From: an uncultured Armatimonadota bacterium
Lineage (GTDB): Bacteria > Armatimonadota > Fimbriimonadia > Fimbriimonadales > Fimbriimonadaceae
Direction: 5' to 3'
NCBI GenBank assembly: GCA_903927345.1
Contig: CAIYMO010000013.1
Location: 1-64,000 of the forward strand
DNA length: 64,000 bases
Position 1 is the stretch's first letter; each line of letters begins with the position of its first letter. The notes under the pieces were generated by a model, which saw only the letters and a list, made by a program, of their open reading frames with translations, ran no database searches and was not told the DNA's origin. The position numbers and the translations under genes are program-made. Of the stretch, positions 1 to 64,000 are shown one piece after another.

Positions 1-666
1 CCGGAGGCGGTTGTATTCGACGGTTGCTGGCTCGTCGAAACGGAGCTCTCGCTCTTCCGAGGTGATCTTTGACGCAGAGGTTGCGGTGTCGTGATCTTGG
101 ACTTGCCGGGGATAGTTTCCGTCGGCAATTCTTTCGATCCACTCTTCTATTTGGGTTGCGGCAAGTTGGGCTAGGCGGGCGTGGAGCTCGCCGTAAGTCT
201 CGTTGGGATCGATGGGAGTTCGGACGATGTCGATGATATCGCCGGTATCCATTCCTTTATCCATTTGCATCAGGGTGACGCCGGTTTCGGTTTTGCCGTC
301 CATGATCGCGCGCTGGATTGGAGCGGCGCCTCGGTAGTCGGGGAGGATGCTGCCGTGGAGGTTGATTCCGCCACGCTTTGCGGTCTCGAGAAGTTTGGTT
401 GAGAGGATCTGACCGTAGGCAGCGACGACGTGGACGTCGGCTTCCAATCCTTGGATCTTTTGTACAAATTCAGGATCCCGGGCCTTTTCGGGGGTCTCCA
501 CGGGAAGGCCCAGCTCGATGGCTTTGAGTTTGACCGGAGAGGCTTTGAGCTTCATCCCTCGCCCGCTGGGGCGATCGGGTTGGGTGATGACTAAGACGAC
601 GTCTTTGGCGAGCTTCTCGAGTGCGGGGACGGCGAAGTCGCTGGTGCCGAAGTAGACAATTTTCAA
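1..666 (-). CDS. fmt: Methionyl-tRNA formyltransferase, 3' end cut by the window edge
   Basis: Fmt formylates the amino group of Met-tRNA(fMet) with 10-formyl-THF so that translation can initiate. I translated the minus strand from a TTG at 666-664; it begins LKIVYFGTSDFAVPALEKL and stays open for 222 codons to the window edge. The N-terminal formyltransferase fold is recognisable: GINLHGS with the catalytic Asn and His, then ILPDYRGAAPIQRA, and MDKGMDTGD with the catalytic Asp. The TTG abuts the stop of def (667-669) with no gap, so the two are translated as a unit, the usual def-fmt pairing. The last third (the tRNA-binding C-terminal domain) lies outside the window. The start choice rests on the alignment at the first residues and the junction with def. 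Confidence 0.93.
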   Translation of the reverse strand, partial: MKIVYFGTSDFAVPALEKLAKDVVLVITQPDRPSGRGMKLKASPVKLKAIELGLPVETPEKARDPEFVQKIQGLEADVHVVAAYGQILSTKLLETAKRGGINLHGSILPDYRGAAPIQRAIMDGKTETGVTLMQMDKGMDTGDIIDIVRTPIDPNETYGELHARLAQLAATQIEEWIERIADGNYPRQVQDHDTATSASKITSEERELRFDEPATVEYNRLR

Positions 667-1215
667 TTAGTCCTCGTCTCTCTGGTGAAGCTCGGGGTCT
701 TCCCAGTGGAGGGTTGCGGGGTCAACTTTGTCGGTGAAGAGCACACCGTCGAGATGGTCGATTTCGTGTTGTGCGACTCGGGCGGGCATGCCTTCGAGTT
801 CGAAGACGAGTTCCCTGCCCCGGCGATCCATGGCTTCGACTTCGATGTAGTCGTAGCGCTTGACGTCGCCGTAGAGTCCTGGGATGCTCAAGCAACCCTC
901 TTGGCCGATTTGCTCACCTTCGGCTTTGATGATCTTAGGGTTGATCAGGGCGGTAGGGCGGAAATCGAGGGGGGCCATGACGAAGAGTCGCTGGCTGATT
1001 CCGACCTGGGGAGCAGCGAGGCCCACTCCGTTGGCTTTGCGCATGATCCGCATCATTTCGTCGATGAGGAAGTTGGTCTTCTTGCTAATGCCCTTTTTGT
1101 CGACGAGGACGTCGGCGGCGATTTTCCGGAGCACAGGGTCGGGGATTTTGACGACGGGACGCTCTACGGTTTTGACGTAAAGGTGCTTAAACTCCTCCGG
1201 AACCACGATTTCCAT
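667..1215 (-). CDS. def: Peptide deformylase
   Basis: Removes the formyl group from the N-terminal methionine of new proteins; a metal-dependent cytosolic enzyme. All three diagnostic motifs of the family are present in order: GVGLAAPQVG (motif 1), EGCLSIPG (motif 2, metal-binding Cys) and QHEIDHLDG (motif 3, two metal-binding His and the catalytic Glu). The length, 182 aa, is normal. The N-terminus has a short extension before the IPDPVLR segment where many deformylases begin. It is followed without a gap by fmt and preceded by prmC on the same strand, a translation-related cluster. On the minus strand a CAAAAT box lies about 7 bases before the ATG, and no clear Shine-Dalgarno is seen. Confidence 0.97.
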   Translation of the reverse strand: MEIVVPEEFKHLYVKTVERPVVKIPDPVLRKIAADVLVDKKGISKKTNFLIDEMMRIMRKANGVGLAAPQVGISQRLFVMAPLDFRPTALINPKIIKAEGEQIGQEGCLSIPGLYGDVKRYDYIEVEAMDRRGRELVFELEGMPARVAQHEIDHLDGVLFTDKVDPATLHWEDPELHQRDED

Positions 1216-1393
1216 CGGTTTTATTTTGGCAGATCGTAGAGGGGTTGGCGGATGGACGTTGGCGGATTTGGATTCAAATCGGTAGCGACTTGGTTTGATT
1301 TTCGGGGGACATGGCGGGAGTTGGTGAACCTAGTTTCGACGAGAAGTGAGCCGGTTACCGGCTGTTGGGGGATGAGTTTTGTTTTATTCGTGC

Positions 1394-2191
1394 TCATATT
1401 AGACAGGCAACGACGACTCGGTCGTTACCGCTGAGGTCTTTTAGGATTTGGCCGTTGAAGAGTTGGGCTACGGCTGCGCCTTGGGTTTGGCCGATCTCGA
1501 GAATGATGGTGCCCTCTTCGGTCAGGTAGTCGCGGTGGGTGGCGGCTAGTTGTTGATAGATATCGAGGCCGTGGTTGTCGGCGAAGAGGGCGGTGGCGGG
1601 TTCGTGGTTTCGAACTTCCTCGGGGAGCGGCTCTTCCACTCCTATATAGGGGGGGTTAGAGAGGATTAGGTCGAACTTCTCGCCTTCGAGGCCGGAGAAG
1701 AGATCGGAGTGGCGGAAGGTGATTTCGGCACCGAGGGTTTCTGCGTTTTCGCGGGCGACTTGGAGGGCGGCTCCGCTGATGTCGACGGCCCAGACGTCCC
1801 AGTCGGGGCGTTCGAGCTTGAGGGTGATTGCGATGCACCCGGAGCCGGTGCCGATGTCGAGGACACGGAGGGTCTCGGGGAGTTTTAGGGCTTCTTCGAT
1901 CAGGAGCTCGGTTTCTTGGCGGGGGATGAGGACGGATGGGTCGACCCGGAACCGGCGGCCGTAGAACTCGCGGAAACCAAGGATGTAGGCGAGGGGCTCT
2001 TGGGACTCGCGTCGCTGGATCAGGGTTTCGGCGGCGAGTTCGTTGAGTTCGACTTCGGGGTGGGTGAGAATGTAGGTGCGGTCGACGAGGAGGACGTGAG
2101 AGGCGAGGAGTTGAGCCTCGAGGCGCGGTGAGGCGATTCCGGCTTGTTCGAGCCGAGCGGTTGCTATCGGAATCCATTCGGCTACTGTCAT
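1394..2191 (-). CDS. prmC: Release-factor glutamine methyltransferase
   Basis: PrmC (HemK) methylates the glutamine of the GGQ motif in peptide release factors RF1 and RF2, using SAM. The 265-aa product has the N-terminal helical release-factor-binding domain (about residues 1-75), then PSVLIPRQETELLIEEAL, the SAM-binding glycine motif VLDIGTGSGCIAITL, and the catalytic NPPY motif within LILSNPPYIGVEE. Length and motif order are typical. The 178-base gap to def contains no further gene that I can support. The gene faces away from the membrane-protein gene that starts at 2251. A TAGAAT box sits 8 bases before the ATG, which suggests a leaderless transcript. Confidence 0.96.
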   Translation of the reverse strand: MTVAEWIPIATARLEQAGIASPRLEAQLLASHVLLVDRTYILTHPEVELNELAAETLIQRRESQEPLAYILGFREFYGRRFRVDPSVLIPRQETELLIEEALKLPETLRVLDIGTGSGCIAITLKLERPDWDVWAVDISGAALQVARENAETLGAEITFRHSDLFSGLEGEKFDLILSNPPYIGVEEPLPEEVRNHEPATALFADNHGLDIYQQLAATHRDYLTEEGTIILEIGQTQGAAVAQLFNGQILKDLSGNDRVVVACLI

Positions 2192-2199
2192 TCGCCCCT

Positions 2200-2205
2200 A
2201 TTCTA
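2200..2205 (-). promoter_or_regulatory. -10 box close to the prmC start
   Basis: Read on the minus strand this is TAGAAT, with 8 bases between it and the prmC ATG. No Shine-Dalgarno fits in that space, so the message would start at or next to the ATG. I see no clear -35 hexamer. Confidence 0.5.
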
Positions 2206-2250
2206 CGCATGCGAGACGCATCCTTGTGGGGGTGCTCTGCGTATCTATCT

Positions 2251-2511
2251 ATGTCAGTGAGAATCATTCTCGAAACGATTCTAGGAATCTTGCTCCTTGC
2301 GGGCGTCGGCGCGGTGATTATTGCCTTTGCTTTTAAGGAGCAGTGGCGCCGCCTGATCAAATACATTCAGCTGTGGCAGGCCGACGATTCGCGTCGGGAA
2401 GCTATTCAGCGGCGTCTCGATAACGAGATGCGCGAACGCCTGGCTAACGAAGAGCTTCAGGCATCTCTCGCCCGCGAAAAAGCGGAGGCGGAGATTGAAA
2501 AAACTCTATGA
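2251..2511 (+). CDS. Small single-pass membrane protein, first gene of an SPFH cassette
   Basis: An 86-aa protein of unknown function. Residues about 5-28 form one hydrophobic membrane segment (ILETILGILLLAGVGAVIIA). It is followed by a basic patch (KEQWRRLIKY) and a long, highly charged, probably helical or coiled-coil tail rich in Arg, Glu and Ala. I chose the ATG at 2251 because upstream in-frame codons would run into the prmC promoter region and encode nothing membrane-like. Its TGA overlaps the ATG of the next gene (ATGA at 2508-2511), so it is translationally coupled to two band-7 proteins. Small single-pass partners are known beside some SPFH (flotillin/NfeD-like) genes; a partner role is inference. 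Confidence 0.75.
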   Translation: MSVRIILETILGILLLAGVGAVIIAFAFKEQWRRLIKYIQLWQADDSRREAIQRRLDNEMRERLANEELQASLAREKAEAEIEKTL

Positions 2512-3410
2512 GACTAAAACGACCGTCTTTTAAGGGCGTGCTGCGGGGGATTATCCTTGCCATCGTCCTTCCTCTTTTCGCGCTGATGATTTATCTTTGG
2601 CGCACCGACTGGGTTCCGGCGGGCTATGTAGGCGTGATTTACGACGCTAACAGTGGCTTGCAGACCAATTATTACAAGCCGGGGGCGGTTTGGATTGGGT
2701 GGCGTCAGCAGATGTACGTTTATCCGACTCGGCTTCAGGCAGCGATTTATACCGAGGACCCGACGGCGGGCGAATCTAAGACCGCCGACGGAATCATGAT
2801 CACCACAAATGACAACGCGAACACGATGTTCGATGTGGCGGTGATGTATCGGGTTCAGCCGGAGAATGTGGTGAGCGTCTTTAATGCGTTTGGCGCGGTG
2901 CCGATTGAGGAGATTCAGCGGACGTTTATTCGCCGTGCGGTGAAGGAAGTTGCCAACGAAATTGGGACACAGTACGACTTGTTTGCCTTGATGGGCGTGA
3001 AGAGACAAGAGGCTTCGAAGCGGATTGCGGAGAACCTCCAGAAGAAGCTGAGTGCGAAGGGGATTACGGTGCAGAGCGCGTTCCTAGGCGGTTGCTATCC
3101 GTCGCAGGATATTCAGCAGAAGATTACGAGCCGGGTGAACAGTTATGTCGAGCTAGAGATTTCTCGACTGAAACGCCAGATTGCGGAGATTGAAAGCCAG
3201 GTGGCGGTTGTTAAGGGCGGTGCGAGCGCGAAAGCGAGCGAGCTGACGGCGACCCAGGCGGGTGGTCGATCGGTAGAGATTCTGAAGCTGGAGGCCGCGG
3301 AAGCGGCCTTGGAGAAGTGGGATGGAAATCTTCCACCTTTCAGCACTAAACCTGGACAAACCGTTGTGATTACACAAGACATGTTGCGAGCACTTGGAGG
3401 TGCAAAATGA
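2508..3410 (+). CDS. SPFH/band-7 domain protein, membrane-anchored
   Basis: 300 aa. Residues about 12-30 form an N-terminal membrane anchor, followed by an SPFH (stomatin/prohibitin/flotillin/HflK) domain over about residues 35-210. The segments VPAGYVGVIYDANSG, DGIMITTNDNANTMFDVAVMY and AKGITVQSAFLGG are typical of it. A helical region (IAEIESQVAVVKGGASAKASE) and an alpha-helical C-terminus follow. Such proteins oligomerise on the membrane and scaffold or restrain proteases and other complexes; the partner here is unknown. It overlaps the genes on both sides by four bases (ATGA at 2508 and 3407), so the three genes form one coupled cassette. The next gene encodes a second band-7 protein of the same layout, which suggests a hetero-oligomer like HflK-HflC or prohibitins. 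Confidence 0.9.
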   Translation: MRLKRPSFKGVLRGIILAIVLPLFALMIYLWRTDWVPAGYVGVIYDANSGLQTNYYKPGAVWIGWRQQMYVYPTRLQAAIYTEDPTAGESKTADGIMITTNDNANTMFDVAVMYRVQPENVVSVFNAFGAVPIEEIQRTFIRRAVKEVANEIGTQYDLFALMGVKRQEASKRIAENLQKKLSAKGITVQSAFLGGCYPSQDIQQKITSRVNSYVELEISRLKRQIAEIESQVAVVKGGASAKASELTATQAGGRSVEILKLEAAEAALEKWDGNLPPFSTKPGQTVVITQDMLRALGGAK

Positions 3411-4234
3411 AGAAACTTCTTCCGTTGATTTTGGTTCTCGGGGCGACCCAGTGGGGCTGTATGAAGCAGATTCCGCCGGCTTCGGTGGGTGTGCGGTTCA
3501 ACGCGCGAACGGGCTTGAGCGAGCACTTGGTCAAACCTCAGGTTGTGTGGCTCGGATTTGCCGAGAGGCTCATTGTTTATCCGACTTCGATTCGTAACGC
3601 AACTTACACAAAGAACTCTTCGGAGGGTGAGCGCCAGGGTGATGACAGCATCAAGGCGAGCACGAGCGAGGGAAGCATTTTGCCGGTGGACATTACAGTT
3701 TCGTACCATGTGGAAGCGGCGGATGTTCTTAAGGCGTTCCAGAATTTTGGGACAGAGGATCTTGAGCAAGTTCAGCGGGAGTTCATCCGATGGACGACGA
3801 TTTATGGTCTGAACGTGGTTGCCGGTCAGAAGTCGATTTTCGACTTGACGAGTAAGGATCGGGCTGCACTCTCGTCGCAGGTGAAAGATGTCATCAAGCC
3901 GATTTTGGGCGACTGGGGTCTGACTGTGGACGACATCTATGTTGGTGAGGTTTATCCGAACCAACAGGTTCGGGCAAAGGTTGATGAGCGGATCGCGAAC
4001 GTCAACGCGCTGGAGCTTGCGAAGGTGTCTTTGGAGCGCGCGAAGATTGATGCCGAGACGACGCTGACAAACGCTAAGAAGCAGGCGGAGCTGAACAGAC
4101 TTCTTGCTCTTCAGGGTGACAAGGTCATCGAGTTGAAGCGGCTCGAAGTGCTGAAGAAGGCGATTGAGAAGTGGAACGGCAAGTCCCCGATCATTGGATC
4201 GGGAACTATTCCGTTCACTAACCTTAGCCTTTAG
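3407..4234 (+). CDS. SPFH/band-7 domain protein with signal-like N-terminus
   Basis: 275 aa. The N-terminus is a short hydrophobic stretch ending in a single Cys (ILVLGATQWGCMKQIPP). This resembles a lipoprotein signal, but QWGC is not a canonical lipobox, so lipidation is uncertain. The SPFH domain begins at IPPASVGVRFNARTG and parallels that of the upstream protein (PASVGV against PAGYVGV). A helical Ala/Glu/Lys-rich segment (about 190-230) and the conserved helix VLKKAIEKWNGK follow; the upstream protein ends similarly with AALEKWDGN. It starts inside the stop of the preceding gene, so the proteins are probably made in fixed proportion. Its stop overlaps the stop of the convergent permease gene by four bases. 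Confidence 0.88.
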   Translation: MKKLLPLILVLGATQWGCMKQIPPASVGVRFNARTGLSEHLVKPQVVWLGFAERLIVYPTSIRNATYTKNSSEGERQGDDSIKASTSEGSILPVDITVSYHVEAADVLKAFQNFGTEDLEQVQREFIRWTTIYGLNVVAGQKSIFDLTSKDRAALSSQVKDVIKPILGDWGLTVDDIYVGEVYPNQQVRAKVDERIANVNALELAKVSLERAKIDAETTLTNAKKQAELNRLLALQGDKVIELKRLEVLKKAIEKWNGKSPIIGSGTIPFTNLSL

Positions 4235-5268
4235 GCGGAGTCGTCAGGCTTCGACTCTTGTTGAGGCCTGACTTCTGCGATGTGATCATAGAGACCCAAG
4301 AGGATGCTAAGGACCATTGGGCCCACCATGAGGCCGATGGGGCCGAAGACGGCGATTCCTCCGAGGACGGAGACGAAGATCGCCAGTGGGTGAAGTGCGA
4401 CCTTGCTGCCGATGAAGAGCGGCTTGAGGACGTTGTCGATCTTGCTGACGATGATGAATCCGACGGCGAGTACGATGGCGGCCTTGGTCGTTTCTCCTTG
4501 AGCGAGGAACAGGAGTCCGACGGGGACGTAGATCACCGGAGCTCCGAGGAGGGGGACCACGCAGAGAAGGACGGAGATCACTCCTAGGAGGATTGAGTTC
4601 GGGACTCCGAGGAACGCGTAGGTGATGCCCATGATGGTTCCTTGGATAACGGCGACGACGACGGAGCCAGTGAAGACGGCGTGGACGGTTTGTTCGACTC
4701 GATGAAGGATGTTTTCGCCGACTTCTCGGGGAAGGCCGCTGTTGGTGAGGAAGGGCTCGCGGAGGGCTTTTCCGTCACGCAGGAAGAAGAACATTGAGAG
4801 GAGGGCCACGATGAATGTGAAGATTCCCGTGCCGAATGATTTGGCGGCTTTCGTAGCGGGAGCGCGTAGGTTTTGTGTGATTTCCTCGCCATTTTCTGCC
4901 CACCACTCTTTGACGTGAAACTCGTGTTTTCCGAGCTTTTCAAGGGTCGGTTGCAACGCTTCGTCGATTTTGCCAGCGATTTCCCAACCCTGTGTTCCCG
5001 TCATGTCGTTGAGGGCGGGGGCGAGTTGGCTGATGGCCAGGCTGGAGACTAGAGCGATCGGGAGGCAGATCGCCAGGAATGCGACGATTGTGGATTTTCC
5101 GGCTGCGATCCCGGGCTTGCTCTTGGAGAGGAACTTGCGGTGCATTGGGAGGAGCAGGATTGAGAGCACCAGTGCCCAAAGAAGTGCGTTGATGAATGGA
5201 TAGACCATTGCCGCTGCCACGACACCGAGAAGGGTGAGGCAGACAACGAGGAAGGCAGATTTGTTCAT
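4231..5268 (-). CDS. AI-2E family transporter (putative permease)
   Basis: A 345-aa polytopic membrane protein of the AI-2E (formerly PerM/UPF0118) family. It has two hydrophobic segments at the N-terminus, a soluble stretch of about 70 residues (APALNDMTGTQGWEI onward), and then a block of six or so membrane helices. These contain signatures such as FIVALLSMFFFLRDG, GVPNSILLGVISVLLCVVPLLGAP and HPLAIFVSVLGGIAVFGPIGLMVGP. Some members export autoinducer-2 or act as Na+/H+ antiporters; the substrate here cannot be told. I preferred the ATG at 5268 over a GTG at 5304 because the extra 12 residues are polar and a TAGCCT box lies 7 bases before the ATG. The last four bases overlap the convergent band-7 gene. 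Confidence 0.88.
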   Translation of the reverse strand: MNKSAFLVVCLTLLGVVAAAMVYPFINALLWALVLSILLLPMHRKFLSKSKPGIAAGKSTIVAFLAICLPIALVSSLAISQLAPALNDMTGTQGWEIAGKIDEALQPTLEKLGKHEFHVKEWWAENGEEITQNLRAPATKAAKSFGTGIFTFIVALLSMFFFLRDGKALREPFLTNSGLPREVGENILHRVEQTVHAVFTGSVVVAVIQGTIMGITYAFLGVPNSILLGVISVLLCVVPLLGAPVIYVPVGLLFLAQGETTKAAIVLAVGFIIVSKIDNVLKPLFIGSKVALHPLAIFVSVLGGIAVFGPIGLMVGPMVLSILLGLYDHIAEVRPQQESKPDDSA

Positions 5269-5339
5269 TGGGTTTAGGCTAGTTGTACTCCCTTCGTGCC
5301 CCACAGGTTTCAGGTTAAAAAGGTATTCTTATCAGCAGA

Positions 5340-5669
5340 ATGAAGTTCAACGAAGGCGACCGGATTAAGGTGAAGAGTCGCGAGGTGACCGAGCAGGATC
5401 GAGCGACGAATCGCTATTTCGAGCACATGGGCGGTCTTGTTGGCACGATCCAGAACGTTTACGAGAATTCGGAATACGCTGTCCGGATCGACGAATCGTC
5501 CTTGTCGAAGCCCTCGAAGGCGATTCATAAGGAAGCAACGATTCGTATGCGTTCGAAGCTCCTTGACGGTTTGAGTGAAGTCCAGAAGAAGGAACTCACG
5601 AAGGAAGAGTTGGACTTTGATGTTCACTTTATGTTGCTGATTCACGGCGACGACATGGAGAAGGCATAA
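5340..5669 (+). CDS. Conserved hypothetical protein, possible small beta-barrel, coupled to yajQ
   Basis: A 109-aa soluble protein that I do not recognise. The first half has the feel of a KOW/SH3-like small barrel: FNEGDRIKVKSREV, then GGLVGTIQNVYENSEYAVRID. Such folds often bind RNA or protein. The second half is charged and helical (LSEVQKKELTKEELDFDVHF). Its TAA at 5667-5669 is immediately followed by the ATG of yajQ at 5670, so the two are co-transcribed and probably translationally coupled. No signal peptide or membrane segment is seen. Confidence 0.7.
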   Translation: MKFNEGDRIKVKSREVTEQDRATNRYFEHMGGLVGTIQNVYENSEYAVRIDESSLSKPSKAIHKEATIRMRSKLLDGLSEVQKKELTKEELDFDVHFMLLIHGDDMEKA

Positions 5670-6164
5670 ATGGCAGCAGCAGATTATTCATTCGACATCG
5701 TGTCGAAAGTTAACGAGATGGAAGTTAAAAACGCCATCGACCAAGCGGACAAAGAGTTGATGAACCGGTACGACTTTAAGGGGTCGAAGGCCGAGATCAT
5801 TCACAACAAGGAAGGCATCAAGCTGATCGCTGATGACGAGTTCCGCATGGATCAGCTGAAGGATATTGTTTTCAGCAAGATGCTTAAGCGCGGGATTGAT
5901 GCTCGCTCGATGGAGTGGGGCAAGCTGGAGCAGACGGGCGCCATGAGCGTTTTTTGCAAGCTTGAAATGAAATCGGGGATTGCGCAGGACAAGGCTAAGC
6001 CGCTGATCAAGCAGATCAAGGATAAGGGCTTGAAGGTCAACGCTCAGATTCAGGGCGACGAAATTCGAGTTTCGAGCAAGTCGAAGGATGATCTTCAGAA
6101 GACCATGACGTTCGTGAAGGGATTGGATCTCGACTATCCGGTCGACTTCATCAACTTCCGCTAA
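5670..6164 (+). CDS. yajQ: YajQ-family nucleotide-binding protein
   Basis: 164 aa, the usual size for YajQ. The family hallmarks are clear: SFDIVSKVNEMEVKNAIDQA at the start, NRYDFKGSKAEI, the VFCKLEMKSGIAQDKAKPL segment, the second alpha-beta repeat VNAQIQGDEIRVSSKSKDDLQ, and the C-terminal VDFINFR. YajQ proteins bind cyclic di-GMP or other nucleotides and act as cytosolic effectors with transcription factors or translation in some bacteria; the partner here is unknown. It follows a small hypothetical gene with no gap and is closed by a strong intrinsic terminator at 6185-6223. Confidence 0.95.
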   Translation: MAAADYSFDIVSKVNEMEVKNAIDQADKELMNRYDFKGSKAEIIHNKEGIKLIADDEFRMDQLKDIVFSKMLKRGIDARSMEWGKLEQTGAMSVFCKLEMKSGIAQDKAKPLIKQIKDKGLKVNAQIQGDEIRVSSKSKDDLQKTMTFVKGLDLDYPVDFINFR

Positions 6165-6184
6165 GCGACGACATATCGAGACTC

Positions 6185-6223
6185 AGCCTCGGTTCCCTCT
6201 CTGGAGAACCGAGGCTTCTTTTT
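6185..6223 (+). terminator. Intrinsic terminator after yajQ
   Basis: An 11-bp perfect stem, 6185-6195 with 6206-6216 (core GCCTCGGTTC / GAACCGAGGC), has a 10-base loop and is followed by TTCTTTTT on the plus strand. It ends against the stop codon of the convergent VOC gene. There is no A-tract on the other side, so it should stop plus-strand transcripts only. Confidence 0.9.
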
Positions 6224-6629
6224 ATTTGATCGGGGTCAGGAACTCGAGCAAGATGCCGTCTGGGTCGCGGATGAAGCAGTAGCGGACGCCGAGGTCGTCG
6301 TTGGTTTTGGGTTCGGAGACTTGGTCTAGACCTTTGGCGACGAGTTCGCTCCAGTAGGCATCGACGTTGTCGACTTCGAAGGCGAAGTGCTTGTAGCCTT
6401 GGACGGCGAAGCTCGTTCCTACTTCGGTATCGATGGTGGGGATTGTGGCGGAGCCGGGCTGTTCAAAGACTTCGATTTCGAACACTCCGTTGGTGATATA
6501 GACAATTTTAAGCCCGTTATCTAGGACTGTTCGACTACGCTCATTGAAGCCGAAGTTGGTTCCGTACCAGTCGAGGGAGCGGTCGAGATTGGCGACGGAG
6601 ATTCCGATGTGGTGGGGACGGAGGGTCAT
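6222..6629 (-). CDS. VOC-family (glyoxalase/dioxygenase-fold) protein
   Basis: A 135-aa single-domain vicinal-oxygen-chelate protein. Two beta-alpha-beta-beta-beta modules are visible: HHIGISVANLDRSLDWYGTNFGF, and KHFAFEVDNVDAYWSELVAKG followed by RDPDGILLEFL. Likely metal ligands are the His of HHIGIS, a Glu around the FEIEVFE strand, the His of KHFAFEV and the Glu of LLEFL. This layout is typical of lactoylglutathione lyase-like and extradiol-dioxygenase-like proteins, but the substrate cannot be inferred. It is transcribed alone, convergent with yajQ and divergent from the epimerase gene at 6661. Confidence 0.9.
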   Translation of the reverse strand: MTLRPHHIGISVANLDRSLDWYGTNFGFNERSRTVLDNGLKIVYITNGVFEIEVFEQPGSATIPTIDTEVGTSFAVQGYKHFAFEVDNVDAYWSELVAKGLDQVSEPKTNDDLGVRYCFIRDPDGILLEFLTPIK

Positions 6630-6660
6630 AGCGTGATAGGATGTTACCGGGTGATTGTTA

Positions 6661-7977
6661 ATGCTCGCCGCTCTGCTTATGTCTTCCCTGTTGCCTCAAG
6701 TTCCTTCACAAGCCGAAATCAAGCGGCATCTCCAGACCGAGATTGTTGGGCGGTGGATTCCGCGGGCGATTGATGCGAAGGGTGGGTTTCACCAGAACTA
6801 CGACTTTGACTGGAAGGAGCTTCCAGATGACTCGCGGGGAGTTGTTTATCAGGCGCGGCTGACTTGGCTGGCTTCGATTGGCGGGAACAACGAAGTTGCC
6901 GAGCACGGAGTGAAGTTCTTGACGGACCGGATGTGGGACAAGAAGAACGGGGGGTTCTGGTGGTCGGTAGGCCTAGATGGGAAGCCTTCGGCTGAGAAGC
7001 ACACTTACGGGAACGCGTTTGCGCTGTATGCGCTGGCACGGCATGCGAATATGACCGGCTTGTTGAAGGATCGCGAGGCAGCTACTCGGGCTTTTGAGTG
7101 GCTTGAGACAAAGGCTCGTGATCCGAAATTTGGGGGCTGGTTTGAGACTCTGGATAGGACGAACAAGCCGATTGTGATTGGAGATCCCGGCTCGGCGGAT
7201 TCGATTGGGACTCCTTATGGAGTTCGCTCGATGAACACGACGATCCATATTCTGGAGGCTCTCGTGGAGTATGTGGTGTTGATGCGCAAGGAGATCAGAA
7301 CTGGTATCGGCAATCAGCCTGCGTTGGATGCTTCCCAGGTTCATCCGATCAAGGGCGGGAAGCTTTCATTAGGCAAAGTCGGTGCGAAGAAAGGAATCGA
7401 GTTGAAGCGACTGGAGGAGGCATTTAAGCTGGTGCGGGATCGCTTTGTGACCAAGGACGGCGAGCTTTGGTATTACCATGCCGCTGATTACGAGGAGCCA
7501 CTTTCTGACATGGACTCCTATGGTCACGAGCTAGAGACGGCCTACCTGTTGCTAGAAACCGCGGAGGTATTGGGCAAGCCGAATGACAAGGAGACTTGGC
7601 GCAAGGCGAAGCTGTTGGTCGATCATTGCCTTGAGGTGGCGTGGGACGAAAAGAACGGTGGCTTCTTCTATGAGGGGCATATCGGCGGTGGTCCCAGCGA
7701 CCGGAAGAAGATTTGGTGGACGACAGCGGAGGGTCTGAATGCGCTGCGGATATTTGCTCAGAAGTTCGGCGGGATTTATCAGACGCGTTACGCTCAACTT
7801 TGGAAGTTTGTGCTGGAGCATCAGGTTGATAAGGTGCAGGGCGGATGGCACCCGTCTTTGGATGAAAACAACGTTCCGATTACGTCGGTCAAGAGCGATG
7901 CCTGGACGGAGGGGTACCACCAAGGACGGGCGATTTTCCTGGCGACCGGGGCGGAGATGTATTCTCACCACAAATGA
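6661..7977 (+). CDS. Secreted AGE-type epimerase/isomerase (N-acylglucosamine or cellobiose 2-epimerase-like)
   Basis: About 438 aa with a short signal-like N-terminus (MLAALLMSSLLPQVPSQA) and then an (alpha/alpha)6-barrel of the AGE/CE family. Family landmarks include GGFHQNYDFDWK near the start, RLTWLASIGG, NGGFWWSVGLDGKP, KHTYGNAFALYALARH, SMNTTIHILEA, DMDSYGHELETAYLL, NGGFFYEGHIGG and KIWWTTAEGLNALRIF. Enzymes of this family epimerise or isomerise sugars such as cellobiose, mannose or N-acetylglucosamine using barrel His residues. Export is unusual for the family; if real, the enzyme acts on sugars outside the cytoplasm. An in-frame TTG at 6655 is an alternative start two codons earlier. 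Confidence 0.88.
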   Translation: MLAALLMSSLLPQVPSQAEIKRHLQTEIVGRWIPRAIDAKGGFHQNYDFDWKELPDDSRGVVYQARLTWLASIGGNNEVAEHGVKFLTDRMWDKKNGGFWWSVGLDGKPSAEKHTYGNAFALYALARHANMTGLLKDREAATRAFEWLETKARDPKFGGWFETLDRTNKPIVIGDPGSADSIGTPYGVRSMNTTIHILEALVEYVVLMRKEIRTGIGNQPALDASQVHPIKGGKLSLGKVGAKKGIELKRLEEAFKLVRDRFVTKDGELWYYHAADYEEPLSDMDSYGHELETAYLLLETAEVLGKPNDKETWRKAKLLVDHCLEVAWDEKNGGFFYEGHIGGGPSDRKKIWWTTAEGLNALRIFAQKFGGIYQTRYAQLWKFVLEHQVDKVQGGWHPSLDENNVPITSVKSDAWTEGYHQGRAIFLATGAEMYSHHK

Positions 7978-8064
7978 GTGTGTTTTTTCGGTAAATCTCC
8001 TTGAGAACCGGAGCTTTTGACGGATAATTGAATCTAGGCGTAGTTGCGTCCGTAGAAGCTGAAC

Positions 8065-10392
8065 ATGAGGAGAGCAAACAGAACTTGGATTGGTCTGATC
8101 GCGGGAGCAGGATTCCTGGCAACCGTGGTTGCTCTGCCGATTGAAACGGTTGCTCAGAAGAAGCCAACCCCACCTCAAGCCCCTACGGCGACCTTTGAGA
8201 AGGACGTCGCTCCGATTGTGACGAAGTACTGCGCAAGTTGCCACTCGGGAGCGCAGGCGGCGGGCGGAATTCAGCTTACGGCAGGCATGACTTCGGCGGC
8301 AGTTCAGAAGAATCCGAACGCTTGGGCACGAGTCGCGGCTCGGGTGGGGAATGGCTCGATGCCTCCCAAAGGTCTTCCGGCACCGACCGATGCACAGCGA
8401 CGCCAGATGGTGGCTTGGATCGATAAAAATTTGGCGGGTGACTGCAAGTTGGCAGACCCGGGCAAGGTAACGCTTCGCCGATTGAACCGCGAGGAGTACA
8501 ACAACACGGTTCGCGATCTGATGGGAGTTTCGATTCGACCAGCAGACGACTTCCCTTCGGACGATGTTGGATACGGTTTTGACAATATCGGCGATGTGCT
8601 CTCTATGTCGCCGCTGCTGATGGAGAAGTACCTTACGGCGTCGGAGAAGGTTGTTCGGGCGGCGATTCGGATTCCGAAGGCTCGCTCGCAGAGCGTTGAG
8701 GGAGCTTCGCTTCAACATACACAGGGAGCGACGCCTCGCGACGGAGTAATGTTCTTTGGCTCTACTGGGACAGCCAGCCAACGGTTTAAGGTTACGGCGC
8801 CTGGGTGGTACCGTATTCGGCTGCGGTTGGGCGAGATGCATGCGGGCGATCAGAATGCTTTGATCGATCTTCGACTTGATCGGGACAAGCTTACGACTTT
8901 TGAGGTTCGCGAACCGATTACGGCTCCTGGGAATTACGACTTCCCGACAAAGCTTGCCGCAGGTGAATACAACATCGGCGCGACATTTACAAACGACTAT
9001 TACGTGGCGCCGGCCAACGGAAGACCTGCTGCCGACCGGAACGCGATTCTTTACTCGATGGAGCTGATTGGGCCGATTGAGGATGGTCAGGTTCAGACCG
9101 CATTCCAGCGACGGCTGATTCCTTCGGTTCCGCCTAAAGAGGGTTGGGACTTAGCGGCTAAGACGGCGTTAACTGGATTCGCAAGTAAGGCTTATCGGCG
9201 ACCCGTGACCTCCGAAGAGATTGACCGACTGGTGACCGTGTTTAAGTATGGGGCACGAAGTGCAGACAATTACGAGACAGGAATGCAGCTGGCGTGCCAG
9301 GCGGTGCTGTGCAATCCGAACTTCTTGTTCCGGGTTGAGCTTGATGGTGCGTCGGCAAATACTCGGGTTCTGAATCCTTACGAGATTGCTTCTCGATTGA
9401 GCTATTTCCTTTGGAGTTCGATGCCGGACGATACGCTGTTTGCTTATGCGAAAAGCGGCGAACTGGTGAAACCAGAGATTCTTGCTGAGCAGGTGCAACG
9501 GATGATTCAGGATCCGAAGAGCGATGCTTTGGTTGAGAACTTTGCGACGCAGTGGCTCCAGTTGCGGAAGCTGAACAACTTTGAACCGGACGTAAAGCAG
9601 TTCCCGGCGTTTAATCCTGAGTTAAAGGAGTCGATGCTCACCGAGACGAAAATGTACTTCACGGACGTGATGCGCGGGAATAAGCCGATCAGTGAGTTCT
9701 TGGATAGTAAGTACACCTATGTGAACGAGCCGTTGGCAAAGCTGTACGGAATGACGGGAGTGACGGGACGCGATTTCCGGAAGGTTTCTACCGAAGGCAC
9801 GGGACGCGGCGGAGTGATTACGCAGGCTTCGGTGCTTGCGATTACCAGTAACCCGACCCGAACGAGCCCGACGAAACGTGGTCGATGGATCCTTGAACAG
9901 ATTCTTGGAACGCCTCCTCCTCCGCCACCTCCAGGGGTCCCTGACCTAGCAGAGAAACACATTACGGAGAAGATGTCGGTTCGTCAGAAACTTGAGGAGC
10001 ACCGAAAGAATCCGACCTGTGCGGCATGTCACCGCGAGATGGACGCACTTGGCTTTGGATTTGAGAATTTCGATCCGATTGGGAAGTTCCGAAGTGCAGA
10101 CGGGGCGGCCCCGATTGATGCTTCGGCGGACTTGCCAGGTGGGCGGAAGTTCACGGGTGCGACCCAGTTGAAGACCATTTTGATGGCGGACAAGCAGTTG
10201 TTTGCTCGCAGCTTCATTGAGAAGTTGATGACGTACGCGATTGGTCGTGGCGTCGATGTTCAGGATAGGTGCTTTGTTGATGACGTTGTGAAGTCGACAA
10301 GCGCGGGGAATTATAAGTTTGGGGACATCGTCGCCAAGATCGTCAACAGTGATCCGTTTAAGAAACGCAAAGTAGAAGGGGTAGGAAAATGA
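8065..10392 (+). CDS. Secreted DUF1587/DUF1592/DUF1588 protein with heme-binding (PSCyt-type) motif
   Basis: 775 aa with an N-terminal signal peptide (about 1-30). A cytochrome-c-like domain carries CASCH at residues 56-60. The usual order of planctomycete-type domains follows: DUF1587 (VTLRRLNREEYNNTVRDLMG), a ligand-binding-like beta domain (about 210-340), DUF1595, DUF1592 (NPYEIASRLSYFLWSSMPDD), DUF1588 (TSPTKRGRWILEQILGTPPP) with a second CxxCH (CAACH), and DUF1585 at the end (AIGRGVDVQDRC). The biochemical role of this family is not established; it is common in polymer-degrading planctomycetes and relatives. Its TGA overlaps the ATG of the DUF1552 gene (10389-10392), the standard partner. 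Confidence 0.93.
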   Translation: MRRANRTWIGLIAGAGFLATVVALPIETVAQKKPTPPQAPTATFEKDVAPIVTKYCASCHSGAQAAGGIQLTAGMTSAAVQKNPNAWARVAARVGNGSMPPKGLPAPTDAQRRQMVAWIDKNLAGDCKLADPGKVTLRRLNREEYNNTVRDLMGVSIRPADDFPSDDVGYGFDNIGDVLSMSPLLMEKYLTASEKVVRAAIRIPKARSQSVEGASLQHTQGATPRDGVMFFGSTGTASQRFKVTAPGWYRIRLRLGEMHAGDQNALIDLRLDRDKLTTFEVREPITAPGNYDFPTKLAAGEYNIGATFTNDYYVAPANGRPAADRNAILYSMELIGPIEDGQVQTAFQRRLIPSVPPKEGWDLAAKTALTGFASKAYRRPVTSEEIDRLVTVFKYGARSADNYETGMQLACQAVLCNPNFLFRVELDGASANTRVLNPYEIASRLSYFLWSSMPDDTLFAYAKSGELVKPEILAEQVQRMIQDPKSDALVENFATQWLQLRKLNNFEPDVKQFPAFNPELKESMLTETKMYFTDVMRGNKPISEFLDSKYTYVNEPLAKLYGMTGVTGRDFRKVSTEGTGRGGVITQASVLAITSNPTRTSPTKRGRWILEQILGTPPPPPPPGVPDLAEKHITEKMSVRQKLEEHRKNPTCAACHREMDALGFGFENFDPIGKFRSADGAAPIDASADLPGGRKFTGATQLKTILMADKQLFARSFIEKLMTYAIGRGVDVQDRCFVDDVVKSTSAGNYKFGDIVAKIVNSDPFKKRKVEGVGK

Positions 10393-11723
10393 CCGAAAAC
10401 CAGATCGATCGTCGTAGATTTTTGAAGGGCCTGGGGACGTTGATGGCGCTGCCGGCGCTTGAAGGCTTGAGCCCGCTTGCTCGAGCGGTGAATGCTCCTG
10501 AGAACCCGGTTCGCATGGCGTTTATGTTTGTTCCGAACGGAATTGACATGCGAAACTGGACTCCGGCGGCTGCGGGAGACCTGCAGATCACACCATTGCT
10601 GGAGCCGCTTCGGGGTCTGAAAGATGACTTCTCGATTTTGACGGGGCTCGCTCAGAACAATGCGAATGCGTTGGGCGACGGACCAGGGGACCACGCGCGC
10701 TCGACCGCGGCTTGGCTTACCGGTGTTCACCCGAAGAAGACGGCGGGTTCGGATATCAAGCTCGGAATTTCGGTCGACCAGGTGGCGGCGATGGAGATTG
10801 GGAAGAAGACCCGATTCTCGTCTTTGGAACTTGGATGCGAGCGAGGTGGTAACGCGGGAGACTGTGATAGTGGCTACTCGTGCGCTTATTCGTCGAACAT
10901 CTCTTGGCGATCCGAGAACACTCCAGTGGCTAAAGAGGTGAACCCTCGGTTGGTCTTTGAGCGGCTTTTTGGCAACGGGCAGAAGAGTGAGCAGGACGAG
11001 AGCGTTGCTCGGCGAGACCTTTTTAACAAGTCGATTCTCGACTTCGTGATGGAAGATGCTGCGACGCTGAAGGGTCGACTTGGAAAGCGCGACCAGATGA
11101 AGATGGAGGAGTACTTCCAGGCGGTTCGCGAGATTGAGAAGCGCGTTGTGGCTTTTGAGAACACGGCGAAGCTTGAGGCGGCGGCGGGAATTGGCAAGCC
11201 AAAGGGGATTCCTTCGGACTTCGGCGAGCACATTCGGTTGATGGGGGACATGATGATCCTTGCCTTCCAGGCGGACCTGACCCGGGTCGCGACGTTCATG
11301 TTTGCTAACGATGGCTCGAACCGGTCCTACGCGCAGATTGGAGTTCCAGAGGGCCACCACGATATCTCGCACCACGGTCGCCTTGCCGATAAGCTTGAGA
11401 AGAAGAAGCGGATTGACACGTACCACGTTGAGCAGTTGGCTTACATTCTTGGCCGCATGAAGAAGATCAAGGAAGGCGACGGTTCCATGTTGGACAATAC
11501 GCTGGTGGTTTACGGAGCCGGCATTAGCGATGGCGACGCGCACAACCACAACAACCTTCCGATCTTGCTGGCGGGCCGCGGTGGCGGGCTTAAGACGGGT
11601 CAACACTATCAGTTTGCGAACTACACTCCGATGAACAATCTGTTTGTCACGATGTTGGATCGAGTGGGCGTTAGGGTTGAAAAGTTAGGCGACAGCACCG
11701 GAAAGCTACAGGGTCTTTTTTGA
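10389..11723 (+). CDS. DUF1552 family protein with Tat signal
   Basis: 444 aa. The N-terminus is a twin-arginine signal (DRRRFLKGLGTLMALPALEGL), so a folded protein is probably exported. The rest matches the DUF1552 family: VRMAFMFVPNGIDMRNWTP near the start, then GDHARSTAAWLTGVHPKKT, SLELGCERGGNAGDCDSGYS and GHHDISHHG. The C-terminal DNTLVVYGAGISDGDAHNHNNLPILLAGRGGG resembles the alkaline-phosphatase-like fold seen in DUF1501 proteins. Function is unknown; the family is nearly always next to a DUF1592 protein, as here with a 4-base ATGA overlap, which argues for one complex or pathway outside the cytoplasm. Confidence 0.93.
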   Translation: MTENQIDRRRFLKGLGTLMALPALEGLSPLARAVNAPENPVRMAFMFVPNGIDMRNWTPAAAGDLQITPLLEPLRGLKDDFSILTGLAQNNANALGDGPGDHARSTAAWLTGVHPKKTAGSDIKLGISVDQVAAMEIGKKTRFSSLELGCERGGNAGDCDSGYSCAYSSNISWRSENTPVAKEVNPRLVFERLFGNGQKSEQDESVARRDLFNKSILDFVMEDAATLKGRLGKRDQMKMEEYFQAVREIEKRVVAFENTAKLEAAAGIGKPKGIPSDFGEHIRLMGDMMILAFQADLTRVATFMFANDGSNRSYAQIGVPEGHHDISHHGRLADKLEKKKRIDTYHVEQLAYILGRMKKIKEGDGSMLDNTLVVYGAGISDGDAHNHNNLPILLAGRGGGLKTGQHYQFANYTPMNNLFVTMLDRVGVRVEKLGDSTGKLQGLF

Positions 11724-11768
11724 TTCTTAGGTAAAGCCTCGGATTATTTCTCACTTATTAGTTTCACG

Positions 11769-11795
11769 CTGTCATCCAGATACACTGGAAGGCAG
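11769..11795. promoter_or_regulatory. Imperfect palindrome over the ribosome-binding site of the Lrp-type gene
   Basis: Arms CTGTCATCCAG (11769-11779) and CTGGAAGGCAG (11785-11795) are inverted copies at 9 of 11 positions, separated by 5 bases. The right arm contains the GGAAGG Shine-Dalgarno and ends one base before the ATG at 11797. Lrp/AsnC proteins commonly repress their own genes at such sites, so this is a candidate autoregulatory operator; that role is inference. Confidence 0.45.
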
Positions 11796-11796
11796 T

Positions 11797-12261
11797 ATGA
11801 AGACCCTTTTGGACGAGACCGACATTCAGTTACTGAAGATTCTTCAGTCAGATGGACGGATTACGAACGCAGATTTGGCTAAGGCGGTTGGTCTGTCGGC
11901 CCCGTCTGTGCTTCAACGGGTTCGGGCGCTTGAGAAGAGCGGAGTCATCAAGCAGTATGTGACCTTGCTGGACGCGGAGCGGCTGAATCGAAAGCTTGTG
12001 GCGATTGTGCACGTCTCGCTGGCTTTGCATGAGCAGCAGCCGATTGAGCGGTTCCGGAAGGCGGTCATGGAGATTCCTGAGGTGGTGGAGGTTTACAACA
12101 TCACCGGTGAGTACGACTTCATATTGAAGGTGCTGGCGCGGGACATGCGGCACTATGAATCGATCGTTCGGGACAAGATCACGAAGATTCGCGGGATCCA
12201 CCGACTGAACACAAGTTTCGTGTTGGGGACGACTAAGTTCACGACTGAAGTGCCGTTTTAG
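11797..12261 (+). CDS. Lrp/AsnC-family transcriptional regulator
   Basis: 154 aa, the normal length. It has an N-terminal winged helix-turn-helix (LDETDIQLLKILQSDGRITNADLAKAVGLSAPSVLQRVRALEKSGVI), here described by segment: residues about 4-50 bind DNA. A short hinge follows, then the RAM/ligand-binding beta-alpha-beta domain (VAIVHVSLALHEQQ, VVEVYNITGEYDFILKVLARD, ITKIRGIHRLNTSFVLGTTK). Such regulators form octamers or dimers and sense amino acids. The gene stands alone between the DUF1552 gene and the TPR gene. A good Shine-Dalgarno (GGAAGG) decides the start and lies inside a palindrome that may be the protein's own operator. Confidence 0.95.
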   Translation: MKTLLDETDIQLLKILQSDGRITNADLAKAVGLSAPSVLQRVRALEKSGVIKQYVTLLDAERLNRKLVAIVHVSLALHEQQPIERFRKAVMEIPEVVEVYNITGEYDFILKVLARDMRHYESIVRDKITKIRGIHRLNTSFVLGTTKFTTEVPF

Positions 12262-12308
12262 GTTTCTACCTAACATCGTTAGGCAAGGGGTGCTAAGCTG
12301 GGGGTCAT

Positions 12309-14483
12309 ATGGTCCGACTCACAGCCGCGTTGCTCCTGCTTTCCGCATCCTTTGCGTTTGCCGACGATACTCCGGGGCACTCGAAGCACGGATCGGCGTT
12401 TGACTCGGGGATGAGAACTCGCCCTTGGCTGATGAAGGGAATTGGCGAAAGTCCGTTTGCGATCACGACCAAGAACCCGGAAGTTCAGAAGTGGTTTGAC
12501 CAAGGGACTGCGCTTCTGCACTCGTTTTGGTTTGAGGAGGCCGAACGGTCGTTCCGGTGGTGTTTGAAACTGGAGCCAGAGAACCCGATGGCTTATTGGG
12601 GCATGGCCCGGTGTGGGCTCAACTGGTTCTCTATCGGTTCGGCGGAGTTTGACGGGAAGGACGTGGTGCGGTTCACAACGTTTCTTAAGGAGGCGGTGAA
12701 GCGCAAAGAAAGCGCGTCTCCTCGCGAGAGGATGTACATCGAAGCTTGGGAAAAGGCTTTTGCTCCGGGCGAGAAGAATCGGACCAAGGTGATGGTTGCG
12801 CGACTCCAGGAGATCGTCATCGCTTATCCAGATGATCTTGAAGCTAAGAGTCTGTTGGCGTTGTTTAACATCGGGCAGGGGAGCGCTTTTGCAAACGAGC
12901 TTTTGGTTCAGCAGGTGCTGGCGAAGAGTCCGATGCATCCCGGGGCTCACCATGCCAGCATCCACAACTGGGACGGGGTTTCGTCGGAGCAGGCTATTCG
13001 GAGTTGTGAGCTTTACGGCAAGGCTGCGCCGGAGATCGGTCACGCCCTCCATATGCCGGGGCACATCTACAGCAAGATTGGGATGTGGCACGAGGCAGCG
13101 ATTGCGATGGACTCGGCAACCAGACTAGAGCTGAGATATATGAACGACCGGCTTGCGTTGCCATATGAGACTTGGAACTACTCTCACAACCGTAACTACC
13201 TTTGCTATATCCAGGAGCAGTTGGGGATGGCAAACGCTTCGATTCAGGGTGCAGCCGATTTGTTGAATGCTCCGTTGGATCCAGACTATAACCCTGCGCA
13301 AATGGGGGCGCTTTCTGGTCAAGGAGAGGCGGCCATGGCACGGGCGTTGATCAAGTTTGAGCGCTGGGAACAGATTCTGAATCCGAAGGGTTTCGCTTGG
13401 AGTGAGAAGGACGACATGGCGAAGATCGGCAAGTTGTTTGCTGAAGCGCTTGCGCAGAACGGACTTGGGAAGTCGAAAGAAGCCCGTGAGCGGGTTCAAG
13501 ACCTGAAGGCGTTGGTCACCAAGGTGAAGGCGGCATCAAAAGAGCCAATGCCGTTTGACCAATACGTGGAGATCGCGGACGGTGTGGTGAGTTTGGGCGA
13601 AGGGCGAATCCTCGATGGCCAGCGAGCCCTGCTCAATGCGGCTTCTATTGAGGATACAAATCGTGCAGCAGGTGCATATGCAAGTGATCCACCTTACGAT
13701 GCTTGGCCAGTGATGCGCATTCTTGGCGACCACTACCGCAAGGAGGGCAACCTTCGGCTGGCGATTGAGTGCTATGAGCGCTCGCTGAAGAGTGAGCCCA
13801 ATGACGGGTTCTCCTTGTCCGGCCTGGCTTTGGCGCACTCTGCATCGGGTAACCGCGAGAAGGCGACGGTGTATGCCGGACGGCTGGAGCATGTTTGGTC
13901 GCAGGCAGATTCGGGCTTGAAGTGGCTCGAAGAGGTTCGGGCTTTGAAACTGGGGGCTGCGCCGATTTCTGAGACGCCTCGACCGGAGCGGGTGTATCGC
14001 CCCAGGGAGCTGGACCCGATTGGGCCGATGAACTGGGAACCGTTTAAGGCGCCCAATCTGCAGGTTGTTGATCGCCAGGGGAAGCCGGTTCGGCTTTCGG
14101 ATATGAAGGGCAAGAATATTGTGCTGGTGTTCTTCCTCGGTGCGGCTTGTACGCACTGTGTGGGGCAGTTGAAGGCGATCAATGATCGCGCGGCGGAGTT
14201 TGGATTGGCGGATGCGGTTGTGTTGGCAGTTTGTAGCGCGACTCCGGCGGAGTTGAAGAAGGCAACGGCCTTGGATCAGGTGAACGTCAAGTTCCTCTCG
14301 GATAATGCGCATGAGAATGCGCGGCGGTTCTCATCGTACGATGACTTTGAGGACATGGAGCTTCACTCGACGATCCTGATCGACAAGCAGGGACGCATTC
14401 ACTGGAAGCGAACGGGTGGGGATCCATTTATGAACATCGACTTTATGCTTGACCAGTTGAAGCGGATGAATGGTGGAAAATGA
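12309..14483 (+). CDS. Secreted TPR protein fused to a C-terminal thioredoxin-fold (AhpC/TSA-like) domain
   Basis: 724 aa. A signal peptide (about 1-18, ending FAFADD) is followed by TPR-like helical repeats over about 50-560. These include WFDQGTALLHSFWFEEAERSF, PMAYWGMARCGLNWFS, HMPGHIYSKIGMWHEAAIAMD and GNLRLAIECYERSLKSEPNDG. The last about 135 residues are a thioredoxin-fold domain: FKAPNLQVVDRQGKPVRLSDM, KNIVLVFFLGAACTHCVGQL, and the conserved cis-Pro/ILIDKQGRIHWKR region. CTHC (Cys614 and Cys617) is a plausible redox pair. The TPR part resembles periplasmic TPR proteins of environmental bacteria; the client of the redox domain is unknown. It lies 47 bases after the Lrp-type regulator. 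Confidence 0.85.
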   Translation: MVRLTAALLLLSASFAFADDTPGHSKHGSAFDSGMRTRPWLMKGIGESPFAITTKNPEVQKWFDQGTALLHSFWFEEAERSFRWCLKLEPENPMAYWGMARCGLNWFSIGSAEFDGKDVVRFTTFLKEAVKRKESASPRERMYIEAWEKAFAPGEKNRTKVMVARLQEIVIAYPDDLEAKSLLALFNIGQGSAFANELLVQQVLAKSPMHPGAHHASIHNWDGVSSEQAIRSCELYGKAAPEIGHALHMPGHIYSKIGMWHEAAIAMDSATRLELRYMNDRLALPYETWNYSHNRNYLCYIQEQLGMANASIQGAADLLNAPLDPDYNPAQMGALSGQGEAAMARALIKFERWEQILNPKGFAWSEKDDMAKIGKLFAEALAQNGLGKSKEARERVQDLKALVTKVKAASKEPMPFDQYVEIADGVVSLGEGRILDGQRALLNAASIEDTNRAAGAYASDPPYDAWPVMRILGDHYRKEGNLRLAIECYERSLKSEPNDGFSLSGLALAHSASGNREKATVYAGRLEHVWSQADSGLKWLEEVRALKLGAAPISETPRPERVYRPRELDPIGPMNWEPFKAPNLQVVDRQGKPVRLSDMKGKNIVLVFFLGAACTHCVGQLKAINDRAAEFGLADAVVLAVCSATPAELKKATALDQVNVKFLSDNAHENARRFSSYDDFEDMELHSTILIDKQGRIHWKRTGGDPFMNIDFMLDQLKRMNGGK

Positions 14484-14598
14484 TACGCTCAGTCGGTCGT
14501 TTCCGATGAAGATCCGCCCGAGCCATCTACCAAAGCAAGCGCTTACAACTGCTGATCTAACGGTTTACTGCTAGTTGCGACTTTAGGATCTTTAGAAG

Positions 14599-15021
14599 TT
14601 GAAACGAATTGCAATCTGCGGATTGTTGCTTGCCACCATCGGTCTTGGATTGTGCACTCGAGCAGCCATTAAGCATCGAGATGAGATTCGCGCAGAGAAG
14701 ACTCGGATCATTACTGAGCGTTTGGTCAAGATCATAGAGAGATTGACTGCTTCCGGGAAGCTAGTCACGCTCTCAAGTTTAGAGCAGGCCACAAAAGACT
14801 TTCACCCTGTCCGCCTTGAAGGTAAAGACCCGAACAGATTCGGCGGCTATTCTTCCCTCGGATTTGAGCGAGATTTGTACGATAATCCTGGAACCGGACG
14901 ATACTACTATGTACACGTGGAGTTGGATTACAAGGATCGGCCTCGCGGACTGCAACTTAGATACTTCAACGATCAGGCACAATACTCAAACCATCTCGTG
15001 GAAGAAACAACCTTTCCTTAA
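14599..15021 (+). CDS. Hypothetical small protein with N-terminal membrane or signal segment
   Basis: 140 aa, not recognised. Residues about 3-18 are hydrophobic (IAICGLLLATIGLGLC), either a signal anchor or, with Cys19 after LGL, a weak lipobox. The rest is soluble and charged, with a helical region (about 25-55) and a beta-rich end containing RYYYVHVELDYKDRPRG. The only start in frame near the hydrophobic segment is TTG at 14599, preceded by AGGATCTTTAGAAG. The 115 bases upstream hold nothing I can name. Real coding status is likely from the signal-like start and length, but not certain. Confidence 0.6.
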   Translation: MKRIAICGLLLATIGLGLCTRAAIKHRDEIRAEKTRIITERLVKIIERLTASGKLVTLSSLEQATKDFHPVRLEGKDPNRFGGYSSLGFERDLYDNPGTGRYYYVHVELDYKDRPRGLQLRYFNDQAQYSNHLVEETTFP

Positions 15022-15053
15022 AGGAATTGAAATGCCTATCGACCAAGCAATAC

Positions 15054-15085
15054 AAAAAAGCCCTCGCTTGAGCAGCGAGGGCTTT
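15054..15085 (-). terminator. Intrinsic terminator after rplI
   Basis: A 12-bp perfect stem, 15057-15068 with 15074-15085 (core AGCCCTCGCT / AGCGAGGGCT), has a 5-base loop. On the minus strand it is followed by TTTTTT (A-run at 15054-15059). It lies 20 bases after the rplI stop. On the plus strand the hairpin is followed by TTTGACGTTTTT, so it may also help end the hypothetical gene ending at 15021. Confidence 0.88.
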
Positions 15086-15105
15086 GACGTTTTTGGTGGA
15101 AGCGC

Positions 15106-15591
15106 TTAGGCTTCTTCTTCGGTCGTCTCGGCGACGATGAGAGCTGGGTCGAAGACGTTGACGCTGATGTTTGCGTGGACGGAGAGGTGGAGGTCGAGTT
15201 CCACGCTGTAGGTTCCGAGTCGCTTGATTGGATCGTGAAGAGCGATTTGCTTCTTATCGAGTTCGACACCGAGCTGAGCCTTGATTGCTTCGCCGATGTT
15301 TGCAGAAGTGATTGCTCCGTTGAGTCGAACGCCGTCTGCTCCGAGCTTTGCTTCGATCTTAACGGTTTGACCGTCGATCTTTGCCTTGAGGGCTTCTGCT
15401 TCTGCCTTCTGAGCAGCGGTCTTCTCGAGGAGTCGAGCGTTTCGCTTTTCGAGGGCGTCCACCTGGGCTTTGTTAGCCACGATTGCGAGTCCACGTGGGA
15501 ACAAGTAATTTCGAGCAAAGCCGTCTGCGACGGTTACGACGGTGCCAGCCTTTCCGACTTTTGGCACGGTTTGATTCAGGATTACCTTCAT
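15106..15591 (-). CDS. rplI: 50S ribosomal protein L9
   Basis: A component of the large ribosomal subunit that binds 23S rRNA near the L1 stalk and spans to the neighbouring ribosome. The N-terminal RNA-binding domain is unmistakable (MKVILNQTVPKVGKAGTVV, VADGFARNYLFPRGLA). It is followed by the long connecting helix and the C-terminal domain (RLNGAITSANIGEAI, DPIKRLGTYSVELDLHLSV). At 161 aa it is about a dozen residues longer than the usual 148-150, owing to an acidic tail (AETTEEEA). It is not next to rpsF or rpsR, its usual partners. An AGAAG Shine-Dalgarno precedes the ATG, and a strong terminator follows. Confidence 0.97.
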   Translation of the reverse strand: MKVILNQTVPKVGKAGTVVTVADGFARNYLFPRGLAIVANKAQVDALEKRNARLLEKTAAQKAEAEALKAKIDGQTVKIEAKLGADGVRLNGAITSANIGEAIKAQLGVELDKKQIALHDPIKRLGTYSVELDLHLSVHANISVNVFDPALIVAETTEEEA

Positions 15592-15630
15592 CTTCTTAAA
15601 TCTTCTCCAGCGTGGTTCCCTTTCACTGGC

Positions 15631-17070
15631 TCAGCGCACAACGCCAAACCCGATCATGGGTGAATTGTCTTTGAACATTTTGTTGACCCCGATCCAGCCG
15701 ACTACTCCTTTGCCAATTTCATAGCGCATGCGGAGGTCGAACCGAGGGTCGTTCAGACTGAAAACGTCAGCCCGCAACGATGCTCTCGAACCAAGAAGAT
15801 AATCTACCCCAAAACCTGGCTTGGATGCAAATATCCCGTATCTCAGGCTCAGGTTGTCGTCGATTTTCTTGCTCTGCTGGGCGATGAACTGGTTTGATTC
15901 GAACGCGTTCCAGAGTCCGAGTTGGAAGCTGTCTCCGTTGGAGGACGGGAAAATTGTTGTGAAGTCGGTTCGTAAGAATCCGGGTTCGGATTCTGCGATC
16001 AGGTCGAACCGAGTTTGCATGTTGCTGAATGCACTGGTTGGGCTCTTGGTCAGAACCTCGGTTACTTTTCCAACGCTGCCTTTGACTTCTTGGGTGATTC
16101 CCTTGATGTCGTCGGCAATCTCGTTGGCCTTGGTCATCAGCTCGCTGATCTTGCGGCTGATGTCGGGTCCATCGACGGACATCTTTTCGACATTGGCGGC
16201 GATTGCTTCGCCGTTCTTTGCCATCTTAGCGCCGCTCTCTGTCATTGCGGTGATGTTGGCAGCGCTGCCCTTCAGAGAGGCTCGGAGATCGGGGTCAGAG
16301 ACCAGGGCGTTGATCTCGGTCATCAGCTTGTCGCCTTTCTCGGTGGCGGAGCGAAGGTTCGCCATCGTGGCGGTGAGGTCACCTTGGATTTTGCCACTCT
16401 TTGCCATGACATAAAGCTCTTTGGTGAGGCCGTTGATGTTTTGCATGCCATCTCTCATCGCGACTAGGGTTTGGGCGAGATTGGCTTGGTTTGAGTTGAT
16501 GACGTTGTTGAAGCTACCGGCGGTTTTGCCGAATTCACCCATGGTTGCGTTGGTGGTTGCCATGAGCTTCTTGAGACCGCCGGTGAGTTCGGGGTCTTCG
16601 AGAAGCTTGCGGAACGCAGCCATCGTTTTGGTGAGCTCTTCGACGGTTGCGGGGGCATTGGGAAGGATTCCGTCGAGGGCGCCAGCTTTGCCTCCGGGGA
16701 TGGTTGATCCGGTCGCGAGGTTGCCCTTGATGTCTTTGGGAGGGTTGAGAAGAATGACTTGTTCGCCGAGACCGACGAGGCTGCTGGGGAGGAGGAGCTT
16801 GGATCCGGCGGGAATATTGATTCCTGGTTTCACCGCGAGGGTGGCTTTTGCCTCAGTGGGTGAGGCAAGCTCAACGGAGGTGACCAAGCCGATGTTGACG
16901 CCGGCGAGAAGGATTCGGGTTCCGGGGGTGATTCCACCTGCATCGGGGAAGGATGCATAGAAGGTTTGGAACTTGGGTCCAAAGAGACTCTTGCCCAAGA
17001 AGGCATATGCCCCGAGCAACATTGCAATGAAAACCACAACGAGGCCCCCAACCTTAGCCGCATTCCCCAT
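15631..17070 (-). CDS. MCE (MlaD-type) family protein with long helical region and beta-rich C-terminus
   Basis: 479 aa. A single membrane anchor (about 7-24, VGGLVVVFIAMLLGAYAF) is followed by one MlaD/MCE domain (about 36-120: FYASFPDAGGITPGTRILLAGVNIG and LLLPSSLVGLGEQVILLNPP). MCE domains form hexameric rings that carry lipids across the envelope. A long helical region (about 135-350), with repeated Thr/Ala/Lys-rich segments likely to form a needle or tunnel, comes next. The last about 125 residues are strand-rich (NLSLRYGIFASKPGFGVDYLLG, FDLRMRYEIGKGVVGWIGVNKMF). No MlaE permease or MlaF ATPase lies nearby. rplI follows after 39 bases. A TAAAAT box lies 7 bases before the ATG. Confidence 0.9.
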   Translation of the reverse strand: MGNAAKVGGLVVVFIAMLLGAYAFLGKSLFGPKFQTFYASFPDAGGITPGTRILLAGVNIGLVTSVELASPTEAKATLAVKPGINIPAGSKLLLPSSLVGLGEQVILLNPPKDIKGNLATGSTIPGGKAGALDGILPNAPATVEELTKTMAAFRKLLEDPELTGGLKKLMATTNATMGEFGKTAGSFNNVINSNQANLAQTLVAMRDGMQNINGLTKELYVMAKSGKIQGDLTATMANLRSATEKGDKLMTEINALVSDPDLRASLKGSAANITAMTESGAKMAKNGEAIAANVEKMSVDGPDISRKISELMTKANEIADDIKGITQEVKGSVGKVTEVLTKSPTSAFSNMQTRFDLIAESEPGFLRTDFTTIFPSSNGDSFQLGLWNAFESNQFIAQQSKKIDDNLSLRYGIFASKPGFGVDYLLGSRASLRADVFSLNDPRFDLRMRYEIGKGVVGWIGVNKMFKDNSPMIGFGVVR

Positions 17071-17077
17071 ACCTCGT

Positions 17078-17083
17078 ATTTTA
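17078..17083 (-). promoter_or_regulatory. -10 box close to the MCE gene start
   Basis: TAAAAT on the minus strand, 7 bases before the ATG at 17070. The spacing implies a leaderless or nearly leaderless message. Confidence 0.5.
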
Positions 17084-17133
17084 GCCGGGATTGCATGCGA
17101 TTCACACAGACTCGGGCTACGTAGAAGGGTTTG

Positions 17134-17592
17134 ATGGCAATTTTAGAGCACCGATATACAGCTGATGTGACTTGGAACGGCGGACGTGAGGGGAATGGAA
17201 GCATTACTCCGGGTCCTAGCGGTCAGGGTTTTCCGATCAATGTTCCGCCGGAGTTTGGCGGCGAGGGCGGACACCTGAATCCTGAGGAGTTGCTGACTTC
17301 GGCGATTGCGGGTTGCTATTCGATCACTTATGGAATTGTTGTTGCGAATCGAAAGTTGCCAGTCGCTTCATTTGAGGCGAAGGCTGAGGGCGTTGTTGAA
17401 CAGAACGGAGCCGCGTTCAAGTACCGCGAGATCGTGATTCGACCGACGATTACTCTTTCAGCCGAGGCGACCGACGACCAGTTGAAGATTGCCGAGGATA
17501 TGGCGCACAAGTGCGACGCATATTGCATCGTCACGAATGCGGTTCGTGGTTCGGTCCAGGTGACCATCGAGCCGACGGTCAGCCGAGCTTAA
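17134..17592 (+). CDS. OsmC/Ohr-family peroxiredoxin
   Basis: 152 aa. OsmC-family enzymes reduce organic hydroperoxides with two conserved cysteines; both are here, in SAIAGCYSITYG and in HKCDAYCIVTNA. The start region (EHRYTADVTWNGGREGNGSI) and NPEELLTSAIAGC are characteristic. The ATG at 17134 is preferred over the TTG one codon upstream. The family contains OsmC, Ohr and YhfA-like branches; the GREGNG segment favours the OsmC branch. Its stop shares four bases (TTAA) with the stop of the convergent PEP-CTERM gene. Confidence 0.92.
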   Translation: MAILEHRYTADVTWNGGREGNGSITPGPSGQGFPINVPPEFGGEGGHLNPEELLTSAIAGCYSITYGIVVANRKLPVASFEAKAEGVVEQNGAAFKYREIVIRPTITLSAEATDDQLKIAEDMAHKCDAYCIVTNAVRGSVQVTIEPTVSRA

Positions 17593-18278
17593 CGGCGACG
17601 CCGGAAGAGCGCAAGACCACCGAGCCCGAGAGCGAACATTGATGCGGGCTCGGGCACGGGAGCTGGAGCACTTTCTAGAGTGACAGCCATGAGGGCAACT
17701 CGCTGGAGCCCTTGGCCACCTCGGTCAGTAATCTTGAAGTTGACCAGGGTGTCGGTCAAGAATGACTCAGGGAGCGTGATTTCCTGGCGGTCATGCCAGA
17801 ACTGGGTGTCTGTGTTTACAAATTCGTAGTGAATTTGGTGGGTGTTTGGGCTTGAGGTGCTGTTGAGGAAGATGCCTTTGGCAATCGAACGAATTTGCTC
17901 GAAACCGCTCCAATCCTCTCGGTAATAGGATCCACCTTGGCCAAAGAACTCCAGAGTGATGAGGTTGGGGATGCTGGTTCCCCACAGGGTGCTCATCACG
18001 GTGTGCACTTTTTGGGTGCGTTCTTGGCTGAGGCTGATGTTAACAGCCACATTCCCAGTGAGGTGATCATGGTTGCCATTCCAGAAGTCGTTTGCGCCAG
18101 CGGCGCCAAATTGGAACGGAATGCTTGAATAGGAACGAGGCCCCGTGGGGAAGGTCCCGGCACCAAGGGTGAACGAACGGTTCTCGTTATAGACCCCGGA
18201 GAGGTCTACGGTTGTGAAGTCGGCAAACGCCGATCCACTCAAGCCTAGAACAAAAATAAAAAGGCCAACTCGCCTCAT
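17589..18278 (-). CDS. PEP-CTERM sorting-domain protein, secreted
   Basis: 229 aa. A signal peptide (MRRVGLFIFVLGLSGSAFA) leads a beta-rich extracellular domain without a recognised enzyme motif. The C-terminus is a complete PEP-CTERM anchor: VPEPASMFALGLGGLALFRRRR, that is PEP, a hydrophobic stretch and an Arg cluster. In bacteria with exosortase such tails are cleaved and the protein is moved to the surface or the exopolysaccharide. No exosortase gene is in this window. The segment LESAPAPVPEP is the usual flexible Pro/Ala linker. I set the start at the ATG at 18278, which gives the signal peptide; the frame is open further upstream, but that part is not signal-like and lies across the tpiA promoter. 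Confidence 0.9.
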   Translation of the reverse strand: MRRVGLFIFVLGLSGSAFADFTTVDLSGVYNENRSFTLGAGTFPTGPRSYSSIPFQFGAAGANDFWNGNHDHLTGNVAVNISLSQERTQKVHTVMSTLWGTSIPNLITLEFFGQGGSYYREDWSGFEQIRSIAKGIFLNSTSSPNTHQIHYEFVNTDTQFWHDRQEITLPESFLTDTLVNFKITDRGGQGLQRVALMAVTLESAPAPVPEPASMFALGLGGLALFRRRR

Positions 18279-18344
18279 CGGGAGGATTTTAGCAAGTTTC
18301 TCACCCGAAAGCAACGGTATCTGACGGGTACAACCTAGAGACCA

Positions 18345-19121
18345 ATGCGAAAGAAGATTGTTGTCGGCAACTGGAAAATGAACTTGCTCTCGGCTGAAGC
18401 CGCGACGCGCGCTGCAGAGTTGGCGAAGCTGGTTGGGTTTGAAGATTCGGTTGAAGTTGGAATTTGCCCTGCGTTTCTCTCCCTTGCCGGAGTTTCTTTG
18501 GTGCTTCGCGAGTCGGTGATCGGCGTTGGCTCTCAGGATGTTTTTTGGAAGTCGAGCGGGGCGTTTACCGGGTTTGTTTCGGCCGAGATGGTTCGGGATG
18601 CGGGATGCCGCTACGCAGTGATCGGGCACTCTGAGCGACGCGGTCGCTTTGGCAAGCTCGAGGTAGAAGAGTCGACACTTCCCTTCTTTGGCGAAACCGA
18701 TGAGACCGTGAATCTAAAGCTTAAGGCGACTTTGGCGGCGGGCTTGGTTCCGATCGTTTGCGTTGGTGAGTCACTTGCTGAGCGAGAAGCCGGTCAGACC
18801 GATGCGGTGATTGCGGCTCAGATCGCGGGTGCGCTGGACGGTGTTGAAGACCTTTCGACGCTGGTTATTGCTTACGAGCCGGTTTGGGCGATTGGGACGG
18901 GCAAGGTTTGCGATTCGACGGAGGCCAATCGGGTTTGCGGATTCATCCGCTCCCAGGTTCCAGAAGCCTATCGTGACCATGTGCGAGTTCAGTACGGCGG
19001 AAGCGTTAATCCGGGCAATGCGGCCGAGCTGTTTAGCCAGCCTGAGATTGATGGTGGATTGGTTGGCGGCGCATCGCTGAAGCCAGAAGATTTCATCCAG
19101 GTTATCAACGCGGCGAAGTAA
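18345..19121 (+). CDS. tpiA: Triose-phosphate isomerase with an internal insertion
   Basis: Interconverts dihydroxyacetone phosphate and glyceraldehyde 3-phosphate in glycolysis; cytosolic TIM barrel. Catalytic residues are present: Asn9 and Lys11 (VVGNWKMN), His95 (GHSERR) and Glu178 (AYEPVWAIGTG), plus the phosphate-binding QYGGSVNPGN and the C-terminal GGASLKPEDF. At 258 aa it is slightly long. The excess is a segment of about 14-15 residues (about 100-114, GRFGKLEVEESTLPF) between GHSERR and FGETDE, two motifs that are usually nearly adjacent (ERRxYFGETD). The stop overlaps the queD start by one base (TAATG). Confidence 0.97.
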   Translation: MRKKIVVGNWKMNLLSAEAATRAAELAKLVGFEDSVEVGICPAFLSLAGVSLVLRESVIGVGSQDVFWKSSGAFTGFVSAEMVRDAGCRYAVIGHSERRGRFGKLEVEESTLPFFGETDETVNLKLKATLAAGLVPIVCVGESLAEREAGQTDAVIAAQIAGALDGVEDLSTLVIAYEPVWAIGTGKVCDSTEANRVCGFIRSQVPEAYRDHVRVQYGGSVNPGNAAELFSQPEIDGGLVGGASLKPEDFIQVINAAK

Positions 19122-19576
19122 TGGGGCGCTACCGAGTCTGCAAGTCATTTACGGTTGAGTCCGGGCATATGCTTTCTAAGCATCCAGGCTCGTGCCGTTA
19201 CCCGCACGGTCACACTCGGGTCGTTGAAGTTGTGCTTTCGGCAGAGGAGCTGGACAGCAATGATATGGTCGTCGATTTTAAGGCGATCAAGTTGCTTTGT
19301 CAGGAGCATATTGAGCGTTATGACCATCGAATGGCGTTGAACTCGAACGACCCTTTGTTGGACGCTATGCAGAGCGTGCATCCCGACTCCGTTCTTGTAT
19401 TTGAGAACCAGGATCCGACGACTGAGGTCGTGGCGCGGGAGATCTTCGACTATGTGTCGAACGGCCTTCGAGAAGGGCTTGATCGCGACGGCTATCGGAT
19501 TGAGCCAGGTCGCGTTTTGCTTGAGAGAGTTCGGGTTACCGAAACTCCCTCAAGCTGGGCTGAGTACCGCGTTTAA
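19121..19576 (+). CDS. queD: 6-carboxy-5,6,7,8-tetrahydropterin synthase / PTPS family (QueD-like)
   Basis: 151 aa. Family members convert 7,8-dihydroneopterin triphosphate to 6-carboxytetrahydropterin (queuosine pathway) or to pyruvoyl-tetrahydropterin. The zinc-binding histidines are visible in VESGHML and in the motif CRYPHGHTR, which also holds the catalytic Cys (CxxxHGH as in QueD). DFKAIKLL and the later ERYDHRMAL with Asp-His are typical, and TPSSWAEYRV near the C-terminus is the substrate-binding Glu region. It starts inside the tpiA stop codon. No other queuosine gene is seen, so the pathway assignment is from family only. The stop shares TTAA with that of the convergent gene. Confidence 0.88.
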   Translation: MGRYRVCKSFTVESGHMLSKHPGSCRYPHGHTRVVEVVLSAEELDSNDMVVDFKAIKLLCQEHIERYDHRMALNSNDPLLDAMQSVHPDSVLVFENQDPTTEVVAREIFDYVSNGLREGLDRDGYRIEPGRVLLERVRVTETPSSWAEYRV

Positions 19577-21210
19577 GCGGCGATTCTTTGCTCGGCGCGG
19601 AGAGCGGCGATCACTCGTTCGCGGGCTTCTTGGCCACCACGGGAGATTTGGCCAAACACCCAGAAGGCGAAGTCCATGTCGCTGGCTCCGTTGAGCAAGT
19701 CGACTTCTTGACCGTTCACAACGGCCGAGTTGATCGGTGCGATTTCTGGCTCAAGCGGCATGTAGAGGCTGACGCCATCGGGGATCGCCGTCATGTTGAC
19801 GAAATCGGAATGGTCGTTGAGCTTCCACTTTCCGAGGAACTTGGCGAGGTTATCGTCGATTGACTTTTGGTAGTCGACGTTGAGGGCACCAAAGGTTTGT
19901 GAGCCTTCGTGGTAGAGCCATGCACCGTCGACGATCCAGTTGCTGAATCCGGCCATGCGGGCCCGGATCGAATAGTCGTCGTCTTCGAGGTTGCCAAGGC
20001 CGTAGATCGGATCGAATCCGCCGATAGCGTCAAGGCAGGCCTCGGGCATTACGAAGCAGAGTCCGCGAATTTGGGTCCATTCGGTAGCACTTGATTTGTG
20101 CTCGCCGAGATACTTGTTTGCTTCTCGCATCATCTCGATGATGTTGGTGAAAGCAGGGAGTCCAGCGTGCTGTTTACCGTTGACTCGGTTTGAGACAACT
20201 CCGACGAGACCCGGATTCTTATCCGCATCTTGGAGCTGGGTGAAGGCGTTCATCAGCTCGGGCATACAGCCGAGGGATGGGAAAACGTCGTCGTTGGTGA
20301 CGCCATAGGCATCAAAGCCACCCTTAGTTCGAAGGTAGCTGAGACCTGCGTTCGCGCCTTGGCCATAGCCGAGGTTGTAGGGTTGATCGATGAGGTGGAC
20401 CATGCCACCCATTTGGGCGGCGAAGTCTTGCCAGAGGCCCTTGTGTTCATCGTTGGTGCCGTTGAGGACGACTGCGAATTCGACTTCACCTGGGTAGTAG
20501 GTGACAAAGCTGGAGATGCACTCCTTGCCCATTCCGAAGTTGTTGACGGTTGGCATTGCAAAGCCGACCTTTGGCCACTTGGGAAGCTCGCCATCGCCGA
20601 TGACGGCAACGATGAACCAGCCCATTGGATCGAGACCCTCATAGAGTCGACCGGGGAGTTCGGTTTTCTGGGAAAGGAATCGCACTTGGCGGTCTGGGAA
20701 GTGCTTTTGGATCAGTTCAGCAAACTCTTCAGCGGTCCATTCGATGGTGTGATATGGGTTGCTTGGCTTGTCGCCGAGTTTGGCGTTTGGATCGTACAGA
20801 AGGCGGTTTGGGGTGCTGATGACGATTCGTCCGGTGCACGCTTTGACTGCTTCGAGGAACTTTTCGGGATCAGGAAGGTGCTCGATCGTCTCAAAGGAGA
20901 CGACCATGTCGGCTTGACTATAATCGTATTCGCATACGTCGCCGGTGACGAAGCCAGCGCCCGCGTAGACGGAGCCAGCATAGGAAGTTGCTTCTTCGGA
21001 GACATCGACACCGGTTGCGCTCTTGGCAAAGAGAGAGGCGTAGTCGGTTCCGTAGCCCTCACCGCATGCCGCGTCGACGACTTTTGCATCCTCGTACCAG
21101 GGGCGGAAAAAGAGATACCGCTGGAAGTGCGTTGCTTGGGTCGCATAGTCGCTCACGAACGGAATCATGCGTTCGCCGGTCCAAGCCAATGTCGGTGAAG
21201 AGTTGCTCAT
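19573..21210 (-). CDS. Fused SAM-methyltransferase and family-2 glycosyltransferase
   Basis: 545 aa with two domains. Residues about 1-210 are a class I methyltransferase: WTGERMIPF, the SAM motif VVDAACGEGYGTDYASL, then ADMVVSFETIEHLPDPEKFL and RIVISTPNRLL. Residues about 235-470 are a GT2-like glycosyltransferase: EFAVVLNGTNDEHKGLW, the acceptor-loop segment IDQPYNLGYGQGANAGL, a possible metal-binding TNDDVFP, and GFDPIYGLGNLEDDDYSIRAR typical of rhamnosyl/GT2 enzymes. The last 70 residues are of unclear fold. Both halves look intact. Such fusions occur in O-antigen, glycopeptide and cell-surface glycan synthesis; the nearby sugar-nucleotide transferase gene fits this. It is divergent from that gene at 21319. 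Confidence 0.85.
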   Translation of the reverse strand: MSNSSPTLAWTGERMIPFVSDYATQATHFQRYLFFRPWYEDAKVVDAACGEGYGTDYASLFAKSATGVDVSEEATSYAGSVYAGAGFVTGDVCEYDYSQADMVVSFETIEHLPDPEKFLEAVKACTGRIVISTPNRLLYDPNAKLGDKPSNPYHTIEWTAEEFAELIQKHFPDRQVRFLSQKTELPGRLYEGLDPMGWFIVAVIGDGELPKWPKVGFAMPTVNNFGMGKECISSFVTYYPGEVEFAVVLNGTNDEHKGLWQDFAAQMGGMVHLIDQPYNLGYGQGANAGLSYLRTKGGFDAYGVTNDDVFPSLGCMPELMNAFTQLQDADKNPGLVGVVSNRVNGKQHAGLPAFTNIIEMMREANKYLGEHKSSATEWTQIRGLCFVMPEACLDAIGGFDPIYGLGNLEDDDYSIRARMAGFSNWIVDGAWLYHEGSQTFGALNVDYQKSIDDNLAKFLGKWKLNDHSDFVNMTAIPDGVSLYMPLEPEIAPINSAVVNGQEVDLLNGASDMDFAFWVFGQISRGGQEARERVIAALRAEQRIAA

Positions 21211-21318
21211 GGCAATGTGTTTGTCGGCTAGTTTGCAAAGAACTCTAGGTTTTGTCGTGCAAATCCGTATAAAGCTATCCCTTTTGACGCTTGGGGGCGT
21301 CTCTTCTAATTGACGCAG

Positions 21319-23799
21319 ATGAAAGTTGTGATCATGGCGGGAGGTGAGGGTTCACGGCTTAGGCCGCTGACCTCGCAACGCCCGAAACCGTTGGTGCCGG
21401 TGGCAACCGTGCCGATCATGGAGCACCTCGTGGGGCTGTTGCGCGAGCAGGGGTTCCAGGAGTTTCTGGTTACGACTTCATACCTTGCCGGTGAGATTCA
21501 GTCTCACTTTGGGACGGGCCGGGACTTTGGAGTTTCGATTTCCTATCCCGAGGAGCCCATGCCGTTGGGGACGGCGGGGGCGATCAAGAATGCTTCAGCT
21601 GAGCTTTCTGGCTCGCCGTTCTTGATCGTTTCTGGTGATGCTCTTACGGATTGCGACTTCACGGAAGCCGTTCGGTTCCATGAGTCGCGAAACGCAATGG
21701 TGACGCTGATTTTGAAACGGGTCAGTGATCCGCTGGAATTTGGGGTTGTTGTTACGGACGAGGATGGGCGCGTTAGGCGACTTGTTGAGAAGCCGGACTG
21801 GTCGGAGGTTCAGACCGATACAGTGAACACGGGGATGTACATCATCGATCCTCGCGTGTTGGACCTGATGGAGGCGGGAACCGGATATGACTGGAGCATG
21901 GACATCTTCCCTCGGCTGATTGCGGAAGGTGAGCCGGTTTACGGTTTTGTGATGCCGGGGTTCTGGTGCGATGTCGGTTCGCTGAGCCAGTACCGGGAAG
22001 CTCAGGAGAAGGTGATGAGCGGAGTGGTTCAGCTCCGGATCCCGGGAGCGCATAAGGGTGGCGTTTCACTTGGGCACGGGTGCCAGATTGACGAGCAGGC
22101 TGACCTGATTCCGCCGGTGGTTCTGGGGGAGAACGTTAAGGTTAAGCGTGGCGCGCGAGTCGGTCCCTATACGGCTCTGGGCGCGAACTGCATCGTTGAG
22201 GAGTTTGCGGTGGTGGAGCGGTCAGTGGTGTGGGAGAACACGTATGTGGGATCCGAAGCTCAGATTCGCTCCGCAGTGCTGGGGGCAAAGGTCATTGCGA
22301 AGCGAAACGTTTCGGTGATGGAGGATGCGGTGGTGGGAGATCGCTGCCTTTTGGATTTGGGGGCGGTGGTTCGGCCGCGCGTCAAGATTTGGCCCGATAA
22401 GGTTGTCGAGCGTGGCGCGACGGTCACGATGTCGATGGTTTGGGGGCATCGGTGGCAGGCGTCGTTGTTCCGGGATATCGGAGTTGCGGGCATCAGCAAT
22501 ATCGAGATGACTCCCGAAGTGGCGAGCCGACTGGCAGGAGCGTTTGGATCGCTGTTCCCTCTCGGTAGCACGGTGGTGGCGGCTCGAGATACGGCGCGTT
22601 CATCGCGGATGCTGAAGCGGGCGATGATTTCCTCGCTGGTCAGCGTTGGTTGTAACGTGCTTGATTTGCGCGGTGTGCCGCTTCCGGTGGCGCGGTACAC
22701 GATGAGTCAAGCGGGTGCGGCGGGCAGTGTGCTTGTGCGCAAGCAACCAGGGAATCGCCGAATGTCTTTGGTTGAGCTGTTTGATTCTCGTGGGAAGCAG
22801 ATTAAGAAAGGGACGGAGCGGAAGGTGGAAGCGAGATACTTCCGAGAGGACTTCAATCGGGCGGACGCTGAGGATATTGGGTTGATTGATTACGCCCAAG
22901 GTGCGGTGGAGAGTTACTTGGAGGCGATAGCTGCGCAGACTAACGTGCCTTCGGCGGGACTAAGGGTTGCGTGCGATTACGCGCACTCATCGGTAGGTAC
23001 CTTGTTCCCTTCGATTGCCGCCAACTTGGGAATCGATACGGTTGGATTTCATGGGCATCCTGATTCACGCCGGACTCCGAATACAGCGTCGGAGATTGAA
23101 GCTCATCTGCAAGAGCTGAGTCATTCAGTTCGGCATTTGAATTGCGATCTGGGGATTCTGTTTTTGCATGAGGGCGAGCGGTTCGCGCTGGTGGATGATC
23201 AGGGCGCGATTGTTGATGGCCTGATGCTGTTCGCTTTGATGGCGAAAGCTCGGCTGGCGGCATCGCCAGAGAGTTCGATCGCGATTCCATCCTTCTTCCC
23301 GAGTTCGGTTGCTCAGTGGCTCGAGGCGTTGGGCGCTCGAGTTGAACGGGTGCCGAACACTGCGCGTGGGCTTCAGCACGCGGATATCGGATTCAGTGGG
23401 GATGGGCGCGGTGGCTTCTTCTTTGGGGAGATGCCGACCAGCTTTGATGCTTGTTTTGCGACTGCTTGGCTGTTGCCCCTGCTTAGGGCGGCGGATCGTC
23501 CGGTCAGCCAGTATCGGGCAGACCTGCCTGAGTTTGCGATGGCTTACGATGCGGTCACCATTCATGGTCCTGAAAAGGGCGGGGTGCTGCGCGAGCTCAC
23601 AGAGCAGTTCCCACAGGACAGCTCCGAGCCCGAAGGGGTTCGGATTCAGTTGTCGCGTGGGACGGCTTTGGTGACTCCGGACTCGTTTGAGCCGATGTTC
23701 CATGTCCACGCCGAGGGTCAGACGAATTTTGATTGCGAGGAAGTCGCTGAGGAGGCTGTGCGCATTATCCAGTCAATCATCGCCCGTTCCAAGCCATAA
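21319..23799 (+). CDS. Sugar-1-phosphate nucleotidylyltransferase fused to a degenerate phosphomannomutase domain
   Basis: About 826 aa. Residues 1-235 are an NTP-transferase: MKVVIMAGGEGSRLRPLT, RPKPLVPVATVPIMEH, SGDALTDCD, VEKP and WCDVGSLSQYREA. This is the mannose-1-phosphate guanylyltransferase / glucose-1-phosphate transferase type. Residues about 245-370 are left-handed beta-helix hexapeptides. Residues about 380-820 are phosphomannomutase-like, but the phosphoserine loop (TASHNP) is replaced by RKQPGNRR near 474-481, and the Mg-binding DGDADR by HEGER near 617-621. That half is therefore probably not a mutase. ATG 21319 is preferred over TTG 21310 because the family starts at MKxVIMAGG. 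The product likely supplies GDP-mannose or a similar donor for surface glycans. Confidence 0.88.
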   Translation: MKVVIMAGGEGSRLRPLTSQRPKPLVPVATVPIMEHLVGLLREQGFQEFLVTTSYLAGEIQSHFGTGRDFGVSISYPEEPMPLGTAGAIKNASAELSGSPFLIVSGDALTDCDFTEAVRFHESRNAMVTLILKRVSDPLEFGVVVTDEDGRVRRLVEKPDWSEVQTDTVNTGMYIIDPRVLDLMEAGTGYDWSMDIFPRLIAEGEPVYGFVMPGFWCDVGSLSQYREAQEKVMSGVVQLRIPGAHKGGVSLGHGCQIDEQADLIPPVVLGENVKVKRGARVGPYTALGANCIVEEFAVVERSVVWENTYVGSEAQIRSAVLGAKVIAKRNVSVMEDAVVGDRCLLDLGAVVRPRVKIWPDKVVERGATVTMSMVWGHRWQASLFRDIGVAGISNIEMTPEVASRLAGAFGSLFPLGSTVVAARDTARSSRMLKRAMISSLVSVGCNVLDLRGVPLPVARYTMSQAGAAGSVLVRKQPGNRRMSLVELFDSRGKQIKKGTERKVEARYFREDFNRADAEDIGLIDYAQGAVESYLEAIAAQTNVPSAGLRVACDYAHSSVGTLFPSIAANLGIDTVGFHGHPDSRRTPNTASEIEAHLQELSHSVRHLNCDLGILFLHEGERFALVDDQGAIVDGLMLFALMAKARLAASPESSIAIPSFFPSSVAQWLEALGARVERVPNTARGLQHADIGFSGDGRGGFFFGEMPTSFDACFATAWLLPLLRAADRPVSQYRADLPEFAMAYDAVTIHGPEKGGVLRELTEQFPQDSSEPEGVRIQLSRGTALVTPDSFEPMFHVHAEGQTNFDCEEVAEEAVRIIQSIIARSKP

Positions 23800-23800
23800 T
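23795..23800 (+). promoter_or_regulatory. -10 box overlapping the preceding stop codon
   Basis: CATAAT, 8 bases before the ATG at 23809. It overlaps the TAA of the nucleotidyltransferase gene, so the next gene may have its own leaderless transcript despite the tight spacing. Confidence 0.4.
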
Positions 23801-23808
23801 GAACCAAG

Positions 23809-24294
23809 ATGACGCTACGGGTTCCGTATGAGGGTTTTGTCAGTGCGGTCGAGCAACAGCTCACGACGAAACATGTCTTCGTTCATGCCCAGGCTGGGCG
23901 CGTAATTATCACAGCGGGGGAGGCGAAGTCTTCGTTTGTCATCGTTTCGTCTTGCCGAAAGCCAGTTGACGAGGTGCTCAAGGAACTGCACGCCGCCGGA
24001 TTCCACGCTCATGATGGCTGCTGGTCGGTTGACGATGATCAGGAGATCTTGGCCCTCCCTTATGTCGCGGCGGTTTCTTACCGGGCCACTAAGGATCGTA
24101 CGGGAGTATGGGTTGAAGCGTATTCGAACCCGCCGACCGATACCGAAGTTGTCAGAGACTTCTTCGCCGAGATGACGGCTGAGCAGGGTCTACCGGAAAT
24201 GAGTTTGGAAGAGTTCATTGCTCAAGCTCAGGTAAGTATCTCGATCGTTTCGCCGGTCGAACTTGAGAAGTATCTGGGAAGTAAGCATGCTTAG
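23809..24294 (+). CDS. Conserved hypothetical cytosolic protein
   Basis: 161 aa, not recognised. It has no signal peptide or membrane segment. The first 80 residues alternate strand and helix (HVFVHAQAGRVIITAGEA, FVIVSSCRKPVDEVLKELHAAGF). A segment with VAAVSYRATKDRTGVWVEAY and a helical acidic C-terminus follow. The gene starts nine bases after the nucleotidyltransferase stop and overlaps the start of the glycosidase-like gene by eight bases, so it belongs to the same group, but nothing in it shows a role. Confidence 0.7.
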   Translation: MTLRVPYEGFVSAVEQQLTTKHVFVHAQAGRVIITAGEAKSSFVIVSSCRKPVDEVLKELHAAGFHAHDGCWSVDDDQEILALPYVAAVSYRATKDRTGVWVEAYSNPPTDTEVVRDFFAEMTAEQGLPEMSLEEFIAQAQVSISIVSPVELEKYLGSKHA

Positions 24295-25327
24295 ACGGGG
24301 CGTTTCCACCGCGATTCCGTTGCGCCGGACGAACGGTCCTCGTGTCGAAGTCATTAATGATCTGAAGACTTTGCCAACCTGCTGGATTCGGGAGCAGGCG
24401 ATGTTGTGGGAAATCTTTGCCGAGTATGACAAGCCCATGTGGCTTGATCTGGATGACCGAATTCGTACGGTTGCCATGAGCAAGAAGAAGCTCCTGCTGG
24501 GTTTGAGCCCGGTTCCACATCCTGCGAATCCGAACTGGCACCGGCACACGGGAGGGCCTTGGAAGGAGTGGTGGAGGCCCGACTTTAGGCTTTGGGGGGC
24601 AAGCAGAGAGCGAGCGCAGGACATCATTGATCATGCCGTAAACCTTTGGCGGCAGTTGGGCGGGAGCCCGAGTGGGCTGAGGTTCGAGTGGTTTAATGAG
24701 CCAGCTCGCGGGCATGTGGGTGGTCCCTCGGAGGCCAGCGGTCAGGCAGTTGGGACTTGGGACACGGCGTTCCACTCATTCTGCAACTACATGTTGGTGG
24801 ACGAAGGGCATCTCAATTTTCACGGGCATACCGTTCAGGGTTCGACGCTCTCGTTTTGGGGAGAGCCGGGTCCGGAAGCGGTGGAGCTTCGGACGTGCGT
24901 TGGGGGCGACGACGGGCAGTGGTGGACGCGCATGAACCGACGTTGCGCGAATATTTCGCACTATTACAGCGGGCAGGTTCGTCGACCAGAAGAGTATGCG
25001 AAGCAATACGGTGAAGCACTTGAATCAATGATCGGGAAGATTTCAGCGTTGCCGATTCCGACGACGAGCAAGCAGATTTGTATTCACGAGTGGTACATCA
25101 CCAAGCCCATGTTGGGCTATCACAAGGGCGAGTGTAGCGACACTCTTCGGGCGGAGTGCATCATTGCTGCCGGTGAGGAGATTGCTCGACACTCGGAGAT
25201 CGAGATGGCCTTCTTCTTTACGCACTTCTTCCCTGACGAGGCGAATGTCAGCGAGTACGAGAAGTACAGTGCCTACCGGGGTGTTGGACGGAAGGCACTT
25301 GAGCGATACTTGCGCGGGAAGCCCTGA
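24287..25327 (+). CDS. Uncharacterised protein resembling a clan GH-A glycosidase
   Basis: 346 aa, no signal peptide, not assigned to a family by eye. It has TIM-barrel glycosidase features: aromatic segments such as WRPDFRLWG, a candidate acid/base Glu138 in WFNEPARGH (the NEP motif of clan GH-A), and a candidate nucleophile Glu268 in ICIHEWYITKP. HFFPDEANVSEYEKYSAYRG follows near the end. The spacing of about 130 residues between the two Glu fits that clan. The ATG at 24287 has a GGAAG Shine-Dalgarno and overlaps the previous gene. The start MLRRGVSTAIPLRR lacks export features, so it would act in the cytosol, perhaps on a nucleotide-sugar-derived glycan. Confidence 0.6.
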   Translation: MLRRGVSTAIPLRRTNGPRVEVINDLKTLPTCWIREQAMLWEIFAEYDKPMWLDLDDRIRTVAMSKKKLLLGLSPVPHPANPNWHRHTGGPWKEWWRPDFRLWGASRERAQDIIDHAVNLWRQLGGSPSGLRFEWFNEPARGHVGGPSEASGQAVGTWDTAFHSFCNYMLVDEGHLNFHGHTVQGSTLSFWGEPGPEAVELRTCVGGDDGQWWTRMNRRCANISHYYSGQVRRPEEYAKQYGEALESMIGKISALPIPTTSKQICIHEWYITKPMLGYHKGECSDTLRAECIIAAGEEIARHSEIEMAFFFTHFFPDEANVSEYEKYSAYRGVGRKALERYLRGKP

Positions 25328-25367
25328 CTCTCCGTTAAGAGAGCGGGGCTGAGAGAATGCGCGGTTC

Positions 25368-26117
25368 TTAGTTGTAGCCTTTGCTGCTGAAGAACTGGAA
25401 GCTCTTCGCAACCGCTTCGAGCGGTGGGCATGGGGACTCGTCAAGCTCGATCGCACCGAACTCGATGTTGTTATCGTCGGCGAACTTGAGAGCGGCGTCC
25501 ATGTTGACGGTTCCTTCTCCGGCGATGACCCAGCGAGGGGTCTTGGTTGGGTCCGTGTCCTTGAAGTGGAGTGCGCCGACGCGATCCTTGAAGTCGTTAA
25601 TGAGTTGGATCTCGTCGTAACCGCCAATCTTTACCCAGGCAAGATCGACTTCGAAGTTGACCCAGGCTGGGTTACAGAGAGCAACCATGTGCTCCCACGC
25701 TGACTTACCTTCGAACTTGTTGTTGAACTCGAAATCGTGGTTGTGATACAGGTATTCGAAGCCGCCTGCGACTGCCCCCATGCCTGCGACGGTGAGCTTC
25801 TCGCAGAGGGTCTTGACGCCGTCGAGCGTCTCGAAGTTGGATGGTTGCTCGTATGGATCAATGATGGTTTTGCAACCGACGATTTCCATGGCTTCGAAAA
25901 CGTCGTCTGGGTTTTCGAAGGTGTTGAGGCCGTAGTGAGCACCGCTCATTTGGAGGCCGTTATCGTCCAGAAGCTTTTTCCACTCTTTGGCTTCTGCGAC
26001 GCTCAGTCCGCCACCTTCGACGAATTTGAGACCGGCTTTGGACAAAGCCGCAAGGGTTCCGGGGAGATCGGCTGCGATCTCATTTCGGACGGTGTAAAGC
26101 TGGACGGTGACGCGCAT
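25368..26117 (-). CDS. Sugar phosphate isomerase/epimerase-like TIM barrel (AP-endonuclease 2 fold)
   Basis: 249 aa. Xylose-isomerase-like TIM barrel of the IolE/hydroxypyruvate isomerase type: VQLYTVRNEIAADLPGTLAAL at the start, GLKFVEGGGLS, then metal-site segments LYHNHDFEF, WVNFEVDLAWV, LHFKDTD and GAIELDESPCP at the end. Glu, Asp, His and Glu residues in these strands normally hold a divalent metal. Such enzymes isomerise keto-sugars or inositol derivatives; many environmental relatives have unknown substrates. The ATG at 26117 is preferred to the GTG one codon earlier. A CATAAT box lies 8 bases upstream. Confidence 0.9.
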   Translation of the reverse strand: MRVTVQLYTVRNEIAADLPGTLAALSKAGLKFVEGGGLSVAEAKEWKKLLDDNGLQMSGAHYGLNTFENPDDVFEAMEIVGCKTIIDPYEQPSNFETLDGVKTLCEKLTVAGMGAVAGGFEYLYHNHDFEFNNKFEGKSAWEHMVALCNPAWVNFEVDLAWVKIGGYDEIQLINDFKDRVGALHFKDTDPTKTPRWVIAGEGTVNMDAALKFADDNNIEFGAIELDESPCPPLEAVAKSFQFFSSKGYN

Positions 26118-26125
26118 CACCTAAG

Positions 26126-26131
26126 ATTATG
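26126..26131 (-). promoter_or_regulatory. -10 box close to the sugar isomerase start
   Basis: CATAAT on the minus strand, 8 bases before the ATG at 26117. It suggests a leaderless transcript starting between it and the ATG. Confidence 0.45.
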
Positions 26132-26136
26132 AACGA

Positions 26137-27156
26137 CTACTTTGGCAGTTGCCCGGTTACTTCTTGAGAACGGAAATATTCGTTCTGCAACACGGCATCT
26201 ATCCAAGAGTGGTCGGTGAGGTCTTGCAGACTTCCCTTTTCGGCTTGGGCTTCCATCACCCTTTCTCGGGTGACATCACCCATGTAAGTGAGGATTCCGT
26301 TTCTCACGCCGCGGAGGGTGACTTGCGTCGCCTTGTTGTGATATTCGAGGGCGGTGAGGGCGACCATGGCTCCGGTGTACCGACCGTGCTCGTCGGGGGC
26401 GACGGTGTAGGTGATGACCATGGAGTGGTTGCGGGGGTCATCGAGAATACTGATGATGTTCTTCGAAAACTTGGAGCGCTCCTTGATCGCAGTGAGAAGA
26501 GTTTCGTCTTGGGCGACAGTTCCTGGTGCAGTGGAGTTTTGAGCGTTCAGCTTGGCACCGGTTTCGAATTCAGCTGGTCTTGTTTCGTTAGGAACGCCGG
26601 TTGCGACGGGAATCTGGTTCACCGGGGTTTGCACGGGAGGTGCAGTTGAGAGACCTCCGAAGTCGCGCGGAGCAGAGATCGACTCGGTGGAGGTGAACTT
26701 CTTGGGGGTTGAAGCGGGTGCTGCAGATGGAGACTTTTGTGCACCGACGATGAAAGCGATGGCGGCGATTGCAATTGCTGAAGTCGCAACGGCGGTGATG
26801 AGCCATGGTGAGACCTTTCGGCCTGAATCGATCATGGCCTGCTGGACGGATGCCTGCTTGGAGATGTCGAGCGCGGCTCGGATACGATTGAGTTTGACGA
26901 TGACGCCTGGTGCGTTGGGATCGAGGTCCAGCGCGAGGGCGTACCACTCGGCGGCGGGACCCAGGTCGGCTTGCTCGGCGTGAAGGTCACCCATCATGGT
27001 GTGCGCATCAACGCTGGCGGGGTACTTCTTCAGGGTTGCGAGACAGAGGGTTTTGGCGGAGGAGATGTCGCCACGGATTCGCAACAGGTTGATGCGTGAC
27101 ATTTCGTCCCGCAGTTGTGACCCATGGTCGGCGATATCTTCAAACGTTGTCTCCAT
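26137..27156 (-). CDS. TPR protein with one membrane segment
   Basis: 339 aa. A cytosolic N-terminal part (about 15-100) has two TPR-like units (RGDISSAKTLCLATLKKYPAS, DLGPAAEWYALALDLDPNAPG). A membrane helix lies at about 114-136 (WLITAVATSAIAIAAIAFIVGA), then a Ser/Thr/Pro-rich linker of about 70 residues, then a C-terminal domain of about 100 residues (SMVITYTVAPDEHGRYTGAMVAL, EYHNKATQVTLRGVRNG). I do not recognise the last domain. The ATG at 27156 is chosen because AGGAG lies just before it; it begins 7 bases after dut stops, so it follows dut in an operon. Function unknown. Confidence 0.8.
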   Translation of the reverse strand: METTFEDIADHGSQLRDEMSRINLLRIRGDISSAKTLCLATLKKYPASVDAHTMMGDLHAEQADLGPAAEWYALALDLDPNAPGVIVKLNRIRAALDISKQASVQQAMIDSGRKVSPWLITAVATSAIAIAAIAFIVGAQKSPSAAPASTPKKFTSTESISAPRDFGGLSTAPPVQTPVNQIPVATGVPNETRPAEFETGAKLNAQNSTAPGTVAQDETLLTAIKERSKFSKNIISILDDPRNHSMVITYTVAPDEHGRYTGAMVALTALEYHNKATQVTLRGVRNGILTYMGDVTRERVMEAQAEKGSLQDLTDHSWIDAVLQNEYFRSQEVTGQLPK

Positions 27157-27163
27157 ACCTCTC

Positions 27164-27598
27164 CTAGTTTTTCCCGGTACTGCCGAAGCCACCTGCTCCG
27201 CGTTCCGTTTCGCTTAATGAATCGACTTGCTTTAGTTCCACCTGAATGACGGGACAGATTACAAGTTGAGCGACTCGTTCGCCCGCTTTGAACTCTACGC
27301 GATTTTGGCCAAGATTCACCAGTAGCACCCCGATTTCACCTCGGTAGTCTGAGTCAATAGTCCCGGGAGCGTTGACCATTGAGATTCCGTACTTGAGCGC
27401 GAGGCCGGAACGGGGCCGAACTTGACCCTCGTATCCTCGAGGGATTTCCATTCGGAGCCCGGTCGGGACGAGCATCCTTTCGAGGGGCTCAAGCGAGAAA
27501 TCGATTGTCGAGCATAGGTCCATCCCGGCGGCATCTGCCGATTGGTAGCGGGGCAAAACTGCGCCTTCGGCGAGGGTTACGGGGATCTCAATGCTCAT
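27164..27598 (-). CDS. dut: Deoxyuridine 5'-triphosphate nucleotidohydrolase
   Basis: Hydrolyses dUTP to dUMP, keeping uracil out of DNA and supplying thymidylate synthesis. The five trimeric dUTPase motifs are all present: SADAAGMDL, RPRSGLALKYG, NAPGTIDSDYRGEIGVLLVN, GERVAQLVI and the C-terminal Arg/Phe arm ERGAGGFGSTG that closes the active site. At 144 aa the length is typical. The catalytic Asp is in GTIDSDYRGE. A CAAAAT box is 8 bases before the ATG and GAGGGGAG lies between. A TPR gene follows in the same direction, while pxpB diverges 41 bases upstream. Confidence 0.97.
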   Translation of the reverse strand: MSIEIPVTLAEGAVLPRYQSADAAGMDLCSTIDFSLEPLERMLVPTGLRMEIPRGYEGQVRPRSGLALKYGISMVNAPGTIDSDYRGEIGVLLVNLGQNRVEFKAGERVAQLVICPVIQVELKQVDSLSETERGAGGFGSTGKN

Positions 27599-27606
27599 CT
27601 CCCCTC

Positions 27607-27612
27607 ATTTTG
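27607..27612 (-). promoter_or_regulatory. -10 box close to the dut start
   Basis: CAAAAT on the minus strand, 8 bases before the ATG at 27598. The intervening GAGGGGAG could still act as a weak ribosome-binding site. Confidence 0.4.
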
Positions 27613-27639
27613 GCGCACAAAAGGACGATACTTAACATT

Positions 27640-28284
27640 GTGCAGATTGATGAGTTGGGTGAAGCGGCGTATATTTTGCGCAACCTTGAGGTTGAGCCGT
27701 ACGTTCTTGCCTACTCCATCGAACTGATGAACCTCCCCGGCGTGGAGGAGGTGATCGCTTCGGTCGATACTGTTGGGCTGTATGTTGATCCTGAGCTGTT
27801 TGACCCAGAGACACTCTCCTCGGTTGAACTTGTCCAGACACTTCGAACCAAGGAGTTTAGGGTTCCGGTGTTGTTCGATGGTTCTGATTTGAAGGGGATT
27901 TGCCGTGATCTCTCGATGCAACCAGAGCAAGTTTCAGAAGCGTTCTGTGCGCCTATTTACACGGTTCAGGCCATTGGCTTTTTGCCTGGCTTCCCGTATT
28001 TGTCGGGACTGCCGGAGATTTTTCACCGCTTTGAGCGGATCGAGACACCGCGAATACGAGTTCCTCGAGGTGCGGTTGGAATTGCTAAAGGTCAGACTGG
28101 CATCTATCCGCAGGAGAGTCCGGGCGGATGGAATCTGATTGGAACGACACCGATTCTTGTTGCGGATGGTAAGGCTAAGTACTTCCCGATGAACCCCGGT
28201 GATAAAATCAAGTTCTTCGAAATTGACGGAGACCAAGCGAGGATGCTTGATGAACAACGGCTTACCAACTATGAAATGGATTGA
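27640..28284 (+). CDS. pxpB: 5-oxoprolinase subunit B
   Basis: About 214 aa. PxpB (KipI-like) works with PxpA and PxpC to hydrolyse 5-oxoproline to glutamate with ATP. Family landmarks: the start QIDELGEAAYILRNL, EEVIASVDTVGLYVDP, APIYTVQAIGFLPGFPYLSGL, and IPRGAVGIAKGQTGIYPQESPGGWNLIG with the conserved PGGW. I placed the start at GTG 27640, which matches where the family begins; the frame is open further upstream but overlaps dut antisense. It is the first gene of a pxpB-pxpA-pxpC operon with overlapping ends. Confidence 0.93.
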   Translation: MQIDELGEAAYILRNLEVEPYVLAYSIELMNLPGVEEVIASVDTVGLYVDPELFDPETLSSVELVQTLRTKEFRVPVLFDGSDLKGICRDLSMQPEQVSEAFCAPIYTVQAIGFLPGFPYLSGLPEIFHRFERIETPRIRVPRGAVGIAKGQTGIYPQESPGGWNLIGTTPILVADGKAKYFPMNPGDKIKFFEIDGDQARMLDEQRLTNYEMD

Positions 28285-28939
28285 CCTTAACGCCGATATT
28301 GGTGAGGGGTTTGAGTGCGATTTCGAGTTATTGGATGTCGTTTCCTCAGTCAACATCTGCTCCGGGTTTCATGCCGGATCTCCCAAGCTTTGTCAGGAGC
28401 TTTTGACGGAGGCCCGAACCCGCGGGATTCGCGCTGGACTTCATGTGGGTTTCCCAGACCCTGGCTCGATGGGGCGTCGCCAGCTTGCAGAGGGATATCC
28501 CGAGACGTGGATCAGTAGTGTAGCGGTCCAGATCATGTCGGCGGGTGGTTTTGCGTATATCAAGCCCCATGGCGCGCTTTATCACTGGCTGGCAATTGAT
28601 ACAGTTTCCACCCGGACAGTCTGGGATGCCCTGGAGGAGATGGAAAAACCTTTGATGGGAATGGAAGGCACTGAACATGAATTCCAGGCTCGACGGAGAG
28701 GTTTGAGGTTAATTCGCGAAGGTTTCGCCGAGCGGGGCTATGATCAGTTCGGCGGCTTATTGCCACGCGGAACGGTCGGCGCTGAGCTTACCGACCTCGC
28801 TGAGATCAAGAGCCAGGCGCTTCGACTTGCTCCGGCTGTCGATTCCATTTGTATTCATGGCGACCGCCCTGACGCTCTGAATGTGGCCCGCGCTGTTCGC
28901 ACCGCCCTGGAAGGATCGGGGATCGGGGTGGCGGCTTGA
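28250..28939 (+). CDS. pxpA: 5-oxoprolinase subunit A (LamB/YcsF family)
   Basis: 229 aa. The family start IDLNADIGEGFECD is present, with metal and catalytic Asp/Glu/His residues in NICSGFHAGSPKL, GLHVGFPDPGSMGRR (normally AHPGYPDxxGFGRR), YIKPHGALYHWLA and the C-terminal ICIHGDRPDALN. Function is within the 5-oxoprolinase complex. ATG 28250 has GAGGA about 8 bases upstream and is preferred to ATG 28271, which has none; both overlap the end of pxpB. At 229 residues it is some 15-20 residues shorter than usual. Confidence 0.93.
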   Translation: MNNGLPTMKWIDLNADIGEGFECDFELLDVVSSVNICSGFHAGSPKLCQELLTEARTRGIRAGLHVGFPDPGSMGRRQLAEGYPETWISSVAVQIMSAGGFAYIKPHGALYHWLAIDTVSTRTVWDALEEMEKPLMGMEGTEHEFQARRRGLRLIREGFAERGYDQFGGLLPRGTVGAELTDLAEIKSQALRLAPAVDSICIHGDRPDALNVARAVRTALEGSGIGVAA

Positions 28940-29697
28940 GCCTGAAGATCATAAAAACTTACGGGCAGACTTCAGTTTTCGCGGCTCCGCAGAAGCTGAG
29001 GAAGTTTGGTGTACCGCCAGGGGGTCCGCTCGACCCTTACACGCCCTGGCTGGTTCGGGCGGCTTTGCTCGCCGAAGACGAGTCTCCGGTTTTGGAAGTG
29101 CTCGGAACGCTTGAGTTTGAGGCTAAGCGGGATATTACAATTTGCTGGATGACCCCGCATGCGGGGTTCGTCAAACGGCTGAAGAAGTTTGAGCGATATC
29201 GCGTGACGACCATTGGCTCGTTTGCCGGCTACTTGGGCTATTCCTACCGCCCGCTCCCAGAGCGGAAACTTGCCGGTCTTTTCGAACCGGTGCGTCAGAT
29301 TCGTTATATCCCTTTGGAGCAGAGGATTCCTTTCGATGCGTCATCGACCCTAGACCTGAATCGGCAAGGGTATCGCTTTAACTGCGAGCTTGATTCTAAG
29401 TTCACTCAGTCTCCCAGCGAGCCTGCGGTTCCGGGGTTGATTCAGCAGACACCGGGTGGGCAGATCATCATCCTGGGACCCGATGGACCGGTTTCCGGAG
29501 GATATCGCCGGCTGGGCGTGGTGATCTCTGCTGATTGGCCCTATCTGGCTCAGATGTCGGTTAACTCTGAGTATGAGTTCATTCCGGTGAACCGGGAGAT
29601 CGCGATCCATGCCCTGAAGGATGTTCGCCGTGCGGTGGCGGTTCGGTCGCAGTTCTTGCGAATCATTCAAGAACGGGAAATCTCCAAGGCAAGCTAG
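28936..29697 (+). CDS. pxpC: 5-oxoprolinase subunit C (biotin-dependent carboxylase-like, KipA family)
   Basis: 253 aa, at the short end for PxpC. Family features: a start like LKIIKTYGQTSVF, GVPPGGPLDPYTPWLVRAAL (normally GVPxGGAMDxxAxxxAN), and the C-terminal TPGGQIIILGPDGPVSGGYRRLGVVISADW (normally GxTxGGYPxIAxVIxxDL), here given as a segment. The start is TTG at 28936, overlapping the pxpA stop by three bases. The variant PGGPLDP and the short length hint at divergence, but the three-gene order B-A-C makes the role in 5-oxoproline hydrolysis clear. Confidence 0.92.
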   Translation: MSLKIIKTYGQTSVFAAPQKLRKFGVPPGGPLDPYTPWLVRAALLAEDESPVLEVLGTLEFEAKRDITICWMTPHAGFVKRLKKFERYRVTTIGSFAGYLGYSYRPLPERKLAGLFEPVRQIRYIPLEQRIPFDASSTLDLNRQGYRFNCELDSKFTQSPSEPAVPGLIQQTPGGQIIILGPDGPVSGGYRRLGVVISADWPYLAQMSVNSEYEFIPVNREIAIHALKDVRRAVAVRSQFLRIIQEREISKAS

Positions 29698-29698
29698 T

Positions 29699-30718
<1,020 letters not shown>

Positions 30719-30727
30719 GTAGATAGG

Positions 30728-30733
30728 ATTCTA
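30728..30733 (-). promoter_or_regulatory. -10 box of the separate UvrA C-half gene
   Basis: TAGAAT on the minus strand, 9 bases before the ATG at 30718, identical to the box before prmC. Its last bases overlap the TAG stop of the esterase gene. It supports independent transcription of this half. Confidence 0.5.
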
Positions 30734-31843
30734 CACTATTGATTCGTTTTGGGGATACTCCGACTTGTCAATGAAGCCGTCTCCGTTTTGGTCAAGCCGC
30801 TTGAAGAGGGCGGCGGGTCCTGGGAATTCGGACTGTGAGATTTTGCCGTCTTTATTGGTGTCGCGTCGCTCGATGAGTTGCGACCAAGGTACGGCACGCC
30901 CTGCGGGTTGCCGGGGTTGAGCACCGCGACCGTTTGCAGGGGCTTCGGATTTCGAAGCAGTTTTCTCATAGGCCGGGAAGTCCGTGCCTTGCCCTTTGAG
31001 TCGGTATTGGAGGAATTGATCGACTAGCGCAAGTACCTTCTTGTCCGAGAAGCTGGGACCGCCGTGACCGGCGCCTTCGATGGTGTGGAATCGGGCAGGG
31101 ACGTTTGAGCGTTTGAGCGCGTCGAAGAGGAGCTCGCTTTGATTATGCGGGACGACTGGGTCTGCGCTGCCGTGGACAAACAGGAAGGGCGGGGACGACT
31201 TGGAGACGTGGGTTGTCGGGCTCACTTGCTTGGAAATTTCGGCCTTCTCAAGGACTGGTCCACCTACGAGTTTGCTCTCGCCTGAGCTCGCATCAGCGTG
31301 GCGTTCGTAGCCGGGAGTTTTGACGAATGCAGCGAAGTCTGTCGGTCCGTAGTAGCTGACGACGGCTTGAACGCGACTGGTGTCCTTCCCGACTTCTCGA
31401 CCCCCGAACGTTCCAAGGAGCGAAGCGAGATGACCGCCAGCGGAACTACCCCAGGCAGCGAAGTGGTCGCGGTCAAGACCGTACTTGGTGGCATTCTTCT
31501 TCAGCCAGACAACTGCCGCCATGACGTCATTGATTTGGGCGGGGTGGATCGCGTCGCCGGAGAGTCGATATCCCAGGCTTGCGATGGCGTAGCCCTGTTC
31601 GAGGTAACCCTCTCGGACAGGGAGACATTGCTTACGGCTTCCTTGGCTCCAGCCGCCGCCATGAATCCAGAGGATTACTGGAATAGGCTTATCGCCTGCA
31701 TTGAACGGCTTCGGGAGGAACAGATCGAGCTTTTGGCGCTCATGCCCGTTCTGGACGTAGGCCAAGTCGGGAAATTGAGTGCCGTTGGAATCTTGGGCGA
31801 GGTTGTGCTTAAGCACCGTCATCAGCAAACTGGTCACGATCAT
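30731..31843 (-). CDS. Secreted alpha/beta-hydrolase (esterase) with C-terminal EF-hand pair
   Basis: 370 aa. A short hydrophobic N-terminus, possibly a signal, precedes an alpha/beta-hydrolase of the BD-FAE/carboxylesterase type. Its oxyanion motif is LWIHGGGWSQG, the nucleophile Ser lies in AAWGSSAGGHLAS, and the charge-relay Asp and His are in FVHGSADPVVPH and GAGHGGPSF. After a Pro/Ala/Lys linker (about 290-325) come two EF-hand loops, DTNKDGKISQSEF and DQNGDGFIDKSEY, both with canonical Ca-binding positions. These may be dockerin-like or purely structural. Neighbouring xylanase suggests deacetylation of xylan. The start codon lies inside a 13-bp hairpin (31838-31878). Met8 is an alternative start. 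Confidence 0.9.
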   Translation of the reverse strand: MIVTSLLMTVLKHNLAQDSNGTQFPDLAYVQNGHERQKLDLFLPKPFNAGDKPIPVILWIHGGGWSQGSRKQCLPVREGYLEQGYAIASLGYRLSGDAIHPAQINDVMAAVVWLKKNATKYGLDRDHFAAWGSSAGGHLASLLGTFGGREVGKDTSRVQAVVSYYGPTDFAAFVKTPGYERHADASSGESKLVGGPVLEKAEISKQVSPTTHVSKSSPPFLFVHGSADPVVPHNQSELLFDALKRSNVPARFHTIEGAGHGGPSFSDKKVLALVDQFLQYRLKGQGTDFPAYEKTASKSEAPANGRGAQPRQPAGRAVPWSQLIERRDTNKDGKISQSEFPGPAALFKRLDQNGDGFIDKSEYPQNESIV

Positions 31844-31878
31844 CGTTCTCTTTACTGGTTCCAGGGAGAACGATGATC
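31838..31878. promoter_or_regulatory. Perfect 13-bp inverted repeat covering the esterase start codon
   Basis: Arms 31838-31850 (GATCATCGTTCTC) and 31866-31878 (GAGAACGATGATC) are exact inverted copies separated by 15 bases. On the esterase message this forms a stable hairpin that includes the ATG at 31843-31841 and the purine-rich stretch before it. It could block translation or bind a regulator as DNA. There is no T-run, so it is not a terminator for the xylanase gene. Confidence 0.6.
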
Positions 31879-31911
31879 AAGAGCGCTTGTTCGACTGATG
31901 GGACTAAGTGT

Positions 31912-33018
31912 CTATTGGGTGAGAAGCGCTTTTTGGATGTATCCGACTGCGGGTTTTGCGCGGTAGTTCGCGTCGAGAATGGTGGCGCAACCCTGCTTAT
32001 TCTGTGAGAATCCCGGAATCCAGCTGTGGCGATCGGTGATTCCCCAGAGGTTGACGCCTTGGCAGCGCTTGCTGGTGAGGGCGAGTTCCATGATTTCGCC
32101 ATATGCGACGCCTTGGACTCGGTAGTCCTGGACCTCCTTCGGGATGATGCCGAAGTTAGGGCTGTTCTGGGGGAAGGTGGCGGTGTCGATTGCGTAGTCA
32201 AGCTCAGTGATCATCCAGTCGTAGCCGTTCTTCTCAATCTTGGCGACAGCATCGTAGAATCCGCTTCCGGGGACGACTTTTGCCCAGGTGCTGACGTGAT
32301 ATTGGAGGCCGATTCCGTCCACGACACCGCCTTCCGAGCGGATCCAGTTACACATCGCGATCGCGTCATCGAGTTTGCGACCGCCAGCTTCGCAGCCGTA
32401 GTCGTTGTAGTACAGCTTGGCTTTCGGGTCTGCTTCCTTTGCCCACTTAAAGCAGAGCGGGATGAACTCCATTCCGAGCTTGCGGTACCAGATGCTCGAC
32501 CGGACATTAAACTTGTTGCCGTTAGGGCCATCGGAGATGATTTCGTTGATCACGTCCCAGCTGGAGATTTTGCCTTTGTAGCGTCCGGCGACCTGCTTGA
32601 TGTAGTTCTTGAGTAGTTCCCTTGTCTGGTCGGCGGTCAGATCTTTCTCCTTCGCGAGGAGCCAGCCTGGGGTGGTGTAGCCGGGTTCATTGGGGTAGCA
32701 GAGGACGTGGCCACGAACCTTGATCTTGTTGGCTTGTGCCCAACCAGTTTTTCCAGGTTCGCCGAGGAGGAAGTCGGGCTTGGAGAAGTCGATTTCGTTG
32801 GGACCTCTCCACATTGCGGCGGGTTTAAGATCGTTCTCCGGCTCGATCAGGTTGACGTTTGCTTTGATCGCTTGGACGTACTTTCCATCATCGGCGTTGC
32901 TCTTGATGAGGTCGCTGACTGCACAGGTTCCGAAGTCGAATTTCCGGCGGTCTGCGGCGGGGCGAAGACCCTCGGCGGAGGGCTGGCTGATAAGGGCAAG
33001 AGCAAGCAACGTCGTCAT
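31912..33018 (-). CDS. Secreted GH10 endo-1,4-beta-xylanase
   Basis: 368 aa. It has a short signal peptide (MTTLLALALISQPSAEG) and one GH10 catalytic domain. The acid/base Glu is in SWDVINEIISD, the nucleophile Glu in WMITELDYAID. Other family landmarks are NLIEPENDLKPAAM, VRGHVLCYPN (WH replaced by LC in the usual GHTLVWH), KLYYNDYGCE, GIGLQYHVSTW and GVNLWGITDRHSW. It hydrolyses internal beta-1,4 bonds of xylan outside the cell. It is co-directional with the esterase downstream and with a DUF3472 gene upstream, a small polysaccharide-degradation group. Confidence 0.94.
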   Translation of the reverse strand: MTTLLALALISQPSAEGLRPAADRRKFDFGTCAVSDLIKSNADDGKYVQAIKANVNLIEPENDLKPAAMWRGPNEIDFSKPDFLLGEPGKTGWAQANKIKVRGHVLCYPNEPGYTTPGWLLAKEKDLTADQTRELLKNYIKQVAGRYKGKISSWDVINEIISDGPNGNKFNVRSSIWYRKLGMEFIPLCFKWAKEADPKAKLYYNDYGCEAGGRKLDDAIAMCNWIRSEGGVVDGIGLQYHVSTWAKVVPGSGFYDAVAKIEKNGYDWMITELDYAIDTATFPQNSPNFGIIPKEVQDYRVQGVAYGEIMELALTSKRCQGVNLWGITDRHSWIPGFSQNKQGCATILDANYRAKPAVGYIQKALLTQ

Positions 33019-33098
33019 GATTTACCGTGAGTGTCACTATACACCGGAACGGGACTGCCAGCTCTCCTGGTTTGCTCGTGCTTACGGACCTCCCGCAG

Positions 33099-34283
33099 CT
33101 AAGGGAGGTACTTGGGAGGGCCGGTTTTGCTTGCGGGGCGGACCAATGGGTCGCCGTATTTGACGCCGTTTGCAACGGCGCCGCCATTGGTGAGAAAGAA
33201 GAGGCCGTCTTTGGTTCCGGCAGAGTAGTCGAAGCGGTCTTCGCGACCGGTTTTGTCGCAGCTGAAGGTGGCGTTGGTGAGCTCGCGCCAGTCGCCGTCG
33301 GCTTTGCGGACCCATCCTGGGCCGAATCGAGCCGCGAAGAGTTGGTCGCCGTTGTCGCCCCAGAAGTTCTCGTTGAACGAGTAGAGGCCCTTCATGTACG
33401 AGCCGTCCTTTGGAGCGCGGAACTTGGCGATCAGTCCCCACTTTTTGGTCTCATTGAACCAGTAGTAGCCGGTGTAGATCGTTTTGTCGCCATCGGGCTG
33501 GGCGTGGACGAGGAAGCGGTGGACGTCCTTGGTTTTCCAGTTGTAGACGAGGTGGCTATGGCCACCGGTGCCCTCGTTCCCGAATCCTTCGGCGACTACG
33601 TCTTCGCCTTTTTCTAGGCAGGTGACGAGGTCTTCCTTTTTGACCTTGGCGCGATCATCGGGTACATCACCCGAGTCCCAGACACTAAAGATGATCCGCC
33701 TCTCTTTTGGCGAGTTGACCTGGATTCCAAAGTAGCCGCGATGGAACCCGCAGGCTTGGTAATAGGTGGCGGGGTTGTCGGTTTGGGGCCGGATCTCGTT
33801 GTAGAACCACTCGACTTTCTCTTCGGGTTGGAGAGGGTATTTGAGGTGGACGCTCGGCGCATTGCGGCGCTCCTTGAGGTTGAACTTTGCTCCGACGACG
33901 GCGGGGCCGGAGAGTTCCAGACCTTTTATCGGAGCAGGAAAACCGAAACATCCCTGATGCCAACCTTTGGCAGGGTTGATTACAAGTTTGTAGTAGCCAG
34001 CCTGACGTACATCAAAATTCGCCCAGGGCTTCCCTTTAACAGAATCATTCCCCAAGCTCCAGTCAAATCGTCCAGCCCCGTCAAGCTTCAGAAAGACATG
34101 CCCTTTCGCGAGATAACCGATCCAGGTTATCCGCACTTTGTATTGATCGTTCCAAACCCCGATCCCTTTGGGATCGATGGGCACTTTTTCGGAAGTTGAG
34201 TAAGCGGCATGGGCCGGCACGTACAGATAGCTCTGAGCATCGTTGCAGATGGCAGAATTTAGCAACACCGACCCCAAAAACAT
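33099..34283 (-). CDS. Secreted DUF3472/DUF5077-type protein
   Basis: 394 aa. A signal-like start (FLGSVLLNSAICNDAQS) is followed by a beta-rich domain with SYLYVPAHAAYSTSEKVP and AGYYKLVINPAKGWHQGCFGFP, a carbohydrate-module-like layout. The larger C-terminal part matches DUF3472: EVEWFYNEI-like KVEWFYNEIRPQTDN, GYFGIQVNSPKERRIIFSVWD, NEGTGGHSHLVYNWKTKDVHRF and TIYTGYYWFNETKKWGLIAKFR. The family has no proven activity but travels with glycan-degrading enzymes, as here beside the xylanase. An ACCTCCC/GGGAGGT inverted repeat at 33088-33109 spans its stop codon, without a T-run. Confidence 0.87.
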   Translation of the reverse strand: MFLGSVLLNSAICNDAQSYLYVPAHAAYSTSEKVPIDPKGIGVWNDQYKVRITWIGYLAKGHVFLKLDGAGRFDWSLGNDSVKGKPWANFDVRQAGYYKLVINPAKGWHQGCFGFPAPIKGLELSGPAVVGAKFNLKERRNAPSVHLKYPLQPEEKVEWFYNEIRPQTDNPATYYQACGFHRGYFGIQVNSPKERRIIFSVWDSGDVPDDRAKVKKEDLVTCLEKGEDVVAEGFGNEGTGGHSHLVYNWKTKDVHRFLVHAQPDGDKTIYTGYYWFNETKKWGLIAKFRAPKDGSYMKGLYSFNENFWGDNGDQLFAARFGPGWVRKADGDWRELTNATFSCDKTGREDRFDYSAGTKDGLFFLTNGGAVANGVKYGDPLVRPASKTGPPKYLP

Positions 34284-34285
34284 GC

Positions 34286-35170
34286 TTACTGCTTGGCCCC
34301 AGAGTCGATCCAGTTTTTGATCTTCTCGATCTCTTCGGCGGTCATCTTTCCGCCGCCCTTAGGCATTCGCGGATTCGGACCCGAGATGACTTTGTAGAAG
34401 TTGCTGGCCGCTGAGTTGCCTGGAGCGACGATTCGCGAGAGTCCTGCGTAGTTGTCGGTCGAGACGCCTGCTTTGGGGTTAGCGGAGCTGTGGCAACCGT
34501 TGCAACGCTGGGCCATGATCGGCGAAATCTCGGCGTAGAGGACTTCGGCGGCGACTGGCTTTGGCTCTTCCTTGGTGGCAGTTCCAGCGACGAAGGCGAA
34601 TTCCTTAGCGGATGGGGCTTCTTTCAGGGCGGTTACGGAGTTGGCGATGATGATGAGGTCGCCGCCTTTGCCGCTTCGGCTGTAGCCTTTTGCGATTCCG
34701 TTGGTGGGGTCAATGTAGAGCGATCCGGTGTCTCCGCCGGCGATCTTGAATGCGAACTCTTCAAGTGAGGCTCCGCGAATCTGTCGCTTCCCTTTCGCTT
34801 GCCAGCCGCTGAGGTCCTTGGTGGCTTTTTCGTCGAAGAAGCCACTCCATGCCCAGGTGTCGGCGTCCATTGCCGGGGTGAGGACAGGGGCGCTCTCGGT
34901 GTAGGTGTTCTTCTTCTTATCGAGGACGATGAGGGTTTTGCCGTCGCTGACTTTGAGCGTGTTGGGCGAGTCGATTCGGTACATATTCGGCTTCGCGTAG
35001 GTGAAGCTAATCTTCTCAGCTCCGCCGGAGACGCGAAGGACACTGAATTCGACCTTCAGCCCTTTAGCCGCCTGAAGTGATTTGTAGTGGTTGTCGACTG
35101 CGCTCGGCAGGGTGTTTTGGAGTCCGAGGCCAACGGTGACGAAGGCTGCGAGAAGAGCGAATGATTTCAT
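34286..35170 (-). CDS. Secreted protein: LolA-like domain plus a heme-motif (CxxCH) domain
   Basis: 294 aa. The start MKSFALLAAFVTVGLGLQN is a signal peptide. Residues about 25-200 look like a DUF2092/LolA-type lipid-binding fold (VEFSVLRVSGGAEKISFTYA, PNMYRIDSP, KTLIVLDKKKNTYTES, GDTGSLYIDPTNG). The last 90 residues are a planctomycete-type cytochrome domain with ISPIMAQRCNGCHSSANP, DNYAGLSRIVAPGN and ENPRMPKGGG-like PNPRMPKGGGKMTAEEIEKIKNWI. CNGCH should bind heme c. The pairing of these two domains is unusual to me. AGGAA before the ATG supports the start. It lies 3 bases upstream of the DUF3472 gene, so the two are probably co-transcribed. Confidence 0.85.
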   Translation of the reverse strand: MKSFALLAAFVTVGLGLQNTLPSAVDNHYKSLQAAKGLKVEFSVLRVSGGAEKISFTYAKPNMYRIDSPNTLKVSDGKTLIVLDKKKNTYTESAPVLTPAMDADTWAWSGFFDEKATKDLSGWQAKGKRQIRGASLEEFAFKIAGGDTGSLYIDPTNGIAKGYSRSGKGGDLIIIANSVTALKEAPSAKEFAFVAGTATKEEPKPVAAEVLYAEISPIMAQRCNGCHSSANPKAGVSTDNYAGLSRIVAPGNSAASNFYKVISGPNPRMPKGGGKMTAEEIEKIKNWIDSGAKQ

Positions 35171-35240
35171 ATGGGTTCCTGGTAATCATACAGCAAACGG
35201 GTTTCAATTCGGAGAGGTCAAGCCCCAGAATAGGGTTGCG

Positions 35241-36638
35241 GTGAATCGAGCGCGTTTAATGCCATTACCGATTGCGGGAATGCTTGCAGCATTTCTGTCT
35301 TTTGTGCTCGCCGCACCTTACGTTGGCACCTTAACCCGTCCGCAACTGGACTTTAGCGATCCGGCGAGCCACTACACGCTGGGGACGACTTGGGCGTTGA
35401 TTCAGCACAGCTCATTTGGGTTGCTCCTGGTGGGGTTCTTTGTGCCTGTGCTCCTGCTTGGCCGTCGGCCGTTTTTACATGTGGTGCTGGCGACGGTGGT
35501 TTGGTCGCTGGTGGGTGGCTTACTCTCGGTTGGGTTTGACTCGATGCTCGACGCGGTCGCAATTTCGATTGACCGTTCTTCGAGCAAGGATGGCGGAGGG
35601 CTTATGCGACCTGGAGGGTTCATTGTTCACCACTTTTATGGGTTGTTCCAGACGATTGCGCTTGCGTTCCCGATTGCGTTTGCAAGTGGAGCGACGAAGC
35701 ATCGGTTTAAGCGGGCTTTGATTGCGACGGCGGTTGGGGCGGTGTTTTCGGAGATTGCGACCACGGTCGCGGGAGTCGTGATGATCCCCTTCGCAGTGTC
35801 CAGCATTATGAACTCGGCTTCGAAGAACCCGGGTGACCTGAGCGGGCTTTTGGCAGCTTCGATACCGGGCTGGCAGGCGTCCGCGATTGCTGTTGGGTTA
35901 GCTTTGGGGCTGACGATGGGGCTGGTCGAGTACATGACTCGAACCGGATTCATTCGGCGAATGTATGGTCGGAAGGAGTTTAAGGAGTGGGAGCTGGCGG
36001 GGACGCACCTTCGCATCGGGAGTGGCGAAGTGGAGATCCGGCTGGATTCTTGTCAGGGCGTAGAACCCGTCCATGCGGTGCTGAGCATGCAGGGGAATCA
36101 GCATGTACTGGACTCTCGATTTGCGCCGACTTTGGTGAATGGAATTCCGGTAGGAGTTCAGCCGTTGATGCATGGCGACCGGTTACAGATGGGGGATGTC
36201 GAGCTGATATATCTTGCGAAGGATGCTTCGGGTGGAGTTCCGATGCCGCGGCATTACACCCCGGCGCCAGTGGTACAGGTCGCGCCGGTAGCACCGGTCG
36301 TGTCCATAGCTCCGGTTAGTCCGGTGGATGGCACTATGACGTCACCAACGGCTTCAGGGCTGGTTTTGGTGGATTCGGCGGGAACTCGGTTTGCGCTGGA
36401 TGGGGGCGAGCAGACGGTCGGGCGTGACCTCGGGAATTCGATTGTTCTCGCTAATCAGTCGACCGTGTCTCGGCGACATGCGACGATTTCGTCAACACCC
36501 CAGGGAGTGGAGTTGCGAGATGAAGGGAGCTCGAACGGGACCTTCCAGAACGGTTTGCGGATAACGGGGCCGGTGATGCTTCGTCCTGGAGACCGGATCG
36601 GGTTTGGCTCGGCAAAGTTCGTCGTTGAATCTCAGTAG
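35241..36638 (+). CDS. Polytopic membrane protein with C-terminal FHA domains
   Basis: 465 aa. About five hydrophobic segments (about 10-240: MLAAFLSFVLAAPYVGTL, SSFGLLLVGFFVPVLLLG, FLHVVLATVVWSLVGGLLSVG, then two more) are followed by a cytosolic part. Residues about 255-325 resemble a degenerate FHA fold (THLRIGSGEVEIRL, HGDRLQMGDVELIYL). After a Pro/Val linker a canonical FHA domain ends the protein: QTVGRDLGNSIVL, TVSRRHATIS, EGSSNGTFQNG and RPGDRIGFGSAKF. FHA binds phosphothreonine, so a Ser/Thr kinase partner is expected but is not in view. I chose GTG 35241 (AGGG 5 bases before); ATG 35259 is possible. Confidence 0.83.
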   Translation: MNRARLMPLPIAGMLAAFLSFVLAAPYVGTLTRPQLDFSDPASHYTLGTTWALIQHSSFGLLLVGFFVPVLLLGRRPFLHVVLATVVWSLVGGLLSVGFDSMLDAVAISIDRSSSKDGGGLMRPGGFIVHHFYGLFQTIALAFPIAFASGATKHRFKRALIATAVGAVFSEIATTVAGVVMIPFAVSSIMNSASKNPGDLSGLLAASIPGWQASAIAVGLALGLTMGLVEYMTRTGFIRRMYGRKEFKEWELAGTHLRIGSGEVEIRLDSCQGVEPVHAVLSMQGNQHVLDSRFAPTLVNGIPVGVQPLMHGDRLQMGDVELIYLAKDASGGVPMPRHYTPAPVVQVAPVAPVVSIAPVSPVDGTMTSPTASGLVLVDSAGTRFALDGGEQTVGRDLGNSIVLANQSTVSRRHATISSTPQGVELRDEGSSNGTFQNGLRITGPVMLRPGDRIGFGSAKFVVESQ

Positions 36639-36716
36639 CGGTTCGGGATGCTGTCCCCTTGTGTCCACAGAGTTAGAGACAGATTCTTGGTCGGGTGGGT
36701 TAGTAGGCTTGAGCCT

Positions 36717-36935
36717 ATGAAACGTTGGATTGAACTTAATCGGCCGAACTCGGTTGGAAGTGCGCCCTTCTTCGCCAGTGTGCGACACATTCGGGTTGTT
36801 CGTGAGTATGAAGTTGATCCGAAGAGCACTCGCGTTGAGTTTGACCACGAGCATCATTTGGTGGTGCACGAGTCAGTCAATGAGGTGATGAGCCTGATTG
36901 AGGCTTCGCGGCATGCTGATTCTGAAGAAGAGTAG
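36717..36935 (+). CDS. Small hypothetical soluble protein
   Basis: 72 aa, not recognised. It starts KRWIELNRPNSVGSAPFFAS, contains a beta-like segment (VRHIRVVREYEV), a His/Glu-rich patch (FDHEHHLVVHES) and an acidic tail (ADSEEE). A TAGGCT box lies 7 bases before the ATG, in the pattern seen at other genes here. It stands between the FHA gene and galT in the same direction. Coding is likely but the function cannot be inferred. Confidence 0.55.
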   Translation: MKRWIELNRPNSVGSAPFFASVRHIRVVREYEVDPKSTRVEFDHEHHLVVHESVNEVMSLIEASRHADSEEE

Positions 36936-36945
36936 GTTGCGGGTA

Positions 36946-36951
36946 TACAAT
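36946..36951 (+). promoter_or_regulatory. -10 box close to the galT start
   Basis: TACAAT (within TATACAAT), 6 bases before the GTG at 36958; no room for a Shine-Dalgarno, so leaderless initiation at GTG is likely. Confidence 0.5.
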
Positions 36952-36957
36952 TGATCC

Positions 36958-37953
36958 GTGTTCGACCAACCCCATCGCCGTTACAATCCGTTGCTTGGCG
37001 AGTGGGTGTTAGTTTCGCCCCATCGGACACTGCGCCCTTGGCAGGGAGCTCAGGAAACGGTGGTTGATGAACGGCCCTCGTACGACCCGAGTTGCTATCT
37101 TTGTCCGGGCAATAGTCGATCTAATGGCGAGGTCAACCCTGCTTACCCTTCTACGTTTACGTTCGTGAACGACTTCTCTGCTTTACTTCCTGAGACTCCT
37201 TGGGGATCTTCGGCGGACCCTCTTTTCCAAGCGCGATCCGTGCAAGGCGAGTGCCGAGTGATTTGCTTCTCACCTCGACATGATCTGACTTTGGCGCAGA
37301 TGTCACAAGAGGAGTTGGAGGCGGTAATAGAGCTCTGGAACCAGCAGTTTGTTGAGCTTGGGCAGAAGTACGCTTGGGTTCAGGTTTTTGAGAACCGAGG
37401 GGCCGCGATGGGGGCTTCGAATCCGCATCCGCACGGCCAGGTTTGGGCTTCGGGTCATGTGCCTTCGTTGGTTACGCGTGAAGACGGTCACCAGGAAGCT
37501 TTTTTCGGGCGCGAGGGGAGACCTTTACTGGTGGACTATGTCGGATCGGAACTCGCAAAAGCTGAGCGCGTTGTTGCGGAAACTGAACACTGGGTTTGGC
37601 TTGTTCCCTTCTGGGCGACTTGGCCTTATGAGGTGATGCTGTTACCCAAGGCGCATCGACCGCGTTTTACGGATTTGACGTCGGACGAGAAGGCTGATCT
37701 CGCTACGATTCTGAGCGTTGGGCTGAAGAAGTACGACGCTCTGTTCAACTGCTCATTCCCTTATTCCATGGGCTGGCACGGAGCTCCGTTTGATGGTGAG
37801 CCGGGAGATCACTGGCAGTTGCACGCACACTTCTACCCGCCATTGTTGCGATCGGCGACGGTGAAAAAGTTCATGGTGGGTTACGAGATGCTTGGTGAGT
37901 CGCAGAGGGATATCACTCCGGAGCAGGCGGCGACGACGTTGCGTTCCCTGTAG
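36958..37953 (+). CDS. galT: Galactose-1-phosphate uridylyltransferase
   Basis: 331 aa; transfers UMP between UDP-glucose and galactose 1-phosphate (Leloir pathway). The catalytic HPHGQ motif is at 157-161 with nucleophile His159. Zinc-type cysteines 46 and 49 lie in DPSCYLCPGN, followed by EVNPAYPSTFTFVNDF and GECRVICFSPRHDLTL. The C-terminal domain has VPFWATWPYEVMLLPKAHRP and HLHAHFYPP-like WQLHAHFYPPLLRSATVKKF. Length and motifs are typical of the family. No galK or galE is in the window. The GTG start is set by the immediate -10 box and by where the family begins. Confidence 0.95.
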   Translation: MFDQPHRRYNPLLGEWVLVSPHRTLRPWQGAQETVVDERPSYDPSCYLCPGNSRSNGEVNPAYPSTFTFVNDFSALLPETPWGSSADPLFQARSVQGECRVICFSPRHDLTLAQMSQEELEAVIELWNQQFVELGQKYAWVQVFENRGAAMGASNPHPHGQVWASGHVPSLVTREDGHQEAFFGREGRPLLVDYVGSELAKAERVVAETEHWVWLVPFWATWPYEVMLLPKAHRPRFTDLTSDEKADLATILSVGLKKYDALFNCSFPYSMGWHGAPFDGEPGDHWQLHAHFYPPLLRSATVKKFMVGYEMLGESQRDITPEQAATTLRSL

Positions 37954-37975
37954 ACGACCGAGCTGCAGCACGGCG

Positions 37976-37981
37976 TATAAT
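37976..37981 (+). promoter_or_regulatory. -10 box close to the start at 37989
   Basis: Perfect TATAAT, 7 bases before the ATG of the small membrane protein gene. I see no matching -35 hexamer. Confidence 0.55.
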
Positions 37982-37988
37982 CCCGAAT

Positions 37989-38252
37989 ATGAGACCGAGG
38001 GACTGGATGGGGGTTGTGGTGCGTGGAATTGGAGTTTGGTTCGTCCTGCAGGGTATCTACGTGTTCTTCAACGTGCTTTTCATGGCGATCAGTCCAGCTC
38101 CCGCCACCGACGGCTGGACGACGAAGGACTATGTATTCTCGATCATCATGAATGTGGCGGTCGGACTGATCGCAATTGGCACCGCAGAGGCGATTTGCGA
38201 CCTGATGTATCCACGCCGAAAGGTAGACGCGGAGATTGATGCGGAATTGTAG
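37989..38252 (+). CDS. Small two-helix membrane protein
   Basis: 87 aa, not recognised. Two hydrophobic helices (about 8-32, VVVRGIGVWFVLQGIYVFFNVLFM; and about 48-70, VFSIIMNVAVGLIAIGTAEAICDL) are joined by a short polar loop and end in a charged tail (RRKVDAEIDAEL). It has a perfect TATAAT box 7 bases before the ATG, so it is likely expressed on its own. Nothing shows a function. The following 60 bases to cvfB contain only a short GCTCA/TGAGC palindrome. Confidence 0.72.
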   Translation: MRPRDWMGVVVRGIGVWFVLQGIYVFFNVLFMAISPAPATDGWTTKDYVFSIIMNVAVGLIAIGTAEAICDLMYPRRKVDAEIDAEL

Positions 38253-38301
38253 CCTCGCCTTAGCTCACTGAGCGAAAGGGAGTGTCCGCGTTCCAATGCG
38301 C

Positions 38302-38307
38302 CACAAT
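38302..38307 (+). promoter_or_regulatory. -10 box close to the cvfB start
   Basis: CACAAT, 5 bases before the ATG at 38313; the closest spacing seen in the window, consistent with leaderless transcription. Confidence 0.4.
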
Positions 38308-38312
38308 AAGCC

Positions 38313-39146
38313 ATGCGAATCGGCGAGTGGCAGGACCTGAAGGTGAAGCGGGAGTCGGAGTTTGGGCTTTACCTTTCTGATGGCGGGGAGACCGAGGTTT
38401 TGTTGCCAGAAAACCAATGCCCGGACGATGCGCTGGTCGGGCACTCGCTTAAGGTTTTCATTTACACGGACTCTGAGGACCGGATTATTGCGACTCGGAT
38501 GAAGCCTCATGCGGCGGTGGGCGAGTTTGCGGTGATGAAGGTCTTGATGGTCACGGGTCAGGGAGCGTTCCTTGATTGGGGGCTGATGAAAGACCTGTTT
38601 TGTCCGTTTAAGCAGCAGCATTTTGAGTTGCGCGAGGGGGACGAGGTACTGGTCTACGTTTATCTCGACGAGCGGTCAAACCGGGTTGCTTGCACCACAC
38701 GCTGGTCGAAGCATTTGACATCGCACCAAGGTGAGCTGGAGCAGGGGGACGCGGTGAAGATGATGATCGCGGATATTACGCCGGACTTTGCCTCCGTGAT
38801 TGTAAACGGAAAGTTCAAGGGAGCGATCTTCCGCGATGAGTGGGTGGATGAGCTCCGCGTTGGGCAGAAGCGCAAGGGATATGTCAAGCGGGTCCGTGAT
38901 GATGGGCAGTTGGCGCTGTCGTTGCGCCCTCAAGGTTACGATGCCGTCTTGGGAGAACGTGACCGGGTGATCAAGGCTTTGGAAGCGAACGGGGGTTCGT
39001 TGGCGCTTTCGGATAAGTCGTCGCCGGATGAGATCTTGCGAGCGTTTGGGATGAGCAAAGGGGCGTTTAAGAAGCTGATTGGAACGCTTTATCGCGAAGG
39101 AGTCATTGTGATTGAAGATGACCGGATCGCATTGGTTATCTGCTAG
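38313..39146 (+). CDS. cvfB: S1 RNA-binding domain protein of the CvfB/YitL family
   Basis: 277 aa. It has the CvfB layout: tandem S1-like folds (QDLKVKRESEFGLYLSDGGETEVLLPENQ, here the first, about 6-60; FAVMKVLMVTGQGAFLDWGLMKDLFCP; EGDEVLVYVYLDERSNRVACTTR; and VKMMIADITPDFASVIVNGKFKGAIF). A winged-helix at the C-terminus follows (GSLALSDKSSPDEILRAFGMSKGAFKKLIGTLYREGVI, here residues about 230-268). The family binds RNA; in staphylococci it affects virulence gene expression and pre-tRNA processing. Length is typical. Confidence 0.92.
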   Translation: MRIGEWQDLKVKRESEFGLYLSDGGETEVLLPENQCPDDALVGHSLKVFIYTDSEDRIIATRMKPHAAVGEFAVMKVLMVTGQGAFLDWGLMKDLFCPFKQQHFELREGDEVLVYVYLDERSNRVACTTRWSKHLTSHQGELEQGDAVKMMIADITPDFASVIVNGKFKGAIFRDEWVDELRVGQKRKGYVKRVRDDGQLALSLRPQGYDAVLGERDRVIKALEANGGSLALSDKSSPDEILRAFGMSKGAFKKLIGTLYREGVIVIEDDRIALVIC

Positions 39147-39167
39147 TCGCTTAGCGCTGGTCAAGGG

Positions 39168-39173
39168 TAAAAC
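39168..39173 (+). promoter_or_regulatory. -10 box close to the start at 39180
   Basis: TAAAAC, 6 bases before the ATG. Consistent with the short spacing seen at other genes. Confidence 0.35.
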
Positions 39174-39179
39174 CTTGCG

Positions 39180-40595
39180 ATGCGTCGTTGCATTCTTGCT
39201 CTCGGTCTTATTCTGGCGGCCGCGCTTTCGGCCGGACAGGTACGGGACCATGTTGATCCTTCGATGGTGATCCGAGCTCCGGGATCGGGGAGCGATAGTG
39301 AGGCGGGAATTGGAGCGCTGATGCCTTGGGCCGACAAGCTTTGGGCGGTCGGTTATGTCGCTCATATCCGGGGTTCGGGGCTGGGTTTGTACGAAGTCAA
39401 CTCTAAGATGGAGTGGACGAAGCGTCCAGAGAGCGTGACCGGAACTTACGCAAATCGGTATATCCACTGGAAGTCGAAGCAAGCGTTTATTGGTCCCTAT
39501 GCGATCCGCGATACCGGCGAGGTCCGGACGATTAAGCCTTTGGTTGGTCACCGCCTGACGGCGACGGCGGCGCATTTGACCGACCCAGGCAAAGTGTATT
39601 TCCTTTCGATGGAGGGCCTGTTCTTTGAGACGGATGTTGAGACGCTGGAGACGAAGCAGCTCTATGATTTGACGAAAGAGCTTGATTGGACGAAGGGGGC
39701 TTACCTGCACTTTAAGGGCATGCACACCGCGCAGGGGCGGGTGGTGGTTGCGAATAACACCTTTGAGGAGCCGGACTACATTGACAAGCGGGGCGGTGGG
39801 CGCCTTGCTGAATGGGACGGAAAGGGCAAGTGGACTATTCTGGAACGGACGGCGTTCATCGAGGTCTCGGGGAATCAGCGGTCTGCGGCCAACGACTACT
39901 ACGGATCGCCAATGTATGCCGTGGGTTGGGATCGGTCGAGCGTGATCCTCAGGGTGCTTTATAAGCAAAAATGGCATCGATATCGGCTGCCGTTTGGTAG
40001 CCAATCGTGGAACCACACTTGGAACACGGAGTGGATGCGGATTCGGTTTGCTCAGACCGAGCGGCACCTGATGGATGCCTTTGGGCTGTTCTATGATCTA
40101 CCGAACCTGTTTTACGGCGATCAGTTCTTTGGGGTGATGCCGATCTCGCGTCACTTGCGGGTCACACCAGACTTCACGCATTACAACGGCTACTTTGTGA
40201 TGGCGAGCGACCAGACAGATCACACGGTTGGTCAGCCGCAGTCGGGGCTGTGGTGGGGTTCGATTGACGAACTGTGGTCGTTTGGTAAACCTCAGGGCTG
40301 GGGAGCGGTTTGGAAGCACGACACTGTAGCTGCGGGCACAGTGTCGGATGCTTACTTGATGACGGGGTTCGATAAGAAGTCGGTAACCCTGCTTTGCGGA
40401 AAGGGCGAGAAGGGCGCGGTTGACATTGAAGTTGACGTGCTGGGGAATGGCGATTTCCGTCGTCTGACGACCCTTCGTGCTGGGAAGGATGGGATGGCGA
40501 ACTACTCGTTCCCAGATGGATTTTCTGCTCACTGGGTTCGAGCGAAGTCGTTGTCGTCGAGTAAGTCGCTGACGGTCAGCTTTGCCTATTTGTAA
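39180..40595 (+). CDS. Secreted protein of unknown function, probably beta-propeller-like
   Basis: 471 aa. A clear signal peptide (RRCILALGLILAAALSAGQ) is followed by a beta-rich domain with repeated short strands and aromatic residues: DKLWAVGYVAHIRGSGLGLYEV, HRLTATAAHLTDPGKVYFLS, GRVVVANNTFEEPD and SGLWWGSIDELWSFGKPQG. These read like propeller blades of a sugar- or surface-binding protein. I do not recognise a family or catalytic motif. The 3' end overlaps the convergent alditol-oxidase gene by 20 bases. A TAAAAC box sits 6 bases before the ATG. Confidence 0.78.
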   Translation: MRRCILALGLILAAALSAGQVRDHVDPSMVIRAPGSGSDSEAGIGALMPWADKLWAVGYVAHIRGSGLGLYEVNSKMEWTKRPESVTGTYANRYIHWKSKQAFIGPYAIRDTGEVRTIKPLVGHRLTATAAHLTDPGKVYFLSMEGLFFETDVETLETKQLYDLTKELDWTKGAYLHFKGMHTAQGRVVVANNTFEEPDYIDKRGGGRLAEWDGKGKWTILERTAFIEVSGNQRSAANDYYGSPMYAVGWDRSSVILRVLYKQKWHRYRLPFGSQSWNHTWNTEWMRIRFAQTERHLMDAFGLFYDLPNLFYGDQFFGVMPISRHLRVTPDFTHYNGYFVMASDQTDHTVGQPQSGLWWGSIDELWSFGKPQGWGAVWKHDTVAAGTVSDAYLMTGFDKKSVTLLCGKGEKGAVDIEVDVLGNGDFRRLTTLRAGKDGMANYSFPDGFSAHWVRAKSLSSSKSLTVSFAYL

Positions 40596-41829
40596 ACACG
40601 CGATTGGTCAGGAACTCGTTCATGAACTTCCCTTCTGGGTCCACCTCGTGGGCGTAAGCCTTTAGCTCGGAGATGCGGGGGTAGACCTCGGCGAGGCGAG
40701 TTGGGGACATAGTGAACAGTTTGCCGAAGTGGGGTCGGGCTCCGAAAGGTGCGAGCGCGGCTTCGATTTTGGGAAGGACCGCTCGGACTTGATCCCACAT
40801 GGGTCGCCAGGTGAAGTGGAGAGCGACGATGTCGGTGCTGTATGCGGGGCTCATGGGAAGGTCATCGGCAGCGACGAACCGGATTTCGGAAACAAAGAGC
40901 AGAGGGGCAAGTTCGCTGCCGAGTTTGCGCAGCGCGGTGATTGCTTCGGTGGCACACTTGAAGTCGACAAAGAACTCGGACTGGAGTTCTTCGCCGGCAC
41001 TGGGGGTGAATTCGAGTTTGAAGTGGGCGAGGCGCTCGCTCCAGGGTCCGGGGACGCCGAGTTGGTCAGTGCAGTTGACCGGGTCCATCTCCTTCAGAGG
41101 GTGGAGCTTCTCGGTCGCGCGTTTCGCGCCAAAGCATTCGCTTCGACCTTCAAACAGCCCGCCGGTGCGCTCTTTGACCCACATCTGGTCGACGGTGTCG
41201 CCAGTCCATTTCGTAAAGAGACTGAGGCTGTAGCCGTGGCTCGAAACGGCATCGAAGTACGACGTGAGAACATCAAACGGAAGGTCTTCGTACACCCATT
41301 GTTGGACTTGGTATGTCGGTTCGATACGGACCGTGGCGGTGGTTATGAGGCCGATGGCTCCAAGTCCGACTGCCGCAAGTTTTGCTTCTGGCGAACCGGC
41401 GGCGATTTGCCGGATGTTGCCATCTTGGCCCATGACTTCGAGATCGAGGAGTTGGTTTGAGAGGTTTTTGTTCGTGCGCCCCGAGCCATGGGTTGCAGTT
41501 GCGCACGCACCGATGACGGAGATGTGCGGGAGGGAGGCGAGGTTGGAAACGGCCCAGCCGCGCTCCTGAAGGTGGACCGCCAACTCTCCATAGGTGACGC
41601 CGCCGCCGATGCGGACGGAGCGAGTTTCGGGATCAGGCTCTCCGATCTGGTCGAACTTCTTCAGGGAGACCAAGGTGTCGGAGGAGTCCGCTATCGTGTT
41701 GAACGAGTGTTTGGACCCCTGGACTTTGATCTTGGGTGACCGCGAAACAAGCTCTGAAAGCTCGTCAATGGTGCCGGGCATGACGTGACGCTCGGTTCCG
41801 AACGTCACGTTTCCTGCCCAGTTTTTCAC
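40576..41829 (-). CDS. FAD-linked alditol oxidase-like protein
   Basis: 417 aa. A VAO-type flavoprotein: the N-terminal FAD-binding domain includes VQGSKHSFNTIADS (FAD is often joined to this His), VRIGGGVTYGELAVHLQERGWAV, and SLPHISVIGACATATHGSGRTNKNL. The C-terminal D-arabinono-1,4-lactone oxidase-like domain ends in RPHFGKLFTMSPTRLAEVYP and DPEGKFMNEFL. Closest to bacterial alditol/xylitol oxidases, which oxidise sugar alcohols with O2. The start is GTG at 41829, sharing one base with the acs stop (TAGTG), so it follows acs in an operon. Substrate is inferred from family. Confidence 0.9.
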   Translation of the reverse strand: MKNWAGNVTFGTERHVMPGTIDELSELVSRSPKIKVQGSKHSFNTIADSSDTLVSLKKFDQIGEPDPETRSVRIGGGVTYGELAVHLQERGWAVSNLASLPHISVIGACATATHGSGRTNKNLSNQLLDLEVMGQDGNIRQIAAGSPEAKLAAVGLGAIGLITTATVRIEPTYQVQQWVYEDLPFDVLTSYFDAVSSHGYSLSLFTKWTGDTVDQMWVKERTGGLFEGRSECFGAKRATEKLHPLKEMDPVNCTDQLGVPGPWSERLAHFKLEFTPSAGEELQSEFFVDFKCATEAITALRKLGSELAPLLFVSEIRFVAADDLPMSPAYSTDIVALHFTWRPMWDQVRAVLPKIEAALAPFGARPHFGKLFTMSPTRLAEVYPRISELKAYAHEVDPEGKFMNEFLTNRVFTNRQS

Positions 41830-43808
41830 TAGCCTTCGCTTGCCTCGTAGCGGTCCTTGAGGGATGCAACGACGCTGGAATCGGCGAGGGTCGAAACGTC
41901 GCCAAGGGCGCGCCCTTCGGCGATATCTCTCAGTAGCCGGCGCATGATCTTACCGCTTCGGGTCTTGGGAAGTTCGGCGGAGATGTAAACGTCGTCGGGC
42001 CGCGCAACTGGTCCGATCTTCTTACCGACGTGGGCTTTGATCTCGGCGGTGAGGGCGTCGGAGGGTAGATAGCCGGCGCGAAGGATAACGAAGGCGGCGA
42101 TGGCTTGACCCTTGACGTCGTGAGTCTTACCAATGACGGCGGCTTCGGCAACGGCGGGGTGGTCGACGAGGGCACTTTCGACCTCCATGGTCGAGATGTT
42201 GTGTCCGGCGACGAGCATGATGTCGTCAACTCGGCCGAGGAGCCAGAGGTAGCCGTCTTCGTCGAGTTTGATTCCGTCTCCGGCGAAGTAGGAGTCGGGG
42301 AAGCGGCTCCAATAGGTCTTCTCATATCGCTCCGGATCGTTGAAGATGCCTCGCGTCATCGATGGCCACGGGTGATCCATGACGAGGAATCCGCCTTTCG
42401 GTGTGTTCGTCGCACCAGGGCCGGCGACGTCGACTCCGTTACCGTGCTCGTCGAGGACTTTGATGCGAACTCCGGGGAACGGGTGAGTTGCGGAGCCAGG
42501 TTTGGTCGAGGTGATGCCAGGCAGAGGTGAGATCATGATTGCGCCGGTTTCGGTTTGCCACCAGGTGTCAACCACTGGGCATTTACCCATGCCGATGTTT
42601 TGGTGATACCAAATCCAGGCTTCGGGGTTGATCGGTTCTCCGACCGAGCCGAGGAGGCGGAGGGAGGAGAGATCGCAGCGACCTGGATACTCGAGGCCCC
42701 ACTTCATGAAGGTACGGATGGCGGTTGGGGCGGTGTAGAGGATGGTTGCCCGGTGCTTCTCGATAATGCGCCAGAAGCGGTCTTTGTCCGGGGTGTCGGG
42801 TGCGCCTTCGTAGATGAGGACGGTTGCGCCATTCGCCATCGGACCGTAGGTGATGTAGCTGTGTCCCGTGATCCAACCGCAGTCAGCGGTGCAGAAGTGA
42901 ATATCGTCTTCTTTGAGGTCGAAGATCAGCTTGCTGGTCGCGTAGACGCCAGTGAGGTAGCCACCTGTCGTGTGGGTGATTCCCTTTGGTTTTCCTGTGG
43001 AGCCACTGGTGTAAAGGATGAAGAGGAGGTCTTCGGCGTCCATCGGCTCACAGGGGCAGTCGGTGGACTGAGTGGTGACGGTTTCGGACCATTTGAAGTC
43101 ACGACCCTGCTTATAGGTGACGGTTCCGGTCGCCTCGCCCGTGCGCTCAAGGACAAGGACGGACTCGACGGTTGGGCAGCCCATGTCGAGGGCTTCATCG
43201 GTGATCTTCTTGAGCTGAACAACGTTCCCGCGTCGCCAGCCGCCGTCGGCGGTGACGATGACTTTGCAGCTCGCGTCATTTGCTCGCTCTCGAACGGAGT
43301 CTGCTGAGAAACCGCCGAAGACGACCGTGTGGGCGGCTCCGATTCGAGCGCATGCGAGCATCGTCATCGGGAGTTCGGGGACCATCGGGAGGTAGATGCA
43401 GACGCGGTCGCCCTTTTGTACACCCATTGATTTGAGAGCGTTGGCGATCTGGCTGACTTGGTCCTTGACTTCCTTATAGGTGAGGGTTTTGGTGTCACCG
43501 GGTTCGCCTTCGAAGATGATGGCGGGCTTGTTGGCGCGGTCGCCTTCAGCATGGCGGTCGACGCAGTTGTAGGCGGCGTTCAGCTTTCCACCCAGGAACC
43601 ACTTGGCATTCGGAGCATCGAACTCCATTGCGGTATGCCACTTTTCAAACCAGTCCAGCTGGTTTGCCCAGCCTTCCCACCACTTGGTCGGGTTGTGATA
43701 CGCCTCATCATAAATCGCGGGATCGTTTGCGTTCGCTTGAGCCTTAAACTCGGCTGATGGCTCAAATGATCGTTCTTCGTGAAGCAAAGATTGGATGGTT
43801 TCTGACAT
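41829..43808 (-). CDS. acs: Acetyl-CoA synthetase
   Basis: 659 aa, the standard length. Activates acetate with ATP to acetyl-AMP and then acetyl-CoA. Motifs: ADP-forming family N-terminus (NPTKWWEGWANQLDWFEKW), the phosphate loop LYTSGSTGKPKGITHTTGGYL, DVGWITGHSYITYGP-type DCGWITGHSYITYGPM, VDTWWQTETGAIM, and the C-terminal regulatory Lys in LPKTRSGKIMRRLLR, which is acetylated in many bacteria. TAAAAT and an AGGA Shine-Dalgarno precede the ATG. It is followed by the alditol-oxidase gene with a one-base overlap. Confidence 0.97.
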   Translation of the reverse strand: MSETIQSLLHEERSFEPSAEFKAQANANDPAIYDEAYHNPTKWWEGWANQLDWFEKWHTAMEFDAPNAKWFLGGKLNAAYNCVDRHAEGDRANKPAIIFEGEPGDTKTLTYKEVKDQVSQIANALKSMGVQKGDRVCIYLPMVPELPMTMLACARIGAAHTVVFGGFSADSVRERANDASCKVIVTADGGWRRGNVVQLKKITDEALDMGCPTVESVLVLERTGEATGTVTYKQGRDFKWSETVTTQSTDCPCEPMDAEDLLFILYTSGSTGKPKGITHTTGGYLTGVYATSKLIFDLKEDDIHFCTADCGWITGHSYITYGPMANGATVLIYEGAPDTPDKDRFWRIIEKHRATILYTAPTAIRTFMKWGLEYPGRCDLSSLRLLGSVGEPINPEAWIWYHQNIGMGKCPVVDTWWQTETGAIMISPLPGITSTKPGSATHPFPGVRIKVLDEHGNGVDVAGPGATNTPKGGFLVMDHPWPSMTRGIFNDPERYEKTYWSRFPDSYFAGDGIKLDEDGYLWLLGRVDDIMLVAGHNISTMEVESALVDHPAVAEAAVIGKTHDVKGQAIAAFVILRAGYLPSDALTAEIKAHVGKKIGPVARPDDVYISAELPKTRSGKIMRRLLRDIAEGRALGDVSTLADSSVVASLKDRYEASEG

Positions 43809-43844
43809 TGGCGTCCTGAGATTTTAGCCGATGAAGGGGGCGGG

Positions 43845-43850
43845 TAAGAT
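43845..43850 (+). promoter_or_regulatory. -10 box close to the M28 peptidase start
   Basis: TAAGAT, 6 bases before the ATG at 43857. Confidence 0.4.
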
Positions 43851-43856
43851 GCCGAA

Positions 43857-44984
43857 ATGGTGCTGGCCGCCGCGTTGCTTATGTCTAACCTTCTCCAAGA
43901 CGTCTCCGAAGATCGCTTGCGGGCGACTTTGACCCAGTTTTCGACCTACCCAACCCGGAATACGAATACGGAGTATTTGGGTCAGGCGGCGGAGTGGATT
44001 GCGGGGGAGTTTCGGAAGATTCCTGGGATGCAGGTGGAGCTGATGAAGTACCCGGTGAAGAAGGGGCGGCGGATTGTTGCGGATAAGGAAGTTGTTCAGG
44101 TGGTCGCGACTCTTCCGGGGGCGACTCCGAAACGGGTGATGATGGGTGGGCACTTTGACACCATCAACCTTGGTGGAGATCCGATGGTGGTTAAGGCCCC
44201 GGGGATCAATGATGACGGCTCCGGTGTGGCAGCCACGTTGGAGTGCGCCCGACTGATGGCGCAGAGCAAGTGGCAGAACACACTTGTGTTCGTGGCTTTC
44301 AGCGGTGAGGAGCAGGGGTTGTTTGGTTCGACGGCGCTGGCGGCGCGGGCGGTCACTGAGAAGTGGCAGATTGAGGGGCTCTTAAATAACGACACCGTCG
44401 GCGCTTCTCAGGCAGGAAGGTTGAAGGACAAGAAGCGGGTTCGGCTGTTTAGTGAGGACTCGGAGAAGCACAATGGTCGGGAGCTTGCGCGCTGGATCGA
44501 GTGGGCCTGCCGTGGGAAAGTGAAGGGGTTTGCCCCGTGGCTTGTTTACCGAAAGGACCGTTTCCAGCGAGGAGGGGACCATACTCCCTTTAACAACGCG
44601 GGCTTTAATGCGGTTCGGTTTGTCGAAGCAGTTGAAGCACTTGACCATCAGCACACCGAGAATGACACCATTAACGGGATCGACTTTGGTTACCTTGCGA
44701 ATGTGTGCCGAGTGAACTTGGTCGCTCTGCAGGGACTCGCTAACGCGGGTGCAGCTCCGACTGCGGTCGCCTATGACCCGAAACAGGCTCACAGCACCAT
44801 CGTGCGATGGAAGGGGACTCCAGGGACACGGTACATCGTTTATTGGCGAGCGTCTTCGTCAACGTTATGGGAAGGCTCAAGCGAAGTTGGCGAAGCCAAT
44901 GAAGCGACTATCAAGAACATCAATAAAGATGACCACATTTTTGCGGTCGGATCAGTTGGCGGTGTGCCAATCTCAGCGAACTGA
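43857..44984 (+). CDS. Secreted M28-family metallopeptidase
   Basis: 375 aa. It begins with a weak signal (MVLAAALLMSNLLQDVSED) and contains a di-zinc aminopeptidase domain. The metal ligands fit GGHFDTINLG (His), GINDDGSGVAATL (bridging Asp), FSGEEQGLFGS (catalytic Glu and ligand Glu), NNDTVGASQAG (Asp), and a His in DHQHTENDTINGID. The last 80 residues (SSSTLWEGSSEVGEANEATIKN) look like a small beta domain of fibronectin-III type. It probably cleaves N-terminal amino acids outside the cytoplasm. It ends one base before the stop of the convergent TlpA-like gene. Confidence 0.92.
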   Translation: MVLAAALLMSNLLQDVSEDRLRATLTQFSTYPTRNTNTEYLGQAAEWIAGEFRKIPGMQVELMKYPVKKGRRIVADKEVVQVVATLPGATPKRVMMGGHFDTINLGGDPMVVKAPGINDDGSGVAATLECARLMAQSKWQNTLVFVAFSGEEQGLFGSTALAARAVTEKWQIEGLLNNDTVGASQAGRLKDKKRVRLFSEDSEKHNGRELARWIEWACRGKVKGFAPWLVYRKDRFQRGGDHTPFNNAGFNAVRFVEAVEALDHQHTENDTINGIDFGYLANVCRVNLVALQGLANAGAAPTAVAYDPKQAHSTIVRWKGTPGTRYIVYWRASSSTLWEGSSEVGEANEATIKNINKDDHIFAVGSVGGVPISAN

Positions 44985-44985
44985 G

Positions 44986-46002
44986 TTAGTTTCCGAGCAG
45001 TTTGTCCATGGTGTCGCGCCAGTTGCCGACTCCAGGGACGCAGCGGACGATGCCTTCGGCGTCGATGATGATGGTGGCGGGGTAGCTGAGAATGCCGAAG
45101 TCCATCGGGACGGTCGATGTGAGTCCACCGGACATGTGGTTCGGCCACCAGTATTGGCGGTCCTTGATGCGGGCTCCGGTGTAGGTGACGTTCCAGGCAT
45201 CTGTGTTAATGCCGATGACCTGGATGCGATTTGCATTTTTCAGGATCAGGTCGCGATAGTTATTGATCTCTTCGCCGCACCAGAATCCCCAGAAGTGGAT
45301 GATGGTGATTTTCCCCTTTAGGGCCGCAAGGTCGATCTTTTTTCCGTCGCTGAGAGTGAATTCGTAGCTTGGCGCAGGTTGGCTTAGAATGAACTTGGTT
45401 CGGAGATCGTAGACGCGTTTGGCGCGTTGCCCGGCCTTGGTTTTGGCGAAGTTGACGGAGACTGCACGAAGGCGGTTGAGGTCGCCCTTTTCGTCGGCGA
45501 AGGCAAGGAGCTCTTTAGCGAGAGCGAGCGAGCCGAGCACCTCTTGGTTCTTGGACTTCAGCAGACCTTTTTCGAGATTTTTGTAGCGGTCGAGACCGAG
45601 GTATTGGACGAAGACTGCCTTCTCGATCGGTTCGCAGAGGGCGTCGGAGTCTTTGTACTTCTCGACGATGTTCGCCGCGATCTTTTCGATTTGGGCGAAG
45701 TCCGTGATGTAGTTCGCCATGGTTTGGAAATACACCATTCCGAGCCGGCATTTTGAGCCTTTGTCTTTTGCGTTGGACTCGTACATCCCGGCATCATCGG
45801 CGATGAGCTTTAGCGCGGCGAGGTACTGCTTATAGGTGTTATCCGCCTGCTTCTGGGTGGTGATCTGCCCCATCATCAGATCGAGATTTGTGACGGTGGC
45901 TCTGAGGCGCACCATGAGGGGTTCGACTCTCGCATCGAACTCCTTCTGAGCGGGAGACATACAGAAGGCTCCCAGTAGCGCGAGAGATGCGAGAGCCTTC
46001 AT
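44986..46002 (-). CDS. Secreted TlpA-like thioredoxin-fold protein lacking the CxxC pair
   Basis: 338 aa. A signal peptide (about 1-18) precedes a helical domain (about 20-200) and a C-terminal TlpA/ResA-like thioredoxin fold: PAPSYEFTLSDGKKIDLAAL, then GKITIIHFWGFWCGEEINNY, and the cis-Pro region GILSYPATIIIDAEGIV. The usual active-site CxxC reads Cys242-Gly-Glu-Glu245, so the second cysteine is lost and disulfide exchange of the normal type cannot occur. It may act as a scaffold or through a single thiol. A CATAGT box lies 6 bases before the ATG. Confidence 0.87.
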   Translation of the reverse strand: MKALASLALLGAFCMSPAQKEFDARVEPLMVRLRATVTNLDLMMGQITTQKQADNTYKQYLAALKLIADDAGMYESNAKDKGSKCRLGMVYFQTMANYITDFAQIEKIAANIVEKYKDSDALCEPIEKAVFVQYLGLDRYKNLEKGLLKSKNQEVLGSLALAKELLAFADEKGDLNRLRAVSVNFAKTKAGQRAKRVYDLRTKFILSQPAPSYEFTLSDGKKIDLAALKGKITIIHFWGFWCGEEINNYRDLILKNANRIQVIGINTDAWNVTYTGARIKDRQYWWPNHMSGGLTSTVPMDFGILSYPATIIIDAEGIVRCVPGVGNWRDTMDKLLGN

Positions 46003-46008
46003 GTAATC

Positions 46009-46014
46009 ACTATG
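46009..46014 (-). promoter_or_regulatory. -10 box close to the TlpA-like gene start
   Basis: CATAGT on the minus strand, 6 bases before the ATG at 46002. Confidence 0.4.
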
Positions 46015-46022
46015 ACGCAGAA

Positions 46023-46601
46023 TTAGCCGCGTTGTTTACCTTCGACTGCGGCAAGAAGGATCGCCGATGCTAAAACAAGCCGATTGTCGATCATTCCTTG
46101 GACTTCACAGCGCAGGTGGTAGCTGAACGGATTGAAGTTTTGTCGAAGGTCGACGACTCTTTGTCCATTGATCAGGATGTCGTAGTTTTGAGGAATGAGG
46201 CCGTCTGCTAGTCGGCGAAGCATGCTGAGAAGCATTGAGTCTTCGATGAGAGTTGCGATCTGAACACCGCTTGGGTCACAGATGATCCACTCGTCGCGCA
46301 TCAGCGAACTCCAGCCTTTGCGTTGGAGGATGCCGATACCTTGATTGGTGGTGTTATCCCAGATATCGTACGCAGCGCTGAAGTCAACGATCTGCCGGGC
46401 TCGAATAGACATCAGAGATTGCGTCTTTGCTTGGTCGCCGTAGACATCGATCGATAGCTTCCACTTGAACCCTTCTTGATGGGCCAAGAACATCAGGTTA
46501 TTAGCTTCGTCGTAAACGAAGTACTCGGCACCGATGAGCTTGAGAAGTGAACGTTTGATCGTGAAAACGCGCTGGGTTAGACGCTGTGCGAGCAATGACA
46601 T
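46023..46601 (-). CDS. Phospholipid-scramblase/LURP-one-like (tubby-fold) protein
   Basis: 192 aa. The fold resembles LURP-one/scramblase-like proteins: an N-terminal strand series with FTIKRSLLKLIGAEYFVYDEANNLMFLA (about 13-40), FKWKLSIDVYGDQ, LMSIRARQIVDFSAAYDIWD and a later DEWIICDPSGVQIATLIED. It ends with a hydrophobic helix (VLASAILLAAVEG) that would sit in the centre of the beta-barrel. The assignment is by pattern and is moderate. Bacterial members have no established role. A CAGAAT box is 8 bases before the ATG. Confidence 0.7.
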   Translation of the reverse strand: MSLLAQRLTQRVFTIKRSLLKLIGAEYFVYDEANNLMFLAHQEGFKWKLSIDVYGDQAKTQSLMSIRARQIVDFSAAYDIWDNTTNQGIGILQRKGWSSLMRDEWIICDPSGVQIATLIEDSMLLSMLRRLADGLIPQNYDILINGQRVVDLRQNFNPFSYHLRCEVQGMIDNRLVLASAILLAAVEGKQRG

Positions 46602-46609
46602 TGCTCACT

Positions 46610-46615
46610 ATTCTG
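46610..46615 (-). promoter_or_regulatory. -10 box close to the scramblase-like gene start
   Basis: CAGAAT on the minus strand, 8 bases before the ATG at 46601. Confidence 0.4.
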
Positions 46616-46638
46616 CGCGTTTATGCTGTAGAAGGCAA

Positions 46639-47385
46639 CTACTTTTCGGGATTTAACTCGAGGCGCGTCTTCTTTCCCCACATACGGAGCTTCACGAGGT
46701 CACGCAACATGCGGGGGCCGTCCCGAAGGAGGACGACTTTCGATCCTTCCTGGTGTCGCCATCGGATGGGGACTTCGGCGATGTCGTACCCCAGATCGCG
46801 GGCGATCATCATTGCCTCGAAGTCGAACCCGAAGCCATCGAGTTTGCAACGGCTGAAAATTTCTTGAGCCGAAGCAGCGGTGAACATCTTGAACCCGCAC
46901 TGGGTGTCGTCGATGCCTTTGACGCAGAGGAGTTGGACGCATTTGTTGAAGGCGCGGCCGAGAAGTTCTCGGTAGAGAGGTTGGCGAACTTCGAGCGCGG
47001 AGTCTTTGAGCGGTCGAGATCCGATCGCAACCGGAGCACCGGCCTCCATTGCTGCCAGGAGCTTTTCGGTTTCTTCTTGAGGGGTGGCGAGGTCGGCGTC
47101 GCAGAAGAGGACTCGGTCGGCGTTCGCTCGGAGGATTCCGTAGCGGACGGCGAAGCCTTTGCCACGGTTCCCGCCGTACTCGAGCAGTCCAAATCGGGGG
47201 TCGCATTCCGCGACATCTTGGATGATTTTCGCAGTTGAATCCTTGGAGCCGTCGTTGACCACGACGCATCGCCATGTGTAGGGTTGAGACTCGTAGTACT
47301 CGGCGACTCGGGCTAGTGTTCGCCCAAGCCTTTCTTCCTCGTTGTACGCGGGGATGATGACTTCTAGAGCGACGCGGTCGGACAA
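46639..47385 (-). CDS. Family-2 glycosyltransferase, dolichyl/polyprenyl-phosphate glucosyltransferase type
   Basis: 248 aa. GT2 fold: VIIPAYNEEERLGRTL, CVVVNDGSKDST, the metal-binding VLFCDADLATPQEE, and GIDDTQCGFKMFTAASA typical of the DPG synthase branch, which transfers glucose from UDP-glucose to a polyprenyl phosphate. DFEAMMIARDLGYDIAEVPIRW completes the family. No membrane helices are visible at either end. The start appears to be TTG at 47385, with no ribosome-binding site seen. It lies 12 bases after the amidase gene stop and is probably co-transcribed with it. Confidence 0.9.
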   Translation of the reverse strand: MSDRVALEVIIPAYNEEERLGRTLARVAEYYESQPYTWRCVVVNDGSKDSTAKIIQDVAECDPRFGLLEYGGNRGKGFAVRYGILRANADRVLFCDADLATPQEETEKLLAAMEAGAPVAIGSRPLKDSALEVRQPLYRELLGRAFNKCVQLLCVKGIDDTQCGFKMFTAASAQEIFSRCKLDGFGFDFEAMMIARDLGYDIAEVPIRWRHQEGSKVVLLRDGPRMLRDLVKLRMWGKKTRLELNPEK

Positions 47386-47397
47386 AACGTGAGTAGT

Positions 47398-48078
47398 TTA
47401 CAACGCTGTTGCTTTCTTAGTTCCCGCTAACGCTGCTTTCGTTGCCTTGAACAGTGCTTCAGCCATTGCTTCTTGGCCCTCTTTGCTTGCCATGAACTCT
47501 TCATCTTTGGCGTTGGTGAGGCAGCACATTTCTACCAGAACGACGGGCACTTCGCTGTAAATCGATCCCGTAAGGGCGCCTTGCTTTGCGCCAACAGCAG
47601 TTTCGATGTCGCCCAAGAGTCCATTGTCCTTGAGCTTTCCTTTTAGATGCTTTGCGAGTTCGGTGTGGAAGAGCTTCCCTTTCTCCGTTGAGGAGGCGAT
47701 CACTTCTTCAGAGGGGCCGGTTTTGCCGCCCGAGGTTCCCTGTTGCATGGGGACGTAGACCGCGAACCCTCCGCCTTCGTTGGCGTCGCAGTGTAGACGA
47801 ACCATGAGATCGGCTTTTGCTTTGTTTGCCACCGCCGATCGGTCTTTGTTTTTTACAAACGTCTCTTCAGCATCCTTAGTCAGGACGACGGTCAGTTTGG
47901 CGGCCTTGAGCTTTGCTTCAAGCAGCTTGGCGATTTTCCAGGCGGCGGTGAGTTCGCTGATCTTCTTGCCGGTTGTGCCTCGCCCGACTTCGCTGGGATG
48001 GCCGGGATCGATGCAGATTGTTTGTGCGCAAGCGGCGAGGGGGGCAAGCAAAAGGAGGGCGATGATCGAAAGGCGCAC
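47398..48078 (-). CDS. N-acetylmuramoyl-L-alanine amidase (Amidase_3), probable lipoprotein
   Basis: 226 aa. Zinc amidase of the AmiC/CwlV fold that cuts the amide between muramic acid and the stem peptide. Zinc ligands and catalytic residues fit TICIDPGHPSEVG (His), ISELTAAWKIAKLLEA (Glu), LMVRLHCDANEG (His) and VPVVLVEMCCLTNAKDE (catalytic Glu). The N-terminus MRLSIIALLLLAPLAACAQ carries a good lipobox LAAC, so the protein is likely tethered to a membrane. The start is GTG at 48078 with TATACT 6 bases upstream. Confidence 0.92.
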   Translation of the reverse strand: MRLSIIALLLLAPLAACAQTICIDPGHPSEVGRGTTGKKISELTAAWKIAKLLEAKLKAAKLTVVLTKDAEETFVKNKDRSAVANKAKADLMVRLHCDANEGGGFAVYVPMQQGTSGGKTGPSEEVIASSTEKGKLFHTELAKHLKGKLKDNGLLGDIETAVGAKQGALTGSIYSEVPVVLVEMCCLTNAKDEEFMASKEGQEAMAEALFKATKAALAGTKKATAL

Positions 48079-48084
48079 AGGAAT

Positions 48085-48090
48085 AGTATA
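48085..48090 (-). promoter_or_regulatory. -10 box close to the amidase start
   Basis: TATACT on the minus strand, 6 bases before the GTG at 48078. It lies in the 14-base gap after the ABC exporter gene. Confidence 0.45.
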
Positions 48091-48092
48091 GG

Positions 48093-50282
48093 TTATGCCT
48101 TTGCTTCTTCTGGCTCAGGCTCTTCGGCGCCGAGCATGTTGGCCTTCATTTTGCTGATCTCGCTTTGCATATTGACGAGCTTGCGGTAGATGCCGTCTTC
48201 CTTCGCCAAGAGCTCATCGTGGGTTCCAACTTCGGCAACCCGACCTTCGTCCATGACGACCAGCCGGTCGGCGTTGCGAAGGGTTGAGAGGCGGTGGGCG
48301 ATAGCGAATACGGTTCGACCGTCGACGAGGTTCTCGATGGCCTCTTGGATCATGCGCTCGGTTTCGGTGTCCACACTGGCGGTCGCTTCGTCCAGGATGA
48401 GAATCTTGGGGTTGTGCAGGATTGCTCGAGCAATGGAGATTCGCTGGCGCTCTCCACCAGAGAGGCGTTGACCGCGCTCGCCAACGTAGGTGTCGTAACC
48501 GTCGGGGAATTTGCAGATGAAGTCGTGGGCGTTTGCCGCTTTCGCTGCCTCCATGATCTCCTTTTCGGTTGCTCCCGGCTTGCCGTAGCTGATGTTGTGA
48601 CCGACTGAACCAGGGAAGAGGTAGCTCTCCTGAAGGACGACACCGACCTGGCGACGGAAGTCTTCGAGCTTGATCTTGGTGATATCAACTCCGTCGATAA
48701 TCACATGCCCTTGCGTCGGGTCGTAGAATCGCAGGATCATATTGATTAACGTGGTCTTTCCTGAACCCGAGTGACCAACGATCCCAATCATTTCGCCGGC
48801 TTTAACTTCAAGATCGACGCCGTGGAGGATCGTGCGAAGCTTGTCGTAGCCGAAGTGGACGTCTTTGAGGGTTACCGCGCCCTTCATCGCCGGCATACCA
48901 ACCGTGTCCTCGGTGTCCTTGATGTCCACCGGGGTGTCCATGATCTCGAAGACGCGCTCGGCGGCGGTGAGAGCCCGAGTCGACCAGTCGATGATTCTCT
49001 GAAGGTTGGAGAGAGGATCGTTTAGGCGTTGGACTTGGGTGATGAGTGCGACGAGCGCTCCCGTTGAGAGTGCCCCTTTTAGGACCTCTTTTCCACCCAT
49101 GCCCCAGACGGTGATCAGCCCGAGAAACATCGCGAACATGACGAACGGGAAGAAGGTTGCCCAGCTCGTTTCCGCAACGTAGCCGCTGTCTGCCAAGTCA
49201 GTAATCCGTCGATTGAATCGTTTGACCTCACGGTCTTCGCCGAAGAACGCCTTGACAACTCGGGTTCCTTGTAGGATTCCATTAAGAGTAGAACCTGTGC
49301 GTGACCACTGGTGCCAGTAGCGGCTCCAGACGCGGTTCATCTTCTTTCTAAAGATGTGAACCGCGAAGATGACAAGCGGCACTGGAGCCAGGGCGTAGAG
49401 GCCGATTTTCCAGTTGATGCTCATCATCGCAATGGGGATGGTGATGATGAGAAGAAGTTGGTTCAGCAGCACGGGAATGCCGTCGACAAGCACGTCGTAC
49501 AGCGCGCCGGTATCGTTTGTCATGCGCGACATAAGCGAGCCGACATTGCGCTTATCGTAGAAGTTTAGGCTTAGCGACTGCAACTTTTCGAACAGGGAGT
49601 TGCGGATTTCGACAGCGATCTTTGCGCCCAGATAGCCGACATTTCGTCCCCTGGCGATCTGGACTCCCAGAAGGGCAACTCGGGTGACAAAGAAAGCTAG
49701 GATGAGCATCCAGAACAGCTTTGAGTCTTTCTTCTCCAGAGCATTGTCCAAGATGTTCATGATCAGGAACGGAGGGATAAGTTCCAGCAGAGTTCCGGCA
49801 AAGCTGAGTAGAGTCCCCCAAAGGAGACGTCCACGGTAGTTCTTGGTATATCCAAACAGTCTGAGCAGAGTCTTGCCACGGTTGACACACGCCTCGCAGA
49901 CGTTGTTGTACTGGGGCAACGGGCGGCCACATTTGGGGCAAACTCGTTCCGCGAGATCGAGTTCGGGGGCGGGTTTGCCGGCAACGAGGGCCTTCAGGTA
50001 CTTCTCGGCGTTTGCGAGAGGAAGGTTTTTGCGGTTGGTGGCTCGGATGAGTTCGACCGAGTGACCTTGGTATTCGGCAATGAGGGCCGTTGAGTCGACC
50101 AAATCTTCCAGCCGAGGCTTGGATAACTCGCTGATTTCATACTCAGCAATGAACTCCTCGCCTGTGGGAGTTTGCTGGGTTCGGCGGGCTTTCCCATTTT
50201 CAAGAGTAAGAGTTGTGGCGCCGAGTCGGCCCTGAATGTTTAGGTCCGACTCGACGACAATACGCTCACCGTTTTCGCTCAT
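48093..50282 (-). CDS. ABC exporter (MsbA-like, fused TM and ATPase) with N-terminal zinc-ribbon extension
   Basis: 729 aa. Residues about 150-450 are a six-helix ABC exporter membrane domain. Residues about 490-715 are the ATPase: Walker A GIVGHSGSGKTTLI, signature RLSGGERQRISIARA, Walker B ILILDEATASVD and the H-loop AHRLSTL. Ahead of this is an extension of about 140 residues found in few exporters: a beta-rich 1-100 (IVVESDLNIQGRLGATTLTL) and then CPKCGRPLPQYNNVCEAC, with Cys115, 118, 129 and 132 forming a zinc ribbon. Homodimeric exporters of this type move lipids or drugs; the substrate is unknown. The amidase gene follows after 14 bases. Confidence 0.93.
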   Translation of the reverse strand: MSENGERIVVESDLNIQGRLGATTLTLENGKARRTQQTPTGEEFIAEYEISELSKPRLEDLVDSTALIAEYQGHSVELIRATNRKNLPLANAEKYLKALVAGKPAPELDLAERVCPKCGRPLPQYNNVCEACVNRGKTLLRLFGYTKNYRGRLLWGTLLSFAGTLLELIPPFLIMNILDNALEKKDSKLFWMLILAFFVTRVALLGVQIARGRNVGYLGAKIAVEIRNSLFEKLQSLSLNFYDKRNVGSLMSRMTNDTGALYDVLVDGIPVLLNQLLLIITIPIAMMSINWKIGLYALAPVPLVIFAVHIFRKKMNRVWSRYWHQWSRTGSTLNGILQGTRVVKAFFGEDREVKRFNRRITDLADSGYVAETSWATFFPFVMFAMFLGLITVWGMGGKEVLKGALSTGALVALITQVQRLNDPLSNLQRIIDWSTRALTAAERVFEIMDTPVDIKDTEDTVGMPAMKGAVTLKDVHFGYDKLRTILHGVDLEVKAGEMIGIVGHSGSGKTTLINMILRFYDPTQGHVIIDGVDITKIKLEDFRRQVGVVLQESYLFPGSVGHNISYGKPGATEKEIMEAAKAANAHDFICKFPDGYDTYVGERGQRLSGGERQRISIARAILHNPKILILDEATASVDTETERMIQEAIENLVDGRTVFAIAHRLSTLRNADRLVVMDEGRVAEVGTHDELLAKEDGIYRKLVNMQSEISKMKANMLGAEEPEPEEAKA

Positions 50283-50357
50283 GGGAAGCGTTGTTTTTAC
50301 CCGATTTAACGAAAGATTTGATTCAATTTGGCAGGGTTACGTAGACTGACTTTGAAC

Positions 50358-51665
50358 GTGACGAACGCCAAGACAAGAAAGCTCATCATCGTTGCATTTG
50401 TTGCTGTTCCCTTGCTGTGTTGTGGGGGTGGACTCTACATGTTGAGCCGGAAGGTTGACTACTTCCAGGAGTCGGCTTCACTCGACGCTGTCATCGAACA
50501 GGCGCGTCGGGCTGGGCTACCGATGACCAAGGAAGAAGTTGAACTTCGGGAGGTTGCCGATGAAAAGAATGCCGACTTTGTCTTCAAGAGCCTGCTTAAG
50601 GAAAAGCCGAAGGGGATCACTGACCAGGAGATCGACAAGCTGTTTCGAACTCCAACCTCGAACCAGAATCGTTTGAGCCAATTTGATGTCTATATTGATC
50701 AGCTCGATCAGCGTCCTGAGTTGAAGATGAACAAGGATTGGGACATAGGGAGTTATGTGCTGTTTCCTGAGCTTGCGGTGGCGAAACGCCTGACCAGAGT
50801 TATGTGCCTTCAGGCGGTTGTCGAAGCAAGAAGGGGCAACGCGGCGTTTGTGAAGAAGCGACTCGACACGATGCACCGGCTCTCGGATGAGTACCGGCAG
50901 ACCTCGGTGATCATTCCCTACTTGGTTGGCATTGCGATTCGGTCAATTGCAGACGGGGCGGCGATTCACTGCGTGGTTGCCTCGGGCGGCGATCCCAGGG
51001 TCGTTGAAGTTGCTCGGACTGCGCTGAAGAGCAAACGAGCCGATGTTGACTACCGGACCCCACTGCGGGGCGAGTACTACATGGGACTTGCTCTCATGCG
51101 AAATCTGCATTCGGTTCAGCGTCCTGACAAAGAGGATCGAGATGAGGATGCCCCTCCTGCTTGGACAAAGAACCCGATACGAAGTGGACTGCCGAAAGGT
51201 ATTCAGGCACGGGGGAGTCTGGCAGCTTACACGCGTCACATGATTGCGATTGACGCGATTGTTGCGAAGCATTCGGCATCGCCCGATGTGACTCAGCGCC
51301 TCGAGAGGTACGAGGAAAACATTCCCAGCACCGCTTCTAACTTGATCAGTTCGATCCTGGTGCCCGTCTATGGTCAAGCAATTGAGTCAGACAAGAAGAG
51401 TTTAGTTCGCAACCAGATCGCCCTCAAAGCAATCGACCTTTACCTTTGGATCAAGGCAAACGGGAAGGTGCCGGTTACGCTGAGCCAGGCTGGGATTGAG
51501 GCAACCGATACGATTAGTGGCAGATCACTCAAGATCGGTTTTCGTGAGAAACAGGTCACCATTTACAGCGTCGGAGCGAACAAGAAGGACGAAGGTGGAC
51601 CGGCTTCGAAGGGTCGCCGGTCCGATGATTTCGGATTTTCGTTTGACGTGACGTCTTCCCTCTGA
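50358..51665 (+). CDS. Hypothetical protein with one N-terminal membrane segment
   Basis: About 435 aa, not recognised. A basic start and one membrane helix (KLIIVAFVAVPLLCCGGGLYML) are followed by a soluble, mostly helical region with recurrent charged stretches (FQESASLDAVIEQARRAGLP, ELREVADEKNADFVFKSLL, RVMCLQAVVEARRGNAAFVKKRLD), likely exported or periplasmic. Similar helical proteins with the TM-then-VIEQARRAGLP layout occur in related bacteria, but I know of no function. The start is uncertain: the frame opens at TTG 50328 and has TTG 50352 and GTG 50358; I chose the last as it gives the shortest basic leader. It is divergent from the exporter gene. Confidence 0.72.
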   Translation: MTNAKTRKLIIVAFVAVPLLCCGGGLYMLSRKVDYFQESASLDAVIEQARRAGLPMTKEEVELREVADEKNADFVFKSLLKEKPKGITDQEIDKLFRTPTSNQNRLSQFDVYIDQLDQRPELKMNKDWDIGSYVLFPELAVAKRLTRVMCLQAVVEARRGNAAFVKKRLDTMHRLSDEYRQTSVIIPYLVGIAIRSIADGAAIHCVVASGGDPRVVEVARTALKSKRADVDYRTPLRGEYYMGLALMRNLHSVQRPDKEDRDEDAPPAWTKNPIRSGLPKGIQARGSLAAYTRHMIAIDAIVAKHSASPDVTQRLERYEENIPSTASNLISSILVPVYGQAIESDKKSLVRNQIALKAIDLYLWIKANGKVPVTLSQAGIEATDTISGRSLKIGFREKQVTIYSVGANKKDEGGPASKGRRSDDFGFSFDVTSSL

Positions 51666-51677
51666 ATGTGGCCAGAA

Positions 51678-52193
51678 CTAGATGTTCATTTGGACAGGAG
51701 TTTGGTGGGCGAGCGCTTGATTTGAGCGTTCCAGTTCGTCTACAAATGCATAGATTCGCTTCTTGCCATAGAACAGTCCTCCGCGGAAGCCTTTCTTGCG
51801 CAAGTCTGCGATGACGTGGTGCTGCACTAGAGCGAATCCGATAACGCCATAGAAGAAGAAGCAAAGAATCGACGCGAGAATTGAGTATCCGATAACAGTC
51901 TTTGAGCTCCAACCGAGACCGAATCCAATTTTTTCGACACTTGGGCGGACGATGAAGAAATCAGCGATGGGAATACATAGGTAAAGCAGGCTTGCGAATG
52001 GGCCAATTTCCTTGCTTAGCGAGAGTGAGACAAAGAAGATAACCGATACCACGATGAGCAAAAGTAGATTCCAAAGAGCGGCTCTTCCGACACCAAAATA
52101 GCCATCCACCATTATTCGGATTTTTGTCATATCCAGGCTTTCACCGCGAGGATAAGCGGCGAACGGAGAATGTTGAGGTGGTACTGCGCTCAT
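51678..52193 (-). CDS. Hypothetical three-helix membrane protein
   Basis: 171 aa, not recognised. A polar leader (about 1-35) precedes three membrane helices: ALWNLLLLIVVSVIFFVSLSL, FASLLYLCIPIADFFIV and VIGYSILASILCFFFYGVIGFAL, then a basic cytosolic tail with RKKGFRGGLFYGKKRIYAFVDEL. It converges with the hypothetical gene ending at 51665, leaving 12 bases. Nothing in the sequence shows a function. Confidence 0.7.
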   Translation of the reverse strand: MSAVPPQHSPFAAYPRGESLDMTKIRIMVDGYFGVGRAALWNLLLLIVVSVIFFVSLSLSKEIGPFASLLYLCIPIADFFIVRPSVEKIGFGLGWSSKTVIGYSILASILCFFFYGVIGFALVQHHVIADLRKKGFRGGLFYGKKRIYAFVDELERSNQALAHQTPVQMNI

Positions 52194-52283
52194 AGGATTA
52201 AAGGAACACTATAATCTCTTTCGGCTTAGTAAAGCTAGCCTGGCAGCAAAGGAGGTTTCTACCTTAGGTGGCAATATAGCTTG

Positions 52284-54263
52284 CTAGACCTTTGATTTCT
52301 TCGGCTTTTTCATCACCTTATCCGACTTCAGGACAACGGGTTCTGTTGGCGTTCTGGGTTGTCGGCGGGCTTTGGGGATTTCGATTTCTCTCCGGCCCGA
52401 AAGGTAGTCGGCAGTTGAAGATGATGCCTTCATGAACTCTTCGACAGTTCCTTGGGCGACGATGAAGCCGCCGTGCTCTCCGGCTCCTGGACCGAGTTCG
52501 ATGAGGTGGTCCGCGGCGAGCATCGTCTCCTCGTCATGTTCGACGACGAGAACGGTGTTGCCGAGGTTTTTGAGGCGCATCAGAGTTTCAATAAGCTTGC
52601 GATTGTCGCGCTGGTGCAGACCGATCGAAGGCTCGTCGAGAACGTAGAGGCAGCCCATGAGGCCGGAGCCGATTTGGGTCGCGAGGCGGATGCGTTGGGC
52701 TTCGCCTCCCGAGAGGGTTCGGGCGTTTCGGTCGAGGGTGAGGTAGCCGAGGCCGACGTCGAGGAGGAACGAGAGTCGCTCAAGGATTTCCTTAACGGCT
52801 CGCTCGGCGATCATGAGTTGACGCTTATTGAGCTTGGGGGTAACGCCGGAGAAGAAGGCGACTGCGTCACCAATCGACATGTTCGTAATCTGGCTCATGT
52901 CGTGGTCGGCGACTTTGACGAGGAGCGATTCGGGCTTGAGCCGGCGTCCTTTGCAGGTTGGGCACGGCTTGGTGCTCATGTATTGCTCAAGGTCCTGTTT
53001 GACCCACTCGCTTTCGGTTTCTTCGTAGCGTTTTCGGAGCGAGCCGAGGACGCCGCGCCATTCCGACTGGAACTTACGCTCGCTGCGGCCGTACTTCATG
53101 AGGACTTCGATGGGCTTGGGAAGGCCGTTCCAAACTGCGTCCATTCCCTCTTCGGAGATCTGGGAGATGGAGAGCGAGGCGTCAAAGCCGCACGCTCGAC
53201 CGACGGCGTCCAGCATTTCTGGCCACCAGTCCTTCACTTCTCCCGACTTGTACACGAACGGTTTGATCGCACCATCGCGGAGGGAGACGTTGTGGTCCGG
53301 TGCGACGAGGTCAGGATCGAATTCAGTTTTGGTACCGAGTCCGGTGCAGTCGGGGCAGGCGCCGTAGGGCGAGTTGAACGAGAACATTCTCGGTTCAAGG
53401 TCGGGCATCGAGTAGCCACAGACCGAGCAGGCGTAGGCTTCGCTGAACAGCAGGTCGCTCCACCCCTCTTGACCCTCAACTTCGTCGGCGGGTTGGCGGT
53501 CGATCATCGCCTGAACGTTGGGGGGCAGAACGGCGCCCTCCGCAGGTTGGATGGAGACCGTGACCAGACCTTGTCCCATTTTGAGGGCGGCTTCGATGGA
53601 GTCTGTCAGACGCCGCTCGATGCCCTCCTTGACCACGATTCGATCGACGACAACTTCGATGGTGTGCTGCTTGTAGCGGTCCATTGGAATGTCGTCGGTG
53701 ACTTCGTACATTCGCCCATCGACTCGGACGCGGACGTAGCCGGCGCGGGAGATGTCAACGAGTTCCTTTTTGTATTCGCCTTTGCGACCCCTAACTACCG
53801 GGCCGAGAATTTGGAGTTTGGTGCCTTCGGGGAGAGCGCGGACGATATCGACGATTTGGTCCGTGCTCTGGCGCTCGATGGGCCCGTGGCCGTTGATACA
53901 GTGAGGAGTTCCGACTCGGGCGAAAAGGATTCGAAGGTAGTCGTAGGTTTCGGTGACGGTTCCGACGGTGGAGCGAGGGTTTTTACTTGCGCTTTTTTGG
54001 TCGATCGAAATCGCAGGGGAGAGGCCATCGATGTGGTCGACGTCGGGCTTATCGAGTTGACCGAGGAACTGCCGAGCGTACGCACTGAGCGACTCGACAT
54101 AGCGCCGTTGCCCTTCTGCGTAGATTGTATTGAAGGCGAGCGAGGACTTCCCGCTTCCGCTTAGACCGGTGATAACCACCAGCTTGTTACGAGGGATTTC
54201 AACCGTAACGTTCTTAAGGTTATTCTCCCGCGCTCCGACAACAACAATCTTCTCTTGAGACAT
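52284..54263 (-). CDS. UvrA N-terminal half encoded as a separate gene (ATPase module I)
   Basis: 659 aa, matching only the first half of UvrA. Walker A GLSGSGKS is at 33-40, then [19 protein letters not shown] and [19 protein letters not shown]. The region that binds UvrB in other bacteria corresponds to about 130-245. Zinc cysteines are 279, 282, 303 and 306, with a further CPTC pair at 434-437 in [12 protein letters not shown]. Signature LSGGEAQR is at 517-524 and Walker [14 protein letters not shown] at 538-550. The end, [16 protein letters not shown], is where the linker to module II begins in full-length UvrA; here a 25-residue Lys/Pro-rich tail ends at a normal stop. The C-terminal half is at 29699-30718. 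Possible TATAGT box at 54279-54284. Confidence 0.94.
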
Positions 54264-54334
54264 AGACTGGTAGACGAAACTATACCTCCAGCATTTGGCG
54301 AAAACCGCGGGCTCTTTCGTACGTCTTTATCTTC

Positions 54335-55900
54335 ATGCTTTCCACCGTACTCACCGGAGCGCTACTCCTTCAGGCCAAGCCTGAGCTGACCTCGCCGGAG
54401 ATCATTTCGGTTTCGATGTTTAAGAACGGCTTCGCGTTCGTGACCCGGCGGATCAAGCTGAAGGACGGCGCGGCGAACGTGGTTGAAGTGCCTCAAGCGT
54501 CACTCGGGACGCTTTGGTTCTGGACTCCTGAGGGAGAGCTGAAGCGAATCTACACCAACGAGAGTGCCTCGAAGACAAAGCAGGAGGTGAATCTTGCGAG
54601 CTTCGATCAGCTCGTACGAGCTAATGTGGGCAAGCAGGTTTACGTCGAGAGCCAGTCGGCAGCACCGCAGGACGGCAAGATTAAGTCGGCAGATGGCGAT
54701 CTTCTAATTTTGGAGACCCAGAGCGGCATCACGGCGATCCGTAAGGATACGATCAAGTACCTGAAGACGAGCGACGAGAAGTTCTCCTGGAAGCAGACTG
54801 TCGAAACTGAAACAAAAGAGAAGTTCTATACGATTGAGGCCGACCGAAAGACGAAAGAGATCATGATGATGTCTCTGGAGCGCGGGGTGTCTTGGGCTCC
54901 TGGATATGCGGTGGACATCACGAAGGAGGGGACGCTGACGGTGGCGAGCAAAGCGACCGTGATGAATGACCTGCTTGCGTTGGACAACGTTCCGGTTCGT
55001 CTGATCACGGGATTCCCGAATCTGCAGTTCAAGGACATTCTTGATCCCTTCACTTCGGGAATGAGCAACGACACATGGTTGGGCACGCTTTCGACTGGGG
55101 GAATGCCTGGCGGTTTTGGCGGAGGCGGTCGTGGGCGAGCAAACGAGATGATGGCGCAGAATGCCTACGCTCCGGCGATGAACGCTTCGGATGTTAACTG
55201 GGGTGGTTCGGACGCTGCGCAAGTCGGCGGCGAGCAGATCGGCGATTTGTTCTTCTACGACCTTGAAAAGTTCTCCTCGAAGCGCAACTCGCGGATTTAT
55301 CAGAACCTGTTTAAGTTTGAAAGCAAATACGAGCATATCTACACCTGGGACATCGACGACCGTGTCGACGCGAGCGGGAACTACCGACCGACGCCAGCAA
55401 ATCAGCAGGATGCTGAAGAGATTTGGCATACGGTTAAGTTCAAAAACGGATCAGGTAAGCCGCTGACGACGGGAGCAGCGACGATCTTCAACAAGGGTGA
55501 GCTGATCGGCCAAACGATGATGAATTACATTCCGTCGGGCGGCGAAGTCTCACTTCGGATCAACAAGGCTCTGGACGTTCGCCCCGAGGCGAACGAGGAA
55601 GAGGTTTCGCGTGAGCGCGCGGCGATTCGGGATCAGTACAACAACCCTCGCTGGGATTTGGTGACAGTAAAAGGCACGCTGGAAATCACTAATTCTCGTA
55701 AGGACGAGGTTCAGCTGAACCTTGTGAAGCAGTTCACCGGCGAGCTGGTGAAGGCAGATGGGGAGCCTGCGCTGGTGAAAACGACTAAGGGGCTCCGACA
55801 GATGAACTCGACCGGAAAGCTGACTTGGAAGCCAAAGGTTAAATCAGGTGAGTGCCTGCACCTCGAATACACCTATAAACTCTACGTTCCGGCGCAGTAG
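54335..55900 (+). CDS. Secreted DUF4139-family protein
   Basis: 521 aa. A signal-like start (MLSTVLTGALLLQAKPEL) is followed by EIISVSMFKNGFAFVTRRIKLKDG and EVPQASLGTLWFWTPEG. A later conserved half with SWAPGYAVDITKEGTLTVASKATVMNDL (described by segment, about 195-225), VPVRLITGFPNLQFKD and KPKVKSGECLHLEYTYKLYV matches the DUF4139/mucoidy-inhibitor-type fold. A Gly-rich insert (GGMPGGFGGGGRGR) at about 255-268 breaks it in two. Function is not established. It diverges from the UvrA N-half gene. Confidence 0.82.
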   Translation: MLSTVLTGALLLQAKPELTSPEIISVSMFKNGFAFVTRRIKLKDGAANVVEVPQASLGTLWFWTPEGELKRIYTNESASKTKQEVNLASFDQLVRANVGKQVYVESQSAAPQDGKIKSADGDLLILETQSGITAIRKDTIKYLKTSDEKFSWKQTVETETKEKFYTIEADRKTKEIMMMSLERGVSWAPGYAVDITKEGTLTVASKATVMNDLLALDNVPVRLITGFPNLQFKDILDPFTSGMSNDTWLGTLSTGGMPGGFGGGGRGRANEMMAQNAYAPAMNASDVNWGGSDAAQVGGEQIGDLFFYDLEKFSSKRNSRIYQNLFKFESKYEHIYTWDIDDRVDASGNYRPTPANQQDAEEIWHTVKFKNGSGKPLTTGAATIFNKGELIGQTMMNYIPSGGEVSLRINKALDVRPEANEEEVSRERAAIRDQYNNPRWDLVTVKGTLEITNSRKDEVQLNLVKQFTGELVKADGEPALVKTTKGLRQMNSTGKLTWKPKVKSGECLHLEYTYKLYVPAQ

Positions 55901-55950
55901 ATTTCGCATCCCCTTCCTGTTTCGATTTGCGGAACGGAGTGGAGTGCTGA

Positions 55951-56406
55951 TCATCGACGTTTGAACAGAAGGAAGGACAACCGCTCTCCAAATGAGGTGT
56001 TCGTATCGTACACCTCTACTCTTGAAGGCGATTGGGGACTTGACGGTTTGCTGAAAACGGTCACCAGTATCTGACGAGAGCCTTTCGTCCAGACCGCCGT
56101 GTCGCTGGTGATTGAATATTTGGGGCCGAAACCACGCTTGCGGAGTTCAGTGTCGTAGTATGCGATCCCCTTGTAAAGTGGCACTTGCGAGTCAGGCTGG
56201 ACTTCATACCCAACCAAGTACTGAGTCCGCCAACCCGTGATCATTGACCACACACCTGCATTTGCGATTTGTTCGTTTTTCGGATTGGAAACCTTAAACA
56301 AGTCGCGCTCCGGAAAATGATCTTTCGGAGGCACAACCAAACCGATGACACTGGCTATTAAAAAGGAGCCGATCAGTAAACCAAATCTTTGTTTCCAGCG
56401 ATCCAT
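55951..56406 (-). CDS. Hypothetical protein with N-terminal membrane segment
   Basis: 151 aa, not recognised. The N-terminus has one hydrophobic helix (FGLLIGSFLIASVIGLVV); the remainder is soluble with beta-strand patterns (QYLVGYEVQPDSQVPLYKG, ITSDTAVWTKGSRQILVTVFSK) and a basic end (LFKRR). The first Met is immediately preceded by a 45-base inverted repeat (56416-56460) that may form a leader hairpin. It lies downstream of the DinB gene in the same direction. Confidence 0.65.
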   Translation of the reverse strand: MDRWKQRFGLLIGSFLIASVIGLVVPPKDHFPERDLFKVSNPKNEQIANAGVWSMITGWRTQYLVGYEVQPDSQVPLYKGIAYYDTELRKRGFGPKYSITSDTAVWTKGSRQILVTVFSKPSSPQSPSRVEVYDTNTSFGERLSFLLFKRR

Positions 56407-56415
56407 TAGGCGTCG

Positions 56416-56460
56416 ACCTAGCCGTCAGCCCCAAACATGACTCAGGACTGACGACTAGGT
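56416..56460. repeat. Near-perfect inverted repeat ahead of the gene starting at 56406
   Basis: Arms 56416-56428 (ACCTAGCCGTCAG) and 56448-56460 (CTGACGACTAGGT) match at 12 of 13 positions, separated by 19 bases. It falls 10 bases before the ATG at 56406 and 6 bases after the DinB stop. Read on the minus strand it has no T-run on the far side, so it is either a leader hairpin or a DNA-binding palindrome rather than a normal terminator. Confidence 0.5.
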
Positions 56461-56466
56461 ACCAAG

Positions 56467-56916
56467 TTACCTTAAATATGAAGTCGCGTGTGACACGTGA
56501 CTCAGATCGTGAGCGAGGATGATGTTGGCGTATGATTCGATCGTCACGTCGCCGAGGTCGGGGTGGTGGAACTTCTTTTGCCAGTCTTCGGGCGATAGGC
56601 TGGTGAGGAATTCGACCAGATCCCGCCGACGGTTTTCGAAGACGTCGAGTTCGTGATGAACGTCTCGGGTGGCGTAGTTTTTCTCCGAGGCGCGGGCGTC
56701 GGGGTCGATGGAGCCGACTGAGGCGCCCGGGGACTCATGGGCAAGCCTTAGTCGGTCTAAGAAGACATCGTCGAAGTCGGCGAGGTGGGCGATCAGCTCG
56801 CGGAGGGTGAACCGTTCTGGATCCGTGTGGTCGTTGTAGTGGTCTGGTTTGACCTGGTCCACGATGTTGACGAGGGTTTTTGGAGTGTTCACAAGAGAAC
56901 TCAGGTAGCCCTTCAT
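56467..56916 (-). CDS. DinB/YfiT-family protein
   Basis: 149 aa, a four-helix bundle of the DinB superfamily. Typical features: FTLRELIAHLADFDDVFLDRLR with the first metal His, and the C-terminal ESYANIILAHDLSHVSHATSYLR with HDLSHxxH. These three histidines normally bind a divalent metal. Members include thiol-dependent transferases (bacillithiol or mycothiol systems) and damage-induced proteins; which applies cannot be seen. A GGGA ribosome-binding site precedes the ATG. It diverges from the superoxide dismutase gene. Confidence 0.87.
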   Translation of the reverse strand: MKGYLSSLVNTPKTLVNIVDQVKPDHYNDHTDPERFTLRELIAHLADFDDVFLDRLRLAHESPGASVGSIDPDARASEKNYATRDVHHELDVFENRRRDLVEFLTSLSPEDWQKKFHHPDLGDVTIESYANIILAHDLSHVSHATSYLR

Positions 56917-57005
56917 AGTTGTCCCATCGTGTTTATAATCCTTAACGCCGCGATTCGCAAGAGGGTTTTGGAGTAGATTTCTTACGTACCGAAAATTCTT
57001 CGCTC

Positions 57006-57737
57006 ATGGAAAATTCCTTCTCCCGACGTGACCTGCTTGCTGCTACGGCTGCCGTAGGTCTTTCTGCTACTGGGATGGGTTCGATGGGCGTAGAACAGGG
57101 TAGGAAACTGCGAATTATGGAACCAAAACTCGTTCACGTCCCCACCGAAGCCGACATCGCGAAAGCCCTGAAGACTGCTCCACACGGCATCAGCGAAGCC
57201 ACCCACAAGGCCCACCTCGGACTGTGGCAAGGATACGCAAACAAGACCAACGAGATCCGAAAGGCTCTTGCTGAGATGGAAATGGACCCGGCCAAGGCAA
57301 ACCAAATTTACTCACAGATTCGTGCTCTGAAGGTCAACTATGCGTTCGCTTACGGCGGATACAAGAACCACAACGTGTACTTCGACACCATCGGCGGAAA
57401 CGGCGGACCAGCTACGGGCGACGTTGCAGGCTTGATCAACGAAGCTTACGGTTCACACGAAGCATGGGCTAAGGACCTGAAGACCACCGGAATTGGAGCT
57501 CGAGGCTGGGTTTACCTTGCTTACGATCACGATGAGGAGCGCGTCTTCAACTTCATCGGCGATGCACAGGACACCTTCCCTTCCTGGAACTCGACCCTGA
57601 TCCTCGCATTGGACGTTTACGAGCACGCTTACTTCCTAGACTTCCAGACCGCCCGAGCGAAGTACATTGACGCCTATCTCAACGTTATTGATTGGGATGC
57701 CGTCAACGCCCGACTCCATAAGGGTCTCGGCAAGTAA
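57006..57737 (+). CDS. Tat-exported Fe/Mn-type superoxide dismutase
   Basis: 243 aa. The N-terminus is a twin-arginine signal (SRRDLLAATAAVGLSATGMG), so it is exported already folded. The dismutase domain begins near PKLVHVPTEADIAKAL. Metal ligands align as His70 (THKAHLGLWQGYANK), His122 (YKNHNVYFDTIG), Asp203 and His207 (LDVYEHAYFLDF). The usual DxWEHAY reads DVYEHAY, and the second His pair of the first helix (HHAGYVN) is replaced by Trp-Gln, so metal preference and activity may differ. It would protect the periplasm or cell surface. A strong terminator (57766-57804) and a smaller hairpin follow. A TATAAT box at 56934-56939 may be the promoter. Confidence 0.9.
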   Translation: MENSFSRRDLLAATAAVGLSATGMGSMGVEQGRKLRIMEPKLVHVPTEADIAKALKTAPHGISEATHKAHLGLWQGYANKTNEIRKALAEMEMDPAKANQIYSQIRALKVNYAFAYGGYKNHNVYFDTIGGNGGPATGDVAGLINEAYGSHEAWAKDLKTTGIGARGWVYLAYDHDEERVFNFIGDAQDTFPSWNSTLILALDVYEHAYFLDFQTARAKYIDAYLNVIDWDAVNARLHKGLGK

Positions 57738-57765
57738 AAGCGATCTCGCTTTTGGCTTCCGAAAC

Positions 57766-57804
57766 GTGCCGCGATTCTTTACCGATCGCGGCACCTTTCT
57801 TTAT
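57766..57804 (+). terminator. Intrinsic terminator after the superoxide dismutase gene
   Basis: A perfect 10-bp stem, 57766-57775 with 57785-57794 (GTGCCGCGAT / ATCGCGGCAC), has a 9-base loop and is followed by CTTTCTTT. A second, smaller hairpin (AAAAGCG / CGCTTTT, 57736-57753) begins inside the stop codon region just before it. Confidence 0.85.
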
Positions 57805-57896
57805 CTGAGTCTCTGCCGGAAACCTGCGCGCGGCAGATTGTACGAGTTCTTTTCCAAAAGTTCTTGAACGGTGCTTCTTCCACCCAAGTGGCTCTG

Positions 57897-57902
57897 TATA
57901 AT
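57897..57902 (+). promoter_or_regulatory. -10 box close to the DUF1549/1553 gene start
   Basis: Perfect TATAAT, 6 bases before the ATG at 57909. It supports that ATG over an in-frame start 45 bases upstream, which would lie outside the message. A TTGAAC is seen 27 bases upstream, too far for a normal -35. Confidence 0.55.
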
Positions 57903-57908
57903 GCGAAG

Positions 57909-60872
57909 ATGGCTCCGCGACGAACTTCAGTTAATCACCGTTGGACGGTTCTGGCTGGCAGTTCTGCCCTACTGATTTACGGCACGCTTGCCTCGGCAAA
58001 CCAGGCGGGGATGATCACCGCAACGCCCGAGCAAGCAGCACACTTTGAATCGAAAGTTCGACCCGTTTTTGTGGCGAAATGTCTTGCCTGTCACGGCGAT
58101 AAGCAACAGATCGCGGGTCTTCGGCTAGACAAGCCGATTTCTGCTGCGATGGCGAAGAAGGTTGCTGAGGCGGTCGAATACAACGGAATCACAAAGATGC
58201 CTCCTGGGGGCAAGCTCAATGCCGCCGACCTTGCCGCAGTTTCTTCTTGGGGACGAAGCGGTGGTCCTTGGCCGGCAAAGGTTGCGACCAAGACGACCAA
58301 GCAGTTCTGGTCTTTTGTTCCTCCGACCACACCTGCTTTGCCGAAGGTAAAGAACACTGCGTGGGCGAAATCGCCGCTTGACTTATTTATTCTCGCGAAG
58401 CTCGAGGAGAAGGGACTTAAACCCGCTCCCCAGGCAGATAAGCAGACTCTGATTCGGCGTGCTTCATTTGATTTGACCGGTCTGCCTCCAACTCCGGCGG
58501 AGATTGATGCGTTCCTGGCAGACAAGTCGCCGAACGCGTTTGAGAAGGTTGTTGATCGGCTCTTGGCGTCGTCCGCTTATGGCGAGCGATGGGGTCGGCA
58601 CTGGCTGGACGTTGCCCGGTACTCGGACTCGAACGGACTTGATGAGAATCTGGTCTATCGAAATGCTTGGCGCTATCGTGACTGGGTGATCGGAGCGATC
58701 AACGAGGACATGCCGATCGACCGATTCTTCCAGGAGCAGATTGCGGGTGACTTGCTTCCTGGTGCAGGCGACAGCCAAGTCGTTGCCACGGGTTATCTTG
58801 CCCTTGGTGGAAAGATGCTCGCGGAGGATGACCCTCAGAAGCAAGAGCTTGATATTATCGACGAGCAAGTCGACACGATGAGCAAGGGAATGCTGGCGAT
58901 GACCGTTGGCTGCGCTCGGTGCCATGACCATAAGTTCGATCCGATCACGGCGAAGGATTACTACTCGATGGCGGGGATTTTCAAATCCACGAAGACGATG
59001 GACAAGTTCACCGTTGTTGCTGAGTGGCAAGAGCGAGCGCTGGGTCCAAAGGAACCTCAGGAGCGCCTCAAGAAGATCAACGCGACGATCAAAGAGAAAA
59101 CCGCGTCGCGAGATAAGGTTCGTGCTGAAGAACGCACCGCTCTCTTGGCGAGAATTCAGCCTGAGAAGGAGAACTATATTGCGGCCGCAAAGCTCCAGAT
59201 TCAGTCCGAGCAGGAACAGTCGTCACTCAAGCCTGTCTTGAGCGCACGAGATGGACGGCTTCCGACTGACGCAATCATGCTTGAAGCAGAGAACTTCATC
59301 AGCGGGAACCTCACCAAAGATAGCAACGGCTACGGAGTGGGAATTGGGGTCATCCATAACTCCGGGACCTACCCGAACGTCGCTGAATACGATGTGAAGG
59401 TTGGCCGAGGAGGACCTTACCAGCTTGACCTGCGATATGCGTCGGGTGAGAATCGCTCGGTGCGGGTTTATGTTAATGGACAGATCGCACTTGCTGCAGC
59501 TGCGAATCAGAATACAGGTGGATTCTATCCACAGCATCAGAAATGGATCGCTGAGGGTGTGATCCTGCTTAATCAGGGATCGAACCGAATCAAGTTCGAA
59601 CGAGAGAGCTACTTCCCGCATGTCGATCGATTCGCCTTGACGCCTCGACCCGGAGCCCAGCCATCACGAGCCGAAGAGAACGGATTGATTCCTGAGGTCG
59701 TTGCCAAGGTTGCCGAGCAGATCAAGAACAAGAGCGAAATCAAGCTTGAGCTGCCTGAGAATTCTGACCACTTGTTCCCTTCTGAGAAGGTGGGACAGCT
59801 GAAGCTACTTGAGAGTGAAATCAAGCGACTCGATGGTTCTCGGCCAACGATTCCTCATGCGATGGCGGTAAGTGAAGCACCGGCTAAGACGCTCAAAGTT
59901 CACTTGCGCGGAAGTTACCTCACCTTGGGTGAAGAAACGAAGCGCGGAGTCCCCGCGATTTTGGCAAAGGTCAGCCCAGTCAGCATGCCCGAGAACAAGA
60001 GTGGCCGATTGGAACTTGCGACCTGGATTACCAGCCCGAAGAACCCGTTGACGGCTCGGGTGTTTGTTAACCGAGTTTGGCGCTGGCGCTTTGGACGTGG
60101 CATCGTCGCTTCGGTCGACAACTTTGGAATTCTGGGCAACCTCCCTTCGCATCCTGAACTCCTTGACTATCTCGCAACCAAGTTTGTGAGCGAAGACAAG
60201 TGGAGCCTGAAGAAGCTGCAGAAGCGAATGATGCTCACCAGTACCTATCAGATGAGCACGCAATACGATTCCAAGTTTGCGAATCTCGACCCCGAGAACC
60301 GCTACCTTTGGCGATTCAATCGAAAGCGCCTTGAGGCAGAAGCAATTCGGGATAGCATCTTCTTCGTTGCTGACTCTCTGGACCGAAAGATGGGAGGAAC
60401 GATGATCAATCTTCCAGCCCGAGCTTACGTTACGAACGACCAGAGCGCGAACCCGATTCAGTACGACAGCCCTCGAAGAGCGGTGTACCTCCCGGTTATT
60501 CGGGCGGCGGTGTATGACGTTTACACGGCGTTCGATTTCGGTGACCCAACGGTTATGAACGGCGACCGAGCGAGCACGACGGTTGCTCCTCAGGCGCTGT
60601 TCATGCTCAATGGTAAGGTCGTTTTGAACGCAACGAAATCGCAGGCAACGAAGCTGTTGAAGCGCACCGATCTTGATGACAAGGGACGGATTCGGTATCT
60701 GTACCGGTCCTGCTTCGGACGCAACGCAACCGAGAAAGAGATTTCACGATCTTTGAGCTATCTCAGCAAATTTGAGCAGGTTTACGCAAGAGCAAAGGAA
60801 CCCAAGCTGAGTGCCTGGCAGAGCCTCTGCAAGACATTTATAGGAGCTAACGAGTTTATTTATGTGGAATAG
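57909..60872 (+). CDS. Secreted planctomycete-type cytochrome protein with DUF1549 and DUF1553
   Basis: 987 aa. After a membrane/signal segment (about 15-32) comes a heme domain with VFVAKCLACHGDKQ (Cys58, Cys61, His62). DUF1549 (about 115-320) has LDLFILAKLEEKGLKPAP, ASFDLTGLPPTPAEIDAFLAD and a His/Cys CARCHDHKFDPIT motif. A lectin-like beta domain (about 415-545, LEAENFISGNLTKDSNGYGV) and a helical region follow. DUF1553 (about 690-970) has SGRLELATWITSPKNPLTARV and NRVWRWRFGRGIVASVDNFG. The substrate is not known; these proteins abound in polysaccharide-degrading planctomycetes. It overlaps its usual DUF1501 partner by 11 bases. Confidence 0.93.
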   Translation: MAPRRTSVNHRWTVLAGSSALLIYGTLASANQAGMITATPEQAAHFESKVRPVFVAKCLACHGDKQQIAGLRLDKPISAAMAKKVAEAVEYNGITKMPPGGKLNAADLAAVSSWGRSGGPWPAKVATKTTKQFWSFVPPTTPALPKVKNTAWAKSPLDLFILAKLEEKGLKPAPQADKQTLIRRASFDLTGLPPTPAEIDAFLADKSPNAFEKVVDRLLASSAYGERWGRHWLDVARYSDSNGLDENLVYRNAWRYRDWVIGAINEDMPIDRFFQEQIAGDLLPGAGDSQVVATGYLALGGKMLAEDDPQKQELDIIDEQVDTMSKGMLAMTVGCARCHDHKFDPITAKDYYSMAGIFKSTKTMDKFTVVAEWQERALGPKEPQERLKKINATIKEKTASRDKVRAEERTALLARIQPEKENYIAAAKLQIQSEQEQSSLKPVLSARDGRLPTDAIMLEAENFISGNLTKDSNGYGVGIGVIHNSGTYPNVAEYDVKVGRGGPYQLDLRYASGENRSVRVYVNGQIALAAAANQNTGGFYPQHQKWIAEGVILLNQGSNRIKFERESYFPHVDRFALTPRPGAQPSRAEENGLIPEVVAKVAEQIKNKSEIKLELPENSDHLFPSEKVGQLKLLESEIKRLDGSRPTIPHAMAVSEAPAKTLKVHLRGSYLTLGEETKRGVPAILAKVSPVSMPENKSGRLELATWITSPKNPLTARVFVNRVWRWRFGRGIVASVDNFGILGNLPSHPELLDYLATKFVSEDKWSLKKLQKRMMLTSTYQMSTQYDSKFANLDPENRYLWRFNRKRLEAEAIRDSIFFVADSLDRKMGGTMINLPARAYVTNDQSANPIQYDSPRRAVYLPVIRAAVYDVYTAFDFGDPTVMNGDRASTTVAPQALFMLNGKVVLNATKSQATKLLKRTDLDDKGRIRYLYRSCFGRNATEKEISRSLSYLSKFEQVYARAKEPKLSAWQSLCKTFIGANEFIYVE

Positions 60873-62262
60873 AGATCAACTAACGCGACGCGACTTGCTT
60901 CGGGCAAGCGCTCTGGGCTTTGGGAACTTGGCGTTCATGGGCCTCTTGGCTGATGAGGCAAATGCTCAGTCGAAGAACCCGCTGGCACCGAAGTCTCCGA
61001 TGTATCCGGCCCGGGCTAAGCGCGTCATCTTTGTCTTCCTGCATGGTGGTCCGTCTCAAGTCGATACCTTCGACCCTAAGCCGCTGTTGACCCGCGACCA
61101 CGGCAAGCCTTTCACCGGCGAAATGCCTCGTATCGTTTCTTCGCCGACGGGCAACCTGCTCAAGAGCCCTTGGGAGTTCAAGCACTACGGAGAGAGCGGG
61201 ATTGAGGTCAGCGAACTGTTCCCTCACGTCGGTGGCTGTGTCGATGACCTGTGTTTTGTCAACTCGATGTATGGCTCGAACTCGCGCCACGGCGCGGCGT
61301 TGCTGGAGCTGCATACCGGCTCGGATACGTTCGTCCGGCCGTCGATGGGATCGTGGGTTACTTACGGTCTGGGCACCGAAAACCAGAACCTGCCAGGATT
61401 CCTTACGATCTGCCCGACACTCGGACATGGCGGCGTTAACAACTGGAGTTCGTCATTCTTGCCTGCGTACACGCAAGGTACTCCGATTGGAAACGCGGGA
61501 ATTGAAGCTCCAAATGCTCGAATTCCCTTCATCCACAACGATGAGACTCCGGCCGAAGCGCAAAAGCTTGAGATTGAACTGATGCGCCAGATGGGACTTG
61601 ACCAGCTCTCGCACTTGGGTCCTGATCCAGCACTTGAAGGACGCATTAACTCGTACGAGCTTGCGTTCAGAATGCAGCTTGCGGCTCCTGAGCTCCAGGA
61701 GATTGCGGGCGAATCTGAGGAAACCAAGAAGCTCTACGGCTTGGATGACCCGAAGACGCGAAACTTTGGACACCAGTGTCTACTTGCTCGGCGGTTTAGC
61801 GAGAAGGGCGTGCGATTTGTCCAGGTCACTCACTCGTACAAGTGGGATCAGCACGACGCACTCCGAAAGGACCACGCGAGCAACGCGATGGAAGTCGATA
61901 AGCCGATTGCCGGTTTGATTAAGGACCTGAAAGCTCGCGGAATGCTGAAGGACACGTTGGTCATCATCAGCGGCGAGTTCGGACGTACTCCGGTGGCTCA
62001 AGGAACCGACGGACGCGACCATAACCCTCACGGCTTTACCACCATCCTTGCAGGTGGCGGCGTGAAGGCGGGAATCAAGTACGGCGCGACCGACGACTAT
62101 GGCTTCTTTGCAGTGAAGGACAAGGTTCATATCCACGACCTTCACGCGACGATGATGCACCTGTTGGGTATCGATCACACGAAGCTGACTTACTTCCACG
62201 GCGGGCGAAACTATCGCCTTACTGATGTTCACGGAAACATCGTCAACGGAATTCTCGCTTAA
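60862..62262 (+). CDS. DUF1501 protein with Tat signal
   Basis: 466 aa. The N-terminus carries a twin-arginine signal (QLTRRDLLRASALGFGNLA). The domain is DUF1501, alkaline-phosphatase-like: KRVIFVFLHGGPSQVDTFDPKP, the metal/catalytic-like GSNSRHGAALLELHTG, LPGFLTICPTLGHGG, TLVIISGEFGRTPVAQGTDGRDHNPHGF (segment), and HIHDLHATMMHLLGIDHTKLTY. It overlaps the DUF1549/1553 gene by 11 bases, the standard pair. Function not established; possibly a hydrolase of sulfated or phosphorylated substrates. Its stop shares TTAA with the convergent ThuA-like gene. Confidence 0.94.
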   Translation: MWNRDQLTRRDLLRASALGFGNLAFMGLLADEANAQSKNPLAPKSPMYPARAKRVIFVFLHGGPSQVDTFDPKPLLTRDHGKPFTGEMPRIVSSPTGNLLKSPWEFKHYGESGIEVSELFPHVGGCVDDLCFVNSMYGSNSRHGAALLELHTGSDTFVRPSMGSWVTYGLGTENQNLPGFLTICPTLGHGGVNNWSSSFLPAYTQGTPIGNAGIEAPNARIPFIHNDETPAEAQKLEIELMRQMGLDQLSHLGPDPALEGRINSYELAFRMQLAAPELQEIAGESEETKKLYGLDDPKTRNFGHQCLLARRFSEKGVRFVQVTHSYKWDQHDALRKDHASNAMEVDKPIAGLIKDLKARGMLKDTLVIISGEFGRTPVAQGTDGRDHNPHGFTTILAGGGVKAGIKYGATDDYGFFAVKDKVHIHDLHATMMHLLGIDHTKLTYFHGGRNYRLTDVHGNIVNGILA

Positions 62263-63209
62263 CGAGCAAGATCGGAGATTCGAAGACCTCGGTGAAACTT
62301 CCCGAATCCGAAAGGGGATGGGTGATATTCGCCGAGCATTCGGACATCGGCGTTCTTCGGAATCGGCTTTTTCAGCCCCCAATACACGCCATTTACGAGT
62401 AGCCGGCGGAAACGGTCATCCGTGAAGTCGGTTGCACTACCGAAGGTGGTTGTCAGGATACGGTTGGGAACTTCGCGAGTCCAGACGATGGGCATCATCG
62501 GTTGATTGAGGTCCTGCGCTGCGCCTGCCTTCGGCGTCTTGATTCCCTGGGCCGCTTTTGCGTCGGGATCGAGAGATTCTAGAACCTCGCCGCGCACTAG
62601 GATGTTTGCATCTGACGGTGGGGCGGCCTCGTAGACATCAGTCGTTCCGAAGAGCCCGTTGATGCCATTCAGAAGCGGGCTTTGGGCGGCAACTACGCCA
62701 CGGGTTGCCTGTACACCGTGGATACCCCAGTGGCTGATCCAGGTCTCGCCGAGAATCTGCTTACCAAATCCTCCTGGCCAAGGCTTTGAGTCCCAGCTAT
62801 AGAGACGGTATGGGCTGAAAGAATCTTTAGGATACTGAAATGCGTGGGTGCTGGTCCGGATCCCGATGATCGGCTTCCCTTCCGCAACATAGCGCACAAA
62901 GTGCGACATGTCGGCGTCAGAATAGTGCCGGAATCGGATCATCAGGATGCACAGATCCGCCTTTTCTAGGGCACTGATTCCAGGTGCGGAGTTCTGATTC
63001 TCCGGGTCAATTTCGCCTTGCTGATTCTGGGGAATAACGACCGTGCAACGAAACCCGTGACGTGTAGCGAGGATCTTGGCGAGTTGAGGAAGCATCTCCT
63101 CGGAGCGATACTCTTCGTCACCAGCAATCAAGACGATTCGTTTTCCGTTCTGCGGACCGAATTCCAGAGTTGCTTGCGCGAGTGACAGACCTGCGATGAG
63201 AGTAAGCAT
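62259..63209 (-). CDS. Secreted ThuA-like (trehalose-utilisation) domain protein
   Basis: 316 aa. A signal peptide (MLTLIAGLSLAQATLEFG) is followed by a ThuA-like class I glutamine-amidotransferase-type fold: KRIVLIAGDEEYRSEEMLPQLAKIL, ALEKADLCILMIRFRHYSDAD, GKPIIGIRTSTHAFQYP, ETWISHWGIHG and RRLLVNGVYWGLKKPIPKNA. ThuA-like proteins work on disaccharides or keto-sugars. I set the start at ATG 63209 because it overlaps the FGE-like stop by one base (TGATG) and gives a signal peptide; the frame is open about 18 codons further but overlaps the FGE-like gene. It converges with the DUF1501 gene. Confidence 0.88.
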   Translation of the reverse strand: MLTLIAGLSLAQATLEFGPQNGKRIVLIAGDEEYRSEEMLPQLAKILATRHGFRCTVVIPQNQQGEIDPENQNSAPGISALEKADLCILMIRFRHYSDADMSHFVRYVAEGKPIIGIRTSTHAFQYPKDSFSPYRLYSWDSKPWPGGFGKQILGETWISHWGIHGVQATRGVVAAQSPLLNGINGLFGTTDVYEAAPPSDANILVRGEVLESLDPDAKAAQGIKTPKAGAAQDLNQPMMPIVWTREVPNRILTTTFGSATDFTDDRFRRLLVNGVYWGLKKPIPKNADVRMLGEYHPSPFGFGKFHRGLRISDLAR

Positions 63210-63973
63210 CAGCCTTCGCAAACAAGTCGGAAGCCGCAGAATGGTCCGTCTGAGAGCCACCAACGGCTCTTGGGGATCTGGGGGTCAGACTCTTGCCAGT
63301 TTGGCTGCCAACGCTGCTTGAAGCTTGGCGAGACTTCGTCGGGATTTTGCATGAACGAAGGTCCGCAGAGCACGGGTTGTCCCTTTGCGTCGGTCGCCCA
63401 TTCCCCAACGTTGCCGAGCGTGTCAAACAGACCGAACGCGTTTGGCGCTTTCTTGCCGACGGCGCTGGTCATCTCCTCAATGTTGGAGTAGTTCCAGGAC
63501 ACCTTGTCGATCTCCGCCTCTGTCATCTTCCAGGGTGCCTTTGCACCTGCCATTGCAGCATGCTCGAACTCCGCTTCGGTGGGAATTCGATACTTCTTCT
63601 TGGTCACGGAGGAGAGCCATCGGCAGAACATTTCGCAGTTGGTGAAGCTTACGCTGATGACGGGGAACCCACGGTGACCGAAACCTCGGTCGGGTAGGTG
63701 GTAGCTTCGACTTGGTCGGGCGACGGCGTCTGCTTTGAACTCAGTTTGGTCGTAAGGCTTAGATGGTGGACCGCTCTGGAGGAAGATGTCAAAGGCTTCC
63801 CAGCAGGTCTCGGTGGTTGCCATATAAAACGGCTTGATCGTCTTGCTCCCTGGAATTGGCACCATGCGGATTTTCACGACCGAATTTGGAAGTGATTCTT
63901 CGTAGGGTGCTGGCTTCTTTGTCGTATCCTGAACTGGCAATATGAGCGATAGGGCAACAAGGAGGGTGGTCAT
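63209..63973 (-). CDS. Secreted formylglycine-generating-enzyme-like (SUMF1 fold) protein
   Basis: 254 aa. After a signal-like start (MTTLLVALSLILPVQDTTKK) comes an FGE-sulfatase/C-type-lectin-like domain: KPFYMATTETCWEAFDIFL, HRGFPVISVSFTNCEMFCRWLSS, YRIPTEAEFEHAAMAGAK, PNAFGLFDTLGNVGEWATDAKG and the C-terminal GPFCGFRLVCEG. In true FGE two active-site cysteines near the end convert a sulfatase Cys to formylglycine; Cys residues are present here but the spacing is not the canonical one. No sulfatase gene is visible, so it may be a non-enzymatic SUMF1-fold protein. It is translationally coupled to the ThuA-like gene. Only 27 bases lie upstream. Confidence 0.85.
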   Translation of the reverse strand: MTTLLVALSLILPVQDTTKKPAPYEESLPNSVVKIRMVPIPGSKTIKPFYMATTETCWEAFDIFLQSGPPSKPYDQTEFKADAVARPSRSYHLPDRGFGHRGFPVISVSFTNCEMFCRWLSSVTKKKYRIPTEAEFEHAAMAGAKAPWKMTEAEIDKVSWNYSNIEEMTSAVGKKAPNAFGLFDTLGNVGEWATDAKGQPVLCGPSFMQNPDEVSPSFKQRWQPNWQESDPQIPKSRWWLSDGPFCGFRLVCEG

Positions 63974-64000
63974 AGCAGGTCTGCTCGGATTAGTTGGGGC

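Follow-up and report, generated by a model that had tools for sequence, protein, structure and literature searches.

A sugar-1-phosphate nucleotidyltransferase of Armatimonadota and other bacteria is fused to a phosphohexomutase-like half whose active site appears to be lost

The ADP-glucose pyrophosphorylase GlgC is regulated but is not known to carry any mutase-like domain. Like GlgC, the protein described here, which is encoded in a 64,000-nucleotide stretch of DNA from an uncultured Armatimonadota bacterium (contig CAIYMO010000013.1; the window), combines a transferase with a left-handed β-helix (LbH) and may fill a slot in glycogen synthesis, but it scores 97.8 bits against the GlgC model TIGR02091, far below the cut-off of 424.9. 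GDP-mannose and UDP-glucose pyrophosphorylases with an LbH tail (GMPP; 8x7s) share its transferase signature and LbH region, but the matched chains (360–401 amino acids) lack its C-terminal mutase-like half. That half resembles active α-D-phosphohexomutases (archaeal-type PMM/PGM 9du5 and 1wqa; GlmM) in whole-length alignment and predicted four-domain fold, but differs from them in the serine, metal, sugar, and phosphate loops, all of which are altered.

The KEGG entry K16881 is, we presume, the bifunctional 'Mannose-1-phosphate guanylyltransferase / phosphomannomutase'. This entry appears in a Streptomyces synteny table (PMC13118837), and published descriptions call proteins of such architecture bifunctional, including SCO1388 of Streptomyces coelicolor, which by description has the same domains as the window protein and is credited with mutase activity (PMC5982138). 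By contrast, the aligned streptomycete relatives (L154, L157, and L158) lack the mutase motifs, SCO1388 itself lying outside our alignment. Two partial precedents come from other non-catalytic proteins. PGM5 (aciculin) has a mutase fold without activity but is a stand-alone vertebrate protein that still binds substrate and whose active site is conserved (PMC7761743), whereas the window protein has lost the loops and is fused to a transferase. GMPPA is a dead partner that controls the pyrophosphorylase GMPPB (PMC11228364), but there the dead part is a transferase on a separate chain, whereas here it would be a fused mutase. In the literature covered (titles and abstract openings, with few subscription papers), no paper stated that fusions of this kind have an inactive mutase half.

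The reading frame is open from an ATG at 21319 to a stop codon ending at 23799, in agreement with the coordinates given in the preliminary description of this gene (Table 1). An in-frame TTG lies ahead of this ATG, at 21310. The Pfam matches to NTP_transferase, PGM_PMM_I, and PGM_PMM_II all exceed their cut-offs. In the β-helix, Pfam hexapeptide repeats matched best at residues 267–300 (above cut-off), and LbH_EIF2B matched residues 253–346 (below cut-off). Domain III has no Pfam match in the window protein; PF02880 is present in one relative (L006).

Table 1. Features of the fusion gene, in window coordinates.
Feature	Residues	Coordinates	Strand	Length or support
Whole gene, nucleotidyltransferase – LbH – pseudo-phosphohexomutase		21319..23799	+	826 aa
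NTP_transferase domain	2–232	21322..22014	+	Pfam PF00483, 191.8 bits
Transferase signature GGEGSRLRPLTSQRPKP	8–24	21340..21390	+	
Left-handed β-helix / hexapeptide region	253–346	22075..22356	+	PF00132 above cut-off, PF25084 below
Pseudo-mutase domain I	383–513	22465..22857	+	PF02878 (PGM_PMM_I), 66.3 bits; Foldseek and VIA-align matches to PMM/PGM
Former phosphoserine loop, TASHNP to RKQPGN	474–479	22738..22755	+	
Glu486 replacing loop Lys	486	22774..22776	+	Lys in 23/23 active-type mutases; Glu in 91% of 76 relatives
Pseudo-mutase domain II	532–629	22912..23205	+	PF02879 (PGM_PMM_II), 42.3 bits
Former metal-binding loop, DGDADR to LHEGER	616–621	23164..23181	+	
Pseudo-mutase domain III (approximate limits)	~630–740	23206..23538	+	Fold match
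Former sugar-binding loop, GE(M/Q/E)SG(H/G) to GDGRGG	694–699	23398..23415	+	
Pseudo-mutase domain IV (approximate limits)	~741–826	23539..23796	+	Fold match to residue 454/459 of model
Former phosphate-binding loop, RPSGTEP to TPDSFEP	786–792	23674..23694	+	

Residue counts refer to 76 aligned relatives from five phyla, compared with 23 active-type mutases. Two Clostridia relatives whose C-terminal halves were too degraded for confident alignment (L008 and L009), four active-type rows, and one Streptomyces match (H5) were kept outside the 76, and the sampling of phyla excluded cyanobacteria and Chloroflexota. Among the matches listed (E to about 3e-72), at least 74 genomes of the window's own phylum carry the fusion, at least six of the 74 in partial form; 67 of them, the window's included, were aligned, and G141, G096, G064, G067, G087, G037, and G086 were left out. 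A search of viral contigs found no relative of the fusion protein.

Several comparisons strongly support loss of the active site from a mutase domain that kept its fold, as the preliminary description had proposed. First, phmmer aligned residues 382–819 to the full length of the solved Thermococcus (E about 1e-40) and Pyrococcus (E about 1e-38) PGM/PMM enzymes, with ITASHNPPEYNG facing VRKQPGNRRMSL and LHEGER facing DGDADR. Two separate MAFFT alignments agreed. Both replacements first noticed hold, as RKQPGN and LHEGER, and an intact serine or metal site misplaced by the first reading was not found. Second, six residues present in all 23 active-type mutases (the catalytic-loop His, loop Lys, third metal Asp, sugar-loop Glu, and phosphate-loop Arg and Ser) are absent from all 76 relatives, which argues that their loss is not due to chance. 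Third, the damage extends beyond the two motifs originally noticed to the sugar loop (Ser in 13/76), the phosphate loop, the loop Lys (Glu486), and the GxRG Arg, which is Ala390 in the window protein and Arg in just two relatives. Finally, in a tree containing 31 of the 76, these rows fall on one side of a branch with 100/100 support, opposite 21 intact and two intact-fused mutase rows. Judged by these sequences, loss of the mutase site is a trait of the whole family, not of the window protein alone, and its members would be expected to lack mutase activity in vitro. The organism itself has not lost mutase capacity, as its genome encodes two other, separate mutases whose motifs are intact: one scores above the GlmM cut-off, and the other resembles PMM/PGM (PMM CpsG is its top NCBIfam model, below cut-off).

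Built from five sequences, an AlphaFold model of the full-length protein was of low quality (pLDDT 57.3, pTM 0.41), and we therefore modelled the C-terminal half alone (459 residues; pLDDT 79.7, pTM 0.70). The model matched Thermococcus PGM (9du5) in VIA-align with Z 28.1 over 422 residues (rmsd 6.3), and in it the complete four-domain phosphohexomutase fold is predicted to be kept. Domain I is 85–100% identical in seven pairs, with dN/dS far below 1 where measurable (dN 0–0.02 at dS 0.3–2.3 in the four pairs with informative dS), which points to purifying selection of a strength similar to that on the transferase. Eight of its basic residues (R430, K433, R434, R459, R474, R501, K502, and R509) occur in 86–100% of the family but in no more than 13% of active-type mutases. 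The C-terminal half thus has the properties of a pseudoenzyme: the site is lost, the fold kept, and the domain conserved.

By contrast, the transferase active site seems intact from its sequence. G8, G9, G11, R13, K23, D107, E157, K158, N170, G172, and D218 are invariant in the 76 relatives, G87 is present in 75 (with one gap), and the GGxGxRLxP(L/M)T...PKP signature, SGD Asp, EKP, NTG, and second-metal Asp are all in place, as in transferases with an LbH region. We lean towards a reading in which this active sugar-1-phosphate nucleotidyltransferase is tuned by a non-catalytic pseudo-phosphohexomutase module, most likely one that binds a ligand, with NDP-glucose as the product in many lineages. 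On this reading, the C-terminal half has kept the mutase fold but not the residues on which the phosphoserine/Mg cycle depends, and selection has retained it for a role other than catalysis; a hexose phosphate, hexose bisphosphate, or nucleotide sugar may bind at the remodelled cleft or close to it and thereby set transferase activity. Such control is achieved by other means in GlgC-type pyrophosphorylases, through their regulatory sites, and by GMPPA as a dead partner. The NDP-glucose made could fill the GlgC slot in many lineages. Control or support of the working half is probable because domain I is as conserved as the transferase despite loss of the catalytic site. From the retained fold, the purifying selection, the new basic residues, and the precedents, we infer ligand binding and allosteric control; the regulatory or sugar-binding role first suggested for the domain is thus the most likely interpretation, whereas the loss of the site and the retention of the fold were seen directly in the comparisons.

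The sugar handled by the transferase bears on only one part of this reading. A possible but doubtful alternative to that part is that the enzyme makes GDP-mannose, with the dead domain sensing mannose phosphates and the link to glucans incidental. Among NCBIfam models, one for mannose-1-phosphate guanylyltransferase (man1P_GTase_Rv, NF052502) matches best, and GMPP structures rank among the top PDB matches. However, NF052502 scores 249.6 bits, below its cut-off of 440, and the closest match among solved structures belongs to a UTP-glucose-1-phosphate uridylyltransferase (211 bits, compared with 147 for the next). Moreover, several lineages have branching-enzyme and GT4 neighbours. The guanylyltransferase label in the preliminary description therefore lacks a firm basis; glucose would be the sugar, and many lineages probably make NDP-glucose for α-glucan synthesis.

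The gene neighbourhoods were counted in the 80 of 83 loci in which the fusion gene was recognised. A GH57 branching enzyme lies within two genes in seven of the 80, six of these in Armatimonadota, upstream and on the same strand, and a GT4 glycosyltransferase is directly upstream in loci of Bacillota, Dictyoglomus, and the window's phylum. No glucan genes were found among the window's own neighbours. Actinomycetota loci have a CDP-alcohol phosphatidyltransferase beside the gene, and the pathway there may therefore differ. Across 151 genomes of the phylum, with two weak GlgC matches (326–328 bits) set apart, the matches listed place the fusion alone in 74, GlgC alone in 38, neither in 39, and both in none; counting the weak matches gives two genomes with both. 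Among the 87 genomes with listed GlgA matches, 48 have only the fusion, 32 only GlgC, seven neither, and none both, and GlgA is absent from 26 of the 74 fusion genomes among the matches listed. This profile, though marked in the raw numbers, is a hint only: when independent pairs were taken from an rpoB tree to correct for relatedness, the exclusivity of fusion and GlgC did not reach significance (seven pairs; 0 the same way, 1–3 opposite). The association of fusion with GlgA over the 151 genomes was not significant either (p 0.10).

A rather unlikely explanation is that the C-terminal half is a scaffold or docking platform with no ligand of its own, acting in oligomerisation or in binding glycosyltransferases or branching enzymes. 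Alteration of all four loops with the fold kept would suit this role, as would conserved motifs that lie outside those loops, such as K753-G754-R758, and precedents exist in structures of GlmM complexed with CdaA and in PGM5, described as an inactive structural muscle protein (PMC7761743). Against a bare scaffold, the positions of the former catalytic loops are now occupied by new residues under strong conservation (R474, P477, E486, E620, D788, and H795), which favours a specific site.

We consider it highly improbable that the fusion is still bifunctional, with a mutase working by an altered mechanism (Glu for Asp, or another nucleophile). The metal motif has changed in a partly conservative way: the second and third Asp are Glu in the window protein and the Arg is kept, and among the 76 relatives the second position is Asp or Glu in 60, the third Glu in 73, and Arg621 present in 60. 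A Ser also remains at the catalytic position in 22 of the 76, where the flanking motif is lost. Some residual metal or ligand chemistry is thus possible, and SCO1388 has been described as apparently GMP plus PMM. However, the loop His and Lys and the phosphate-loop Arg and Ser are missing from every relative, the catalytic Ser is Gln in the window protein, and of the two active sites that a bifunctional GMP/PMM needs, only that of the transferase was found. The intact separate mutases of the same genome also argue against it, and the activity of SCO1388 was inferred from its domains, its mutants reportedly having no GMP-related phenotype (PMC5982138). That the half is a decaying relic heading for loss is scarcely credible: identity between the window protein and L004 falls to 60% in domain III and 71% in domain IV, the parts that diverge most quickly, compared with 83% for the transferase, and the Clostridia proteins are much degraded (L008 has no Pfam mutase match), but domain I is constrained, the full-length protein is retained across five phyla, and new family-specific invariants have arisen. 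Decay and misalignment were both rejected on the phmmer result, the separate alignments, the domain I constraint, and the residue counts.

If the mutase half is dead family-wide, the bifunctional annotations are in error, as are metabolic models that rely on them, and the family would be a clear example of a pseudoenzyme joined to the enzyme that it targets, an arrangement retained in five phyla. The fusion is also a candidate for the pyrophosphorylase that glycogen synthesis would need in those genomes of the phylum that have no GlgC, with perhaps the same role in other bacteria that have GH57 branching enzymes. A more specific proposal, which we hold tentatively and think likelier wrong than right, is that the cross-phylum family is an allosteric NDP-glucose pyrophosphorylase replacing GlgC, with the dead mutase as hexose-phosphate sensor, and that in one branch of the phylum the fusion and its mirror image, two half-dead chains of like architecture, may work together. 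Seven genomes additionally carry such a mirror-image fusion, in which an intact-looking mutase is joined to a transferase without the catalytic Arg, Lys, and Asp.

The fusion gene (826 residues encoded) specifies a protein whose closest named relative, L004 from a Fimbriimonas sp. MAG, is 79% identical over 826/826 residues, which places the window's genome near Fimbriimonas, in the Armatimonadota. Pfam recognized a nucleotidyltransferase domain (191.8 bits), hexapeptide repeats of a left-handed β-helix, and phosphohexomutase domains I (66.3 bits) and II (42.3 bits), with no match for mutase domains III and IV; whole-length phmmer alignment to solved mutases covered residues 382–819. An AlphaFold model of residues 368–826, built from six sequences (pLDDT 79.7; pTM 0.70), was closest to Thermococcus phosphoglucomutase 9du5 (E 5e-31 in Foldseek), with a VIA-align Z of 28.1 over 422 residues and an rmsd of 6.3, high enough that domain packing in the model is uncertain. 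This match bears out the retained fold proposed in the preliminary description.

Features of the window at and beside the fusion gene
Feature	Coordinates	Strand	Note
Methyltransferase domain fused to family 2 glycosyltransferase-like domain	19573-21210	-	
Fusion gene	21319-23799	+	826 residues encoded
Downstream neighbour protein	23809-24294	+	no Pfam family
Downstream neighbour protein	24236-25327	+	no Pfam family

The same description held that two mutase motifs, the phosphoserine loop TASHNP and the metal loop DGDADR, were lost in the window, whose protein reads RKQPGN and LHEGER. Active-site comparison agreed. We aligned 76 family members, spanning five phyla, with 23 active-type mutases of the window's phylum, including two fused, live-looking ones (L195, L196); the 76 comprised the window protein, 66 more from the genomes of that phylum, and a further nine from named records (Fimbriimonas, Bacillota, Dictyoglomus, an actinomycete, three Streptomyces, Nonomuraea, and a Sulfuricurvum plasmid). 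Residues invariant in active-type mutases split into fold residues, which the family kept, and catalytic residues, which it lost. Kept were F384, D424, and D553 (75/76 each), G444 (73/76), G612 (76/76), G629 and E799 (74/76 each). By contrast, the His, Pro, and Gly of the catalytic loop, its Lys (Glu in 91%), the third metal Asp (Glu in 96%), the sugar-loop Glu (Asp in 80%), and the phosphate-loop Arg and Ser (the latter Asp in 95%) were each present in 0/76; the GxRG Arg survived in 2/76, the first and second metal Asp in 10/76 and 41/76, and Ser at the catalytic serine position in 22/76. The absence of catalytic residues across these sequences shows that loss of the mutase site is a property shared by the family and no local accident of the window. 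In a tree of 54 mutase halves, a branch with 100/100 support separated the 31 pseudo-mutase rows included (of the 76) from the 21 mutases that stand alone and the two fused mutases with intact motifs; the Sulfuricurvum row formed a long branch.

Two further proteins of the window's genome have intact phosphohexomutase motifs, one above the GlmM cut-off (L001, 477.9 bits) and one PMM/PGM-like (L002; best match PMM CpsG, 532 bits, under its cut-off), and the organism thus does not need the fused domain for mutase chemistry. The transferase half is intact: of twelve positions checked, including the signature Gly, Arg13, Lys23, Asp107, Glu157-Lys158, and Asp218, 11 were kept in 76/76 members and G87 in 75/76, with one gap. 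Its best NCBIfam model was mannose-1-phosphate guanylyltransferase, far below cut-off, and its best PDB match was UTP-glucose-1-phosphate uridylyltransferase.

Domain I dN values of 0–0.017 where dS is informative argue strongly against decay of the mutase half. We compared dN and dS domain by domain in seven pairs, although dS was saturated or undefined in some domains of several, including window/L004. For domain I, dN and dS were 0 and 0.32 (L100/L101), 0.017 and 0.68 (L108/L111), 0.010 and 0.66 (L112/L106), and 0 and 2.3 (L123/L151); transferase dN in these four pairs was 0.005–0.08. Identity between the window protein and L004 was 85% in domain I, 83% in the transferase, 60% in domain III, and 71% in domain IV, and domain IV identity fell to 53% in L135/L139. 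The low dN in domain I and the identity contrast between domains suggest that selective pressure is concentrated on domain I, with domain II next.

Eight basic residues of domain I (R430, K433, R434, R459, R474, R501, K502, and R509) were family-specific, being conserved in ≥85% of the family and ≤25% of active-type mutases, as were E486, E620, D788, H795, P737, and K753-G754-R758. Several lie on former catalytic loops. The set may mark either a site rebuilt to bind anions or sugar phosphates or a surface that docks onto the transferase. The best reading, although unproven, is that the pseudo-mutase half has a regulatory or binding role, as the preliminary description had suggested. Precedents for a non-catalytic role are PGM5, an inactive mutase that retains glucose-1-phosphate binding (PMC7761743), and GMPPA, which regulates its paralogue, the pyrophosphorylase GMPPB, without being catalytic itself (PMC11228364).

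From its described architecture, and because aligned streptomycete relatives lack the mutase motifs, we infer that S. coelicolor SCO1388 belongs to the pseudo-mutase family. One study takes it, on the basis of its domains, to be apparently a bifunctional enzyme that has both GMP and PMM activity; because its mutants kept their phage sensitivity and double mutants fared no worse, its share of GMP activity is probably small (PMC5982138). Another screen, in the part available, recovered SCO1388 insertions with altered actinorhodin, although its grouping and description disagree (PMC6585502).

Seven genomes from two families (G013, G079, G112, G144, G093, G149, and G027; sequences L341–L347) carry a further fusion that repeats this domain layout and is a mirror image of the first. 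Its mutase motifs are near-intact, five sequences having TASHNP and DGDxDR and the others TGSHNP (G149) or DCDGDR (G013), and its transferase has Arg13→Pro, Lys23→Arg, and Asp107→His, each in 7/7. The two mirror-image mutase halves in the tree (L149, L150) fall in another mutase clade. In genome G058, adjacent but separate frames encode the matching transferase, whose N-terminal signature is intact, and the mutase. The pseudo-mutase fusion is also present in 7/7 genomes with the mirror-image one, and the two half-dead kinds might form a putative complex. Separately, two Clostridia relatives (L008, L009) have intact transferase residues and a strongly degraded C-terminal half, in which Pfam found no mutase domain for L008.

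Replacement of GlgC (ADP-glucose pyrophosphorylase) by the fusion is a good hypothesis only. Among 151 genomes of the phylum, the fusion was found in 74, GlgA in 87, GlgC in 40 with E 1e-80 as the threshold (32 of them above the cut-off), GH57 BE_C in 81, and GH13 branching enzyme in 4. The 87 GlgA genomes divided into 48 with the fusion only, 32 with GlgC only, 0 with both, and 7 with neither; fusion and GlgC co-occurred in two genomes, where the GlgC matches were weak (326–328 bits). The window's family counts 20 genomes: the only three without the fusion (G040, G128, and G138) have no GlgA either, and G012 has the fusion without GlgA. We hold back from a firmer claim because the fusion–GlgA association over the 151 genomes was not significant (p 0.10), 26 fusion genomes lacked GlgA, and mutual exclusion of fusion and GlgC was not significant when judged on an rpoB tree that covered 80 genomes: the tree gave seven independent pairs, and the one to three of them with a GlgC difference all differed in the direction expected. 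A review of prokaryotic α-glucan enzymes does not mention phosphomannomutase or CugP in its available portion (PMC11046441).

At 80 loci with a recognized fusion gene, a GH57 branching enzyme lay ≤2 genes away in seven: upstream on the same strand in six phylum genomes (G062, G014, G052, G124, G042, and G028) and downstream on the opposite strand in the Bacillota record L005. Pfam confirmed GH57 plus BE_C in three proteins, of which two come from L005 and the third from record L168. The six represent 6/47 phylum genomes having both genes, against roughly 0.05 of 47 expected by chance within 1 kb by rough arithmetic; they belong to two families and thus reflect few events. Directly upstream of the fusion in L005, Dictyoglomus L006, and genome G109 is a GT4 glycosyltransferase that, among named models, matched a glycogen synthase subfamily best, under cut-off; loose clustering placed a GT4-like neighbour at 9/80 loci, four sharing one N-terminal signature. 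The L006 protein (L006:141-1760) is a Nudix domain fused to GT4. Actinomycetota (L007, L156) have instead a CDP-alcohol phosphatidyltransferase-like gene in the neighbourhood, in agreement with the K08744–K16881 adjacency in one synteny table (PMC13118837). The two proteins downstream of the window's gene are retained beside the fusion only in L004 and genome G070. A small protein of ~140–190 aa, hydrophobic by eye and without a Pfam family (L171:5403-5846 and relatives), lies upstream on the same strand at 7/80 loci, as the next gene in six and the second in one.
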